In this document: positions 1 to 64,000 of the stretch, one piece after another
How positions within the stretch are numbered: position 1 is the stretch's first letter
Layout: the number at the start of each line of letters is the position of its first letter
Assembly: GCA_029935315.1 (NCBI GenBank)
Contig: JAOZKN010000005.1
Location: 1 to 64,000, forward strand
Source of the DNA: Desulfocapsa sp.
GTDB taxonomy: Bacteria > Desulfobacterota > Desulfobulbia > Desulfobulbales > Desulfocapsaceae
Direction of reading: 5' to 3'
Length of the DNA stretch: 64,000 nt
Position numbers and translations under genes: made by a program
The notes under the pieces: generated by a model
What the model saw: only the letters and a program-made list of their open reading frames with translations
What the model was told of the DNA's origin: nothing
Database searches by the model: none

Positions 1-384
1 ACCGATGAACTGCTTCCCATGGGTGCCTTTGACTTTGCCTGGCCGACTGCCGCAAAAGCATGGATTGGCGCAATATCAGTGAGCTACACTGTCAAGACTC
101 CGAAGATCTCCTGGCTCGATTCTGTTCTCCCCTACGTTGAATACAGCTCCATTGTGAAAGATGCTGATGATTCCAACAACTCTGATATGTTCATTCTCGG
201 CGCTGCCTGGGCCAGCGGCGGCTGGTACATCTACACCGATTACGCCCTGTCGAATGGCAACCTGTTTATCGGGGATAAGGGCGATGATTATACTAATATT
301 AATCACGGGGTCGGTGACTTTGGCGTGAACGGTAACGATCAATGGAATTCTCGTTTTAATATTAATTTTGGTTATTATTTCTAA
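1..384 (+). CDS. C-terminal fragment of an outer-membrane beta-barrel/porin-like protein (partial, 5' end outside window)
   Basis: Frame is open from base 1 (TDELLPMGAFDFAWPTAA...). Alternating aromatic/polar pattern and terminal ...NFGYYF ending in Phe, typical of outer-membrane barrels. Confidence 0.65.
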   Translation, partial: TDELLPMGAFDFAWPTAAKAWIGAISVSYTVKTPKISWLDSVLPYVEYSSIVKDADDSNNSDMFILGAAWASGGWYIYTDYALSNGNLFIGDKGDDYTNINHGVGDFGVNGNDQWNSRFNINFGYYF

Positions 385-687
385 GGCGAGTTCTGCTTTT
401 TCCCCAGATGATTAGTGTCTTACTTCGTAAAAGATGCAAGGAATAAGAGAACAAATAGCAGATTTTATAGCATGTCGTTGTGAGTATCATTAAAGCACCT
501 GCTCAGGCACTTTTAAAATCCGACTTGTGGGTTGATCCTGCTATGAAATAGTGGACATTCGTCATTCAATTCTCGATTCTGAGAAGAATCAAGAAGTATC
601 TGAACAGTCAGTTTGCCTGCCACTTGTTAACCATAATGCTGGCTAATTAAAGCACATGCTAAAAAATAAATATGTATCTTTTGGCAA

Positions 688-1347
688 TCAATCGGATGAA
701 GACTTATAGTTCGGATTCGTAGTCAGGTGAAGAGTCCAACTTCCTCCCCCTGCATATTCAGAGCCTCCAACTGCATTAAATCCAATACTTGCTCCATCAA
801 TGGTCAGCGCTTCTGACTTATCGAATGAGTATGTACTGTCTGTCCAATTAATAGGTATGTTAATGTTATAAAACTCTAGCCAAGTTTTAGTTTCATCATC
901 CCAAGCCCAGTATGTGAGAGTCTCAAGCCCCATGGGCATGGGGGCGACAACACAAACATTGTCATTACACGTGCCTGTGGGGGTAAAGTCAATATAGCCG
1001 TTGCGTCTGATTCGACCATCTCCGTTATTTTCATCAGTGTCATAACGCAGAGTGGCTGTGGTACCGGTTAATATTCCCACACCCCCAGTTATGATAACTT
1101 GAATATCTGAGGTTGCCGACTCGTCAAATGTAGGCATTAAATTGCTGGTAAGATGCAGATTGAGGGTTCCAATATACTTGCTTGTCGTGTCATTTTGTGA
1201 CGATTGGAAACGTGGAACACTAAAAAGGATCCAAGGAAATTTTTCTTGATTTGAGGCAATGGTGCTTGCCGGGAAAAACAGCACTGTTAAAAAATAAAGA
1301 AGTGTAGCAAGCCTGCCAACCTGTTGTGAAAGATTCAGTTTTGCCAT
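688..1347 (-). CDS. Secreted hypothetical protein with signal peptide; FPWILF motif at the predicted mature N-terminus
   Basis: 219-aa ORF with hydrophobic N-terminus (LATLLYFLTVLFFPASTIAS); no recognisable family. Confidence 0.6.
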   Translation of the reverse strand: MAKLNLSQQVGRLATLLYFLTVLFFPASTIASNQEKFPWILFSVPRFQSSQNDTTSKYIGTLNLHLTSNLMPTFDESATSDIQVIITGGVGILTGTTATLRYDTDENNGDGRIRRNGYIDFTPTGTCNDNVCVVAPMPMGLETLTYWAWDDETKTWLEFYNINIPINWTDSTYSFDKSEALTIDGASIGFNAVGGSEYAGGGSWTLHLTTNPNYKSSSD

Positions 1348-1971
1348 AGTGCCCTCCGCTGTAGTAATTCAGGATCTGAAAGTTACTCCTTGCATGTCAG
1401 ATATTTCAAACTGTAAAAGTTTTGTTTATCCAGGGGTATAGTCATTGATGGATGATTGCATGAATTAATCGGAAACATGTCATTTTTTGAGTTTGTTTTT
1501 ATCATATACTCAAAACTGTAGTGAGTCAAGACAATAGCATGACACCCACCCTTGTTTTCAACAAAATTACTGAAAATAGTACACATAGGGATTTCTGTGA
1601 GAAGGGAACTGTATTAGTTTGAGATATTCATGGCCAAGATTAACCTGTCCATGTAATCATTAGGAGACATCGTAAAATGCGATTTTGCTTAAATGGGTGG
1701 GATTAGTAATGACTCTCTTCTGATATATTTCCGCCCATTATCACACTGTTGCACTCCCTGCACTGCTCCCTTGCTTAAGACTCCCACATCGCCTACAATA
1801 TATATAATTATATGCAAATGAGATAAGTTCAAACCTGTCGGGAGTGAGGTTGGCAGTAGTGGAGTACAAATCTTTTAAGCTACAAGTAGTTGAGACAGGT
1901 TGAACAAAGTGGACACCAAATTGTATCTTTTTTAGTACACCTGAAAGCACACTGTTAAGGGGGAACGAGGT

Positions 1972-3759
1972 ATGAAAGGGTTAAGGGGAATCTTTGTCGC
2001 TGTTGTATCGATGCTTGTTATGACCTGGTCTGCATTCTGTTATGCAGGAATATGCTCCCCGGATCAATGGTGCTGGGAAAACCCACTCCCTCAAGGAAAC
2101 ACGTTGGAGGGCATTTGGGGTAGCAGTTCCAGCGATGTTTTTGCTGTGGGGGATTTGGGCACTATTCTCCACTACGATGGCAGTTCCTGGACTCCAATGA
2201 CCTCGGGGACGTTAGGAAATTTGACTGGTATTTGGGGCAGCAGTTCCAGCGATGTCTATGCTGTGGGAGTGTGGGGCACCATTCTCCACTACGACGGCAG
2301 TTCCTGGTCTCCAATGGACTCTGGAACAACAGCAGTTTTGACCGGCATTTGGGGCAGCGGTTCCAGCGATGTCTATGCTGTGGGGTCGGGTGGCACCATC
2401 CTCAACTACGACGGAAGCTCATGGATTCCAATGACCTCCGGGACGACAGCAAGTTTGAGCGGCATTTGGGGCAGCAGTTCCAATAATGTCTTTGTCGTGG
2501 GGCTGTCTGGCCTGATTCTCCACTATGACGGCGGTTTATGGTCTCCAATGACCTCCGGGACGACAGTATGGTTGAAGGGCATTTGGGGCAGCGGTTCCAG
2601 CGACGTTTTTGCCGTTGGATCTGATGGCACTATTCTCCACTATAACGGCAGTTTGTGGTCTCCAATGCCCTCAGGGACGACAGCAGGTTTGAAAGCAATT
2701 TGGGGCAGCAGTTCCAGCAATGTCTATGCCGTGGGAGTGTCGGGCGCCATTTTCCACTATAACGGTAGTTCCTGGTCTCCAATGACCTCAGGAACGACAG
2801 CAGTTTTGAATGCAATCTGGGGCAGCAGTCCCGGCAATGTTTATGCCGTGGGATTGGGTGGCACCATCCTCCACTACGACGGCAGTTTATGGTCACCAAT
2901 GACATCTGGAACGGCAGCGCATTTGCGAGGCATTTGGGGCAGCAGGCCCAGCGATGTTTTTGCTGTGGGAGATTTTGGCACTATTCTCCACTATGACGGC
3001 ACCCTCTGGTCACAAATGACCTCTGGGACGACACACCCTTTGACCGACACCTGGGGGAGCAGTTCCAATAATGTCTTTGTCGTGGGAACGGGTGGCATCA
3101 TCCTCCACTATGACGGCAGCTCATGGACTCCAATGCCCTCCGGAACGTCAAAACGGTTGAATGGCATTTGGGGAAAAAGTTTGAGCGATGCCTATGCCGT
3201 TGGATATACTGGTACCATCCTCTACTACGACGGCAGCTCATGGACTTCAGTGACTTCCGGGACGGCAGCAGATTTGACCGGTATTTGGGGCAGCAGTTCC
3301 AGTGATGTCTATGCCGTTGGAAAGGGTGGCACCATCCTCCACTATGACGGCAGCTCATGGACTCCAATGCCCTCTGGAACGACAATAGATTTGTACAGCA
3401 TTTGGGGCAGCAGTTCCAGCGATGTCTATGCCGTTGGAAAGGGTGGCACCATCCTCCACTACGACGGCAGCTTATGGACTTCAATGACCTCATTGCCGAC
3501 AAATTATGCGTACGGCATCTGGGGCAGCAGTTCCAGCGATGTTTATGTCGTGGGAACGATGGGCAGGATTTTTCACTATGACGGCAGTTCCTGGGCTTCA
3601 ATGATCTCCGGGACGAGTCAAGGTTTGTTCGGCGTTTGGGGCAGCAGTCCCAGCGATGTTTGTGTCGTGGGAAATTCAGGTAACATACTGCACAGACCAT
3701 TTCGTAGCCCGGGTTTTCCCTGGGCTATGTTTCTGCCGGCGATATTCCCCAGGGAATAA
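1972..3759 (+). CDS. Secreted repeat protein, about 14 tandem 39-aa repeats (GIWGSSSSDVYAVGxxGTILHYDGSSWxPMxSGT), probable beta-propeller-like fold
   Basis: 595 aa, signal peptide (MKGLRGIFVAVVSMLVMTWSAFCYA), regular 39-aa (117-bp) periodicity, C-terminal GFPWAMFLPAIFPRE. Confidence 0.85.
   Translation: MKGLRGIFVAVVSMLVMTWSAFCYAGICSPDQWCWENPLPQGNTLEGIWGSSSSDVFAVGDLGTILHYDGSSWTPMTSGTLGNLTGIWGSSSSDVYAVGVWGTILHYDGSSWSPMDSGTTAVLTGIWGSGSSDVYAVGSGGTILNYDGSSWIPMTSGTTASLSGIWGSSSNNVFVVGLSGLILHYDGGLWSPMTSGTTVWLKGIWGSGSSDVFAVGSDGTILHYNGSLWSPMPSGTTAGLKAIWGSSSSNVYAVGVSGAIFHYNGSSWSPMTSGTTAVLNAIWGSSPGNVYAVGLGGTILHYDGSLWSPMTSGTAAHLRGIWGSRPSDVFAVGDFGTILHYDGTLWSQMTSGTTHPLTDTWGSSSNNVFVVGTGGIILHYDGSSWTPMPSGTSKRLNGIWGKSLSDAYAVGYTGTILYYDGSSWTSVTSGTAADLTGIWGSSSSDVYAVGKGGTILHYDGSSWTPMPSGTTIDLYSIWGSSSSDVYAVGKGGTILHYDGSLWTSMTSLPTNYAYGIWGSSSSDVYVVGTMGRIFHYDGSSWASMISGTSQGLFGVWGSSPSDVCVVGNSGNILHRPFRSPGFPWAMFLPAIFPRE
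2080..3690 (+). repeat. Tandem 117-bp coding repeats inside the WGSSSSDVYAVG protein
   Basis: Recurring ggcatttggggcagcagttccagcgatgtctatgc...ctccactacgacggcag; about 14 copies, some adjacent copies nearly identical. Confidence 0.85.
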
Positions 3760-3891
3760 ATATAGAAGGAGGAATTAAAAACGGGACAAGTCGTTAAGGG
3801 AGGCACCAATTCGAAGGGCTTTATGTCATGAAATCAGGCAGGTTTGTGGCCTGGAAAATAACGTATCATAAAAGAACAAAAGTAATCGTCC

Positions 3892-4788
3892 ATGTCTGAA
3901 AAGAGCGTCTCACCCGCAGTCCATTTCCGTCTTGTACTGACCATGATATTCTGGGGTGGGACTTTTGTTGCCGGTCGCCTCTTAGTCGGGGAACTGCATC
4001 CCCAGAGTGCTGCGGCCTTTCGCTTTATCCTCGCCTCTCTGATGCTTGTGTCGACGATCTTGTTTCGGGAAAAAAGTCTTCCCCGCTTGAGTGGAAAACA
4101 GTGGGGAGCCATGGCGCTGCTGGGCATGACAGGAGTCTTTTCCTACAACATATTCTTTTTTACCGGACTGCAAAGTATAGAAGCGGGCCGGGCTTCCATG
4201 ATAATTGCTGCAAATCCTGTGGTGACCGCTTTTCTGGCAATGTTGTTTTTCGGGGAGCGTTTCAGCTTTTCCAGGGGGGCGGGTATGATGCTGTCTGTTG
4301 CCGGAGCCTTGATCGTCATTTCCAGGGGGCATCCAGGGGCGTATTTTCGGGGAGGCATCGGAAGTGGTGAACTCTGTATCGTCGGTTGTGTGCTGAGCTG
4401 GTCCGTCTACACCCTTCTTGGTAAAAGGATGCTCTCCAATATTTCGCCTCTGGTGGCTGTGGCGTACTCCTGCAGCCTTGGCGCTATCTTTCTCACCATC
4501 TTTGCTCTGTACAACGGGCATTTGATGGACGTAAGGGAACTGAGCTTACGAAGTGCAGGATGCCTTGTGTACTTTGCTCTATTTGGTACCACCCTTGCCT
4601 TTATCTGGTTTTATGATGGAGTAAAACGATTGGGGGCGGCCAGGGCAGCCATGTATGTGAATTTGACTCCTGTCAGTGGAATTTTCCTTGGCAGTGTCCT
4701 CCTTGGAGAACGCCTGGAGAGCTCACTTCTATTTGGCGGAGCCCTGGTTTTCTTTGGTTTGTACTTTATTAATCGAAGGGCATCCTGA
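3892..4788 (+). CDS. DMT-superfamily (EamA) transporter
   Basis: 298 aa, about 10 hydrophobic segments, two EamA-like halves (FWGGTFVAGRLL; GTTLAFIWFYDGVKRLGAARAAMYVNLTPVSGIFLGSVLLGE). Confidence 0.9.
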   Translation: MSEKSVSPAVHFRLVLTMIFWGGTFVAGRLLVGELHPQSAAAFRFILASLMLVSTILFREKSLPRLSGKQWGAMALLGMTGVFSYNIFFFTGLQSIEAGRASMIIAANPVVTAFLAMLFFGERFSFSRGAGMMLSVAGALIVISRGHPGAYFRGGIGSGELCIVGCVLSWSVYTLLGKRMLSNISPLVAVAYSCSLGAIFLTIFALYNGHLMDVRELSLRSAGCLVYFALFGTTLAFIWFYDGVKRLGAARAAMYVNLTPVSGIFLGSVLLGERLESSLLFGGALVFFGLYFINRRAS

Positions 4789-4880
4789 GAAGCGATATTC
4801 GTTCTTTGTTCTTGCAAAAATATCTCTTGAATGTGCTATGATATTAATTTCTACTCTTTGCTCAAAAAGGAAACAAAACA

Positions 4881-5123
4881 GTGCTTACCATAGACGAACG
4901 CCTTGCAACCATAGAAGCAACACTGCTGATTCAAAAGGGACAGATTGAAATATTACTTGGCTTGATTGCTTCCAGGATGGGAAAAGATGAGTTGAGGGAG
5001 TATCTGGAACTTGTGCTCAAGTCTCCTGATTTTGGAGACAGTGCCAAGATTTCTGCCCAGGAGATGATGATTTACCAGGATAAACTGTGGAGCAGTGATG
5101 TGTCATCCGGGCAGAAGCAATAG
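4881..5123 (+). CDS. Small hypothetical protein
   Basis: 80-aa ORF, GTG start, in the gap between two clear genes on the same strand. Confidence 0.5.
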   Translation: MLTIDERLATIEATLLIQKGQIEILLGLIASRMGKDELREYLELVLKSPDFGDSAKISAQEMMIYQDKLWSSDVSSGQKQ

Positions 5124-5191
5124 CAGAATCGAAGCGGAAAGTTTATAAAAAAACTCGTAAAAATTATGATAACAAAAAGGGATATTAAAAG

Positions 5192-5791
5192 ATGAAAATT
5201 ATAGGTGTGTCTGCAAGTGCAAGAGAAAACAAGTCCACTCGCTTCCTCCTGGAGCAATGTCTCAATGAGTCCAGAAGTACGGCTGAGACGCTGGGGAAAA
5301 GCATTGAGCTTGAATTGATAAACCTTGCGCCCTTGAAAATTAATGGCTGCGTCGCATGTGGTAAATGTAAGAAAGGTGTGTTGTGTAGCCAGGAGGATGA
5401 TTTTCAGCCTTTGATTGCTAAACTCGCAGATCCAGAAGTTGTGGGTATCGTCATGGCAACTCCGGTTTATATGGGCTGTATGTCGGCTCAGGCCAAGGCG
5501 TTTATTGACCGGACGGTTCTTTTCAGGCGCAATGGTTTTATGTTTAAAAACAAACTCGGTGGTGTCATAGCCGTGGGCGGCTCGAGGAACGGTGGGCAGG
5601 AGCTGACCATTCAGGCGGTGCATGCGGGAATGATGATTCATGACATGATTATAGTGGGTGATGGCGACCATTTTGGTGGTGCTGCCTGGGGGAGTCATCC
5701 CGATGGTTACGAGAGTGATGTAACAGGTATTGCCACCGCCAGAAATCTTGGCAGACGTATGGGCGAAGTTGCCTGTCTGATGCATGGGTAA
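5192..5791 (+). CDS. NADPH-dependent FMN reductase/iron-sulfur flavoprotein-like (flavodoxin fold)
   Basis: MKIIGVSASARENKSTRFLLEQ phosphate-binding loop; CVACGKCKKGVLC; ATPVYMGCMSAQAKAFIDR. Confidence 0.85.
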   Translation: MKIIGVSASARENKSTRFLLEQCLNESRSTAETLGKSIELELINLAPLKINGCVACGKCKKGVLCSQEDDFQPLIAKLADPEVVGIVMATPVYMGCMSAQAKAFIDRTVLFRRNGFMFKNKLGGVIAVGGSRNGGQELTIQAVHAGMMIHDMIIVGDGDHFGGAAWGSHPDGYESDVTGIATARNLGRRMGEVACLMHG

Positions 5792-5851
5792 AGAAGAGCA
5801 GGGCGGATTGTAAGTGAGGAACCAGGAGCAGCGGCTCCTGGAGGTGCAGGC

Positions 5852-6181
5852 TTAGCCATTATTCGCCCGTAACAGGCCCAGCAACTCTTTTTCAAGGATT
5901 TGATATTCTTCAACAGAGGATGCTTCCTGTATTTCAGTCAGGGCCAGAAGTTGGGTCAGCACCAGTTTGATCCGCTTAAAATAGGCCAGTTTGGCCTTGT
6001 GTATATTCATCGTATGGCAGCGATTTTTTAAAGAAACTGCCAGCTCTTTATGCCCCTGAGGGATTTTCCGGCACAATATTTTATTGGTCAATTGATCAAT
6101 CTTTTCAATGGTATTTTCTTTAGGTTTTCCCATCCCACCACTTCCTGAACAGTACATTTTACAAGTGCCCGGCTTCATCAT
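5852..6181 (-). CDS. Small Cys-containing hypothetical protein (start uncertain; ORF open to 6322)
   Basis: Likely start MMKPGTCKMYCSGSGGMGKPKENTIEKIDQ; convincing alpha-helical C-terminal half. Confidence 0.45.
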   Translation of the reverse strand: MMKPGTCKMYCSGSGGMGKPKENTIEKIDQLTNKILCRKIPQGHKELAVSLKNRCHTMNIHKAKLAYFKRIKLVLTQLLALTEIQEASSVEEYQILEKELLGLLRANNG

Positions 6182-6328
6182 CCCCGGCAAACAAGCGTCA
6201 GGCGACAATGGCCCCTGATCCGGGATTCTATTGCACCCTTTATAACACATCATCATTAGCCACCATACCCTATTATCGTGGCAAAAGCATGGCTGCTCAG
6301 CGATTGCTGCAAGAGAAAACAACTTGAC

Positions 6329-6352
6329 TTTTTCCTGTGAAAACAGGGAAAA
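6329..6352 (+). other. Hairpin with GAAA tetraloop in the leader of the mrp operon
   Basis: tttttcctgt-GAAA-acagggaaaa: 10-bp stem with one wobble, about 45 nt upstream of the mrpE start. Confidence 0.4.
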
Positions 6353-6396
6353 TAAAAGAGGAGAACGGATTTTTCTTTTACAAAAGAAATGAGCCC

Positions 6397-6930
6397 ATGC
6401 CTAACGACAACTGTCTTTCCACGAGCCATACCTTAGCGACTCTTGTTCGAAGAAGTCTGCCCCGTTTTGCGATCTTTTCTCTGTTGTGGTATGCCCTTGC
6501 CGGGTCGGATGCTTTGAGCTGGGTCATAGGTGTTCCAGCAGTGTTGCTGGCCACCTCTCTGAGCCTGAGCCTGGCCTCCTCTTCCCGGTTGAATATACGT
6601 GTGGCTGGTCTCCTTCATTTTATTCCTTTTTTTCTGTATCAATCTTTTCGTGGCGGTATTGATGTTATGCACCGTGCCCTTTCTTTCCGGCAATGTCTTG
6701 ATCCGGGGCTGGTTGCCTACACCACTCTCCTGCCGGAAGGGTCTGCCAGGATCTTTTTCGTTAATACCATCAGCCTGCTCCCCGGTACCCTGAGCGCAGA
6801 GCTCCGGGGAGATCAGGTGACTATTCATACCCTTGACCAGGGCCTGCCGGTCTGGGCAAACATCCAGCGCTTAGAGTATCACGTTGCTGCGCTGATGGGC
6901 GAAACCGGAGAGGGCAGGGAAAACTTATGA
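6397..6930 (+). CDS. mrpE: Na+/H+ antiporter subunit E (MrpE/MnhE)
   Basis: Hydrophobic; FVNTISLLPGTLSAELRGDQVTIHTLD is diagnostic of MnhE. Confidence 0.85.
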   Translation: MPNDNCLSTSHTLATLVRRSLPRFAIFSLLWYALAGSDALSWVIGVPAVLLATSLSLSLASSSRLNIRVAGLLHFIPFFLYQSFRGGIDVMHRALSFRQCLDPGLVAYTTLLPEGSARIFFVNTISLLPGTLSAELRGDQVTIHTLDQGLPVWANIQRLEYHVAALMGETGEGRENL

Positions 6931-7214
6931 GCTGGCTGCATACACTTTTTGCCTTAATTCTCCTGCCTGCGATTGCTGTGGGTATGATTCGTATCCTGAG
7001 AGGCCCGACTGCTGCCGATCGGATGATGACGGCGCAGTTATTTGGCACCTGTGGAGTGGCGATTCTGCTGCTTTTGAGTGCAGGAATGTTGAACCCCGTG
7101 CTCATTGATATTGCCCTTGTTTTTGCACTGCTGGCAGCACTGGCGACTCTCACCTTTATCCGCCGTACCTGGCAAGGTTCCGGGAAGAACAAACATGGAT
7201 ATCCTCTATCATAG
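6927..7214 (+). CDS. mrpF: Monovalent cation/H+ antiporter subunit F (MrpF/MnhF)
   Basis: RILRGPTAADRMMTAQLFGT; ATGA overlap with mrpE. Confidence 0.9.
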   Translation: MSWLHTLFALILLPAIAVGMIRILRGPTAADRMMTAQLFGTCGVAILLLLSAGMLNPVLIDIALVFALLAALATLTFIRRTWQGSGKNKHGYPLS

Positions 7215-7497
7215 CGGCACGTTATTCATCGTAATCGGCGTACTTTTTTTTCTGTCCGGTACTGTGGGACTGATTCGCTTTCCGGATATCTATACCCGGC
7301 TCCATGCCCTGACCAAGGCGGATAATGTCGGTCTGGGCTGTGTCGTCTGCGGCCTTGCCCTTCAATCCGGCAGCTGGGTGCTGACAGTAAAACTCCTGCT
7401 GATCTGGTTACTGGTGCTGATTGCAAGTTCTGCCTCCTGCCATCTTATTGCCAGCAGTGCCATGCAGAAAAATATTAAACCGTGGACACGTCCATGA
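7195..7497 (+). CDS. mrpG: Monovalent cation/H+ antiporter subunit G (MrpG/MnhG)
   Basis: Internal ATG at 7195: MDILYHSGTLFIVIGVLFFLSGTVGLIRFPDIYTRLHALTKADNVG. Confidence 0.88.
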   Translation: MDILYHSGTLFIVIGVLFFLSGTVGLIRFPDIYTRLHALTKADNVGLGCVVCGLALQSGSWVLTVKLLLIWLLVLIASSASCHLIASSAMQKNIKPWTRP

Positions 7498-7814
7498 CCT
7501 ATTCCATACTCACTCTTTTTGACATTATTCTTGTTGCAACCCTGCTGTGGCTTGGTTGGCGTCTGCTCAGCAGCGAAGATATTTTCAAGGCGGTTGTCCT
7601 CTTTATCTCCTTTGGCCTGTTGATGGCCCTGGCCTGGGTAAGAATGCGGGCGCCGGATGTGGCCCTGGCTGAGGCAGCACTTGGCGCAGGCCTGACAGGG
7701 CCACTTTTTCTTGCCGCCCTCAGGCGGATGAACCGAAGTCACAAGGGTGAACGCAGACTGGACATCGATGAAAACAGGGACGGAGATCATGGGAAAAATT
7801 CGGAACCGACATAA
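7494..7814 (+). CDS. DUF4040/MbhD-like subunit (corresponds to the C-terminal region of MrpA)
   Basis: ALAWVRMRAPDVALAEAALGAGLTGPLFLAAL; ATGA overlap with mrpG. Confidence 0.8.
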   Translation: MTYSILTLFDIILVATLLWLGWRLLSSEDIFKAVVLFISFGLLMALAWVRMRAPDVALAEAALGAGLTGPLFLAALRRMNRSHKGERRLDIDENRDGDHGKNSEPT

Positions 7815-8496
7815 GCGGCGTGATGCTTTTCAGCTGCTGTTTCTGATCCTTGTCTTCTTTTTGATGGCACTGCTTGGCACCATCTTCTCCACCATTCCCG
7901 TAAACAATCCAGGGCTTGCATCTGCTGTTGCCTCGCTGCAGACAGAGAGCGGAGTGGAAAGTCCGGTGACAGCAGTGCTGCTCAACTTTCGCGGCTATGA
8001 TACCTTACTGGAAGTTATGGTGCTGCTGCTTGCCGTTATCGGTGTCTGGTCTCTGATAAAGGCTCCCGCTCCCGATCCTGAAACGGAGATAAGTCCGGTG
8101 CAGATGGGAGTTGTCCGCCTGCTTGCTCCTGTTATGTGTCTGGTTGCCGCCTATCTGGTATGGCAGGGAAGTCATCTGGCGGGAGGAGCATTTCAGGGGG
8201 GGGCTATTTTGGGTGCTGCAGGTGTCCTCCTTCTGGTGAGTGAACTTCCCTGGCTGCGTACTGTACCCGCCTCAGTTCTTCGCTTTGGTCTGGTTCTGGG
8301 GCCACTGTGTTTTATTGGCACAGCACTTGGCTGTCTTTTTCTTGGCGGTGAACTGCTTGCCTATCCCGAAGGAACCGCTGGCTGGCTGATTCTCTTCATC
8401 GAGACAGCCTGCGCACTCTCCATTGGTCTGACCCTGGCACTGCTTTTTGCTGGCGGCCGTCCTCACGAAAATGTCTCCAGGGGAGATATTCCATGA
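7789..8496 (+). CDS. mrpB: MrpB/MbhE-F-like subunit
   Basis: MnhB-like segment GAFQGGAILGAAGVLLLVS; FRGYDTLLEVMVLLLAVIGVW (MbhE-like). Confidence 0.8.
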   Translation: MGKIRNRHKRRDAFQLLFLILVFFLMALLGTIFSTIPVNNPGLASAVASLQTESGVESPVTAVLLNFRGYDTLLEVMVLLLAVIGVWSLIKAPAPDPETEISPVQMGVVRLLAPVMCLVAAYLVWQGSHLAGGAFQGGAILGAAGVLLLVSELPWLRTVPASVLRFGLVLGPLCFIGTALGCLFLGGELLAYPEGTAGWLILFIETACALSIGLTLALLFAGGRPHENVSRGDIP

Positions 8497-8828
8497 TTAC
8501 CACCACGCTCTACAGTCTGACCGGCCTGATACTCTTTGGCATGGGCTTCCACACCCTGATTATCCACTCCCATCCCCTGCGCAAAATTCTGGCAGTCAAT
8601 GTGATGGGCACCGGAGTCTTCCTTATCCTTGTCGCCACCGCCTACGTTCCCTTGGGCCAGGGAGATATTGACCCCGTGCCCCATGCCATGGTTTTGACCG
8701 GTATTGTGGTCTCGGTGAGTGTTACCGCACTTGCCCTGATTCTGGCCTGCCGGGTACAGGAGACCTCAAATCTTGCCTTGCTGAAGAGAAGGAATCAACG
8801 TAAAGAGACAAAGGAAACCAGAGCGTGA
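8493..8828 (+). CDS. mrpC: MrpC/NuoK-like subunit
   Basis: GMGFHTLIIHSHPLRKILAVNVMGTGVFLILVA; DPVPHAMVLTGIVVSVSVTALALIL. Confidence 0.9.
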   Translation: MITTTLYSLTGLILFGMGFHTLIIHSHPLRKILAVNVMGTGVFLILVATAYVPLGQGDIDPVPHAMVLTGIVVSVSVTALALILACRVQETSNLALLKRRNQRKETKETRA

Positions 8829-10342
8829 TGTTCCAGGCAGACACTCCGGCATGGATAATTGCTCCCGTTGTTCTGCCCCTGATTGCTGGCCTGTTCTGTT
8901 TCCTGTTCAAGCGCAGGATCTTTATCATCGCTTTGGCTGCTGCCCTGGCCAATTTTTTTGTCGCCTGCTTCCTTATCTACCAATTCCTTGTTTTCGGCTC
9001 CATGCGCTGTTATATCGGCGGTTGGCAGCCACCGTTGGGCATTACTCTGCGAGCCGATGGCCCGGCCCTGCTTATGCTGTTGATGACTGCAGTTACCGGT
9101 CTTGCTGTCACCCTCTACGCCCGGGGATATTTTTCCTGTCGTATTGCAGATTCTGAACGTGCCGGGCGGCATCAACGTCAGCAACGCTATTTCTGGCCCC
9201 TCTGGATGCTGCTGCTTGCTGGTTTGAACGGTCTGTTTCTTTCGGGTGATATCTTTAATTTGTATGTCACACTTGAGCTTGTCGCAATCTCTGCCGCATC
9301 TCTGGCAGCTCTTTCCGGGAAGCCTGCTTCTCAGCGTGCATCCTTTCGTTATCTGCTTATCAGCCTGCTGGGATCACTCACTTACCTCCTGGGTGTTGTC
9401 TTTCTCTACCGCACATGTGGAGTGCTGGATCTTGATCTGTTACGAAACCTCAGCGGAAATGGGGCAGGAGTGCGTGCTGCCCTGGCTTTGCTCACCGTCG
9501 GCCTGCTGCTGAAAACCGCCCTGGTTCCCCTCCATTTCTGGCTGCCCCCTGCCCATGCCAATGCCCTGGCTCCGGTAAGTGTCATTCTCTCTGCCCTGGT
9601 GGTCAAGGGATCGTTTTATTTGTTGTTCCGTTTCTGGTTCGAACTTTTTAGCCCCATCGTTACCCAGGCAGGCCTGAATTTTATGGGGGCACTGGGGGCG
9701 GTGGCAATCATCTGGGGTGCTGTACAGGCCATACGCCAGCAAAGACTGAAACTGATGGTGGCCTATTCCACTGTGTCTCAGCTCGGCTATCTGTTTGTTG
9801 CCTTTCCTTTGAGCAGGGCTGTAGAAGGGGCACAGGTGTGGTCCATTGTGATTTTCATCGCCCTGACCCACGCCTGTGCAAAATCAGCAATGTTTATGGT
9901 GGCAGGAAGTATTTATCTCCATCTCGGCCATGACCGGATCAGGGATCTGGCAGGAGTGAGAGCCAGCCTGCCGGTCACAGTCTTTGCCTACGGTATTGCC
10001 GGGGTCAGCCTTATGGGCTTACCGCCATCAGGCGCTTTTATTGCCAAGTGGATGCTGCTCAGTTCCTCTCTTGTCTCTGGACAATGGTGGTGGGCACTGG
10101 TGATTGTGGCCGGTAGTCTGCTGGCAATGGTTTACGTCTTTCGGGTCATGTCACGTTTCTTTGTTATTCCCGAAGGAGAACCATTGAAGAAACCTGCAGC
10201 ACTTTCTCCCCTGCTGGAATGGCCAGCCCTGATCCTTGCCTTAATTTCCCTGTCTCTTGGTCTGCTTGCCCCCTGGATTCTGCATATTTTATCGCAAGGG
10301 ACTGTTGGCCTGGTCCGGGTTTTTCCGGGAGGCCTGTCATGA
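8825..10342 (+). CDS. mrpD: MrpD/NuoN-like antiporter subunit (paralogue 1)
   Basis: GDIFNLYVTLELVAISAASLAAL; LLKTALVPLHFWLPPAHANALAPVSVILSALVVKGSFY. Confidence 0.9.
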   Translation: MMFQADTPAWIIAPVVLPLIAGLFCFLFKRRIFIIALAAALANFFVACFLIYQFLVFGSMRCYIGGWQPPLGITLRADGPALLMLLMTAVTGLAVTLYARGYFSCRIADSERAGRHQRQQRYFWPLWMLLLAGLNGLFLSGDIFNLYVTLELVAISAASLAALSGKPASQRASFRYLLISLLGSLTYLLGVVFLYRTCGVLDLDLLRNLSGNGAGVRAALALLTVGLLLKTALVPLHFWLPPAHANALAPVSVILSALVVKGSFYLLFRFWFELFSPIVTQAGLNFMGALGAVAIIWGAVQAIRQQRLKLMVAYSTVSQLGYLFVAFPLSRAVEGAQVWSIVIFIALTHACAKSAMFMVAGSIYLHLGHDRIRDLAGVRASLPVTVFAYGIAGVSLMGLPPSGAFIAKWMLLSSSLVSGQWWWALVIVAGSLLAMVYVFRVMSRFFVIPEGEPLKKPAALSPLLEWPALILALISLSLGLLAPWILHILSQGTVGLVRVFPGGLS

Positions 10343-11835
10343 ACTCAGGCCAGCTCCTCCTGATTGCCATACTACTCAGTTCCTTTATCCCGGGAATTAT
10401 CATCTTTTGCCTGCCCGAGGAAAAACATCGGCTGCGTACCATTCTCAATCTTTGCGGATCGCTGGTCAAGATATCACTGGTTCTGCTTATGAATGCCGGA
10501 ATTTATTACGGTCATGTTTTTGAGATCCGGATACCGCTTATCCCCGGGGTGGAGCTTTTGTTAAATGGTGATCCGCTGTCCGCTCTTTTTGCCACCCTGT
10601 CCAGTGTACTCTGGCTCCTGACTACCATCTACGCAGTGGGCTATCTTGAAGGTTCTCCCAATCGCAGCCATTTTTTTGGCTATTTCAGTCTCTGTGTGAC
10701 GGTGACCATAGGTATTGCCCTGGCAGGCAATCTGGTCACTTTTCTCCTGTTTTATGAAATGCTGACCCTTGCCACCTATCCCCTGGTTATCCATCGCGGT
10801 ACTGAAAAATCTCTGCGCGCGGGCCGTAATTATCTCATCTACGCCTTTAGCGGCGGTGCTGTTTTTCTTGTGGCTGTTGTCTGGCTGCAGGCCGTTGTCG
10901 GGCCCATGGATTTTTCGGCAGCGGGATTTTCCCCATCGTATATTGAGAGCCACGGCTCGGTTCTGGCTCTGATCTTTGTCCTGCTGATCATCGGGGTCGG
11001 TGTCAAGGCCGCACTGGTTCCGCTGCACGGATGGCTGCCCCAGGCCATGGTGGCTCCTGCACCGGTGAGCGCTCTTTTGCATGCAGTGGCCGTGGTCAAG
11101 GCAGGGGCCTTTGGTATTATCCGGATTGTTCTTGATGTGTATGGAGCCCATAATCTGCTCCTTCTGGGAGTCCTGCCTTTGCTTGCTGCTGTTGCCACCT
11201 TCACTATTCTCTATGGCTCTGTCCGTGCCCTGCAGCAGGATGATCTGAAGCGACGGCTTGCTTTTTCCACTGTCAGTCAGGTCTCTTATATTGCCCTGGG
11301 AATGAGCATGGTTGATCAGCCGCTGGCAGTCATTGGCGCCCTTGTCCACCTCGTTCACCAGGGCCTGATGAAAATCACCCTGTTCTTCTGCGCAGGAAAT
11401 CTTGCCGAAACCCTTGGCATTCACCGGATCAGTGAGATGCGTGGCGTGGCCCGCCGCATGCCCCTTACCATGGCGGCATTTTCCATTGCAGCTCTGGGTA
11501 TGATTGGCATCCCGCCCACCGTCGGTTTTGTTTCCAAGTGGTATCTCGGTCTCGGTGGTCTGGCTGGAGGAAACTGGTGGCTGCTGGTGGTACTTGTGGT
11601 GAGCAGTCTGCTCAACGCCTGGTATTTCCTGCCGATCCTGATCAGGGCCTGGTTTGGTAAGCAGCAGGGACCGTGGCCTGAAGAGCAGTATGTCGGTCGC
11701 TTTGAAACCCGCTTGATGCTGCTTGGGCCTCCGGTTATTACTGCCTTAATCGTACTGGTCGCAGGTCTGGTGGCCAATGCTCAGATCAGTCCACTGGCCT
11801 GGGTTCGTTTTATTGTCAGGGGGTACAGCCTGTGA
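10339..11835 (+). CDS. NuoL/MrpA-D-like antiporter subunit (paralogue 2)
   Basis: VKAALVPLHGWLPQAMVAPAPVSALLHAVAVVKAGAFG; ATGA overlap with the preceding gene. Confidence 0.88.
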   Translation: MNSGQLLLIAILLSSFIPGIIIFCLPEEKHRLRTILNLCGSLVKISLVLLMNAGIYYGHVFEIRIPLIPGVELLLNGDPLSALFATLSSVLWLLTTIYAVGYLEGSPNRSHFFGYFSLCVTVTIGIALAGNLVTFLLFYEMLTLATYPLVIHRGTEKSLRAGRNYLIYAFSGGAVFLVAVVWLQAVVGPMDFSAAGFSPSYIESHGSVLALIFVLLIIGVGVKAALVPLHGWLPQAMVAPAPVSALLHAVAVVKAGAFGIIRIVLDVYGAHNLLLLGVLPLLAAVATFTILYGSVRALQQDDLKRRLAFSTVSQVSYIALGMSMVDQPLAVIGALVHLVHQGLMKITLFFCAGNLAETLGIHRISEMRGVARRMPLTMAAFSIAALGMIGIPPTVGFVSKWYLGLGGLAGGNWWLLVVLVVSSLLNAWYFLPILIRAWFGKQQGPWPEEQYVGRFETRLMLLGPPVITALIVLVAGLVANAQISPLAWVRFIVRGYSL

Positions 11836-13541
11836 CACTTGCCGGCCTGCAGACAACACTCTATGCCTTGATTCTGTCGTTGGCGGCGGGGACACCCCTG
11901 CTTATGGCAGCAGCACTCTGCTGTACGCCGTTAAAGGCTATGGTAATACGTCTGCTCCCCTGGGCAACAGTGCCGGCCCTGCTTGTTGCTTTGACAGCGC
12001 CCGCCAATGTGCATGTGGAAGTTGACTGGTTCTTTATGGGCGGTCGTATGGGCATTGATGCAACGGGCAGGATTTTTCTTGCACTTGCCGGGTTCGTCTG
12101 GTTGCTGGCCAGCTTCAGCAGCCGCAGTCTGTTTAAAAATGACCAGAATAGGGTACGTTTTTTTATGTTCTTTTTGACTGCCATGGCTGGCAACTTCGGC
12201 CTTATCCTCGCCCAGGACATGCTTGGCTACTATCTCTTTTTTGCCATGATGAGTTTTGCTGCCTATGGCCTGGTTATTCATAAGGAAAATGAAGATGCCA
12301 TACGTGCCGGGCGTTTATATCTTCTCCTGGTGATGATCGGTGAAGTGGCGTTATTCACTGCACTGATCGTTCTGGTACACAGCACCGGAGGCCTGGCGCT
12401 TAAGGATATTGCAGGAGTCTCCTATCATCCCCTGACCCTTGTCCTGCTCTTTGTCGGTTTTGGGGTTAAGGTTGGCGCCCTGCCTCTCCACGGCTGGATG
12501 ATGCCAGCCTATCAGAGCACACCCATCCCTGCAGCGGCAGCCCTTGCCGGATCCATGGTCAACGCAGGTATCCTGGGTTGGCTGCGCTTTCTGCCGCCCG
12601 GCCAGATATCTTGTCCCCGGGGGGCAATACTGTTTGTTGTCATGGGCGGACTTGCCGCTGCTTACGGGGTGATTGTCGGTTTGACTCAAAAACAGGCAGG
12701 GGCAGTGCTTGGTGGATCAAGTATAAGTCAGATGGGGCTGATAACTGTTATTTTTGGCATGGGTCTTTTTGATCAGGAAGCAGGACTCCGTGCTGCGCCT
12801 GTACTTATCCTCTATGTTGTGCATCATTCACTGGCAAAAAGCAGCCTGTTCTTTGGCTATGATCTGTTTATTCGACAGGGGAAAACAGTATCCCGCCTGC
12901 AGTTGGCTGCCATCCTTCTTCCTGCGATGGCCCTGGCAGGCTTACCCTTTAGCAGTGGGGCAATTGCCAAAACAGCGTTTAAGGAACTCGCGCTTAGCCT
13001 TGGTGAGCCCTGGTCCGGTCTGAGTACGTTTTTTCTGCCCGCAACAGCAATGGCGACCACCATACTTATGCTCCATTTTGTGGCTGTTATCAGACGCTGT
13101 GGTGGGAGCGGGAAGACAGGCAGCACAGCGAGTCGGACAGTTTTTGTTCTCAGTTGTATCGCTGTGGCAGGAACTCTCTGGATATGGCCAGCGGCCCGCA
13201 ACGTTGCAACGCACTCCGTGGCGGGCGTAAAATTATTACAGGGTCTGTGGCCCGTTGCAGGTGGTTGTCTCCTCTTCCTTGTCTGGCGTAGAATCGCATG
13301 GCCAACAGGACTTCCGGTGGAGGACGAAAAGAGCAAAACCAGTTTTGATACGCTTGTATGCCGGGTAACAGGCTTTCTGCAGGAAAAAGAAGAGCAAAAA
13401 CCACAAGAGGACAGGCTCGTTCTCTACCTGCACAGGCTTGTCCCGAATCTGCGTAGAGCAGAAAAAATTATGGGAAGGTGGAAGGTGGTGGGGCTGTCCT
13501 ACATAACGCTTTGCCTCTGTCTGTTGTTTTTGTTGTTGTAA
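11832..13541 (+). CDS. NuoL/M-like antiporter subunit (paralogue 3, divergent)
   Basis: VKVGALPLHGWMMPAYQSTPIPAAAALAGSMVNAGILGWLRF; GTG start overlapping the preceding stop. Confidence 0.85.
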   Translation: MTLAGLQTTLYALILSLAAGTPLLMAAALCCTPLKAMVIRLLPWATVPALLVALTAPANVHVEVDWFFMGGRMGIDATGRIFLALAGFVWLLASFSSRSLFKNDQNRVRFFMFFLTAMAGNFGLILAQDMLGYYLFFAMMSFAAYGLVIHKENEDAIRAGRLYLLLVMIGEVALFTALIVLVHSTGGLALKDIAGVSYHPLTLVLLFVGFGVKVGALPLHGWMMPAYQSTPIPAAAALAGSMVNAGILGWLRFLPPGQISCPRGAILFVVMGGLAAAYGVIVGLTQKQAGAVLGGSSISQMGLITVIFGMGLFDQEAGLRAAPVLILYVVHHSLAKSSLFFGYDLFIRQGKTVSRLQLAAILLPAMALAGLPFSSGAIAKTAFKELALSLGEPWSGLSTFFLPATAMATTILMLHFVAVIRRCGGSGKTGSTASRTVFVLSCIAVAGTLWIWPAARNVATHSVAGVKLLQGLWPVAGGCLLFLVWRRIAWPTGLPVEDEKSKTSFDTLVCRVTGFLQEKEEQKPQEDRLVLYLHRLVPNLRRAEKIMGRWKVVGLSYITLCLCLLFLLL

Positions 13542-13612
13542 GTTCTTAGAGTATAGAAAAGGCTCTCGGTGGAAACATTTGTTTTTGGAAGAAAAACAAA
13601 CAGGGGGAAAAG

Positions 13613-14557
13613 ATGAAACGGTTTAAAAAAATTCTGTTGGTTTCTGATGATAGCGACTCCGGACAGGCGACCCTTACCAGGGCAATAGATCTGGCAACAC
13701 GGAACCAGGCCAGATTAACTCTGATCAAAGTGATAAGTCAGGTACCCCACGATTACCGTGTATTTATCACCTCACTCTTACCCGAAGAAATAATGAAAAT
13801 TGCTGTCAGGGAGCACACGCTGCTTCTTGAAAAGCAAATTGCCTCCTTTGAAAAGTCTATCAGCATAGAACTCAAAGTCGTTGTTGGCCGGGAATTTATC
13901 GAAATCATTAAAGAGGTACTGCGCAATAAACATGATCTGGTGATTAAAACCGCACGTGGCATGGGTGGAAGGATTGGTGTTCTGTTCGGTTCCACGGCCA
14001 TGCATCTGCTGCGTAAGTGCCCCTGCCCGGTATGGTTGATAAAGCCGGAACAAGGTCAGAAGTATGGCCGGATCATGGCCGCAGTGGATGTGGATCCTGA
14101 GGCCATGGAAGGGAGTGATCTGAACAATAAAATTATGGAGATGGCAACGTCACTGGCCCGGAGAGAAAACAGCGAGCTGCATATTGTTCACACCTGGAAA
14201 AAGCCGGATTTGATTTATTTAACTGGCGAGCTTGATTATAAACAGCCTCCTGCTTTCACTAAATCGTGTGAGGAAGCCCAAAATATGCACATCAAATGGT
14301 TGAAGGAATTTCTGGAGCCATACAAGGAGCAACAGTATCAGGAGCATATCCTCGAAGGTTCAGCGGGGAGATTTCTCCCTGAATTTGCAGAACAACACCA
14401 TATCGATCTTCTTGTGATGGGTACGGTATGCCGTACCGGAATTCCCGGCTTTTTCATCGGCAATACAGCGGAGAAGATATTGCACAGGATAAACTGCTCT
14501 GTTCTTGCTGTTAAACCCGACGGCTTTATCAGTCCTGTACAACTTGATGACCAATAG
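13613..14557 (+). CDS. Universal stress protein, two USP domains
   Basis: FKKILLVSDDSDSGQATLTRAIDLA; DLLVMGTVCRTGIPGFFIGNTAEKILHRINCSVLAVKP. Confidence 0.9.
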   Translation: MKRFKKILLVSDDSDSGQATLTRAIDLATRNQARLTLIKVISQVPHDYRVFITSLLPEEIMKIAVREHTLLLEKQIASFEKSISIELKVVVGREFIEIIKEVLRNKHDLVIKTARGMGGRIGVLFGSTAMHLLRKCPCPVWLIKPEQGQKYGRIMAAVDVDPEAMEGSDLNNKIMEMATSLARRENSELHIVHTWKKPDLIYLTGELDYKQPPAFTKSCEEAQNMHIKWLKEFLEPYKEQQYQEHILEGSAGRFLPEFAEQHHIDLLVMGTVCRTGIPGFFIGNTAEKILHRINCSVLAVKPDGFISPVQLDDQ

Positions 14558-14725
14558 GCCTGACGCTGTTCTTTTTGTTCCTCCCCCCCCCGCAAGGACG
14601 GAGTAAAAAGAGGAATTTTTTTTCCATAAAATAAGGTACTATGCAGCATATTGTGAAGTTTTGCTGATGGCCACTACAGGTACTGTGCAACGTGAATAAT
14701 CATTTCAGGTATAGAGTTGTTGGGA

Positions 14726-15643
14726 ATGACAAAGACAGAGAATGAAACCGCATCCCGTGAGCGGAACAGAAAGGGGTTTCTGGCCGTTCAGGTTGGTCTT
14801 GCCGCAAACAGTGTGCTGGCCATATTAAAGTGCAGTATCGGAATTGTTGGCCATAGTCCGGCCCTTCTGGCTGATGGCATTAATTCCACGTCAGATGTCG
14901 CCTATGGAGTAGTGATGGCGATTTTCATGAAACTTTCGGGCAAACCCGCAGATCATGAACATCCCTACGGCCATGACCAGCTGGAGGGTGTTGCGGCAGT
15001 AGTGGTTGGGGCCTTTGTCGTAAGTACTGCTATCGCCATCTTCTGGAACTCGATAAATGGGGTCTATGAGATTTTTACAGAGGCATCAAGCTTTACCGGG
15101 GCCTCCACGTTCGCCCTGTGGGTGTGCCTGGGAGCTGCGGCTATCAAGGTCTGGCTGACCCTGTGGACCGGGAAGATCGGAAAAGAGACCCGCAATACTG
15201 CGGTGGAAGCTCTGGCCCATGATCATCGTAACGATATTTTTTCTGCCCTGGCTGCCGCAGTTGGTATTTATTTTGGGCGCAGCGGGGTTCCCTGGGTGGA
15301 TCCCCTGGCTGGGGCCATCGTTTCGCTGATCATCCTTCACACCGGGGTGGAGATTCTGCGTTCTGCCACTGCAGATCTGATGGATACCGTTCCGGGGAAA
15401 CGGCTGAACGTGGAAATCTGTGATTTACTCGCATCGGTGGAAGGGGTGCAGGCCGTGGAAGAGGTTCATGCCCACCGCTTTGGCCCGTACCTGGTGGTCA
15501 ATATCACCATCGGAGTAGATGGAAACCTCACCGTAACGCAAGGTGACGGGATAGCCACCCGTGCCGAGAAAATTTTACTGGAAGAAGTTGAATTTATGCG
15601 ACGGGTCTATGTCCACTACCATCCGGTGGCAGACCGTTACTGA
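14726..15643 (+). CDS. Cation diffusion facilitator (CDF) family transporter
   Basis: ALLADGINSTSDVAYGVVMAIFMKLSGKPADHEHPYGHDQLEGVAAV; C-terminal HAHRFGPYLVVNITIGV. Confidence 0.93.
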   Translation: MTKTENETASRERNRKGFLAVQVGLAANSVLAILKCSIGIVGHSPALLADGINSTSDVAYGVVMAIFMKLSGKPADHEHPYGHDQLEGVAAVVVGAFVVSTAIAIFWNSINGVYEIFTEASSFTGASTFALWVCLGAAAIKVWLTLWTGKIGKETRNTAVEALAHDHRNDIFSALAAAVGIYFGRSGVPWVDPLAGAIVSLIILHTGVEILRSATADLMDTVPGKRLNVEICDLLASVEGVQAVEEVHAHRFGPYLVVNITIGVDGNLTVTQGDGIATRAEKILLEEVEFMRRVYVHYHPVADRY

Positions 15644-15673
15644 TGCCATATTATATATCCGTTAAGGGAAATA

Positions 15674-17062
15674 ATGAATTGTAAAAGATCCATCTTCATA
15701 GTTGCCAGTGCGTCACTTATTTTTATCGCATCTGCACTCAATACCGTAGCCGAAGACAAGCTGCCCAGAGTCTTCAGCGCAAAGTTGTCCGGCCATGCTG
15801 TCCTTCCCGCAATGACATTTGTCCCGGTACCGCAGGACGCACCGCAATTACTGCAAGTCTCGGGGCGTTTCACGGGAAAGGGGGCAGTGCGCAATGATAA
15901 GCTGTACAGTGTTGCCGGAAAAACATGGGTCGCCCCAAAAGATGCTCCCCGTACCACTGGTCTTTATCTGCCCTTTGTTGGTCAGCCGGTGCAGGGTTTT
16001 TCCGGTATAAAAAAACTGGGCAACGGTGAGTTCCTGGTACTGGTGGACAATGGTTTTGGCAATAAGAGAAATTCGCCCGATGCAATGTTGATGGTCCACC
16101 GCGTCCAACCCGATTGGAAAACCGGTCAGATAGGGGTAATGGACACTCTTTTTCTCCATGACCCGGATAGAATCATTCCTTTTCGTCTCGTCAATGAACA
16201 TACAGACCAACGCTACCTGACCGGTGGAGACCTTGACCCGGAAGGAATGCAGCCCATGAGGGAGCTCATCTGGTTTGGAGACGAGTTTGGCCCCTATCTG
16301 TTTGCTGCAGATATGCAGGGACGCATTGTTGCATTTTTTGAGACCGTGCTGGACGGAAAGATCCTGCATTCACCGGATCATCACAGGCTCAAACTCCCCT
16401 CCAAGCCTGGAGCAGTCACTTTTGAAATCAGGCGAAGTCGTGGTTTTGAGGGGATGGCGGCTTCCGCTGACGGAAAATTTCTCTATCCGCTGCTGGAAGG
16501 GCCGCTCTGGGATGCGGAACAAAAAGCATGGGAATCCATTGACGGGAGACGTTTCCTGCGCATTTTTGAATTCGACGTGGAAAAACGATCCTTCACCGAT
16601 CGTCACTGGAAATACCTGCTGGAACACAATAAACACAGGATCGGTGATTTTAATATGATTTCAGCTAACCGGGGCCTGATCATTGAAAGGGACAGTGGCG
16701 AGGGAGACCCTGAAGATGGCTGCGTGGGAGCAGCGCGATCGGATTGTTTCAGTAAGCCGGCAAAGTTCAAGCGGATTTATCTCGTTGAGTTCCCGGATAA
16801 ACAAAGTGAAGCCGTACGTAAAATCGGCTATGTTGATTTATTGAATATTGAAGATCCCGAGGGTATGGCGCAGTGTGGTTCCAGAGACGGAAAGTTCACC
16901 TTTCCATTTCTGACCGTAGAAAATGTTGACAGGGTGGATGATCGCCATATTATTGTTGGCAACGATAACAATCTGCCATTTTCCAGCGGGAGAACAATCG
17001 GCAGGGCTGACAACAATGAGCTTATCCTGCTTGATGTGGGTGATATGCTCTCCATGCCCTAG
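15674..17062 (+). CDS. Secreted esterase-like activity of phytase family protein
   Basis: Signal peptide; GRFTGKGAVRNDKLY...; GGDLDPEGMQPMRELIWFGDEFGPYL; FEGMAASADGKFLYPLLEG. Confidence 0.8.
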   Translation: MNCKRSIFIVASASLIFIASALNTVAEDKLPRVFSAKLSGHAVLPAMTFVPVPQDAPQLLQVSGRFTGKGAVRNDKLYSVAGKTWVAPKDAPRTTGLYLPFVGQPVQGFSGIKKLGNGEFLVLVDNGFGNKRNSPDAMLMVHRVQPDWKTGQIGVMDTLFLHDPDRIIPFRLVNEHTDQRYLTGGDLDPEGMQPMRELIWFGDEFGPYLFAADMQGRIVAFFETVLDGKILHSPDHHRLKLPSKPGAVTFEIRRSRGFEGMAASADGKFLYPLLEGPLWDAEQKAWESIDGRRFLRIFEFDVEKRSFTDRHWKYLLEHNKHRIGDFNMISANRGLIIERDSGEGDPEDGCVGAARSDCFSKPAKFKRIYLVEFPDKQSEAVRKIGYVDLLNIEDPEGMAQCGSRDGKFTFPFLTVENVDRVDDRHIIVGNDNNLPFSSGRTIGRADNNELILLDVGDMLSMP

Positions 17063-17249
17063 CCCATTGCCCATCAATATCGTCGTGAGACAGGGACAAT
17101 ACGGAGATTGGCGACGTTACAATAACTTTTCACAAAACCGGGGAGAGCGCCTAAAGGGTTTGACTTTGCCCGGTTGCTATGTCACATTGTTTCATTGTGT
17201 TTCCGGCCGCACGTAAACCCTAACCTGGTAGTTGATCTATTTGTGTCCA

Positions 17250-18269
17250 ATGACTCCCCAGCACCCCTCCCGCACTGCTTTTTTCTTTAGTTGTCTGTTG
17301 CTTTCGGTGGCGTTTTTTACATTTTTCCCAGCCTCCCTGTTTGCAGAGACAGATTTCAGGTTTGTAGACAAGGACGGTGATCTGCTCTGTGATTTGCCGG
17401 AAGATGCGAAGGAATTAAGCGACCCGGAGATACTCTATTACGGCATGTCGCCGGAAGGGGGAAGGGAATATAGCAAACCCCGTCCCAGACATAAAAGTAT
17501 GATGGCTGCAATTGCCCAAAAAACCGGTAAAAAAGTAGAATGGGTAGCGGTTTCATCTTCCGTTGAAGAAATAGATATGATGCGTGACGGAAAGTTACAC
17601 ATCGCCGGTTTTGATACCGGAACAACTGGTTTTGCTGTGAATATGGCCGGTTTTATTCCCTTTGCGGTGAAGGCCGACAGGGATAAAGAAAATGAGATGG
17701 CTGGCTACCGTCTTCAAGTCATCGTGAACAGCAACAGCCCCTACCACTCTCTTTATGATTTGCAGGGACAGGTCATAGCACACACCTCCTCCACCTCAAA
17801 TTCCGGCAATCTGGCCCCCCGGGCATTACTACCCGATTTTGGTCTCATACCGGACAGTACATACCAGGTGGTCTATTCCGGAAAGCATAAAAAATCCATT
17901 ATTGGCGTCGTTGACGGTACCTACCCTGCTGCGGCTGTTGCCTCAAGTGTGTTGAAGAGGATGACGCGTTATGATGGAACGGTGGATGCAGAAGATATTC
18001 GTATCCTCTATACCAGCCCAAAATTTCCAACCCTTTCCATGGGCTATGTTTATAATCTTAAGCCGGAACTTGTTGCTCAGGTCAAGGACGTCCTGTTTGA
18101 TTTTATTCCCCTGTCCCCGGATGGCGAAGCCGTAAGCAAGGGTGTAAAAGGCTATGTGCCGGTTTCCTACAGGAAAGATTGGGAAATTATCAGGCATATA
18201 GCCGATTTCAGTGGCTACAGTTATACTGAAGAAGGGCTTGCCAGGATGCTTGGCAAAAAGAAAAAATAA
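17250..18269 (+). CDS. PhnD-like periplasmic substrate-binding protein
   Basis: Signal peptide; YYGMSPEGG...; AAIAQKTGKKVEWVAV; YDLQGQVIAHTSSTSNSGNLAPRALL. Confidence 0.85.
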   Translation: MTPQHPSRTAFFFSCLLLSVAFFTFFPASLFAETDFRFVDKDGDLLCDLPEDAKELSDPEILYYGMSPEGGREYSKPRPRHKSMMAAIAQKTGKKVEWVAVSSSVEEIDMMRDGKLHIAGFDTGTTGFAVNMAGFIPFAVKADRDKENEMAGYRLQVIVNSNSPYHSLYDLQGQVIAHTSSTSNSGNLAPRALLPDFGLIPDSTYQVVYSGKHKKSIIGVVDGTYPAAAVASSVLKRMTRYDGTVDAEDIRILYTSPKFPTLSMGYVYNLKPELVAQVKDVLFDFIPLSPDGEAVSKGVKGYVPVSYRKDWEIIRHIADFSGYSYTEEGLARMLGKKKK

Positions 18270-18273
18270 GCTG

Positions 18274-20577
18274 ATGCCGAAATCAATAAGTGATCGTATT
18301 GCTCTGCTTTTCCTGGTGTCTACTCTTATTCCCGTTGTACTCTTTGGTGTATTTCTTGCCAGTGAACGATACCACTATCTTGAAAAGGAACTCCTCAATA
18401 AGCGACAGACTGAAGCCCGGCAACTGGGAAATCTTATATCCGATTATTTTGACACGCTGACCGTTGAAATCGAGTTTGTTTCCAGCCTTTTTGCCCGTCA
18501 GGGTATGGAAGACTCTGAAAAATTTATTCTTCTTAAAACCCTGCAAACCCTCCATCCTGTATTCTTTGAACTGGGAACTCTGGACCGTGACGGTCGGAAG
18601 TTTATCGCCCGGCAAGGGGCTGAGTCTCAGTCTCCCCCGTTGTCGGACGACGATGAAATCCTGAACCAGATATTGTCCCGGCGGCAGATTATCGCTTCGT
18701 TCGCAGCTGAGACGGAAAAGAAGATTCCGCAACTCAAGATTGCCTGCCCGATATTTTTCCTTAACAAGCAGTTTATCAACGGGGCCATTCTTGCCACCGT
18801 CGACCTGAGTGAGTTGAACAGGCAAATTATCCGCTACACCTCGGCAGCCGGTATCGAAGGAAGCCTGTTACTTGCCGGAGGACGGAAAATTTCAGGAACG
18901 CCCCTGACTCTGCTCGACGATGCTACAGTTGCAAAAGTCAAAGACAGGTTCCCGCTGGGAGGAAGTGAGATTGTAGATAACAGTGCTCTGGCCTTTATAC
19001 CAATTCAGTATCATAATCTCCAGTTTGCCCTCCTTATTGGCTCAGACCTGAGCCAGTTACTGGGACCGTGGTATCAGTCACTGCTTAATTACTTTATTCT
19101 CTTTCTCCTGATTCTGGCCGCCATAGTGCTCACAGGCCACTTTTTTGTCAAAAGAATATTTGCCACCCCCTTGGAAACACTGACAAAGGCAGCTGAAAAG
19201 ATTCGGGACGGTAAACTGGGGCAGCATGTTGAGCTTGGCGGAAAGAACGAATTCAGTGAACTGGCTGACACCTTCAATGCCATGACCTCGGCTCTGGTGG
19301 GAAGTCATGCCAAACTCCAGGAAGAGTCCCGGCAACGCGAAGAGGCCGAGGCCTCCTCACGTGAGGCCATGGTTGAAGCCCAACAGGCAAATGAGGAGAA
19401 GTCAATTTTTCTTGCCAATATGAGCCATGAGATTCGTACTCCAATCAACGGCATCCTGGGACTTTCCACTCTGCTGCTGAACAGTACGGTTACGAAAGAG
19501 CAGCAGTATCGACTGGAATTGATCGGCCAGTCTTCCCGGCGCCTGTTCAGTATGCTCGATATGATCCTCAACTTTTCCAAGATAGAGGCTGGCGAGAGTA
19601 CGCTGGAATTAATCCGTTTTGAGCCCAGGCAACTTGTCAGGGACGCCCTGAAACTGATTCAGGTGGACGTTGGAGCGAAAGACATCATCCTGTCCAGCCA
19701 GGTGGCCGATAATATCCCTCAGACCTTGACAGGAGATGGCGATAAGATCAACCAGGTGCTCCTGAACCTCCTTTCCAATGGCATTAAAAACACCGAATGC
19801 GGAGAGGTGTCCCTGACCCTTACTGCTTCTGCAAAGAGTGATACTGACATCATGCTCTGTTTTTGTGTTGCTGATACCGGCTCCGGGGTCTCGGAAGAGA
19901 TAAGTAAGACAATTTTTCATCCGTTTACCCAGGGAGAGAATGGGCTGAACAACAAAAGCAAGGGTGTCGGCCTGGGGCTTGCTATCTGCACTAAACTGGC
20001 CACGCTTATGGGCGGAAAGGTGTGGTTTGAAAATAACGAAAATAAAGGGAGTTCCTTTTACTTTTCCTGCAGATGTGAAAAACCTGTGGAGGACGAAGCA
20101 GTCGCCGTTAAGAGCATGGATGATCCAATAAAAGACAAGCTCCTCACCGGGCTGCTTATTGCCATCGCTGAAGACGAGTTTATTAACCGGTATATGCTCT
20201 CTTCGTTTCTCGAAGAACATGGGGCTGAAGTATTGAGCTGTGAAAATGGACGGGAGCTTCTCACTGAGCTGGAAAGCAAAGATCCGGATGTCATCCTTAT
20301 GGATATTCAGATGCCGGTGATGGACGGCCTGGAGGCGACAGCCATAATCCGTAAACAGGAAGAGGCCGAGGGGCTTGCACCTGTGCCGATCATTGCCCTG
20401 ACGGCCCATGCCACCGGTGACTTTATGGCAAAATGTTTTAGCACCGGTATGGATCTCTGCCTCACAAAGCCACTCGATCTTCCTGCATTCCCGGATATTC
20501 TCCAGGCAGAGCTGGATCTGCATTCTACACGTCAGCCAAAAAGACCTACTAAAAAGAGGCTCAACAGGGGAAAATAG
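18274..20577 (+). CDS. Hybrid sensor histidine kinase/response regulator (sensor-HAMP-HisKA-HATPase-REC)
   Basis: NMSHEIRTPINGILGLS (H-box); VADTGSGVSEEI; GVGLGLAICTKLATLMGG; REC VILMDIQMPVMDGLEAT; starts 4 nt after the stop of the binding-protein gene. Confidence 0.95.
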   Translation: MPKSISDRIALLFLVSTLIPVVLFGVFLASERYHYLEKELLNKRQTEARQLGNLISDYFDTLTVEIEFVSSLFARQGMEDSEKFILLKTLQTLHPVFFELGTLDRDGRKFIARQGAESQSPPLSDDDEILNQILSRRQIIASFAAETEKKIPQLKIACPIFFLNKQFINGAILATVDLSELNRQIIRYTSAAGIEGSLLLAGGRKISGTPLTLLDDATVAKVKDRFPLGGSEIVDNSALAFIPIQYHNLQFALLIGSDLSQLLGPWYQSLLNYFILFLLILAAIVLTGHFFVKRIFATPLETLTKAAEKIRDGKLGQHVELGGKNEFSELADTFNAMTSALVGSHAKLQEESRQREEAEASSREAMVEAQQANEEKSIFLANMSHEIRTPINGILGLSTLLLNSTVTKEQQYRLELIGQSSRRLFSMLDMILNFSKIEAGESTLELIRFEPRQLVRDALKLIQVDVGAKDIILSSQVADNIPQTLTGDGDKINQVLLNLLSNGIKNTECGEVSLTLTASAKSDTDIMLCFCVADTGSGVSEEISKTIFHPFTQGENGLNNKSKGVGLGLAICTKLATLMGGKVWFENNENKGSSFYFSCRCEKPVEDEAVAVKSMDDPIKDKLLTGLLIAIAEDEFINRYMLSSFLEEHGAEVLSCENGRELLTELESKDPDVILMDIQMPVMDGLEATAIIRKQEEAEGLAPVPIIALTAHATGDFMAKCFSTGMDLCLTKPLDLPAFPDILQAELDLHSTRQPKRPTKKRLNRGK

Positions 20578-21794
20578 GTGATAATGAGCAGAGTGAACAT
20601 CAACAGGGCAAGAAAAGGCAGGGTTGCACTGTATAGCTGGATTACCGGTCGTTCAAAACGATAGCTGGCCAGAAAAAGGTTGAGTCCCACCGGCGGTGTA
20701 CAGTAGCCGATCTGCAGGTTAGTGAGGAAGATGATTCCCAGATGAACCAGATTCACCTCGTAGCCTCTGGCGATGGGGACAATGAGCGGGACGACCAGCA
20801 CCAAAGCAGAAAAAATATCCAGCATTGAGCCGACGATAAGGAGAAAGACGTTCAGGAGCAGGAGAAAGGTATATTTGCTGGAGATATACTGGCGGATAAA
20901 TTCAAAGAGGCGCATGGGCACTTCCTGATCCACCAGAAAGTTGGTTGCAGCCATGGATGCGGCGAGGATCACAAGGATACCACCAAAGAGCATCATGGAC
21001 TTTACCATAAGTTCCGGTAACTGCCGCAGCTTGATATCGCGATAGATAAAAACCTCTATGATAAGAACGTAGAGGGCCGTTATGGCTGCGGCCTCACCGG
21101 CCACCAGAAACCCACCATAAATCCCGCCCAGGACGATAACAGGAAGGAAAAGTTCCCAGGCACTCTCTTGCAGACCAGCGATTATCTCCCGGGCATTTGC
21201 CTCCTGCCGTTTCTTTTTGCGGGGACTCTTATACATCGAATAGGCCACCAGCAGCACAAGCATAAGCATACCGGGGAGGATACCTGCCAGAAACAGATGG
21301 TCAATCCGTACCTCGGCAATGACCCCGTAGAGGATCAGGGGGAGACTGGGAGGAAACAGCAGGCCGAGACTGCCGGATGAAGTAATCAGGCCCAAAGAAA
21401 ATTTTTCCGAGTAGGAATCCTTGAGCAGGGCAGGAAATAACAGGCCACCCAGAGCAAAGATCGTCACCCCTGAAGCACCGGTAAAGGCAGTAAAAACCGC
21501 ACAGACCAGAAGAGAGATAACGGCCAGCCCACCGGGCAGCCAGCCCAGCAAAAGGTTGGACATTTTCAACAGGCGTTTGGGGGTTCCGCTTTCGGAAAGA
21601 ATGGTACCGGCAAAGATAAAAAGGGGCAGGGCAAGGAGAAGAGGGGTGTCGGCCAGGCGCGACATCTCAATGATCACCACCGAGAGGTCAATATCCACGC
21701 TGTAAAATGAGAGCAGGGCCACGGCAGCAATAACGATAAACAATGGACTGCCCAGCAGGGCAAGAAACAGGGTGATGAACTTGAGAATAGTCAC
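20532..21794 (-). CDS. TRAP transporter large permease (DctM)
   Basis: 420 aa, polytopic; LALPLFIFAGTILSESGTPKRLL; TSSGSLGLLFPPSLPLILYGV. Confidence 0.93.
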   Translation of the reverse strand: MTILKFITLFLALLGSPLFIVIAAVALLSFYSVDIDLSVVIIEMSRLADTPLLLALPLFIFAGTILSESGTPKRLLKMSNLLLGWLPGGLAVISLLVCAVFTAFTGASGVTIFALGGLLFPALLKDSYSEKFSLGLITSSGSLGLLFPPSLPLILYGVIAEVRIDHLFLAGILPGMLMLVLLVAYSMYKSPRKKKRQEANAREIIAGLQESAWELFLPVIVLGGIYGGFLVAGEAAAITALYVLIIEVFIYRDIKLRQLPELMVKSMMLFGGILVILAASMAATNFLVDQEVPMRLFEFIRQYISSKYTFLLLLNVFLLIVGSMLDIFSALVLVVPLIVPIARGYEVNLVHLGIIFLTNLQIGYCTPPVGLNLFLASYRFERPVIQLYSATLPFLALLMFTLLIITYFPLLSLFLVGLFG

Positions 21795-22315
21795 TGGATA
21801 CTTCCGGATGTATGTTTCCTCAATCGGGAGCCAAGGAGTCTGATTTCCGCTGCTGTTGCCAGGAAAAAGTGCATGGTGATCAGACCAAAGGCCATGGGGA
21901 AGATCAGGTACCAGATCCAGGAGGGGATATTCAGCAGGAGGGAACCGCCAAAGAGGCGTTCATTGTGGACAAAAGTGATTGCCGCCCAGGTGAGCACCGC
22001 GGCAACCAGTGAGGAAAAGATGTCAAGGAGCAGCCCTATCCATGGCTTTAGCTGTTCCGGTGCCAGGTAGCCCACCACATCGATGGCAATATGCTTTTTT
22101 TCTCTCGTTGCCACTACTGCCCCGAGCATACCACACCAGAGGACGAGATAACGGAGCAGCGGATCGGCCCAGAGCAGACCGCCGGAAAACCAGGTACGCA
22201 AACCTATTTGCAGACAGGCAAGCAGGATCAGTGTGATGAGCAATAGACAGAGGAGGCCGTCTGTCAGCCGCTTCTCAACGCTCAAAACCTGACGGGCGAG
22301 CTGTCTGGGATCCAT
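21791..22315 (-). CDS. TRAP transporter small permease (DctQ)
   Basis: RTWFSGGLLWADPLLRYLVLWCGMLGAVVATREKKHIAIDVV. Confidence 0.93.
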   Translation of the reverse strand: MDPRQLARQVLSVEKRLTDGLLCLLLITLILLACLQIGLRTWFSGGLLWADPLLRYLVLWCGMLGAVVATREKKHIAIDVVGYLAPEQLKPWIGLLLDIFSSLVAAVLTWAAITFVHNERLFGGSLLLNIPSWIWYLIFPMAFGLITMHFFLATAAEIRLLGSRLRKHTSGSIQ

Positions 22316-22333
22316 GAATGCTCTCTCTTGAGG

Positions 22334-23353
22334 TTACAGGGGCTGACTCTGATATTCGTCCAGCAGTTTTATGGTTGCCTGGTAAATTTTCGTACTGAAG
22401 GCTTTTCCCTGGAGCCGCTGCACTGTCTCATCTCGTTTGCCATGGAGGACCTGCACGGTATCAGGTTCAGGTTTTACCAGGGAAATGCCGTTGTCCTGCA
22501 GTACCTTCCTGGAGTCACGGTTACTTTTTCTGGTATCGGTGATAAGAAGACTGAAATGTTTTTCAGCTATCTCCCTGATCATCAGCTGGTACGCTTCGGG
22601 CAGGCGGGAAAATTTTTTACGATCCAGAAGAAAACCGCCATAGGCATAGCCAAAGGGGATGTCTGAAATATATTTGGTTTTGGTGAACCACTGCAGGACA
22701 ATGGTGCCATAGAGGGAATTAAAAACCGTTTCCACCATGCCTGTCTGCAAAGAGGTAAGTACATCGGGGATGGCCAGGGGCAGCGGGGTAATGCCAAGGG
22801 TTTGCAGGAAGGCAACGCTGAGTGGATCCCCTGCAGGAGCCCAGACCTTTGTTGCCTTCAGCCCATCCAGGGTGGCGATGGGCGAGGTGGATATGGCGTA
22901 GACAAAGCCCACTTCAGTCATTGCGATAAGTTCCAGCCCTTTTTCAGCAAAGGCCTTTTGGAAAGAGGGGAGTAAGCCCTTACGGACATGGTCAACCTCT
23001 GCGTAGGAATGAAAGAGAAAGGGAATCCCCATAACACGGAACTCAGGAACCACGGTACCGATACCGGTCATGGTAAATCCGCCACCATGCAGCTGTCCCA
23101 CCCGCATTTTACGATACATGGCCCGGTCATCGCCCATGATACCGCCCGGGTACACCTTGAATTGTACCTCTCCCCCGCTCTTTTCCTTCACCTCTGCCAC
23201 AAAATCACGAAAGCGTTTGGTCCAGATACTGCCCTCAGGTGCAATGGTCGCCACCTTGAACAGATATTTGGCTTTAGCATGTGCAGGGCTGCAGATAAGC
23301 AGGGCACAGAACAGCAGAATGAACAGTTGGCTAATTCGTTTAGGGTGGGGCAC
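22334..23353 (-). CDS. TRAP transporter substrate-binding protein (DctP family)
   Basis: YLFKVATIAPEGSIWTKRFRDFVAEVKEKSGGEVQFKVYPGGIMGDDRAMYRKMRVGQLHG; probable GTG start. Confidence 0.93.
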   Translation of the reverse strand: MPHPKRISQLFILLFCALLICSPAHAKAKYLFKVATIAPEGSIWTKRFRDFVAEVKEKSGGEVQFKVYPGGIMGDDRAMYRKMRVGQLHGGGFTMTGIGTVVPEFRVMGIPFLFHSYAEVDHVRKGLLPSFQKAFAEKGLELIAMTEVGFVYAISTSPIATLDGLKATKVWAPAGDPLSVAFLQTLGITPLPLAIPDVLTSLQTGMVETVFNSLYGTIVLQWFTKTKYISDIPFGYAYGGFLLDRKKFSRLPEAYQLMIREIAEKHFSLLITDTRKSNRDSRKVLQDNGISLVKPEPDTVQVLHGKRDETVQRLQGKAFSTKIYQATIKLLDEYQSQPL

Positions 23354-23396
23354 GATTTTCTCCTGGCAATGATATTGGGAAATTGTGTAAGGCTTA

Positions 23397-24254
23397 CTAA
23401 AAAAACTGCTCCACCTCGTCAAGCATCCTGCTCGCATTGAGTTTGGCTACCTGGTTGGCAAGGGCACTGTCCGGCTGACTTTCAATAGGAAAATCCAGTA
23501 CTTCCTCAAGCAGGCTGACAAAGAGCTCACGATCAAAGGCCATCCGGGCATAGGTTTGAGCATAGAGGACAAGGGCTGGAAGAAACTGCCTGTTGCTTAT
23601 GCTAAGGGCTCGTTCAAAATGATTGCGACTCAACTCAGGTTTCCCGCCAAGAAGGGGTGGTTTGGAAGCATAATATGCGCCAAGAAAGAGATGTGCGCCA
23701 CCGTGAAACCGGGTCTCGTCCAGTTCAAGAACCCTGAACATAATCTGTTCGAGCCGGGGCAGCTGGATCAGAGATTCTGGAGATCCAGCCTGGTAGCGAA
23801 CCCATGTGGCCCAGCCGTTTCCGGCCCAGAACAGGCGATCAGCATCATCTTTTCCCAGGCCAGCAAGAGTCTGCTCTAGTTCAGCCATGGATACAGTGCA
23901 GGTGGTCTGCAGGGGATCACAATCCCACAGCAGGGACATGCCGTATAACCTCGCTTTAATGGACACCGTGGCCGCCCGCTCCGGTTTACCGCAGGTATCA
24001 AGGGCCGCAGCATAACCAGCAAAGGCTTTGGTGGCACTGAGGAGCAGTTGCTGGTTTTTCGGGTTGGACGCAAGCATACTGTCCAGCATCAGCAGGAAGG
24101 CGGGGCTGCCTTCACAGACAAGGTCAATGTCTGTTTGACGCTGCAGATTTTCCATTGTTGAACACATCAGTGAGCTGGACATCATTCGGGCACAGCCACC
24201 AGTGAGGCTGATAAGTGCAAGAAGGATGAGTATCCGTACGGTTGGTATCTTCAT
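23397..24254 (-). CDS. TRAP transporter TatT-component family lipoprotein
   Basis: Lipobox LISLTGGC; helical repeats; HGGAHLFLGAYYASKPPLLGGKPELSRNHFERAL; directly upstream of dctP on the same strand. Confidence 0.85.
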   Translation of the reverse strand: MKIPTVRILILLALISLTGGCARMMSSSLMCSTMENLQRQTDIDLVCEGSPAFLLMLDSMLASNPKNQQLLLSATKAFAGYAAALDTCGKPERAATVSIKARLYGMSLLWDCDPLQTTCTVSMAELEQTLAGLGKDDADRLFWAGNGWATWVRYQAGSPESLIQLPRLEQIMFRVLELDETRFHGGAHLFLGAYYASKPPLLGGKPELSRNHFERALSISNRQFLPALVLYAQTYARMAFDRELFVSLLEEVLDFPIESQPDSALANQVAKLNASRMLDEVEQFF

Positions 24255-24458
24255 AAGATATAAGTTTATCAGCCATGGCGTATGCTTGTCAAGCTGAGTC
24301 AGCAAATGTGGAGCAGAAGGCAGCACTGTTTAGAAAACGAAGCTTGCATCAAGCAAGATATGGACATACACTAACATATATCGCATTGCCGCAAAATACG
24401 GATTGTCTGTCAGAGAAGAGAAAAAGCTGCATCAATTAGAATATTCTCGGAATACTAT

Positions 24459-26285
24459 ATGGACATGGAAAAACATCATAAGATTTCGATCTGGTATTTC
24501 TTTATTGGGATCTGGATCGTTTTGATCCTCCAAAATTATCTGGCGTCAACCTACGTTATTCAGACCATCCCTTACAGTGATTTTATCCAGAAGCTCAAGG
24601 AAGATAAAATCATAGAGGTATCCATCACCGAGAGACAAATCCAGGGCCAGATGAAATCAGAATCAGACTCTGGTGAAGAACTTTATTTCCGTACGGTTCG
24701 CGTTGATCCTGAAACCTCCGCGCTGCTGGATACATATCACGTCAACTATTCTGCTTCCATTGAGTCCACCTTTTTTCGTGATCTTTTGTCATGGATCGTA
24801 CCGGTTCTCCTCTTTGTCGGTATCTGGTTCTTTCTTATGAAGCGGCTCAGCGCCCAGCAACCCGGTTTTATGACCCTTGGTAAAAACAAGAGCAAAGTCC
24901 ATAAACAGGAAGATGTTGACGTACGCTTTGGTGATGTGGCTGGTGTGGATGAGGCCGTGGCAGAACTTGTGGAGATAATTGATTTTCTGAAAAACCCGGA
25001 TAAATACAGGGAATTTGGTGGAACCCTGCCCAAGGGGCTTCTCCTGGTCGGTCCCCCCGGTACTGGTAAAACCCTGCTTGCCAAGGCCGTTGCCGGTGAG
25101 AGCCAGGTTCCCTTTTTCAGCATCAGTGGCTCAGAATTTGTAGAACTCTTTGTCGGTATGGGGGCTGCCAGGGTGCGTGATCTTTTTGAACAGGCCAATG
25201 AGAATGCACCCTGCATTGTTTTTATTGATGAACTGGATGCCATCGGCAAGGCCCGGGGATTTGGCGGGGTCGGCGGTCACGATGAGCGGGAACAGACTCT
25301 GAATCAGCTCCTTGTGGAGATGGATGGTTTTGATCCCAATGAGGGTGTTATCCTGATGGCTGCTACCAACCGTCCTGAAGTGCTTGACCCTGCTCTCCTG
25401 CGTCCGGGTCGTTTTGACCGTCAGGTACTCGTTGACCGGCCAGATAAGCAGGGGCGCATTGCAATCCTTAAGGTGCATCTCAAAAAGATTAAAAAACTTG
25501 GCTCTGTCAGTGTTGAAGAACTTGCCAATATGACTCCGGGTATGGTGGGCTCCGATCTTGCCAACCTGGTCAATGAAGCTACCCTGCTGGCAGTGCGGGC
25601 CCGCAAGAAAACGGTGGAGAAAGAACAGTTCGAAGAAGCTGTGGAACGTATCGTTGCCGGACTTGAAAAGAAGAACCGCGTTATCAATGTGAAAGAACGG
25701 AAAATTGTTGCCTACCACGAGCTTGGCCATGCGCTCGTTGCCCTGTCCATACCGGGTACAGATCCGGTGAAAAAAATCACCATCGTCCCTCGTGGTATTG
25801 CAGCACTTGGCTACACCATGCAGGTTCCCACCGAAGATCGGTTTTTGATGACTAAAACGGAACTCCTTGGAAAAATTGCCTCATTGCTCGGCGGCAGGGC
25901 TGCTGAAGAAATGATTTTCCAGGATATCTCCACCGGTGCCCATAATGATCTGGCCAAGGCCACAGATATCGCCCGTAGCATGGTCACTGAGTACGGGATG
26001 AGTGAAAAAGCCGGACAGGTTTACTATAAGAGTGAACCGCAAGCCATGTTTCTCCAGGCCGGGCAACGACAGAGTGCCAAGGGTGAGTATGGTGATGAGA
26101 CCGCCCAACTCATCGATAGGGAAATACGAAATATCATTGACCAGCAGTATAGCGTGGCGATGGAGCTCCTGGAGCAGAAAAAAGCTGTCCTGGAAAAGGC
26201 AGCGATGGAACTGCTGGAAAAAGAAAAGATTGAGGGCAGCTATCTTGAAAAACTCATCAAAGAGGCAGAGCCTCCGCAGGAGTGA
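24459..26285 (+). CDS. ftsH: ATP-dependent zinc metalloprotease FtsH
   Basis: Two N-terminal TM segments; Walker [41 protein letters not shown] zinc motif. Confidence 0.97.
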
Positions 26286-26291
26286 AGGTGT

Positions 26292-26921
26292 TTATGCGGA
26301 AGGTTCTGTCTGGCGGACAACGCATCTGTTTTTGATGTCCTGCCATGAGACTGTAGTTCCCCAGTTGGGCAGGGGAGTGTTGAAGAGGGATTGCTTTTCC
26401 TCTGGACTCCCACTGTAGCTATCCACGGCCTCAATGAGGAAATTTACCCGATATCCTCGAAAAAAAAGTTCCTGAGCCGTGCAGAGAACACAACAATCCA
26501 GGGTTAGGCCGATCAGCACAATGCTGTGTTTATCTTGCGGAGGTCCGATAACGGATGCGAGCCAGCTCGTGAAGCCCTTGGGATCCTGATACGGTTCTCC
26601 CGGAGGTTTTGCAGCCACACCACCGTTTTTACGCACCCAGACAGGCGAGTGCATGCACTTGATCCAGGCCTGCGAATGCTTGACATCAACGGCCAGTTGC
26701 GATTCATAGCCCGGGGTTCCCGGTACACAATGAGCAAATGGAGCGCCCGGGCGGGGTTGCCTGTAATCCGAGATGATTTCAGCAATTCGGATCCCATGTT
26801 CACGGCAATAGGGGACTAGTATCTCCTGAATAAACCCCACACAGGGGCGATCCTGATAACAAGCGCCACCGGCGATGACAAAGTCGTTCTGGAAATCTAC
26901 GGAAATAAAGTGTGTTGTCAT
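26292..26921 (-). CDS. Isochorismatase/nicotinamidase-like cysteine hydrolase
   Basis: SVDFQNDF...; GLTLDCCVLCTAQELFFRGYRVNFLIEAVDS. Confidence 0.85.
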   Translation of the reverse strand: MTTHFISVDFQNDFVIAGGACYQDRPCVGFIQEILVPYCREHGIRIAEIISDYRQPRPGAPFAHCVPGTPGYESQLAVDVKHSQAWIKCMHSPVWVRKNGGVAAKPPGEPYQDPKGFTSWLASVIGPPQDKHSIVLIGLTLDCCVLCTAQELFFRGYRVNFLIEAVDSYSGSPEEKQSLFNTPLPNWGTTVSWQDIKNRCVVRQTEPSA

Positions 26922-27086
26922 AGCTGTGAATTATTATCTACTCCACAAAACACGAATCGTTTTTTTACCATCACCATAGGAAGATGAAAATTCGTCCTCA
27001 TAGAAGAAGAAATGTAATGAAGCGGTGTGAAGGACAGGCAAACAAATCCCCTGTCCCAGGTATGAGTCTTTTCATTTTATAAAACC

Positions 27087-29852
27087 TTACCGCTTCCCAA
27101 CAGTCATGGCTGGAAGAAACATGGGCCATGGAAAAATCGGCACCTTATATATCCATGGTTCATCACCATGGTTATTATCATAGGCGCTAAAAAATATCGT
27201 CCCTGTAATGTCAGTGGAATAGTATGAGAAATTGCTGCTACTGCTATCTGATCCGGGAAGTATATCTTTAACCATCATGGTTCCCCCATCAGTGCCGTTA
27301 CTTTGCCAAAGTTCGTGTCCATGAATACCGTCATTGGCAGAGAAAAACAGGATACCATTGGAAACGACAAGAGACGCAGGCTTACTGCCGTGACCAGGGT
27401 TGGTATTGATATCTTTAACCAATGTTGTTGATGCCATATTACTCTTCCAAAGCTCTTGACCATTTACACCGTCATCAGCTTCAAAGTAGAGGGAACCGTT
27501 AAAGTTAATCAGCGAATCCGGCTTGCAGCCAAAGCCAGGAATGGTGTTTATATTTGCAACCATTATGGTCCCTGAACTTAGCCCGTTACTTTTCCATACT
27601 TCTCTACCATTAGTGCCATCATCAGCAGTAAAGTAAAGTGTTTTGTCAACAGCTGTCAGGGATCTGGGGGAGCTGCTTCCGCCTGGGTTGATATCTTTGA
27701 CCAGGCTTGCACTACTGCTTCCGGGATTGTACTTCCACAGCTCAAAATTATCCATGTCGTCGGAAGCTGTAAAAAAAAGAGTGCCATCAAGATATGTGAG
27801 GTTTCCCGGTTTACTTCCCTCTCCATTCGTTGTGTTGATATCTGCTACCATCTCGGTCCCTGAACTTAGCCCATTACTTCTCCATAACTCACGGCCTGTT
27901 ACTCCATCAGAAGCCGCAAAAAAAAGAGTGCCGTCAACATCAACAAGAGAGCGTATGGAGCTTCCTTCTCCAGGGTTTTCATTAATATTCCTAACTATCT
28001 CTGTAATACCAGCGGCTAACCCGTCGCTTTTCCAAAGCTCGCTGCCATTTTCACCATCATCGGCAATAAAGTAAAGAGTGTTGCCAACAATTGTATACAG
28101 ACCACAATTGCTTCCAACTTCTGGAGTGGGGTTTATGTCTGCAATGGGAATTGTGCCGGGTTCTGAGCCATCGCTTTTCCAGAGTTCAGTCCCGTGAGAC
28201 CCGTCATCGGCGGTGAAGTAAAGAGCACCTTTGAAAGCAATAAAAAAACTTGGCACACTGCTTCCCCCCGGGTTAATATCTTTTACCATTGAGGTGTTTC
28301 CATTCTTATCACTCTTCCAAAGTTCCATGCCGTTGATGCCGTCATCAGCCCTGAAAAAGACGGCACCATTAACCTCTGTAAATTCTTGTGAATAGCTGCT
28401 TAATGTTCCTGCCTGTGTATCAGTAATCATAGAAGTATTAGTTTCTGTACCATCGCTTTGCCAAAGCTGCATGCCGTTGATACTCTCATAGACGGTAAAA
28501 ATGAGTTTGCCGTTCATATCTGTTAATTCATTGGGGCCGGAGATTTGTAAGTGATTTGAGGGGTCGGAAATAATTTTGACAAGTTTTGTTGTTCCGCCGT
28601 AGATCCCTGGTATTCCGTCACTCATCCAGAGTTCTTGCCCATTAGTCCCATCATCAGCTGTAAAGAAAATATTTCCATTAATGGCTGTAAAATTCATTGC
28701 ATTGCTTCCCAGGCCAGGAGTGAGGTTGATGTCTTCGACAATCGATGTCCCTCCTATGGTTCCAGTACTTACCCAGAGTTCATATCCATTGATGCCGTCA
28801 TTGGCAATAAAGTAAAGTTTTCCATCAATTGCGGTGAGGCGAAATGGAAAGCTGCTGTCTGACCCACTGTTGATGTGGAGGGGGATGCTGGTTGTATTTG
28901 CTATATCGTATCTCCACAGCTCAGTACCATTAATGCCATCATTGGCAGCGAAAAATATGTTATTAGGCGAGTTACCGATAGTGACATTGGTTAGATAAGT
29001 TGGATTACTGCTTCCTCCAGAGTTAATGTCCGCCTTTGCTACTTTTATAGTATTCCAATCAAAACCGTTGCTCATCCAAATCTCAGTTTCGTTGTCTTTG
29101 GTGGCTGTAAACCAAATTGTACCGTTAATATTGAGAAGATGGCCAGGGTAACTGCTGCCTTCTGTGTTAATATCCTCGACCATCACTGTGCCTGCAGTGT
29201 CTCCATCACTTTTCCACAACTCAACACCGTCACTACCATTATCAGCTGCGAAAAAGAGGAGGTCGCCATTACCTGCAGTGAGTTGGTAAGGCCAACTGTA
29301 GCCAGGTCCCGGGTTAATATCTTTGACCATAAAAGTGCCTGCTGTGGTTCCATTACTTTTCCACAACTCATACCCATTGATGCCGTTATCGGCAGTAAAA
29401 AATAAAGTATTATTGACAGCAGTCAGGTAACTGGAACCGCTGCTATTGATTCCCGGGTTAACATCTTTGACCATCGAGGTGCCTGCAGTCGTGCCATCAC
29501 TCTTCCACAACTCTCTGCCATTGACACCGTTTTCTGCAATAAAAAACAGGGTGTCGCCTACCGCCGTGAGATGTTGGATGTGGCTGTTGCTTGGGCCCGG
29601 ATTAATATCTTTTACTCGTGTAACTGTAGTACCTTCCCTTTTCCATAATTCACCACCACCAGATATGTCAGCAGCTGCAAAAAACAGGGTTGTCCCAACC
29701 ATAGTTAAGTTGGATGGGTTGAACCCCAGCTTCTTCAGATTTATATCCTTCAGCAATCGAGGTTGGCTGGCCAGGGTTGCAACTGGTGCGTTGCAGGTAA
29801 GAAAAATAATAGTTGAGGCAATAAACAGATTGAATAGAGGAGAATTCTTCAT
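27087..29852 (-). CDS. Secreted repeat protein with about 18 'ELWKSDGTxxGTxxVKDINPG' repeats (hyalin-like/beta-propeller-like)
   Basis: 921 aa, signal peptide, regular GxELWKSDG and LFFxADDGxxG motifs, C-terminal PIFPWPMFLPAMTVGKR. Confidence 0.88.
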   Translation of the reverse strand: MKNSPLFNLFIASTIIFLTCNAPVATLASQPRLLKDINLKKLGFNPSNLTMVGTTLFFAAADISGGGELWKREGTTVTRVKDINPGPSNSHIQHLTAVGDTLFFIAENGVNGRELWKSDGTTAGTSMVKDVNPGINSSGSSYLTAVNNTLFFTADNGINGYELWKSNGTTAGTFMVKDINPGPGYSWPYQLTAGNGDLLFFAADNGSDGVELWKSDGDTAGTVMVEDINTEGSSYPGHLLNINGTIWFTATKDNETEIWMSNGFDWNTIKVAKADINSGGSSNPTYLTNVTIGNSPNNIFFAANDGINGTELWRYDIANTTSIPLHINSGSDSSFPFRLTAIDGKLYFIANDGINGYELWVSTGTIGGTSIVEDINLTPGLGSNAMNFTAINGNIFFTADDGTNGQELWMSDGIPGIYGGTTKLVKIISDPSNHLQISGPNELTDMNGKLIFTVYESINGMQLWQSDGTETNTSMITDTQAGTLSSYSQEFTEVNGAVFFRADDGINGMELWKSDKNGNTSMVKDINPGGSSVPSFFIAFKGALYFTADDGSHGTELWKSDGSEPGTIPIADINPTPEVGSNCGLYTIVGNTLYFIADDGENGSELWKSDGLAAGITEIVRNINENPGEGSSIRSLVDVDGTLFFAASDGVTGRELWRSNGLSSGTEMVADINTTNGEGSKPGNLTYLDGTLFFTASDDMDNFELWKYNPGSSSASLVKDINPGGSSSPRSLTAVDKTLYFTADDGTNGREVWKSNGLSSGTIMVANINTIPGFGCKPDSLINFNGSLYFEADDGVNGQELWKSNMASTTLVKDINTNPGHGSKPASLVVSNGILFFSANDGIHGHELWQSNGTDGGTMMVKDILPGSDSSSSNFSYYSTDITGTIFFSAYDNNHGDEPWIYKVPIFPWPMFLPAMTVGKR

Positions 29853-30511
29853 AAGACCCTCACGGATTTTGTTATCCTTGCGGATATGGTTTTTGGATCG
29901 ATCTCACCAAACTACAGAAACCCATAAAGCTGATAGGACAGTACAGAAAAAGATGTAAGAAGAAGAAAGGTATGCCCAGAAAAAGTAAGAGTTATTATAT
30001 CAGATGATAAATATAGTAATAGAACCTGTTCTGTGTTTAGGGTTTGTAAAAGAATACAACTCAAATCAAGGCGTAATATCAGCACGTTATTCTCTTGCGA
30101 CCTGCCTGGCGGCCTCCTGCTTTTTACATATCGATTCATCTCTTAATGTATCACAGTAAAAATTATTTTAACAGAAATTAGAAAAAGAGATGGGCAACAA
30201 CAGCAATAAGGAAAGGAAGATCAATTGTCGGTTCCGGCAGGTTTACTTGTTCCTTGTTATCATTTTGAAGCAAGACTGGAACAGCGTGGAAAAAATGTGC
30301 TATAATCCAATTGGGAGAATAAAAAAATGTGCAGCGTCGCAATAGCGCCGTGAAGAAGACTGGCAGAATGCTTGTTTTCTCTCGGAACGGATTTTCCCGA
30401 AAAAATGGTGAATACTTTTAAATGGATCACCAACAATTCAGTGAAATTTACTGTTATTATCTGAAATATATAAAGATAGTGAACTGAACACAACACGTTG
30501 AGGATGAAAAC

Positions 30512-31552
30512 ATGAAAGAGGCTATGTTTTATCAGTCCGGAAAGGGAAGCGAGGTGATCTGCGGACTGTGTTGCCATCGTTGCCATATCAAAGAGGGTCG
30601 GCGAGGACTCTGCGGGGTACGGGAAAACAGAGCTGGCATCCTGTATACGCTTGTCTATGGTCAGGTGGTGGCCGAAAACATCGATCCCATCGAAAAAAAA
30701 CCACTGTTTCACTTCCTCCCCGGCAGCCGTTCGTATTCTATCTCTACGGTGGGCTGCAACTTTCATTGCCTGCATTGCCAGAACTATGATATTTCCCAAT
30801 ATCCCCATTTACACACCGGGGAGACAGCAGGTGTGGAAAAGACACCGGAATCCGTGGTTGAGGCAGCACTGCAGGCAGATTGCGCAAGTATCAGTTACAC
30901 CTACGTGGAGCCGACAATTTTTTATGAATTTGCCCACGCCTGTTCGGAGCTGGCCCATGAGCAGCAGCTGAAGAATGTCTTTGTCAGCAATGGCTACATG
31001 ACCCCGGAAGTCACACACCATCTGGCACCGTTGCTGGATGGTATCAATGTCGATATCAAGGCCTTTACAGACGATTTCTATAAAAAAGTATGTAAAGCCA
31101 GGCTGCAGCCGGTACTGGATACTGTCCGGCTTATGCACAAGCTTGGGGTATGGGTCGAAGTGACAACCCTGATTATTCCCGGTCTTAACGATTCGTCCGA
31201 AGAGTTACATGATATAGCCGGATTTATCAAAAGTGTTGATCCGGGAATTCCCTGGCATGTCACTGCTTTTTATCCCACATATAAGCTGACAGATCGTGAT
31301 CCCACCCCGGTGGAAAGCCTGCGCAGGGCACGGGATATTGGCCTTGCAGAGGGGTTACGTTTTGTCTATGAAGGGAATATCCCCGGTGAGGGCGGTGAAA
31401 ACACCTACTGCCCTTCCTGCAGGGCGGAACTCATCACCCGCTTTGGTTTCAGTATCCGGCAGAACAGGATAAATGATGGCTGCTGTAGCAAATGCGGAGA
31501 AAAGATAGAAGGGGTGTGGGGCCAGCAGGCTGATAGAATGCACAACGTATAA
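30512..31552 (+). CDS. amrS: AmmeMemoRadiSam-system radical SAM enzyme
   Basis: CGLCCHRCHIKEGRRGLCGVRENR N-terminus; radical-SAM CNFHCLHCQNYDIS; GEGGENTYCPSC near the C-terminus. Confidence 0.92.
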   Translation: MKEAMFYQSGKGSEVICGLCCHRCHIKEGRRGLCGVRENRAGILYTLVYGQVVAENIDPIEKKPLFHFLPGSRSYSISTVGCNFHCLHCQNYDISQYPHLHTGETAGVEKTPESVVEAALQADCASISYTYVEPTIFYEFAHACSELAHEQQLKNVFVSNGYMTPEVTHHLAPLLDGINVDIKAFTDDFYKKVCKARLQPVLDTVRLMHKLGVWVEVTTLIIPGLNDSSEELHDIAGFIKSVDPGIPWHVTAFYPTYKLTDRDPTPVESLRRARDIGLAEGLRFVYEGNIPGEGGENTYCPSCRAELITRFGFSIRQNRINDGCCSKCGEKIEGVWGQQADRMHNV

Positions 31553-31569
31553 AGGGGAAGGTAAACAAG

Positions 31570-32979
31570 GTGTTCATCGTCATCAAAACCACAGTTTTTC
31601 TCCTCTGGCTCAACTTTCTTCCTCCACTGGCTAATATTATCTGGGGAGAGCGTTTTAACAGGCCAATAGATGGCGGCAGACTGTTTTTTGACCAGCATCG
31701 GATCTTCGGAGATCACAAAACGACTCGTGGTGTTCTGCTCTGTCTGCTGGGCGGTACTGTTGTCGCACCACTCCTCGGTGTGGAGTTCTGGGTTGCTGCG
31801 ACGGCATCACTGCTGGCAATGGCGGGAGATCTTTTATCCAGTTTTATCAAACGCAGACCGAACAAGCCCTGCGGCACTAATGTTATCGTCCTTGACCAGA
31901 TCTTTGAAGCCCTGTTCCCTGTTCTCTTTTTAAAAGTGTTTCTCCATTTGAGCTGGGCGCAGATTCTGATAATTCTCCCCTGTTTTATCGTGATAGCCTA
32001 TCTGGGATCCTGTTTCTGGTTTTTTATCATGTTCCGTCCCCCCGGAGGAACGTATCCTCGCGTGATCCGCTCAACAGTTCGTCTGCGTGAATGGAGATCC
32101 TGCCACACGCCCCTGGCCCACTGGCAAACACTATTCAACCTGAGCAGTGTCCTGGCCCATGATATCCTGTACAGCTGGTTTTTCAGGATGACTGCCCTCC
32201 GGGAAAAAGGTCTGCAGAATGCCATGGATATCCGGGTTGAAGAACAAACATTTTATTTCCAGGATCTGCCGCACTCTTTTGACGGCTTTCGCCTGTTATT
32301 GCTCACCGATCTCCACCTTGACGGTCAGCCCGGCCTGACCAGAGAGCTTTCCCGGCAGATCCGGGGACTGGAGGTGGATCTGTGTCTGCTGGGGGGGGAC
32401 ATCCGTATGAAGACCTATGGGCCCATGGCTCCATGCCTTCGATATCTGCGTGAGCTTCTGCCCCATGTGCAATCACGTCACGGTATATTCGGAGTACTGG
32501 GCAACCATGACTGTATTGAGATGGCGGTGGATCTGGAAGAAAGCGGTTTGATCATGCTTATCAATGATTCCTGGAAAATCAGTCGGGATGGTGAATCCAT
32601 ATGGGTAGTGGGGGTGGACGATCCACATTACTACAAGGTGGATGACGCTGAGCGTGCCTGCCGGGATATTCCGGATCGGGGATTTAAGCTCTTTCTCTCC
32701 CATTCTCCGGAGGCGTATAAGGATGCCGCTGATTGTAACTCCCGCCTCTATCTTTGCGGCCATACCCACGGCGGACAGATTTGCCTGCCTGGCAGCAGAG
32801 CCATATTCACTAACAGCAGGGCACCACGTTTTACCGCCGTTGGCTGCTGGCAGTATAAGGGGATGATGGGCTACACCAGTCGTGGTGCCGGATCATCAGG
32901 AGTCCCCCTGCGGTTTAATTGCCCGGGCGAAATCAGCCTTATCACTCTGCGTCGAAAAGCAGTTTCGGAGGCAGGGTGA
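31570..32979 (+). CDS. Fusion of a CarS-like (DUF46, CDP-archaeol synthase-like) membrane domain and a metallophosphoesterase
   Basis: N-terminus PPLANIIWGERFNRPIDGG...GDLLSSFIKRRPNKPCGTNVIVLDQ; C-terminus DLHLDG / GGDIR / GNHD / HTHGGQ. Confidence 0.8.
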   Translation: MFIVIKTTVFLLWLNFLPPLANIIWGERFNRPIDGGRLFFDQHRIFGDHKTTRGVLLCLLGGTVVAPLLGVEFWVAATASLLAMAGDLLSSFIKRRPNKPCGTNVIVLDQIFEALFPVLFLKVFLHLSWAQILIILPCFIVIAYLGSCFWFFIMFRPPGGTYPRVIRSTVRLREWRSCHTPLAHWQTLFNLSSVLAHDILYSWFFRMTALREKGLQNAMDIRVEEQTFYFQDLPHSFDGFRLLLLTDLHLDGQPGLTRELSRQIRGLEVDLCLLGGDIRMKTYGPMAPCLRYLRELLPHVQSRHGIFGVLGNHDCIEMAVDLEESGLIMLINDSWKISRDGESIWVVGVDDPHYYKVDDAERACRDIPDRGFKLFLSHSPEAYKDAADCNSRLYLCGHTHGGQICLPGSRAIFTNSRAPRFTAVGCWQYKGMMGYTSRGAGSSGVPLRFNCPGEISLITLRRKAVSEAG

Positions 32980-33076
32980 AGAAAATCTGTTCAGCGATTA
33001 AATTTTGAAAAAGAAGGATAGAACAGATATAATAAGTAAAGGAACGGATGATAAAAATTCCACAGGAGGACCTCAA

Positions 33077-33517
33077 ATGACCACATTTTCAAAGATTCTT
33101 CTCCCCATTGACTTCACCGAATGCTCCACTGCTGTTTTATCTTATGCAAAATTGATGAAGGAAAAATTTGATGCTGATCTTTACCTGCTTTACAATTTGC
33201 CGGGCCCTGAGCAGTATAAAGGGCTGGAACTGGAAAGTGACTGGTTTGTGGGCTATGGGCATTCCCTGGAACGGGAGGCAGAAAGTGCCCTGAAAAACTT
33301 TATAAAGCGAAACATGCAGGGATTTGAGCCCAAAAAGGCAGATATCCGTATTGGTGAAATTGTTGCAGAGACTGCTCTGTATGTAGAAGCCGAAGGGATA
33401 GACCTGATCATAACGGCCAGCCATGGCTGTCATACGGCAGAAAATCGGATTTATGGATCAATCGCCGAAGGAATCAGTCGTGAATCAGGATGTCCTGTGA
33501 TGATTGTACACCCCTGA
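33077..33517 (+). CDS. Universal stress protein (UspA family)
   Basis: MTTFSKILLPIDFTECSTAVLSYA; LIITASHGCHTAENRIYGSIAEGISRESGCPVMIVHP; upstream aggagga RBS. Confidence 0.9.
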   Translation: MTTFSKILLPIDFTECSTAVLSYAKLMKEKFDADLYLLYNLPGPEQYKGLELESDWFVGYGHSLEREAESALKNFIKRNMQGFEPKKADIRIGEIVAETALYVEAEGIDLIITASHGCHTAENRIYGSIAEGISRESGCPVMIVHP

Positions 33518-33769
33518 TTGTTCCCGTAAAAGGGCAGGAAACCATGAACTCCGAAGCATTTTTATCCACTCTGTGGGGGATCTGAGTTCCGGTGGGTCAA
33601 AGGAGAGGAGGGTTCTGTACGGGCCGTTCGTCCTTGAGTATTTATCTGCTTTTCCGCTCTCTGTATCGTAACAGTAACCAGACGTTTGCAATATGTGCCT
33701 GACCTTTGACTGTTTTGTGTGTACTGTTGTGGCTGTTCAAGGGCCAGTAAACAAGGTTTTGGCAAAGCA

Positions 33770-36625
33770 ATGAAGGAGCTGTTGCCGGGGAATATTATTG
33801 CGTTGTTCTATGAGTTTCACTCCTGGATCATCCTTCAAATCAAATCAAATCAGAGAGGCCTTGTGTTCAAGCCGTTGAGAAAAAAAATAGTATCTTTTTG
33901 TTGTAACCGCAGGACTTTTTTTTCGCTCCTTCTCTTGCTGCTTGTGACAGGTCTGTCAATCACCGCGTCTTCTGAACCGGTACAAGAGATCAAAATAGGG
34001 GTGCTGGCCAAGCGCGGGCCGGAATATACTCTGACGAAATGGGCGGCCACGGCTGACTATCTCAGCGCTGTACTTCCCGGGCATCATTTCAAAATTGTGC
34101 CCCTTGCCTTTGCAGATATCCGTACTGCAGTGCAAAAATCGAAAATCGATTTCATTCTTGCCAACCCCGCTTTTTATGTGGAACTGGAAAAGCTCTATGG
34201 TGTAAGCCGGATCGCGACCCTTATAAACCAGGATTTACCGGGCCAGCACACTACTACCTTTGGGGGTGTTATTTTTGTTCGCGCAGACAGCGCCGGGATT
34301 AGAGAAATCCATGATTTGCAGGACCATTCCTTTATGGCAGTGGATCCATTCTCTTTTGGCGGTTGGGTTATGTGCTGGCGGGAACTGCAGCAACGGGGCA
34401 TTGATCCTGCCCGGTTTTTTTCGTCACTGAGTTATGGAAAGACCCACGATGCTGTGGTTCTCGCTGTCCGCAGTGGTGATGTCGATGGGGGAACAGTTCG
34501 CAGCGACACCCTGGAACGGATGGCAGAAGCCGGCAGCATCAACCTTGATGAGTTTCGGGTACTCAATGAGCAGCAGAACGATAACTTCCCCTTCAAACTG
34601 AGTACCTCCCTGTACCCGGAATGGCCCTTTGCTGCTGTGAAGACCACCCCTGCCAATCTGGCCCGTAAGGTAGCCGCTGCCTTGTTAGTCATGGATGAGA
34701 ATACGCCTGCCGCCAAATCCAGTAAAAGTGCAGGCTGGACAGTGCCCCTCAATTACCAGCCTGTTCACGACTGCCTTCTGGAACTGGGTATAGGACCCTA
34801 CGCGGATTTTGGTCAGTTTACTCTCTCTGATGTGATCAGGCGTTACTGGCGGCAACTGACCCTGGTACTGGGTATACTCATCATTGTTCTGTCTGTTGTG
34901 TTGTATATCCTGCAGCTGAACAAAACCCTTAAGCAGAAAAAACAGGAGGTGGATGAATTCAACAAAACCCTGGAAACAAAAGTTGCACAGCGGACGACAA
35001 AGGTTCATGTCCTGCTTGATCAGGAGCTGTATCTCCGTGAAATAATGCAGACTATTTCGCAAGTTAACGGGCTGCTTCTTTCGGCAACAAATATGGAGAA
35101 ACTGCTTGATGAGGCATGCAGAGTTCTGGGAGAACATGGGCATTACGGCTATATCTGGATCGGCCTTTTACAGAACGGCCTGGTGGAAACAGTTTTCAGC
35201 ACCAATGACTCCATCCAGCCCCGGAGTGCTCTCCCTTACGATCCGCACAATCCAGAGGATCCTTTTTCAGCAAGCCCTGCAGCCCAATGCATGCTCAGTA
35301 GCCAGACGCTGGTTGTTGAAAAAAGCAGTATCGCAAGTATTGCCACTACATGGCTTGACGAGGAGGCCGTCACGGGAACGGGATACCGGGCAGTGATTGC
35401 CCTGCCGTTGCGTGCTGATAAATACACTGCAGCACTTGGTGCACTTTGTGTCTACACCCTGCGTCCGGAGGGCTTTGAGGAGGAGGAAATTGCCATGCTT
35501 GAGGAGTTGGCTGGCGATATCGGTTTTGCCATCAGCTCCTTCAGACACAGGGAAATGGTGACAACGCTTGAAGCTGAGCGTACGGCAAACTACGAGGAAA
35601 CCATTCTTTCCTTTGCTAATATGATTGACCAGAGGGACACCTATACAGCAGGTCACACCACCCGGGTGGCACATTACTGCAAGTTGCTGGCAGAAGAAAT
35701 CGGCATGAGCGAAGAACAGATAGCTATCGTTCAGAGAGCAGCCACCCTCCATGATATCGGTAAAATTGCCACTCCGGATTCTGTACTGCTCAAACCCGGC
35801 CAGCTTTCTGCCCTTGACTACGATCTTATTAAACTTCACGCCTCCGCGGGCTATGATATGCTTGTTAATATAGCCTCCTATCAGGAACTGGCAAAAATCA
35901 TCCGCCACCACCATGAACGTTACGATGGGATGGGCTACCCTGATCGTCTCAAGGGGAAGGATATCCCTCCCCTTTCCAGGATTATTGTGGTTGCTGATGC
36001 CTTTGACGCCATGACAACCAACCGCATCTATAAACCGAGAAAAGCGATCGGGGAGGCCCTGGGAGAGCTGCAGCGTCTTAGCGGAATCCAGTTTGATCCT
36101 GAGGTTGTCGTCGCAGCGCAAAAGGTACTGAAGGATGTCAAAGTACCGGAGTCCATCACCCAGCTGCCAAAAACGCAGATGGAACAGCGCAGGTTCTCCT
36201 ATTTTTTCAGCGATAAGATAACCGGACTCTACAATGAAGATTATCTGCAGATTATTCTGCAAAATAACAAAGAACTCCAGGAGTATCACTGTCTACACAG
36301 CCTGCATATACGGGACCTGCAGCAATATAATCAGGATCAGGGCTGGGAAAAGGGAAATATTCTAATGCAAAAGTTTGCAGTTGAACTGCGACAATGCTTC
36401 CCGGACACCCTGCTCTTCAGAGTGTATGGGCAGTATTTTATCATTATTGCCAAACTGCACTTTGATATGAATGAAGAGGACCTGGAGTTTGACACCTTTA
36501 AAGGCACAGGAGTAAACATTGAGACAGGCCATCTCGATCTGAAAGAGGATACAGCGTATTATATTGAGAAGATGGAAAAATTTGAGATTCAATCCAGAGA
36601 GGAAAGGGAACACTCAACCGGGTAG
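33770..36625 (+). CDS. PhnD-like sensor, TM, GAF, HD-GYP phosphodiesterase, degenerate GGDEF-like C-terminus (start uncertain, ORF open from 33719)
   Basis: EIKIGVLAKRGPEYTLTKWAATADYLSAVLPGHHFKIVPL; HDIGK and HHERYDGMGYP; C-terminal DKITGLYNEDYL...FRVYGQYFIIIA. Confidence 0.88.
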   Translation: MKELLPGNIIALFYEFHSWIILQIKSNQRGLVFKPLRKKIVSFCCNRRTFFSLLLLLLVTGLSITASSEPVQEIKIGVLAKRGPEYTLTKWAATADYLSAVLPGHHFKIVPLAFADIRTAVQKSKIDFILANPAFYVELEKLYGVSRIATLINQDLPGQHTTTFGGVIFVRADSAGIREIHDLQDHSFMAVDPFSFGGWVMCWRELQQRGIDPARFFSSLSYGKTHDAVVLAVRSGDVDGGTVRSDTLERMAEAGSINLDEFRVLNEQQNDNFPFKLSTSLYPEWPFAAVKTTPANLARKVAAALLVMDENTPAAKSSKSAGWTVPLNYQPVHDCLLELGIGPYADFGQFTLSDVIRRYWRQLTLVLGILIIVLSVVLYILQLNKTLKQKKQEVDEFNKTLETKVAQRTTKVHVLLDQELYLREIMQTISQVNGLLLSATNMEKLLDEACRVLGEHGHYGYIWIGLLQNGLVETVFSTNDSIQPRSALPYDPHNPEDPFSASPAAQCMLSSQTLVVEKSSIASIATTWLDEEAVTGTGYRAVIALPLRADKYTAALGALCVYTLRPEGFEEEEIAMLEELAGDIGFAISSFRHREMVTTLEAERTANYEETILSFANMIDQRDTYTAGHTTRVAHYCKLLAEEIGMSEEQIAIVQRAATLHDIGKIATPDSVLLKPGQLSALDYDLIKLHASAGYDMLVNIASYQELAKIIRHHHERYDGMGYPDRLKGKDIPPLSRIIVVADAFDAMTTNRIYKPRKAIGEALGELQRLSGIQFDPEVVVAAQKVLKDVKVPESITQLPKTQMEQRRFSYFFSDKITGLYNEDYLQIILQNNKELQEYHCLHSLHIRDLQQYNQDQGWEKGNILMQKFAVELRQCFPDTLLFRVYGQYFIIIAKLHFDMNEEDLEFDTFKGTGVNIETGHLDLKEDTAYYIEKMEKFEIQSREEREHSTG

Positions 36626-36627
36626 CC

Positions 36628-37185
36628 TCAGGGAGATTCCTCCTTTGCCTGTGCTCGAAGGCGAATCTCCAACAGAAACAGTCGTCCATAATCACAGGCT
36701 GCAACGCCACTGAACAATGCAGCACAGTAGAGTGCGGGCCGAATCCAGTCAGGAAAAAGCAGCACAACAAGAAAGAGAAAAAACTGGCCAAATGTGGCGA
36801 GTTTTCCAGACCATCGTGCATCCATTTTTTTAAAAGATTGCCATGAGTGGATTGATGCAGCATAAATCGCTGCAGAAGCAACAAGGAGGTCGCGGGCAAG
36901 GAGAGCCGGTACCCACCAGCCCGAAAATTTCCCCACCGAAACAAAGGTAATCAGCACACAAAGAATAAACAGCTTGTCGGCAATCGCGTCCAGGAGTCCA
37001 CCCTGCCAGCTCTGTACCTGCCACCGCCTCGCCACCCAGCCATCAAGAAAATCACTGAACCCACTGGCGAGAATCAGCCAGAACCACAGATTTTCCGGTG
37101 AGAAAGGAAAAACAATAGCAAGGAGTATCCGTCCTGTGGACAACGCATTGGGTATGTATCGCATGCAGCCTTTTTTCATAACCAT
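36628..37185 (-). CDS. CDP-alcohol phosphatidyltransferase
   Basis: Complete DGx2ARx8Gx3Dx3D signature: DGWVARRWQVQSWQGGLLDAIAD. Confidence 0.93.
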   Translation of the reverse strand: MVMKKGCMRYIPNALSTGRILLAIVFPFSPENLWFWLILASGFSDFLDGWVARRWQVQSWQGGLLDAIADKLFILCVLITFVSVGKFSGWWVPALLARDLLVASAAIYAASIHSWQSFKKMDARWSGKLATFGQFFLFLVVLLFPDWIRPALYCAALFSGVAACDYGRLFLLEIRLRAQAKEESP

Positions 37186-37792
37186 TTTCCGGGGATTTCA
37201 GTTCTGTCGTGTACTCTTGTAGTATAATCAAGTGGCTATCCATTGGTTGCCTGTACTTGAATGGTCTCTGGAAAATAGAGACGATACGAAAGTACCTCTC
37301 TTCAAGGAAGTGTATAGAAAGAAAGGGTGTTTTACAAGGTTTTGCCAGGTATTTGATCTTTTCTTCCTCAATCATATATACCAAAATTGAAGGCTGCTTT
37401 TTTTCTAGCACACTCTAAAACGACTTTGCGAGCATGTTTGTGTGGGTACCATGCTGATTTTGCTGCTAATTCTGGTAGAAGTGCTCAGGCTCTTTTGGTG
37501 ACGATCCCGCGAGAAATAATGTGAGCCATTAAGGAGAATGGTTTCAAAAAACTATAGACAAATACCTAACAAATCCAGTTTTTCTTAAATTTTACCAAAT
37601 TTCTGTAAAATAAAAACTCAATTGTGATTAATATAAGTCAAAAGGTTTTCCAAAAAACAACTTTGTAAAATCAATTTGCTTGCTGGAGACGATAGTTACA
37701 AATGTTGCTCTAGCCTACATGGATAAAGCTCGTGCCTTCAGGCTCAGGGACATATCCCACGAGGGCAGTAACAAATGAACTGAATAAGGTGG

Positions 37793-38824
37793 ATGACGAT
37801 GATGAGTTACACCCGAATTGCTAAAATCAATGCAACAATTCTTTTCATCCTGTTCGTTTTGGCCACCTCCGCCAAATCTGGAGAACCACGCTTTTTCCGG
37901 ATTGGGACAGGGGGCCAAACCGGAGTGTATTACCCAATTGGAAAAATTATAGCCCAGGGAATTACCAGTAACAGTTTAACTGAGATACCTGCTCAACTCG
38001 GAGAAAATGATGTTTCTGCTTACATTGGGGTTGCGCAGAATTCTGGTGGATCTGTAGACAATGTTTTCAGTCTAATCGCCGAAGAAACTGAAGCAGGTCT
38101 GGTTCAGGCCGATGTCGCAGCGTTGGCATTCCAGGCCGAGCAAGTATTTAAGGGGAATGATCAGGCCCGGTCTGTTCGGGCTGTCGCCAGCCTGTACTCG
38201 GAGAAGTTCCATATTGTTACACGACGGGACGCCAACATTCATACTGTTGAAGATTTCCGAGGGAAGCGTATCTCCATTGATGAGATTGGCTCAGGAACAT
38301 TGTCTGTTATGCGTATCGTTCTTGAGGCATACGGTATGAGCGAAAGCGATTTTCAACCTGTTTACCTCAAACCGATATTTACTCGTGACAAGATGGTCAG
38401 TGGTGAGCTACAAGGATTTACCATGATGGCCGGGACGCCTATGGAAGCTGTAAGTCAATTGTCGGATATCGAGATTTCCCTGGTCCCCATTTCAGCAGAT
38501 GCTGCAGCCTGGATAAAGAAACGATACCCGTATTTAGTGCCCGGTCATATATCGGCTGATGCATATGCCAATATTCCGGAAGTATCTACCATAGAGGTTT
38601 ATGCCCTGCTAGTCGTCAGTGCAACGATGGATGAGGCGTTAGTTTATCAAATTACGGCTGCCTTATGGAGTGAGCGGACGCTCGCCATGCTTAAGTCCGG
38701 ACACCCCCAGGGACGATTTATTACGCCGGAAACGGCTTTGGATAGTCTCTCAATACCACTTCACCCGGGCGCCAGAAAATATTACCAGGAAAACGCTGAT
38801 CGCTTTAGGGGTTTTCAGGAATGA
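37793..38824 (+). CDS. TAXI-family TRAP-type solute-binding protein
   Basis: FRIGTGGQTGVYYPIGKIIAQGI; LVQADVAALAFQ; GKRISIDEIGSGTLSVMRIVLEAYGMSESDF. Confidence 0.92.
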   Translation: MTMMSYTRIAKINATILFILFVLATSAKSGEPRFFRIGTGGQTGVYYPIGKIIAQGITSNSLTEIPAQLGENDVSAYIGVAQNSGGSVDNVFSLIAEETEAGLVQADVAALAFQAEQVFKGNDQARSVRAVASLYSEKFHIVTRRDANIHTVEDFRGKRISIDEIGSGTLSVMRIVLEAYGMSESDFQPVYLKPIFTRDKMVSGELQGFTMMAGTPMEAVSQLSDIEISLVPISADAAAWIKKRYPYLVPGHISADAYANIPEVSTIEVYALLVVSATMDEALVYQITAALWSERTLAMLKSGHPQGRFITPETALDSLSIPLHPGARKYYQENADRFRGFQE

Positions 38825-41007
38825 TGAAAAAAGAGTATTTAATTTCTCAAAAACTGCTGTGGTTTTTTATGACTATGGTGATCTGTGGGCTTCTTGTTTC
38901 CGGGATTTTCACCAATATTACCCTTCGTTCAATCGAAAAAAACCTTCCGAGTGCACTGCTAACAGAACTTAATGATCTTTCGCTCGTACTTGAAAATCTT
39001 TCAGAAGTTGTAAGCGCTGCAGATAACGCAAAAACCAATCCCCATCCGGACAACTACAAGCTGCTGCGAAGTAGAGTCGCGACTGTTGCCGACGATACTG
39101 TGAGAATGCGTGAATCCTACGTATTTGACAACCTGCTCGAGGCTTCAGCATTTCATGCGGTCGTTGCGCCGGCAATTGCTGATTTAACGATATGGTTTTC
39201 TGAAGGTATTTCAGGGTTCGGACCGGAAAGCGGAACAATAATGACAATAGCCCGTTCACGAATCAATGTTGCGTATCAAAAAGCACGTTTACTCAATCGT
39301 GATGCAAAGACCAGAGCACAGGCAATACTTGTGGATCAGCAGACAAGGATTGATCACTTCCTGGTGATGGCTAATATATTGTTTGTATTGATAGTATTGA
39401 TCACTTTCAGTGTCGTTTATTTGCTCTTTCGCCAATATTCACTGCAAAAAAGAGAATCTGTCGCTTTGGCGGAATTGCGTGAACAACGAGATCTCTTAAA
39501 CAGCTTGTTTGAAAATGTGCCGCTGGGCATCACTGTCTGGGATCATGATGGACTGCTTTTATTTATCAATAATGGTTTTACCGAAATAACTGGTTATTTT
39601 GTTGAAGATCTCAAATCTCTGGATGATTGGTTTGCAAAGGCTTGTCCCGACGATGCCTGCAAGGGGCAGGGGGAAGCCGATTGGAAGGCAATGGAGATCC
39701 ATGGAAAAGCCAGAGGCGAGCTCAGGGTGATATGTAAAAGTGGAGAGAAAAAGGATATTGAATTTCGTGGTACGTTTCTCAATGATGGGAGAAGGTTGGT
39801 TTCCATGTCGGATATCACTGGCAGGAAAATGTCCGAGAGAATACTCAGGGAGAACCAGAAGATAAAAGCAAGAGCCAACAAGATGGAATCATTAGGCCTT
39901 CTGGCTGGCGGGGTTGCCCATGATTTGAATAATATCCTTTCAGGAATTGTCGGGTATCCCGAGTTGTTGTTACAAACCTTATCCAAAGACAGCGATTTGA
40001 GGGAACCGATTGAGGCTATCCAGGACTCGGGCCACAGAGCGGCAGCAGTGGTGGCAGATTTGCTGACTGTTGCCAGGGGGGTTGCCAGTACCAGAGAAGT
40101 TCACGATTTAAATACTCTGGTTCAGGAGTACCTGAATTCTCCAGAGTACGTAAAACTCACCTCGCTGTATCCACAGGTAACCTGTAATTGTCAATTTGAG
40201 GCGGATCACTTAAATATTCTCTGTTCACCTGTTCATGTTAAAAAATGTTTTATGAACCTGGTAACAAATGCGACTGAGGCCATAATCGACTCTGGTACCG
40301 TCACGGTGTCCACCCGGAATATGGATTTGGATACTGCCAGAGGCACTGCCTGGAATATGACTCCGGGTGAGTATGCCGTGGTCAGTATACAGGATACCGG
40401 TTCCGGTATTCAAAAAAATGACCTGGAGCATATCTTTGAGCCGTTTTATACGAAAAAGAATATGGGCAGAAGTGGTACCGGTCTTGGCTTAACCGTGATC
40501 TGGAATGCCATGGAGGACCATGGTGGAAAAGTACTGGTGGAAAGCAGTGAGAAAGGAACGTGCTTCCGCCTCTATTTTCCGGTATGCAGAGAAAGAGAAA
40601 CTGTACAATTCCCCAGCGAAGATATTGTTGCCGGAAGCAGTGGCAACGAACATATTCTTGTGGTGGACGATGAACTCCACCTGCGTGACATTGCCAGCAA
40701 GATGCTGCAGACCTTTGGATACAGGGTACATGTAAGCTCTTCTGGTGAAGAGGCTATTCAATTTGTCAAAAAAACTAAGATTGATATCATTGTACTTGAT
40801 ATGCTGATGGAGCCGGGCATTAACGGTCGCCAAACCTATGAAAAAATACTCAAGTTGTATCCAAATCAAAAGGCTATTGTCGTCAGCGGTTTTTCAGAAA
40901 GTGATGATGTAAAAGCCGTTTTACGGCTCGGGGCGGGAGCGTTCATAAAAAAGCCGTATTCTATGGATCAACTTGGGCGAGCAGTAAAAGATGTTCTGAG
41001 TAGCTGA
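38821..41007 (+). CDS. PAS hybrid sensor histidine kinase/response regulator with periplasmic helical sensor
   Basis: GGVAHDLNNILSGIVGYPELLL; GTGLGLTVIWNAMEDHGG; REC IIVLDMLMEPGINGRQTYEKI; ATGA overlap with the TAXI gene. Confidence 0.95.
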   Translation: MMKKEYLISQKLLWFFMTMVICGLLVSGIFTNITLRSIEKNLPSALLTELNDLSLVLENLSEVVSAADNAKTNPHPDNYKLLRSRVATVADDTVRMRESYVFDNLLEASAFHAVVAPAIADLTIWFSEGISGFGPESGTIMTIARSRINVAYQKARLLNRDAKTRAQAILVDQQTRIDHFLVMANILFVLIVLITFSVVYLLFRQYSLQKRESVALAELREQRDLLNSLFENVPLGITVWDHDGLLLFINNGFTEITGYFVEDLKSLDDWFAKACPDDACKGQGEADWKAMEIHGKARGELRVICKSGEKKDIEFRGTFLNDGRRLVSMSDITGRKMSERILRENQKIKARANKMESLGLLAGGVAHDLNNILSGIVGYPELLLQTLSKDSDLREPIEAIQDSGHRAAAVVADLLTVARGVASTREVHDLNTLVQEYLNSPEYVKLTSLYPQVTCNCQFEADHLNILCSPVHVKKCFMNLVTNATEAIIDSGTVTVSTRNMDLDTARGTAWNMTPGEYAVVSIQDTGSGIQKNDLEHIFEPFYTKKNMGRSGTGLGLTVIWNAMEDHGGKVLVESSEKGTCFRLYFPVCRERETVQFPSEDIVAGSSGNEHILVVDDELHLRDIASKMLQTFGYRVHVSSSGEEAIQFVKKTKIDIIVLDMLMEPGINGRQTYEKILKLYPNQKAIVVSGFSESDDVKAVLRLGAGAFIKKPYSMDQLGRAVKDVLSS

Positions 41008-41059
41008 AGCATCTCCAGAATGGCCAGTTAAATTTTTCCAGCCGGATCGCTTCCTGTTT

Positions 41060-44000
41060 ATGAGTATAAAAAAATCATTTCGTTTTTCCATTGATCGGGG
41101 TGGTACCTTTACCGATGTCTACGCCGAAGTCCCTGGTGAGCCTGGCTTTACGGTTGTTAAACTTCTGTCTGAAGATCCGGCCAATTACGATGATGCACCC
41201 CGTGAAGGGATCAGGAGAATTTTAGCGGAATTTTCAGGCATTACAGAGACCGCAGATATCGATGCCTCGCAGATCGAATGGATACGCATGGGCACCACCG
41301 TTGCCACCAATGCTCTGCTTGAACGTAAAGGCGCACCTTCTGCCCTTGTTGTTACCAGAGGTTTTGCCGATATTCTGCAGATAGGGAATCAGGATCGCCC
41401 CCATCTTTTTGATCTGCGGGTGACAAAACCGGAGCTTCTGTACCGGGATGTCATTGAGGTGGATGAACGCTTACGACTCCTGAAATCCGATGAGCGGGTG
41501 GACGGAAAAGTGTTGCAGGGTGTTACGGGTGAGCGTTTTGCAGTCCTTGCCGAGCCGGATCCTGCCGTCCTCAAACCACAATTACAGGCCCTGCTGCGGC
41601 AAGGTATTCGCAGTATTGCAGTGGTCTTTATGCATGCCTATGCCTGCCCTCAACATGAACAGGCTGTGGGAGAACTTGCGGCAACACTTGGCTTTGAGCA
41701 GATTTCACTGTCTTCGCAAGTGATGCCCATGGTCAGGCTGGTATCCCGTGGAGATACCACCATGGTGGATGCTTACCTGACTCCGCATATTCGTGCATAT
41801 CTGCAAAGTTTTAAAAAGGGCTTTGCTGATAATCTGGCCGATACCCGGTTGCTGTTTATGCAGTCCGACGGAGGCCTGGCACCTGCCGAAGAGTTCACCG
41901 GCAGTAGGGCCATTTTATCAGGCCCCGCAGGCGGGGTTGTGGGCTATGCCATGACCACCTATAACCGGAAGACAAAAAAACCGGTGATTGGTTTTGATAT
42001 GGGCGGCACCTCCACCGATGTCTCCCGCTATGGCGGTGAATATGATCTCACCTTTGCAAGTAAAACTGCCGGAGTGCGCATCCAGGCACCACAACTGGAT
42101 ATTCGTACAGTGGCTGCCGGTGGCGGCTCCCGGCTCTTTTTTGATAATGGTATGTTTCTGGTAGGGCCGGAATCTTCGGGTGCCCATCCCGGGCCTGTCT
42201 GTTATCGAAAAAACGGGTATCTGTCGGTCACGGATGCCAATCTGGTGCTGGGGCGCCTGCAGCCGGATTATTTCCCTAAAATTTTTGGCAAATGTGAGGA
42301 TCAGGCTCTGGATGTTGATGCAAGCTATCGTCAGATGGCGGAACTCACCGACGAGATCAATGCCTTCTACGCAGAAAGCCAGCGTCCTCCCTTGACCGTG
42401 GAAGAGGTGGCCCTGGGATTTCTGGAGGTAGCCAATGAGGTTATGGTGCGCCCCATCCGTGAGGTTTCGGTCATGCGTGGCTTCGATATCAAAGAACATG
42501 TGCTGGCCACTTTTGGCGGTGCAGGTGGTCAGCATGCCTGTGCCATTGCCCGCAGTCTTGGTATCTCATCGGTATTTATCCACCGTTTTGCCGGTATCCT
42601 CTCAGCCTATGGTATTGGTCTTGCCGATACGGTTTGTGAAAAACAGCAACCCGCCGCAGAAGTACTCACTCCTGCAGTCCTCTCCCGTCTGGATGAAAAG
42701 CTTACAGCTCTGCGAATGGATACGGTGCGTGATCTGTGTGACCAGGGGATCAGTGAACAGGCTATTGAGAGTTCTTTGTATCTTCATCTGCGTTATCAAG
42801 GCACAGATTCAGGACTTATGGTTGAAAAACCTGGAGATGGTGATTTTGCCGGGGCTTTTACAACACGTTATCGGCGTGAATTTGGTTTTGAACTCACAGG
42901 GCGTGATATTCTGGTGGATGATCTTCGGGTTCGTTCCATTGGCAGGGCCTCAACCTTACAATCATTTTCTCTTGCTACAGCCAAGCATTCTCCCCGGAAG
43001 CTGAGCTCTGTTCACTGTTATTTTACAGGTGGCTGGCAGGATACGGCGCTCTATGACCAGGAAAATCTCAAGGCCGGACACTGCATTGAGGGGCCGGCCA
43101 TCCTCCTCCAGGACACCAGTACCATACTGATTGAACCGGATTGCAGAGCGACCATCACCCCACATGGTGATGTGGCAATTGAAACCGGGCAGCACAGGCA
43201 GCAGACACTTGATACTGCGGTGGATCCGGTGCAGCTTTCAATTTTCAGTAATCTGTTTATGTCCATTGCCGAGCAGATGGGGAGAATGCTGCAGAAAACT
43301 GCTATTTCCACCAATATCAAGGAGCGCCTGGATTTCTCCTGCGCATTGTTTGGGGCAGGCGGCGATCTGGTTGCCAATGCTCCCCATGTGCCTGTTCATC
43401 TGGGTGCCATGAGTGAAGCGGTAAAAGAACAGATACGCAGGGTGGAGAAGATCAATCCCGGTGATGTTCTGGTGAGCAATCATCCTGCTGCCGGGGGAAG
43501 TCATTTACCCGATATCACGGTGATGACTCCGGTGTTTGAGGCGGGTGATATTATATTCTGGGTGGCCAGCCGTGGGCATCATGCTGATATCGGCGGTATC
43601 TCTCCTGGTTCCATGCCCCCGGGTTCAAGGCAGTTGTGTGAAGAGGGTGCGGCTATCCTCTCCTGTAAGCTTGTTCAGAATAATGTTTTTCAGGAAGAGA
43701 CCATTTCTCAGTTATTGCTGGCACCGGGAAAAAGCGTAGTTGAAAAAGGACGTCCGCCAATCAGTGGAACACGCCTGCTCAGTGACAATCTTTCCGATCT
43801 CAGGGCACAGGTTGCGGCCAATCAAAAGGGGATTGATCTTATTCTTGAAATGGTGGATTACCACAGTCTTAAGGTGGTGCAGGCCTATATGCAACATGTG
43901 CAGGATACAGCAGAAGAGGCGGTGCGGGCAAGTTTGTGCGAAGTTTCAAAAACACAGGGCCTTGGCAAAAGAGACTCCGTAACAGCCACCGAATATCTTG

Positions 44001-44797
44001 ATGATGGCAGCCCCATTGTTCTGAAACTCAGTATCGATCGCAGTGATGGCAGTGCTGTTTTTGATTTTACCGGAACGGGAACCGAGCTCTGGGGAAACCT
44101 GAATGCACCAAAGGCCGTCACCCAGTCGGCAATTCTCTACAGCCTCCGTTGCCTGGTGGAAAAGGATATCCCCCTCAATCATGGTTGTCTGATTCCCATA
44201 ACATGTATTATCCCCAAAGGTTGTCTCCTTGATCCTTCACCTGAGGCTGCGGTTGTGGGTGGGAACGTGCTCACATCCCAGCGTGTGGTGGATGTGGTTT
44301 TGAAAGCCTTTGGCGTGGCTGCCGGTTCGCAGGGATGTATGAATAACTTCACCTTTGGCAATGATCAGTTCGGTTATTACGAAACCATTGGTGGTGGTGC
44401 GGGGGCAGGCCCTGACTGGCATGGTCAATCGGGCGTACACACCCATATGACCAATACCAGAATCACCGATCCGGAAATTCTGGAACGTCGTTATCCTGTG
44501 CTCTTGCGTGAGTTCTCCATCCGTAAGGGTTCGGGAGGTAATGGCAAATTTCGAGGGGGGGATGGCATGGTCCGGGAACTGGAATTTCTCGAACCTCTCA
44601 ATGTCGCCATCCTCTCGGAACGAAGGGTCTTCCCTCCCTATGGCCTTGCCGGTGGACAAGCTGGGGAAAAAGGTGAAAATATCTTTATCCGCAAAGATGG
44701 TCGTCGTCTCAATCTTGGCGGCAAAAATGAAATCCGTGCAGAAGCGGGTGATGCAATCCGTATCCTTACCCCTGGCGGGGGCGGATTTGCTAAATAG
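41060..44797 (+). CDS. 5-oxoprolinase/hydantoinase, fused HyuA-HyuB type
   Basis: 1245 aa: FSIDRGGTFTDVYAEVPG; GFDMGGTSTDVSRYGG; second half NHPAAGGSHLPDITVMTPVF, SRGHHADIGGISPGSMPPGSRQLCEEG. Confidence 0.95.
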   Translation: MSIKKSFRFSIDRGGTFTDVYAEVPGEPGFTVVKLLSEDPANYDDAPREGIRRILAEFSGITETADIDASQIEWIRMGTTVATNALLERKGAPSALVVTRGFADILQIGNQDRPHLFDLRVTKPELLYRDVIEVDERLRLLKSDERVDGKVLQGVTGERFAVLAEPDPAVLKPQLQALLRQGIRSIAVVFMHAYACPQHEQAVGELAATLGFEQISLSSQVMPMVRLVSRGDTTMVDAYLTPHIRAYLQSFKKGFADNLADTRLLFMQSDGGLAPAEEFTGSRAILSGPAGGVVGYAMTTYNRKTKKPVIGFDMGGTSTDVSRYGGEYDLTFASKTAGVRIQAPQLDIRTVAAGGGSRLFFDNGMFLVGPESSGAHPGPVCYRKNGYLSVTDANLVLGRLQPDYFPKIFGKCEDQALDVDASYRQMAELTDEINAFYAESQRPPLTVEEVALGFLEVANEVMVRPIREVSVMRGFDIKEHVLATFGGAGGQHACAIARSLGISSVFIHRFAGILSAYGIGLADTVCEKQQPAAEVLTPAVLSRLDEKLTALRMDTVRDLCDQGISEQAIESSLYLHLRYQGTDSGLMVEKPGDGDFAGAFTTRYRREFGFELTGRDILVDDLRVRSIGRASTLQSFSLATAKHSPRKLSSVHCYFTGGWQDTALYDQENLKAGHCIEGPAILLQDTSTILIEPDCRATITPHGDVAIETGQHRQQTLDTAVDPVQLSIFSNLFMSIAEQMGRMLQKTAISTNIKERLDFSCALFGAGGDLVANAPHVPVHLGAMSEAVKEQIRRVEKINPGDVLVSNHPAAGGSHLPDITVMTPVFEAGDIIFWVASRGHHADIGGISPGSMPPGSRQLCEEGAAILSCKLVQNNVFQEETISQLLLAPGKSVVEKGRPPISGTRLLSDNLSDLRAQVAANQKGIDLILEMVDYHSLKVVQAYMQHVQDTAEEAVRASLCEVSKTQGLGKRDSVTATEYLDDGSPIVLKLSIDRSDGSAVFDFTGTGTELWGNLNAPKAVTQSAILYSLRCLVEKDIPLNHGCLIPITCIIPKGCLLDPSPEAAVVGGNVLTSQRVVDVVLKAFGVAAGSQGCMNNFTFGNDQFGYYETIGGGAGAGPDWHGQSGVHTHMTNTRITDPEILERRYPVLLREFSIRKGSGGNGKFRGGDGMVRELEFLEPLNVAILSERRVFPPYGLAGGQAGEKGENIFIRKDGRRLNLGGKNEIRAEAGDAIRILTPGGGGFAK

Positions 44798-44805
44798 TTT
44801 GTACT

Positions 44806-44849
44806 AAAGTTCCCCGCTTTGATTATTCTGATCAAAGGGGGGAACTTTT
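44806..44849 (+). terminator. Strong intrinsic terminator-like hairpin downstream of the oxoprolinase gene
   Basis: aaagttccccgctttgat-tattctg-atcaaaggggggaacttttc: long near-perfect stem followed by T-rich tail. Confidence 0.85.
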
Positions 44850-45039
44850 CTCTTATCGCGTAGTTCAGGTGCCCTGATATTTTCTACATCGGGCATGCAT
44901 TGCTCCCCGTCATCATTCGTCATAATCTCCCCCTGCATTGTCACTATCCTTTCCTCTTTTTGTCATTGTCATGATGTTTATTGGAGGACAGTGAAAAGAG
45001 GTTCTTTTAATAAACGGCAATAACAGCAGAGGGTGATGT

Positions 45040-47148
45040 ATGACGAAGCAGCAAGAGAAAAAGAATAAAATTACTTTGGATCCGGGGAATGCACTTTTGG
45101 TGCTGTACATAGGTTTTGTGCTCTTCTTTGCATTTCTGGCCATGGTGGTGGATGGACATGCGTCCGTTGTTCCTTCTGAGGTTCGGCAGGGGGAATTGTT
45201 GTTTGGCGATGGAAACGATACCGGCAGATATGTTTCGGCACCTCATTTGTCCCAGAATGTTGAAATATATGTGAGTGGTATGACGGCACGAACAATACTC
45301 AATCAGCGTTTTGTCAATGACACAGACAAGTGGCAGGAGGCGATCTATGTCTTTCCCCTGCCCGATGAATCTGCCGTGGACACCTTGCGCATGAAGATTG
45401 GTGACCGCGTAATTGTGGGGGAGATTAAGGAAAAGGAAGAAGCCCGCAAGGTTTATGAACAGGCAAAGTCCGAAGGGAAGAAGGCGTCGCTGCTGGCCCA
45501 GGAACGGCCAAATATATTTACCATGGCCGTCGCAAATATTGCACCGGGTGAAGAAATTGAAGTGGAAATTGAGTTCAGCCAGGTGGTGGGATTAGGTGAT
45601 GGTATCTTCTCACTGCGTTTTCCCCTGGTACTTACTCCCCGATATATCCCGGGACAACCGTTGCAGACAGAAGCAACAGAGGAGGACATACAATTTGAGG
45701 GGACAGGGTGGTCAGTGAATACCGATCAGGTTGCAGATGCGTCACGAATCACGCCGCCCGTGGTCATGGAGGATACTAAACAGATCAATCCGGTTCATAT
45801 GATGCTGGAACTGGCTGCGGGATTTTCGGTGGCACGGCTTGAAAGTCTGTACCATGGCATTACCGTTGAGGACGGGGAAAACGAAACGAAACTCATTCGC
45901 TTTAGCGGCGAAGTAAAAGCTGACCGGGATTTTGTCCTTGAATGGGAGGCGGAAAAAGAGCACAGCCCGCGCGCTGCACTCTTTGCAGAACAGCAGGAAG
46001 AGGATGAGTATCTCCTGCTTATGCTGACACCTCCAGTCCTGGACAATGATGCTTCGGCACCTCCACGGGAACTGATTTTTGTTCTGGATACTTCAGGGTC
46101 CATGGCCGGCCCTTCCATCGTCCAGGCGCGAGAGGCCCTGATCCTTGCCATTGAAAGGTTGAATGCAGATGATCGTTTTAATGTTATTGAGTTTAATTCC
46201 ACCGCCAGCAAACTGTTTGAGCAGGCACAAAGAGGAGATGCAGAACACCGAAAACAGGCAATCCGATTTGTCAGTGGACTTCATGCCGATGGTGGTACAG
46301 AAATGGCTTCTGCCCTTGATCTTGCTTTGGATGGCAGGAGTGATCATGAACGTATCCGCCAGGTGATTTTTCTAACCGATGGCAGTGTGGGGAATGAACG
46401 TGCATTATTTACCGGAATACAATCCGGGTTGGGTGATTCCCGACTGTTCACCGTTGGCATCGGCTCTGCCCCCAATTCGTTTTTTATGTCCCGTGCTGCC
46501 ACCCTTGGTCGTGGCACCTTTACCTATATTGCCAAAGTCAGTGAGGTACAGAAAAAGATGACCGCACTTTTCAATAAACTTGAGCACCCTGCCATTACTG
46601 ATATCAGGCTGACATCAGCAGACGGGCAGGAAATGGAATACTACCCATCTCCCGTTCCCGATCTGTATCAGGGGGAGCCATTACTGGTTTCGGTCAAGGT
46701 TGCAGGTGGACTTGAAAGTTTGCAGATAAGCGGCATGCGAAATACCCAGCTCTGGCAGCAGGTGATCAGCGCAGAAAATTTAAGCATGCGACCGGGAATA
46801 GCCACTCTCTGGGCGAGAAAGAAGATCAGAACCCTGATGGACAGTAAAGTCCATGGGGCAGAAGAAGAGGAGATCAGAATGCAGGTTCTCTCCACCGCAT
46901 TAACGCATCATCTCGTTTCCAGGTACACAAGTCTTGTTGCCGTTGAACGGCAGAATTCCCGTCCGGCCGACCAGGATTTGCAAGAGAGTGTGATGAAAAC
47001 AAATCTGCCAGCGGGGTCGCAGTTAAACAAGATATTTGCCGGGAGTGCAAGAACAGCGACTCCTGCGCAGTTACAGATCCTGCTGGGAATACTCTTCCTG
47101 CTGATGGCTCTGTTTCTTCTCCGGCGGCAGAGAGGGTGCAGACAGTGA
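45040..47148 (+). CDS. Marine proteobacterial sortase target protein (VIT + VWA domains)
   Basis: VIT TILNQRFVNDTDKWQEAIYVFPLPDESAVD; VWA ELIFVLDTSGSMAG; C-terminal TATPAQLQILLGILFLLMALFLLRRQRG. Confidence 0.92.
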   Translation: MTKQQEKKNKITLDPGNALLVLYIGFVLFFAFLAMVVDGHASVVPSEVRQGELLFGDGNDTGRYVSAPHLSQNVEIYVSGMTARTILNQRFVNDTDKWQEAIYVFPLPDESAVDTLRMKIGDRVIVGEIKEKEEARKVYEQAKSEGKKASLLAQERPNIFTMAVANIAPGEEIEVEIEFSQVVGLGDGIFSLRFPLVLTPRYIPGQPLQTEATEEDIQFEGTGWSVNTDQVADASRITPPVVMEDTKQINPVHMMLELAAGFSVARLESLYHGITVEDGENETKLIRFSGEVKADRDFVLEWEAEKEHSPRAALFAEQQEEDEYLLLMLTPPVLDNDASAPPRELIFVLDTSGSMAGPSIVQAREALILAIERLNADDRFNVIEFNSTASKLFEQAQRGDAEHRKQAIRFVSGLHADGGTEMASALDLALDGRSDHERIRQVIFLTDGSVGNERALFTGIQSGLGDSRLFTVGIGSAPNSFFMSRAATLGRGTFTYIAKVSEVQKKMTALFNKLEHPAITDIRLTSADGQEMEYYPSPVPDLYQGEPLLVSVKVAGGLESLQISGMRNTQLWQQVISAENLSMRPGIATLWARKKIRTLMDSKVHGAEEEEIRMQVLSTALTHHLVSRYTSLVAVERQNSRPADQDLQESVMKTNLPAGSQLNKIFAGSARTATPAQLQILLGILFLLMALFLLRRQRGCRQ

Positions 47149-47720
47149 GAAAAATATGGTCATTGCGCATAGCCGCCTTTGTCCTTCTGTTTAGCGGAGC
47201 TTTTCTCCTGGCCGACGGCTGTTGGATTCGAACAAAGGCAGTTCTTGCGCAGTTTCTGTTGCAGCAGGCCTGGGAAGAGACCATGGCCACAGGCAAGAAT
47301 ACAAAAGCCTGGCCATGGGCGGATACCTGGCCAGTGGCACGTCTGACGGTGGAACGTTTGCATATCGATCTGATAGTCCTTGAAGGGGAAAGTGGTGAGG
47401 TGCTGGCCTTTGGCCCCGGTCACTTACCGGCAAGCAGTGAACCGGGGAGCAAGGGGCATTGTCTTCTGGCAGGACACAGGGATACCAGTTTTCAGTTTTT
47501 GCAATATCTGCAGGAAGATGATGTACTCACCTTGCAAACGTCCGATGGCAGTATATACAAATACCGGGTCAATGAAATGCTCATCCGTCAGGCAGAAAAA
47601 CTGTACCTGAGGGAAAGTGATGACGCACAGATAACCCTCATCACCTGTTATCCTTTTAATGGGCTGCGGGCAGGTGCGGATCTCAGATATGTTGTCTTTG
47701 CTGCCAGGCTATCCGGCTAG
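47136..47720 (+). CDS. Class GN sortase
   Basis: Catalytic CLLAGHRDTSF, TLITCYPF and downstream Arg (ADLRYVV); overlaps the target gene. Confidence 0.93.
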   Translation: MQTVRKIWSLRIAAFVLLFSGAFLLADGCWIRTKAVLAQFLLQQAWEETMATGKNTKAWPWADTWPVARLTVERLHIDLIVLEGESGEVLAFGPGHLPASSEPGSKGHCLLAGHRDTSFQFLQYLQEDDVLTLQTSDGSIYKYRVNEMLIRQAEKLYLRESDDAQITLITCYPFNGLRAGADLRYVVFAARLSG

Positions 47721-47888
47721 CAGCGGTGAAGAAGAGTCAGCCCGTAGAGTGTGTAAAAACAGTTCAAAATCACCTGTCTCCGGTTACGGGTTTTATGTGT
47801 CAGGTAGCAAAAGAAAAATGGAAAGAAGGAATGGCTTATGGTAAGTTGGTGTGAATTGTGTTTCGCCATAAAAAAACCGTGAGGAATC

Positions 47889-48341
47889 ATGTTTTCTATA
47901 AAATATATTGTATCCATCAGCCTGTTGTGTGGCATATCCCTGCTCCAGGCAGGGTGTTCCATCTCCTATTCCCTTGAAAAATCATCAGACTCTGTCTCCG
48001 CGAGTCTGGATTCGCTGACCTCTATATCCACATCTTCCTCGGGTGGAGAAGAAGAAAAAGTGACTGAAACAGCAACTGTTTATGAAGAAGATATTGCTGC
48101 CATCACTGTACTGTACGCCAGTCGTGAAAAGAATAATGACGAGTATCAGCGTCAGATTAGCCGAATTGCCCAAAATCATGGTATCGGAGACTGGGAACAG
48201 GAGTCCGCGACCTATACAGGTATGGGCATGGGATTGAGGCGTGCGGGAGTGGCAGAGGATTCCATCTCAAATATGCCTTACTTCCGCCCCCTTTCCAGTA
48301 CTCCCAATTTTGATACGGTTCTGGAAGGCTATAGAATGTAG
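47889..48341 (+). CDS. Putative lipoprotein, unknown function
   Basis: Lipobox LLQAGC; 150 aa; upstream of and colinear with the DUF4105 gene. Confidence 0.65.
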   Translation: MFSIKYIVSISLLCGISLLQAGCSISYSLEKSSDSVSASLDSLTSISTSSSGGEEEKVTETATVYEEDIAAITVLYASREKNNDEYQRQISRIAQNHGIGDWEQESATYTGMGMGLRRAGVAEDSISNMPYFRPLSSTPNFDTVLEGYRM

Positions 48342-48360
48342 AGCTTTGGCTCTTTCCCGG

Positions 48361-50151
48361 ATGCGCTTTGTAAGTTGTTTACTGCTTTTATTTCTGCCCT
48401 GCAGCCTGTGGGCCACGGATCTTTTTGATCCTGGCGAAGACAGCAGTCTTGATTTTTTGTATATTAATGCCAACGCTGGCGAGGCTGCCGGAGGGCACAC
48501 TGCCCTGCGTCTTGGTGAGGCTGTCTTTCACTATCAGTTTTTTCCCGACGAGACCTTTCTTCTTGTCCGCGAGTCCTGGGACTCTTTTCGTTTTCTCTAT
48601 AACGATCTGCATAATCGCAGTATTTCCATTGCCACCCTCCCCCTTGCTGATTCCACACAATCGCAGATCAGATACCACTTTACCGAATTACTTGCCGGGC
48701 AGCAGCAGTTCTTTGCTGAGCTGGATCTGGCCCGGCAAAAAAAGGAATCGTTTTCACGGTTCCTGGAAGGGAAATTTGATTTTACCGTGAAAGGGCTTGG
48801 TTTTTTTGAGCTCCCCCCGGCAACTCTCGGGAAGAGTCCGCTGCGAAGAGCGATTGCAGCAGATCTAGGGGCTGATTTTCTTGAGAACAGCCTTGAGGCC
48901 GCGGAACAGGTTGTTGCAGCAATGATCAGCAGGGTGAACAGTGGTACCGATATTGCGTACCAGCAGCTACTGGAGGCTCTTTCTTTACGGGGCGCTTTGC
49001 GTGTATTGGCAGGGGATTTAGCGTTGGGTAAAGAGGCTCTTGTTCCCGCTATGGAATGGGAGAAGAGTTTAAATGCCGAAGAGGTAGATGCCTTACAGCG
49101 ATTCGCCAGTTATTTACAAATTTCCATAGTGGGATTGCTCCAATCCAGCCGGCCGGACAGGGGAGAAACACTCCTTTTGCAGACGGCACGCTATCTGGCA
49201 GTTTCACAGTCTCTTGCGACGTTGCGACTTGTTACCCTGGATCCATTTTTTGAAACTGTGGGGACGGTTGAACTGAAAGGCGCAGATTTAGAAGAAGGTA
49301 AACTCGACCACTTGCAGGATGATTTGAAACGGCAGGCCAATAGACGTCGAGAGCTTTTTTTACAAATAAAAGGACATCCTGAGATTTCTTGTTCTTTACT
49401 CGAGATGAGTCGGGCAAGGGCGTGGGAATTATCCCGTGTCTCCGCCAGCCATCGCCTAGTTCGGATTCTGGTGCGGCCGGTTTTACCGGCAAAACCAGCC
49501 GTTGTTACCCTGGAGAATTTGCGTCCGGACAAGGACAGGATTCAGGAAGCAATCACACAGCTGGATGCAACGATTGCTGCGCTCTATAACAAACGTGACG
49601 CAGAATATGGCTACAATCTACTGTTAAGAAACTGCGCCACGGAGCTGATTCGTTCATTGAATACAAGCTTTCCCGATCGTCAAAGGGGCGAAGCTGCTTT
49701 GGGGGGATGGATGGAGGCAGATGATGGACTGGTCTTTATTCCCTTTCTCTTCTACAATGGGGCCACTTCCGCATTTGTTGTTGCAGAAGAACAATTTCTG
49801 CCTGCCAGGCGTTTGCGTAACCTGGAAAAGCTGTATGCGGAAGGAAATGATTTACGGGTCTGGTTGCGGGAATCAAACACCTTTTCCTCCACACTGTATG
49901 AGCGGCGCACAAAGGACACCCCATTTCTTTTTTTTACAGATGATGCTTTTTTGTTACGCCCGGTTCTTGGCCTTTTTAATCTTGGCTATGCGACTCTGCA
50001 CGGGGTAGCCTCTGTTTTTACCCTGCCATTTGACGGGGGAGAAGGCTTGAACCAGGCAGGGCGTGGCATCTTTTACAGTTTACCGGAATTGACGTTCGGG
50101 AATATCAGAAAGGGCAGCTATCCTCTTGGGGAGGATATGGCTCATCCCTGA
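48361..50151 (+). CDS. DUF4105-family protein (Lnb N-terminal periplasmic-like)
   Basis: Signal peptide MRFVSCLLLLFLPCSLWA; LYINANAGEAAGGHTALRLGEAVFHYQF; YNLLLRNCATELIRSLN. Confidence 0.8.
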   Translation: MRFVSCLLLLFLPCSLWATDLFDPGEDSSLDFLYINANAGEAAGGHTALRLGEAVFHYQFFPDETFLLVRESWDSFRFLYNDLHNRSISIATLPLADSTQSQIRYHFTELLAGQQQFFAELDLARQKKESFSRFLEGKFDFTVKGLGFFELPPATLGKSPLRRAIAADLGADFLENSLEAAEQVVAAMISRVNSGTDIAYQQLLEALSLRGALRVLAGDLALGKEALVPAMEWEKSLNAEEVDALQRFASYLQISIVGLLQSSRPDRGETLLLQTARYLAVSQSLATLRLVTLDPFFETVGTVELKGADLEEGKLDHLQDDLKRQANRRRELFLQIKGHPEISCSLLEMSRARAWELSRVSASHRLVRILVRPVLPAKPAVVTLENLRPDKDRIQEAITQLDATIAALYNKRDAEYGYNLLLRNCATELIRSLNTSFPDRQRGEAALGGWMEADDGLVFIPFLFYNGATSAFVVAEEQFLPARRLRNLEKLYAEGNDLRVWLRESNTFSSTLYERRTKDTPFLFFTDDAFLLRPVLGLFNLGYATLHGVASVFTLPFDGGEGLNQAGRGIFYSLPELTFGNIRKGSYPLGEDMAHP

Positions 50152-50246
50152 CTTGTGAGATATTTTCTAATATGGCAGTTTTGAGATAGAATCTTGCGGG
50201 AGGGGATTTGGGTTGTTTTTCTGAGCGTATTGAGAAATAGTGTAGC

Positions 50247-50336
50247 ATTTCCTTAGTGAAACGAAGCCACAAAAATGCGACTGTCTGAGTGAGGAACGAA
50301 CGAGTTTCGCATTTTGGCGAAGTGAACTTAGGAAAT
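50247..50336. repeat. 90-bp imperfect intergenic inverted repeat (REP/MITE-like candidate)
   Basis: Outer arms atttccttag / cttaggaaat; inner 9-bp perfect stem aaaatgcga (50272-50280) / tcgcatttt (50307-50315). Confidence 0.65.
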
Positions 50337-50458
50337 CAAACGCCCCGTAGGAAGTGCCCTTGGGGTGCTATTACTCACCGTAGCGAGAAAAATAATCCAA
50401 GTCCCCGGATGATAAGCTCTGCAACTTTCTTAACCAGACGCGATAGATCCTAAAGAAC

Positions 50459-51526
50459 ATGAAAAAAATAGCCTGCTTTATCACACCCCATGGATTTGGC
50501 CATGCAACACGGATGGCTGCTGTTCTTGAGGCTCTGCAACGACAAATTCCCGATCTTTATCCACAGCTTTTCACCACTGTTCCCGAATCACTTTTTGCCG
50601 AGACCCTTGAGAATTTCGGTTACTTTCCGGTGCACTGTGATATTGGCCTGATCCAAAAAGACGGTATGTCTGCGGATATCCCTGCAACCATCACTCGTCT
50701 GCAGGAGTCTCTGCCCTTTGCTGATGCACTGGTCAAAGAATTAGCCATGCAAATAAAGGGATGCAGTCTGGTTCTCTGTGATATCTCTCCTTTAGGGATT
50801 GCTGTGGCCAGGGAGGCGGGAATTCCTTCAGTGCTTATTGAAAACTTCACCTGGGATTGGATTTACCGGGCCTATCTTTCCCGGTATCCTGATCTTCTGC
50901 CGGCCATTGAGTATCTGGCTGGCCAGTATAAGCAGGCTGATATGCATATCTGCACGGAACCTGTTTGCCAGCCGGATCAGGAAGCATTTTACTGTGGACC
51001 CATTTTTCGTCGCATTCGTCAGCAAGGCAAAGAAGTGCGAAAGAAACTTGACTGCGGGGATAAAAAGCTTGTCCTTATCACCATGGGCGGCATTGATCTG
51101 GCGCTTCCCTTTGTCCACCAACTTCCCACCTTTACAGACACTGTTTTTATCCTTGCCGGGCAGGACAGGAATCACCGTCTTGCAGATAATGTCCTTCTGC
51201 TCTCACGGAGCAGTGATTTCTATCACCCGGATCTGATTAATGGGGTTGATTGTGTGGTGTGTAAGAGTGGCTACTCAACCGTGGCCGAATGTTTCCAGGC
51301 GGGAGTTCCCGTTGTCACCGTGGGACGGGCAACCTTTCCGGAATCGCCAATTCTTGAAGAATTCTGTGCCAGCCGTCTGGGAGGGGAGAGTCTCAGCCAG
51401 GAAGAATTTTTTTCCGGCAGCTGGCTGAGCGGTCTTGAAACCCTCTTTTCAAAGCAGCGTACCGCCCCTGCTCGCCAAAACGGTGCGGATTCCATTGCGG
51501 AATATCTGTATTCTTTTCTTTCTTAG
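50459..51526 (+). CDS. Glycosyltransferase-like (MGT/MurG-like GT-B fold)
   Basis: FITPHGFGHATRMAAVLEALQ; VLITMGGIDLALPF; VDCVVCKSGYSTVAECFQAGVPVVTVGR. Confidence 0.85.
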   Translation: MKKIACFITPHGFGHATRMAAVLEALQRQIPDLYPQLFTTVPESLFAETLENFGYFPVHCDIGLIQKDGMSADIPATITRLQESLPFADALVKELAMQIKGCSLVLCDISPLGIAVAREAGIPSVLIENFTWDWIYRAYLSRYPDLLPAIEYLAGQYKQADMHICTEPVCQPDQEAFYCGPIFRRIRQQGKEVRKKLDCGDKKLVLITMGGIDLALPFVHQLPTFTDTVFILAGQDRNHRLADNVLLLSRSSDFYHPDLINGVDCVVCKSGYSTVAECFQAGVPVVTVGRATFPESPILEEFCASRLGGESLSQEEFFSGSWLSGLETLFSKQRTAPARQNGADSIAEYLYSFLS

Positions 51527-51561
51527 GGCGTGTCCTTCAAGAGTACGGCCCTTTTGTACTG

Positions 51562-52020
51562 TTACTTTTTATATTTGATCTGCAGGCCGTGGAGAAAATT
51601 TCGTAAAATCTGATCTTTACAGCTACGATAATTTTTGTGACCCGGTTTGCGAAAAAATGCATTCAGCTCGGGTTTGCCCACACGCAGGTTTGCCAAATCC
51701 AGAATTTTCACGATATCATCAGTCTTCAGGTTCAATGCAATTCTCACTTTTCTGAAGATGATATTGTTCGTTAAACGGCTCTCTGGTTTGGGCTGCGGCC
51801 CTTCCAGTTTACCTCGCTTATGGCTAATCAATCCATTGAGAAAGGTTGCCAGTTCTGTGTCGTTACATGGCTGGAATGCCGGATCTTCCTCTTTTTTCAA
51901 CCAGTCGCTGATCTGCTCTCGAGTGACCTGATGCCCACCCAGCGCAAAGAGTGTTATCATTTTCGAATCGTCAAAATCGAATGTATAACGGAGGCGGCGT
52001 AATATATCATTGTTCATCAT
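51562..52020 (-). CDS. DUF1456/YehS-family protein
   Basis: MMNNDILRRLRYTFDFDDSKMITLFALGGHQVTREQISDWLKKEEDP with duplicated RKVRIALNLKTDDIVKILDLANLRVGKPELNAFFRKPGHKNYR. Confidence 0.88.
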   Translation of the reverse strand: MMNNDILRRLRYTFDFDDSKMITLFALGGHQVTREQISDWLKKEEDPAFQPCNDTELATFLNGLISHKRGKLEGPQPKPESRLTNNIIFRKVRIALNLKTDDIVKILDLANLRVGKPELNAFFRKPGHKNYRSCKDQILRNFLHGLQIKYKK

Positions 52021-52048
52021 AGTTGTTTGTCCTTTACTGAAACGACGA

Positions 52049-52987
52049 TCATCTTTTTTGGTACTGCAGTGCCATCTGCTCGATTTCCTGAGCAATACGT
52101 TGTTGCAATGATTCCGGCTCCAGCACCTTTGCCATGGAGCCATACTGGAGGACTTTTAGCATGATTTCTCTGTCATCAGCCACCGGTAGTGAAAGAATAA
52201 TTCCATTCTCCAGTTTTTCCATGTGCTGTTTCTCGTGCCAGTGCTGACGCCGTACCAGTTCCGCTGCTGTCCCTGTGAAGAGGATTCTGGCCTGGTAGCG
52301 TGTTTTTCCCGTAAAAATGCCAAAGGCTCCATGAAGAAAAGATTCAGGGGCGGGATGCGTCTGTTTATTGCATTTTTTGCCGCTGGTAGCGGAGTTGATA
52401 CGTGCCATATGAAAGAGGCGATGGTCGTTTCGCAGATAGCAGTAAGCGAGCAGATACCAGCGCCCCTGGTAGTTGACCAGTTGCAGAGGCTCCAGGGTAC
52501 GTTTGCTCATTTGTGCGTCGGCCGACTGGTATTCAATCTCCAAAAAACGCTTTTGTAACACCGCTTCAATGATGGACTCAAATATGGATGGCGCAAGGTC
52601 TTCCACCTCTATCCACTGGCAGGAGACATTTTCCATCAGTTGTTCGTAACCCGGTGCAATCAGTTGACTTAACCGTTTTTCAAGCTTGTGCATCTCCGGC
52701 AGGTTGCCAAGCCCTGCTTCATCGGCCATTTTGTTGAGCAATCCCATAAGAAAGAGGAGTTTAGGACTGTCCTCAAAGGGGAGTGAGAAGGCGTTGTCGG
52801 TGTAATAGTAGCCGTTTTTGCCAGAATCAAAGGCCAAAGGTGCAAGAAGACGATCACGGAGATAGTTGATGTCGCGGTGTGCTGTGGCGCGGGAGAGTTC
52901 AAACTCTTCCTGAAGGGTTCTGGCGTTGGGATAACGATTATTTTTCAGCTTTTGATGAAGGGCGTAGATACGTTCCAGCTGGCTCAT
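52049..52987 (-). CDS. HTH + WYL-domain transcriptional regulator
   Basis: TLQEEFELSRATAHRDINYLRDRLLAPL; LEIEYQSADAQMSKRTLEPLQLVNYQGRWYLLAYC. Confidence 0.92.
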   Translation of the reverse strand: MSQLERIYALHQKLKNNRYPNARTLQEEFELSRATAHRDINYLRDRLLAPLAFDSGKNGYYYTDNAFSLPFEDSPKLLFLMGLLNKMADEAGLGNLPEMHKLEKRLSQLIAPGYEQLMENVSCQWIEVEDLAPSIFESIIEAVLQKRFLEIEYQSADAQMSKRTLEPLQLVNYQGRWYLLAYCYLRNDHRLFHMARINSATSGKKCNKQTHPAPESFLHGAFGIFTGKTRYQARILFTGTAAELVRRQHWHEKQHMEKLENGIILSLPVADDREIMLKVLQYGSMAKVLEPESLQQRIAQEIEQMALQYQKR

Positions 52988-52997
52988 ATCTGGTGTC

Positions 52998-54461
52998 TCA
53001 CCGGGGTTTACGCCTGTGTTTCACTGGTAATATCTTCATCTGTTCCCGATATTTAGCAACGGTACGTCTGGCCAGCGTGATATCGTCTGCGTCGAGTTTT
53101 TTTGAAATGGTGTTATCACTCAATGGCTTGTATGGGTCTTCTTCCTGGATCATTTTGCGGATACGTTCGCGGATGGATTCGGCGGCCAGTGCCTCTTTGC
53201 CACGTATGGGGATGGCAGTGGAGAAGAAATATTTCAGCTCATAAATGCCAAGGGGAGTGTGCACGTATTTATTTGAGGTGACCCGACTGATGGTAGATTC
53301 GTGCATCTCGATATCTTCGGCAACATCCCGTAAAATAAGAGGCCTCAGGTGCGTGGCGCCATGCTCGAAAAACTCAGCCTGAAATTTCAAAATGGAATCC
53401 ATTACCTTAAAGATCGTACGCTGACGCTGATGCAGGGATTTAATAAACCAGCCGGCATCTTTTAACTTCTCTTTGATATATTTTTTTGACTGTTTCTCCA
53501 ACCCTTCTTCCGATTGCAGGAGCTCCTGCAAACCAGAGGAGAGCTTCAGGTTGGGAATATCTTCTTCATTGAGGCGAATCACAAATTCGCCATCAATTCT
53601 TCGGACATATACATCCGGAACAACATAGTTGGTGGCTTCATTGTTGTAGGGGAGGCCGGGAAAGGGGGTCAGTTCGGATGTGATGAACTCAATGGCCTTT
53701 ACAACATCTGCCCGTTTTTTGCCGGTGGCCCTGGAGATTTCTTTATAATTTCTGGTCTGCATAAGATTCAAGAGATCTTTGACAATTGTTGCTGCCAGCG
53801 TGTCTTTTTTGCCCATGCGTTCAAGCTGCAGATACAATGACTCGCTCACGTCGCGGGCGGCAATACCAGGTGGATCCAGGTCTTGGATGGTTTCCAGGAT
53901 ATATTCGGCAGAATCATGGTCGCAGTTAGTTTCATCCATGACATCCTGCAGCGTGCATTCCAGAAATCCGTAACGGTTCAGGTTGCCCGCTATAAAAAGA
54001 GCAATTTCCCATTCTTCAGGCTCCAGTTCAGCATGGGCAAGTTGCCACTGTAAGTAAGCGAGGAGGCTGGGTTTTTCAGAGATGAAATCAAACTGGCTGG
54101 GAGCATCGGCGGCCGGTGTCTCGTGGGAAAAAGAGACATTAGAATCAAAGGTATTGGCGTAATCGTCCCAGTTGGTTTCAGGAACAGTGTCTTCCATGCG
54201 AACCTGTTCCGTATGATCCTGCTCCTTCTGCTCACTGGCTTTGGGGGCTTCTTCGGTGGAGGAAAGACTCTGCTGGTTCTGCGGAACAAGATCGGCAGTG
54301 GAAGTATCCTCCTCAAGCCCTGGGTTCTGCTCAATTTCTGCCTGCAGGGCATCGGAAAGCTCAAGACGATTCATTTGCAGCAGCTTGATGGCAAGACGCA
54401 ACTGGGGCGTCATCACCAGTTTTTGGGAAAGCTTTAGCTGTTGTCTGAGTTCCAGTGCCAT
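52998..54461 (-). CDS. rpoN: RNA polymerase sigma-54 factor
   Basis: MALELRQQLKLSQKLVMTPQLRLAIKLLQMNRLEL; DVAEDIEMHESTISRVTSNKYVHTPLGIYELKYFF; RpoN-box-like ARRTVAKYREQMKI. Confidence 0.97.
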   Translation of the reverse strand: MALELRQQLKLSQKLVMTPQLRLAIKLLQMNRLELSDALQAEIEQNPGLEEDTSTADLVPQNQQSLSSTEEAPKASEQKEQDHTEQVRMEDTVPETNWDDYANTFDSNVSFSHETPAADAPSQFDFISEKPSLLAYLQWQLAHAELEPEEWEIALFIAGNLNRYGFLECTLQDVMDETNCDHDSAEYILETIQDLDPPGIAARDVSESLYLQLERMGKKDTLAATIVKDLLNLMQTRNYKEISRATGKKRADVVKAIEFITSELTPFPGLPYNNEATNYVVPDVYVRRIDGEFVIRLNEEDIPNLKLSSGLQELLQSEEGLEKQSKKYIKEKLKDAGWFIKSLHQRQRTIFKVMDSILKFQAEFFEHGATHLRPLILRDVAEDIEMHESTISRVTSNKYVHTPLGIYELKYFFSTAIPIRGKEALAAESIRERIRKMIQEEDPYKPLSDNTISKKLDADDITLARRTVAKYREQMKILPVKHRRKPR

Positions 54462-54470
54462 AGTTATTCG

Positions 54471-55193
54471 TTACATTGAAAAATTTTCGCCAAGATACAT
54501 CTTCCTGGCAACTTCACTTTCGATAATATCGTCTGCCACACCGCTGGTCAGAATATGACCGGCGTTCATGATGTAGGCAAAGTCACAAACCTGTAATGTT
54601 TCCCGGACATTGTGGTCCGAAATGAGCACGCCAAGCCCCTTATCCTTCAGCCCCATGATAAGTTTTTGCAGATCCGCTACTGCAAGGGGGTCGATGCCGG
54701 CGAATGGTTCGTCAAGGAGGATGAAATCAGGCCGAGTGGCCAGTGCACGCATGATCTCCACCCTCCGGCGTTCTCCGCCAGACAGCGCGTGGCCTTTGTT
54801 TTCTCGCAGGTATTCGATTTTGAGATCACTCATCAACTCGTCAATGCGGTTTGTGATTTCGTTTTTGGCAATCCCCAGTGCTTCCAGAACAATGCGTACG
54901 TTTTCTTCAACGGTGAGCTTTTTGAAAACCGAAGGTTCCTGGGCCAGGTAGGAAATCCCTTTTTGTGCCCGCATATGGATAGGGAGTTTGGTGATTTCTT
55001 CACCATTGAGGAGAACACGGCCACCATCAGGGCGGATAAAACCGGCGATGGAGTAAAAAGAGGTCGTTTTGCCAGCCCCGTTTGGTCCCAACAGGCCAAC
55101 TATCGCACCGGTCTTGACCTGAAGGCTCACGCCTTCAACCACTGTTCGGTTTCGGTATCGCTTAACGAGTTTGTCTGTTTCCAGTAATGCCAT
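54471..55193 (-). CDS. lptB: LPS export ABC transporter ATP-binding protein
   Basis: GLLGPNGAGKTTSFYSIAG; LSGGERRRVEIMRAL; FILLDEPFAGIDPLAV. Confidence 0.96.
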   Translation of the reverse strand: MALLETDKLVKRYRNRTVVEGVSLQVKTGAIVGLLGPNGAGKTTSFYSIAGFIRPDGGRVLLNGEEITKLPIHMRAQKGISYLAQEPSVFKKLTVEENVRIVLEALGIAKNEITNRIDELMSDLKIEYLRENKGHALSGGERRRVEIMRALATRPDFILLDEPFAGIDPLAVADLQKLIMGLKDKGLGVLISDHNVRETLQVCDFAYIMNAGHILTSGVADDIIESEVARKMYLGENFSM

Positions 55194-55264
55194 AATATAG
55201 AAGAACCTGGTTGAAATGTTAAGGGTTCAGGTATCAGCCGATTGTCTGTCAAACATGCTTCAGT

Positions 55265-55783
55265 TTATTGGGGGGTGAGAGTGGCCTTAACCCTGCCCGA
55301 ACTTTTGCTGCCGCTTTCGCCATCCACTGTTGCCGATGTCCGTCCGCCAATCACCTCGGATCGTCCCTCGTCCAGATAATAAACAATGGTGTTTCCCGTG
55401 ATCAGGTTTGTATCCTGCCATGCTTTTGCGTCTCCACTGAGGATTACCTTTCGCTCTTTAGCAAGATAATTCATAGTTTTGCCGGTTCCCAGCCATTCGC
55501 CTTTGGTTATCTCGACATTTCCTTCACAGCGGATGCGTTTTACTTCTTGCTTTGTTCCTTTTCCAGCTGTCGTGTAGAAGACGGTCATTTTGTCAGCCTG
55601 GATACGAACATCCGCTTGTCTGGCATCAACATTTCCTGTGAAAAGGACGTTGTTTTCAGCTTCCAGGGACTCCATATGGTCTGCTTCAATGGTGATGGGA
55701 GCATTTGCCGCCCATGCTGGAGTGGTGACAAATGGTAGGGAAAGCATTAGTATTATAGTAAATAATGGTCTTTTTATGTTCAT
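55265..55783 (-). CDS. lptA: LPS transport periplasmic protein LptA
   Basis: Signal peptide; ITIEADHMESLEAENNVLFTGNVDARQADVRIQADKMTVFY. Confidence 0.9.
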   Translation of the reverse strand: MNIKRPLFTIILMLSLPFVTTPAWAANAPITIEADHMESLEAENNVLFTGNVDARQADVRIQADKMTVFYTTAGKGTKQEVKRIRCEGNVEITKGEWLGTGKTMNYLAKERKVILSGDAKAWQDTNLITGNTIVYYLDEGRSEVIGGRTSATVDGESGSKSSGRVKATLTPQ

Positions 55784-56002
55784 AAGGTCTTCCTTGTGGG
55801 CGTGTAAAAATTTTATTGCAAGTATCAAGCCCAATATAATTCTTGGGTGCTGAAAAGTAAAGAAATCCAGCACAGGAATGGAAAATAAAGATTTCTTTAC
55901 TTCATTGGCGTGAGTCTGTAAAATAAATGGAATATTATAAAAGTCGTGGTATCTCTCTGATTTGAATAGCTAATGTTGCTTGTAACGTAAGGAAATAATA
56001 AT

Positions 56003-56890
56003 ATGCAGGAAAGTATAGACAGGGCGAAAGGTTTAATTGAAGCACTTCCTTATATGCAGGAATTTCGTCATAAAACCGTAGTTGTAAAATATGGCGGACA
56101 TGCCATGGTGGATGAAAATCTGAAGAAACAGTTCGCCCTCGATATGATTCTTCTCAAGCATATCGGTGTTAATCCGGTGATTGTGCATGGTGGCGGGCCG
56201 CAAATTAATCAGCTCCTGGATCGTCTGGAAATTAAGCCCAGTTATGTTCAGGGGATGCGTGTCACCGATGGTGAAACCATGAGCGTGGTGGAAATGGTGC
56301 TGGTGGGGAAGGTGAATAAGGAAATAGTGGGCAATATTAACCATTGCGGGGGCAGGGCCGTGGGGCTTTCCGGTCGTGATGGCGATCTGATAATGGCCGA
56401 GAAACTAAAAATCAATAAAAAGAATGATGATGCCTTGAAAGATGCACCGCCTGAGCTGATTGATCTTGGTCGGGTTGGCCAGGTAACCAAGGTGAATGCA
56501 CAGATTCTACAGGCCCTCGATGATAAAGATTTTATTCCTGTCATCGCCCCCGTGGGAGTTGGTGCAGACGGGCAGGCGTTCAATATTAATGCAGACCTTG
56601 TGGCGGGAGCTGTTGCCGGAGAACTCAAAGCGGCAAAACTTATTTTGCTCACCGATGTCGCCGGTGTTCAGGATGCTGAAGGAACACTGCTCAAGTCATT
56701 ACAGCAGAAAGATCTTGAGGGATATATTGCTGAAGAAACCATTGCCGGTGGGATGATTCCAAAGGTGCGTTGTTGTGCCGATGCCCTTCGTCAGGGAGTA
56801 AGCAAAACCCATATCCTGGATGGTCGGATTGAGCATGCTATTCTGCTTGAGATGTTTACCAAAGAAGGAATTGGAACGGAGATAGTCTGA
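56003..56890 (+). CDS. argB: Acetylglutamate kinase
   Basis: [56 protein letters not shown]. Confidence 0.97.
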
Positions 56891-58095
56891 TGAGTGAAGA
56901 AAATAAAAGCTGGGCTGAAAGGAGTGAGAAGGTGTTTATCGGAACCTATGCAAGATATCCTGCGACCATGGTGAAAGGTGAAGGCTGCACACTGACTGAT
57001 GCGGAGGGAAAGGAGTATCTGGATTGCCTGGCAGGGATTGCTGTCTGCAGTCTTGGCCATTGTCACCCGGCAGTGACTGCAGCTGTCTGTACACAGGCTG
57101 CCGAGTTGGTACACGTTTCAAATCTTTATTATACACAACCACAGACAGAGCTTGCTGAACTGCTCACAGAACATTCCTTTGCGGATAAGGTCTTTATGGC
57201 CAACAGCGGAGCAGAAGCCAATGAGGCGGCTATAAAGCTTGCCAGGATTTGTGCCGGTCCTGATCGTTATGGGATTATTTCTTTAGCCGGCTCTTTTCAT
57301 GGTAGGACGCTGGCCACCGTTGCTGCCACCGGCCAGCCTAAATTCCATGAAGGTTTTGAGCCCATGCCGGAAGGCTTTTCCCATGCACCATTTGGTAATC
57401 TGAATGTGCTGGAAGCCATGATCACAGACCAGACCTGCGCCATTCTCTGTGAGCCTCTGCAGGGTGAGGGGGGTGTACGTCTCCTTGAAGTTGAATATCT
57501 GCAGGCAGTGGAAAAACTGTGTCGCAACCATGATCTGCTGCTAATTTTTGATGAAATTCAGACGGGACTGGGCCGTACCGGAACCCTTTTTGCCTATGAA
57601 CAGCTTGGGATTGTGCCGGATATTATGACGGTTGCCAAGGCCCTTGGCAACGGGATGCCCATTGGTGCCATGCTTACCAGAAATGAGATTGCCGCTTTTC
57701 TGGTTCCGGGAACGCACGGTTCAACCTTTGGTGGAAACCCAGTGGCCTGTGCCGCAGCTGTGGCCACCATGAAAATCATGCTGGAAGAGGGATTTTTACC
57801 AGGTGTACAGGAAAAGGGAGAGTATTTGCAGACGGCCCTTGAGGGTCTTGCACAAAAACATCCCGGCCTTGCCACTGGTGCCAGAGGAATGGGGCTTATC
57901 CGTGCTTTGGTGCTGACTGAGGATGGTATTGAAAAGGGTGCAGATATGGTGAAGAAGCTTTTTGATAAAGGGGTTCTTATTAATTTCGCAGGCAATAGTG
58001 TACTTCGTTTTCTGCCACCTTTGATTATTACAAAAGAAGAAATTGATCAGCTGGTAGCGGCCCTTGACGAGGTGTTGATGGAGTGTTCCAGTTGA
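56890..58095 (+). CDS. argD: Acetylornithine aminotransferase
   Basis: MANSGAEANEAAIKLAR; LLIFDEIQTGLGRTGTLFAYE; PDIMTVAKALGNGMPIGAML. Confidence 0.95.
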   Translation: MSEENKSWAERSEKVFIGTYARYPATMVKGEGCTLTDAEGKEYLDCLAGIAVCSLGHCHPAVTAAVCTQAAELVHVSNLYYTQPQTELAELLTEHSFADKVFMANSGAEANEAAIKLARICAGPDRYGIISLAGSFHGRTLATVAATGQPKFHEGFEPMPEGFSHAPFGNLNVLEAMITDQTCAILCEPLQGEGGVRLLEVEYLQAVEKLCRNHDLLLIFDEIQTGLGRTGTLFAYEQLGIVPDIMTVAKALGNGMPIGAMLTRNEIAAFLVPGTHGSTFGGNPVACAAAVATMKIMLEEGFLPGVQEKGEYLQTALEGLAQKHPGLATGARGMGLIRALVLTEDGIEKGADMVKKLFDKGVLINFAGNSVLRFLPPLIITKEEIDQLVAALDEVLMECSS

Positions 58096-58117
58096 TGGTA
58101 TTCAGGGAGATAGGAAT

Positions 58118-58453
58118 ATGAAGATAGATTGGTTGTATCTACGCAAGGGCTGAAAATCATGCACGAAAGCTCAGGAGGCTCTTGAGCAGGCAAAGGTGAA
58201 AGTGGATGAGATTGAGGATGCGCGTAAGAACATAATTAAAGCAGATGGCGCATGGGATATTTTTGCAAAAGCAGAGGCGCTTTCCGTGGGTCGAGGCAAG
58301 AAAGTGCAGACTTTTGTTCCCGATGAATCCAACAAGGAAGAAATATTGAAAGTGTGCCTTGGTCGTACCGGAAATTTGCGGGCACCAACCGTTACAACGG
58401 GGAAAAGTGTGTACGTTGGATATAATGATGCCATGTATCAAGAGTTGACGTAA
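58118..58453 (+). CDS. Predicted ArsC/thioredoxin-like UxxC selenoprotein; in-frame TGA (58151-58153) read as selenocysteine
   Basis: ATG 58118 with upstream gggagatagg; translation MKIDWLYLRKG(U)KSCTKAQEALEQAKVKVDEIEDARKNIIKADGAWDIFAKAEALSVGRGKKVQTFVPDESNKEEILKVCLGRTGNLRAPTVTTGKSVYVGYNDAMYQELT*; SECIS-like hairpin 58169-58187. Confidence 0.85.
58169..58187 (+). promoter_or_regulatory. Bacterial SECIS-like stem-loop
   Basis: GCTCAGGA-GGC-TCTTGAGC: 8-bp stem (one G-U), GGC apical loop about 24 nt after the UGA. Confidence 0.7.
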
Positions 58454-58601
58454 CTGTTCAGCTGCACCCCATCTTTGCCCATTTTGACCTTCTCACATAG
58501 CAATAGTATGTTTCGAATGTCCAAATGAACAAATATGAGGCACATCTGAACAGTTACAGTTCAGTGTTTTGCCAATTATCAGGTATTAGCTGAATAGCTA
58601 C
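58450..58601. mobile_element. 152-bp MITE-like element with IS66-like GTAA end and 8-bp target duplication
   Basis: Ends GTAACTGTTCAGCT and reverse complement GTAGCTATTCAGCT (12/14 identical), flanked by direct repeat GAGTTGAC at 58442-58449 and 58602-58609. Confidence 0.7.
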
Positions 58602-58769
58602 GAGTTGACAAAATAAAATATATGCTGGCTAAAAGTCCAAAAAACTTTGCAAAACCTTTCTCTTTTAGGTAAATATGATTCTTTTCCCCCTGTAATTATG
58701 GCGATTGGGCCTTGGGGGTGCATCTGAAAAGGGTGGCGTTCAAACAAAACCCGTGAACTGATACGAGTC

Positions 58770-59687
58770 ATGTTACACCATTTAGAGTCATTACAGGATT
58801 TTAGTAAAGAAGAACTGCTGGCCTTTATTCATAGAGCCATCACTTTGAAAGAAGAGCGGCTCTCCGGAGTCCGTCATCAGCAACTTGCCGGAAAAACGGT
58901 GGGGATGATTTTTGAAAAGGTCTCCACCCGTACCAGAGTTTCTTTTGAGGCGGCCATGTACGGTCTTGGTGGGCAGGTTATTTTCCTTTCCGGGCGTGAT
59001 ACGCAGCTGGCACGTTCAGAGCCCTTAAAAGACATGGCTCGGGTTATGTCCCGTTATGTTGACGGTCTGGTGGTGCGTACGTTTGGTCAGGAAGTGGTCA
59101 CCGAGCTTGCGAAGTATTCTACTGTTCCGGTCATTAATGCCCTCACCGATCTCCACCACCCCTGTCAGATATTAAGTGATATGATGACCGTGGTTGAGAA
59201 GAAAGGCAATATTGAGGATTGCAAAGTTGCCTGGATCGGAGATGGTAATAATATGGCGCATTCCTGGATTCAGGCCGCGTCGATTATTGGTTTTGAGTTG
59301 GTGCTGGCATGCCCCGAGGGATATGATCCCGATGCAGAAATTTTAGCAGCTGCGCAAGAACAGGGTGCAAAACCTATAACCCTGCTCCGCAGTCCCGAAG
59401 AGGCAATGGTCGGTGCGGATGTTGTCAACACGGATGTCTGGGCCTCCATGGGCCAGGAAGATGAGCAGGAAGAGCGAATGAAGATATTTGCTCCCTATCA
59501 GGTCAACAGTGAACTGATGGCGAAGGCACCAGCAGATGGCATTGTACTTCACTGTCTGCCAGCGCATCGTGAAGAAGAGATAACGGAAACAGTTCTGGAA
59601 TCAGATCAGTGCGTGGCCTTTGATCAGGCAGAAAATAAAATGCATATGCACAAAGCGATACTTGAACAACTGTTGATGACTAAGTAA
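58770..59687 (+). CDS. argF: Ornithine carbamoyltransferase
   Basis: FEKVSTRTRVSFEAAMYGLGG; HPCQILSDMMTV; LHCLPAHREEEI. Confidence 0.97.
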   Translation: MLHHLESLQDFSKEELLAFIHRAITLKEERLSGVRHQQLAGKTVGMIFEKVSTRTRVSFEAAMYGLGGQVIFLSGRDTQLARSEPLKDMARVMSRYVDGLVVRTFGQEVVTELAKYSTVPVINALTDLHHPCQILSDMMTVVEKKGNIEDCKVAWIGDGNNMAHSWIQAASIIGFELVLACPEGYDPDAEILAAAQEQGAKPITLLRSPEEAMVGADVVNTDVWASMGQEDEQEERMKIFAPYQVNSELMAKAPADGIVLHCLPAHREEEITETVLESDQCVAFDQAENKMHMHKAILEQLLMTK

Positions 59688-59792
59688 AAATTCTTCATCT
59701 GCTTCGTTGCTACATTTTTTATTTGATTACGACGTACCATCGTACGCCGAAATTAAATTAAAAATGCACGCCTCGCATATGAAGTTTTTTAC
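59684..59792. repeat. 109-bp imperfect palindromic intergenic element between argF and argG
   Basis: Left arm gtaaaaattcttcatctgcttcgttgctacattttttattt versus reverse complement of right arm gtaaaaaacttcatatgcgaggcgtgcatttttaattt; centre cgtaccatcgtacg. Confidence 0.7.
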
Positions 59793-59849
59793 ATAGCCAT
59801 CTAGATTTTCACTTTTTACAAGTTTATCTACCGCTCAAAGGATAAAAAA

Positions 59850-61052
59850 ATGGATGTAAAAAAGATAATTCTCGCCTATTCAGGCGGTCTTGATACCTCA
59901 GTCATTCTGAAATGGCTGGCCGAAGAATATGGCTGTCCGGTGGTTGCTTATGCTGCTGATGTGGGCCAAACCGAAGACTGGGATGCCATTCGTGAAAAGG
60001 GAATGGCCACCGGTGCTGAAAAGGTAATCATCTCTGATCTCAGGCAGGAGTTTGTTGAAGATTATATTTTTCCGGCCTTTCGTTGTAATGCCATCTATGA
60101 AGGGAAATACCTCCTTGGTACCTCTCTTGCCCGGCCTATTATCGGCAAGGAACAGGTGCGAATTGCCCACGCAGAAGGTGCTGATGCCGTAAGCCATGGT
60201 GCCACAGGTAAGGGAAATGATCAGGTACGCTTTGAGCTCTCCTACCTTGGTATTGATCCAGATCTGAAGATCATCGCACCCTGGCGCATATGGGACTTAA
60301 ATTCCAGGACAAAACTGGAAGAGTTTGCAAAAAAGCATAATATTCCCGTTCCAACTTCGAAGAAGAATCCTTACAGTTCTGACGAAAATATTCTGCATAT
60401 CAGTTTTGAAGGCGGGCTCCTGGAAGACCCGTGGAATGAACCGGACGAGGATATGTTCAAATTGAGCGTTTCCCCCGAAAATGCACCGGATAAACCCACC
60501 TATCTTGAAATCGATTTTGAGCAGGGGAACCCGGTTGCCATTGATGGTGAACGCATGGATCCACTGCCGCTCTTTGAAGCCTTAAATAAGGTTGCGGGTG
60601 CAAACGGAATTGGGCGTCTTGATCTTCTTGAGAACCGCTTTGTAGGCATGAAATCCCGCGGAGTGTATGAAACACCCGGTGGAACACTGCTGCGTGAAGC
60701 GCATATGGATCTTGAGACCCTGACCATGGACCGTGAAGTGATGCGTATTCGGGACTCTTTAATTCCTCAGTATGCGCAAATAATTTACAATGGTTTTTGG
60801 TTTTCTCCCGAGCGTGAACTGTTGCAGGTCACCATGGACGCCAGTCAGAAGACGGTGAATGGAAGAGTTCGCATGAAGTTGTATAAGGGAAACTGCTTTG
60901 CTGTGGGCAAAAAGTCCAACCAGTCACTGTATCAGGAAAGTTTTGCCACCTTTGAAGAAGATGATGTCTATGATCAGGCCGATGCCGGTGGTTTTATTCG
61001 ACTCAACGGACTGCGGCTGCAGATTGTAGCCATGCAGAAGAAAAATGGCTAA
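59850..61052 (+). CDS. argG: Argininosuccinate synthase
   Basis: [46 protein letters not shown]. Confidence 0.98.
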
Positions 61053-62442
61053 GGAAAATTCAGAAAAGCTCTGGGGTGGACGTTTCGAGGGCACAACAGC
61101 TGCCTCGGTGGAGGCCTTTACCGCATCCATTCAGTACGATTCCCGCCTCTATCGCTATGATATTGCAGGAAGCAAGGCGCATGCCACCATGCTTGCCGCC
61201 AATGGCCTGCTCTCAAAAGATGAGCTTGCCTCCATCACCGATGGTTTGACTGCCATTGAGACAGATATAGAGGCGGGCACTTTCCCTTTTAAAAGTGAGC
61301 TTGAAGATATTCATATGAATATCGAAAAGGCACTGATTGATTCAATCGGGCCTGCTGGTGCCAAACTACACAGTGCGCGAAGCCGCAATGACCAGATTGC
61401 CCTGGATTTTCGCATGTATCTTCGTGATGAATGTGATCGTTTTGTGGAGTTATTAGACGAAGTTCGTCGTGCATTTGTTACCCTTGCCAGAACGTATATG
61501 GGGCAGATTATGCCCGGCTATACCCATCTGCAACGTGCACAACCGGTGTTGATTTCCCATCATATGATGGCCTATTTTGAGATGTTCGGCCGGGATCGGG
61601 AACGTATAATCGATTGCAGAAAACGGATCAATATTTCTCCTCTGGGCGCTGCAGCCATGGCAGGAACAGGACTTCCCATCGATCGGGAAATGGTTGCCGG
61701 ACTGCTTGGTTTTGACGGGGTTACTGCAAACTCCATGGACAGTTCCGGAGATCGGGATTTTGCCATTGAGTTTACTTCCTGTTGCACCCTGATCCAGCTG
61801 CATCTCTCCCGTTTGTCGGAGGAGCTGGTGCTCTGGTCCAGCCAGGAGTTTTCCTTTGTGCAGATATCGGATAAGTTCTGTACCGGCTCTTCCATTATGC
61901 CCCAGAAGAAGAACCCGGATATTCCTGAACTTATTCGTGGAAAATCTGGACGTGTTGTCGGAAGCCTGATGTCATTGATAACGCTTGTAAAAGGCTTGCC
62001 TCTCACTTACAACCGGGATCTGCAGGAAGACAAAGAACCGGTGTTTGATGCGGTGGATACCGTATCTGCATCCATGGCCATTATGGCAGAAATGCTTTCA
62101 AACCTCGATTTTAATACAGAGCGTATGGAAGAGGCCACCAGAACAGGATTTATGACGGCCACAGACCTTGCCGATTACCTTGTCTTGCATGACGTACCGT
62201 TTCGTGAGGCACATGGTATAGTGGGAAAAGCTGTTGCGACGTGTATTGCAAGAGGATGTGAGCTGACAGATTTATCACTTGTGGAGATACAGGAGTTCTC
62301 AAATGTTATCGATAAGGATATCTTTGAGGTCTTGAGTGTTGAAGGATCCGTGAATTCCAGAATCTCCACAGGCGGAACTGCAACACAACGTGTTGAAGAG
62401 GCAGTGCATGCTGCTGAAATACTGATGGGAATTGGAGAATAA
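61045..62442 (+). CDS. argH: Argininosuccinate lyase
   Basis: [47 protein letters not shown]. Confidence 0.98.
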
Positions 62443-62444
62443 GG

Positions 62445-63497
62445 ATGTTGAAAAAAAGCCGGATAGCTGGATCATTACTTCTCGCAGGAACTTTGTTTCT
62501 GGCGGGCGGATGTGGATATAAGACAGAACCATTACCACCGGACAGTATTGTCCCCATGGCGATTGACGATTTACGTTATTCTGTGAGCGAAAAAAGTGTG
62601 ATTCTCAAATGGACATTCCCCAAAGAGACTATCAGGGGAACTGATCTCACAAATGTCACAAGCTTTGACGTCTTCAGAGCAGTGGTGCCTTTGAAGGATT
62701 ATTGCTCCACTTGTCCCATTCCTTTTCAGGTGGCGATGAAGGTTCCCGGTGGTCTTGTGGATCCGGAAGGAAATCGTCAGGGTGCGTATGAAACAGAAAT
62801 CCTTCGTTCCGGCCATAAGTATTTCTTTAAGGTTCTGGCCAGAACCAGCTGGTGGGCAGCCAGTGCAGATTCTAATATTGTCACTTTCGTCTGGCATGTT
62901 CCCCCCAGTGGCCCGGAAGGCTTGAGCATTAAGGTCGCTGATGCAAGTGCTGCACTGAACTGGCAGCCTGTGACCACCCTTCATGATGGGCAGGCAGTAG
63001 AGTATCCGCTGAGTTATCAAGTATTGCGCAGTAAGGATAACAAAGCATTTGCAGCTATTGGTGAGGCGACTGCCAGCACAGCGTTTACCGACAATAGCAT
63101 TATCAATGGCCAGACCTACTACTATCAAGTGCAGTCCATCCTGATGATTGAGGGTAATCCTGTGAGTGGCGGGTTATCCGGCAGTGAGAGTGCAACTCCG
63201 GTGGATCTGACACCTCCTGCACCTCCTGTTGGTGTGACTGCTGTACAGACAGCGAAGGGTATCAAGATTTTCTGGGATAAATCCCGTGACGCTGATGTAA
63301 AAGGTTACCGGATCTATCGACGCAGTGCTGCGGCAGACGCACCGAAATTAATTGGCGACGTACCCGCCATCCATAATATCTTTGAAGACACGAATGTAAC
63401 GGCGGATAGCAAATTCTATTATTCGGTTACAGCCTATGACCAGGCGGAAACTCCTAACGAGAGTGTGAAATCCCGTGAAGTCAGTTTAAGGCACTAG
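62445..63497 (+). CDS. Lipoprotein with fibronectin type III-like domains
   Basis: Lipobox LFLAGGC; GVTAVQTAKGIKIFWDKSRDADVKGYRIYRRSAAADAPKLIGDVP...KFYYSVTAYDQAETPNESVKS. Confidence 0.8.
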   Translation: MLKKSRIAGSLLLAGTLFLAGGCGYKTEPLPPDSIVPMAIDDLRYSVSEKSVILKWTFPKETIRGTDLTNVTSFDVFRAVVPLKDYCSTCPIPFQVAMKVPGGLVDPEGNRQGAYETEILRSGHKYFFKVLARTSWWAASADSNIVTFVWHVPPSGPEGLSIKVADASAALNWQPVTTLHDGQAVEYPLSYQVLRSKDNKAFAAIGEATASTAFTDNSIINGQTYYYQVQSILMIEGNPVSGGLSGSESATPVDLTPPAPPVGVTAVQTAKGIKIFWDKSRDADVKGYRIYRRSAAADAPKLIGDVPAIHNIFEDTNVTADSKFYYSVTAYDQAETPNESVKSREVSLRH

Positions 63498-63506
63498 GAT
63501 TTAAAA

Positions 63507-64000
63507 TATGAATCATTTTGATTATAAAAACGGAGAACTCTTTTGCGAAGATATCGCGGTGAGTGATATTGCAAAAGAGGTGGGGACACCACTCTACCTG
63601 TACTCCAAAGCAACCCTTGAACGTCATTTCAAGGCCTTTGATTCAGGTTTTGAAAATCTGGATCATCTTACCTGCTTTGCGGTGAAGAGTTGTTCTAATA
63701 TAGCTGTGTTATCAATCTTCTCCACCCTTGGTGGCGGGGCGGATATTGTGTCCGGCGGTGAGTTGTATCGTGCCTTGTCAGCCGGGATGGATCCCAAACG
63801 GATTATCTATTCCGGAGTTGGTAAGACGGAAGAAGAGTTGCGTTATGGGCTGCAATCCGGGATCCTGCTCTTTAACGTGGAGTCGGAACAGGAACTGCAC
63901 CGTTTGAACAGCGTTGCAGCAGAGTTGGATATGCGGGCACCCGTGGCTTTTCGGGTGAATCCTGATGTTGATCCCAAGACCCACGCCTATATCTCAACGG
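63507..64000 (+). CDS. lysA: Diaminopimelate decarboxylase (partial, runs off window end)
   Basis: MNHFDYKNGELFCEDIAVSDIAKEVGTPLYLYSKATLERHFKAF...CFAVKSCSNIAVLSIFSTLGGGADIVSGGELYRAL. Confidence 0.95.

Follow-up and report, generated by a model that had tools for sequence, protein, structure and literature searches.

Previously described relatives

Selenoproteins of the type considered here have been reported more than once. A 2026 review lists the "Arsenate reductase-like protein, NF041106, UxxC", with credit for the UxxC arsenate reductase-like family given to the Global Ocean Sampling study (PMC13188914). The selenoproteome of that study contains "Arsenate reductase 2" (cd03032) with a UxxC motif (PMC2398784), and an ArsC-like selenoprotein of Desulfotalea psychrophila was already included in an earlier report (PMC1794560). 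Because of these three listings the NF041106-type selenoprotein family must be regarded as already known.

When the gene described here was compared with NF041106 (ArsC_rel_Se_1), agreement was seen in the full-length match, the UxxC motif, the Sec/Cys interchange and the single-domain organization, and the only differences were its position in an arg operon and the loss of the adjacent rhodanese gene. The motif and the family label also agree with "Arsenate reductase 2" and with the D. psychrophila "ArsC-like" protein and, judged by these two features, both probably belong to the same family as the present protein. The novelty therefore lies mainly in the genomic location of the gene and the route by which it got there, the family itself being recognized in databases. 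The first-pass annotation had called the gene overlooked, which is true of the mechanical ORF track but not of the family.

Reading frame and family assignment

The window (the whole 64,000-nucleotide stretch of Desulfocapsa sp. DNA that was analyzed; all coordinates are on its + strand) contains an open frame from ATG 58118 to a TAA at 58451-58453 (58118-58453; 111 codons plus TAA). The frame is preceded by a likely ribosome-binding site, AGGGAG, at 58104-58109 and interrupted by a single in-frame TGA at 58151-58153. This TGA encodes residue 12, the U of a UKSC motif whose Cys15 (58160-58162) is the predicted resolving cysteine, and the read-through product is MKIDWLYLRKGUKSCTKAQ...MYQELT. 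The first-pass annotation gave the frame, the TGA, the coordinates and the translation exactly, and the mechanical ORF list does, as that annotation had stated, start the gene at an internal GTG (ORF 58196-58453). The case thus illustrates how the catalytic residue can be lost from a selenoprotein when its ORF is called mechanically. When the window was scanned by motif for further frames with a read-through TGA, dozens of candidates were obtained.

The read-through protein matched the NCBIfam model NF041106, "ArsC family (seleno)protein", with 122.7 bits over profile positions 1-107 of 107 (curated cut-off 85 bits), and the UxxC/CxxC motif of that family is present as UKSC. The portion started from the GTG reached 77.7 bits, under the cut-off. 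The guess of an "ArsC-family (seleno)protein", made from the sequence without searches, thus coincides with the NCBIfam name. We conclude that 58118-58453 is a genuine selenoprotein gene with a misplaced start, and not a selenoprotein of a new kind.

Homologues and the selenocysteine position

The family was present in 176 of the 263 genomes of the class, mostly with exactly one internal TGA. In a phylum-wide draw of 247 genomes, 15 scored above the cut-off and all 15 had one TGA. No relative was found in the plasmid records searched. Some of the 114 loci fetched represented the same genome twice, and 109 distinct sequences were retained; the Sec position was TGA in 104 of these, TGT in four and TGC in one, and the five Cys forms clustered together in the tree. 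As the first-pass annotation had expected of a true selenoprotein, the homologues reach beyond the UGA on its upstream side, and Sec or Cys stands at the UGA position.

The segment 58118-58195, whose conservation the same annotation had singled out as a check, is likewise conserved. Eleven residues precede the TGA (MKIDWLYLRKG), and they are identical in close relatives at the protein level while synonymous sites differ. Residues W5, Y7, position 12 (Sec/Cys), S14, A18, G82, G85, LRAP (87-90) and G101 are invariant among 98 homologues. The upstream frame is thus not a chance one, given the synonymous differences under an identical protein and the invariance of W5, Y7, Sec/Cys12, S14 and A18. 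Cys15 is conserved in 97 of the 98 aligned homologues, with Ser in one. One of the Cys forms (L135) reads CASS, its resolving Cys being gone as well.

The bSECIS hairpin

According to the published bSECIS model, an apical loop of 3-9 nt with G in its first two positions sits on a stem of 4-16 bp, and the loop lies 16-37 nt from the UGA (PMC13188914). A hairpin at 58169-58187, with an 8 bp stem, the apical loop GGC (58177-58179) and a UGA-to-loop distance of 23 nt, agrees with all of these constraints, so that the bSECIS search proposed at the outset had a positive outcome. Rfam gave no relevant match over 57900-58900.

The folding energy was compared with synonymous-codon shuffles. A first null, in which the family's own codon choices were shuffled, was weak (mean z -0.85) because such a null retains the hairpin, and local codon usage was taken instead. 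With this null the window hairpin gave z -2.8 (p 0.01), and the 104 UGA homologues gave a mean z of -1.47, with 32% of them at p<0.05, versus a mean z of 0.03 for the five Cys homologues. The hairpin is conserved in the TGA forms only; the Cys forms are without it. Among the 43 sequences whose loop is in the same register as in the window, 91.6% of the stem cells were paired, versus 25-55% when the partner strand was slid, and two-sided changes were seen at four of the eight stem pairs (e.g. U-A to C-G and G-C); such counts lean towards the hairpin because the groups are defined by the hairpin itself, a bias of which the shuffle test is free. Within this one family the apical loop occurs at three registers, starting about 22-23, 24 or 27 nt from the U of the UGA, and the registers are split largely by lineage.

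These observations bear on the reading in which the TGA is a true stop, the gene starting at GTG 58196, or in which the frame is a decaying pseudogene. The mechanical call of 58196-58453 fits a true stop, but the protein is equally conserved before and after the TGA, Cys codons stand in for the TGA in homologues and hairpin conservation is limited to TGA forms. We consider either version hardly credible.

Selenocysteine machinery

In the genome from which the window derives, selA is intact, the N-terminal part of selB is present in a gene cut off by the start of contig C209, and two Sec-type selD genes each carry a TGA at the usual active-site position. A second selB-like match (contig C146) was rejected as EF-Tu-like. 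When the assembly was searched for tRNA-Sec, none was found above the cut-off, and the matches obtained were ordinary Ser, Leu, Arg and Glu tRNAs. A tRNA-Sec above the cut-off was present in 54 of 60 family genomes, and in a genome of the same genus (G103) it lies directly behind glyQ. The glyQ contig of the window genome stops 5 nt past the glyQ stop codon, which is where the tRNA-Sec of the relative begins, so an absence of selC cannot be inferred; the gene most likely falls in the assembly gap behind glyQ. The proposal to look for selA, selB, selC and selD was thus borne out for selA, for selB as far as its contig extends and for selD, whereas the assembly does not contain selC. Taken with the Sec/Cys interchange (104/5) and the bSECIS hairpin, the machinery upholds the earlier claim of a genuine selenoprotein. 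The two selD genes (L051 on G000:C222 and L052 on G000:C225), both with an in-frame TGA, are different genes within one genome.

Fold and predicted activity

The AlphaFold model (pLDDT 95) is thioredoxin-like. Its best PDB match was Spx, followed by ArsC-related proteins and glutaredoxins, all with modest TM-scores near 0.55, and Spx stands closest among solved structures in both sequence and fold. Of the suggestion of an ArsC-like thioredoxin fold, the thioredoxin-like part therefore holds, but the protein is nearer to Spx than to arsenate-reducing ArsC.

With the E. coli-type ArsC arsenate reductase (PF03960; 1i9d), the protein has the superfamily and the general fold in common. The arsenate-binding residues of E. 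coli ArsC are Arg60, Arg94 and Arg107. When positions were mapped via the Spx alignment, the one before the cis-Pro, Arg in both ArsC and Spx, was Ala89 in each of the 98 homologues; variation was seen at the remaining two Arg positions. The substitution of Ala for this Arg makes arsenate reduction unlikely. The protein also differs from E. coli-type ArsC in having a resolving Cys. An arsenate reductase in which Sec replaces the catalytic Cys would be in line with the weak Pfam ArsC match (18.9 bits, under the cut-off of 24) and with the fold likeness to ArsC-related chains. However, in a comparison of profiles no meaningful alignment with E. coli ArsC was obtained, and no ars gene was recognized among the recurrent neighbours examined, and we regard this activity as very improbable.

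A redox-sensing regulator that, like Spx, binds the C-terminal domain of the RNA polymerase alpha subunit would agree with the closeness to Spx, and the protein and Spx/MgsR (TIGR01617) have the thioredoxin-like ArsC/Spx fold and a redox pair at the CxxC position in common. The protein differs in having Sec first in the motif and Ala where Spx has Arg92 before the cis-Pro, and it scored 19.5 bits with the Spx/MgsR model, far under the cut-off of 75.05. The ATGA coupling of family members to an enzyme-like gene (see below) also suggests catalysis, and a regulatory role appears unlikely.

From its sequence features, the protein is very probably a selenoprotein of the NF041106 family acting as a selenol/thiol oxidoreductase, and a Sec/Cys oxidoreductase is most likely, as the most economical functional reading. 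SelB with Sec-tRNA would read the UGA at 58151, helped by the hairpin at 58169-58187, and the product, of 111 residues, would have a thioredoxin fold and belong to the ArsC/Spx branch. Sec12 would be expected to attack the substrate, and Cys15 to resolve the resulting selenenyl-sulfide.

Position within the arg operon

From the ORF list and comparison of operon order, the upstream neighbour is argD (56890-58095) and the downstream neighbour is argF (58770-59687). The selenoprotein ATG lies 22 nt behind the end of argD (58095), and 316 nt separate the gene from argF. Adjacency to arg genes was seen only in the window and in three Desulfocapsa genomes (L009, L010 and L011), and these four group in a single, well-supported clade within the genus. 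Inside the arg operon a rhodanese gene follows in L010 and L009; none is found there in L011 or the window.

Contig C57 of the window genome has kept the FAD oxidoreductase and a rhodanese with UHSG. The order there (L146, G000:C57, reverse strand) is FAD oxidoreductase, selenoprotein 3' tail and rhodanese-rubrerythrin, the last with a TGA at the rhodanese active site. All that is left between the FAD and rhodanese genes is an in-frame tail, CVGYNEEIYRELTG-ATGA, of a homologue of the selenoprotein gene, which matches intact relatives at 26-34 of 41 bases; this indicates that the ancestral copy was deleted and the arg copy retained. The case clearly exemplifies the move of a selenoprotein gene into an unrelated operon, with just a 3' tail left at the old site. 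The place of the gene between argD and argF, for which the first-pass annotation had no explanation, is a lineage-specific relocation accident and does not reflect a role in arginine synthesis.

Genome G111 also retains the ancestral-type rhodanese, away from the arg operon, and in G103 and G110 the sole close rhodanese match is the arg-operon copy. Since G110 (76%) and G111 (83%) are incomplete, complementary losses at the two loci are suggestive only. An imperfect palindrome with 43-nt arms (58450-58557) spans the stop codon; a second copy, 75% identical, is present on contig C82 of the window genome, which gives the palindrome the look of a small repeat or mobile element.

Usual neighbours and possible partners

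Elsewhere in the genus (g1) and in two sister genera, the genes usually stand in the order FAD oxidoreductase, selenoprotein gene and rhodanese-rubrerythrin. In 18 loci the FAD oxidoreductase ends 23-103 nt upstream of the selenoprotein gene, and the rhodanese-rubrerythrin gene overlaps the selenoprotein gene by ATGA. A Sec-containing C-terminal extension past the terminal TGA of the relatives was considered and rejected, the conserved reading there being the start of the overlapping ATGA gene. The FAD protein resembles the N-terminal partner in SelD fusions, although its 268.5 bits with TIGR03169 (Nterm_to_SelD) are under the cut-off of 310; Ndh-SelD fusions have been described (PMC2398784, PMC4561486). 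The rhodanese active site carries U or C (UHSG, URSG, CHSG), so that in many genomes the rhodanese, too, is a selenoprotein. The link to these neighbours is limited to g1 and the two sister genera, and the partners are thus not universal; the selenoprotein gene adjoins a bioF-like gene in family f6 and a comM-like gene in family f13.

Other neighbours could point to oxidative-stress defence with peroxiredoxin, ferritin and rubrerythrin as partners, since in some lineages an AhpC-type peroxiredoxin, a Fur/PerR-type regulator and ferritin are repeatedly found within 4 kb. However, these neighbours differ between lineages and the peroxiredoxin is often on the opposite strand, which leaves such a role possible but rather doubtful. 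As a specific form of the oxidoreductase reading, we tentatively suggest from gene order that the protein might work with the rhodanese-rubrerythrin and the FAD oxidoreductase in reducing persulfide, perselenide or disulfide species.

A more speculative proposal, which we hold to be unlikely as a whole, is that the FAD oxidoreductase, the UxxC selenoprotein and the selenorhodanese-rubrerythrin constitute one module for handling selenium and sulfane sulfur, reshuffled with complementary losses in the lineage of the window. The flavoenzyme would then supply electrons and the ArsC/Spx-like selenoprotein would reduce a rhodanese-bound persulfide or perselenide. Through exchange between the ancestral site and the arg operon, each genome examined would have kept one of each gene. 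For the NF041106 family the gene neighbourhoods offer a testable partner set of flavoenzyme, UxxC selenoprotein and selenorhodanese. Among close relatives (L015, L017, L031, L039, L065-L075 and L087-L094) the ATGA-coupled rhodanese-rubrerythrin alternates between Sec and Cys in its active site.
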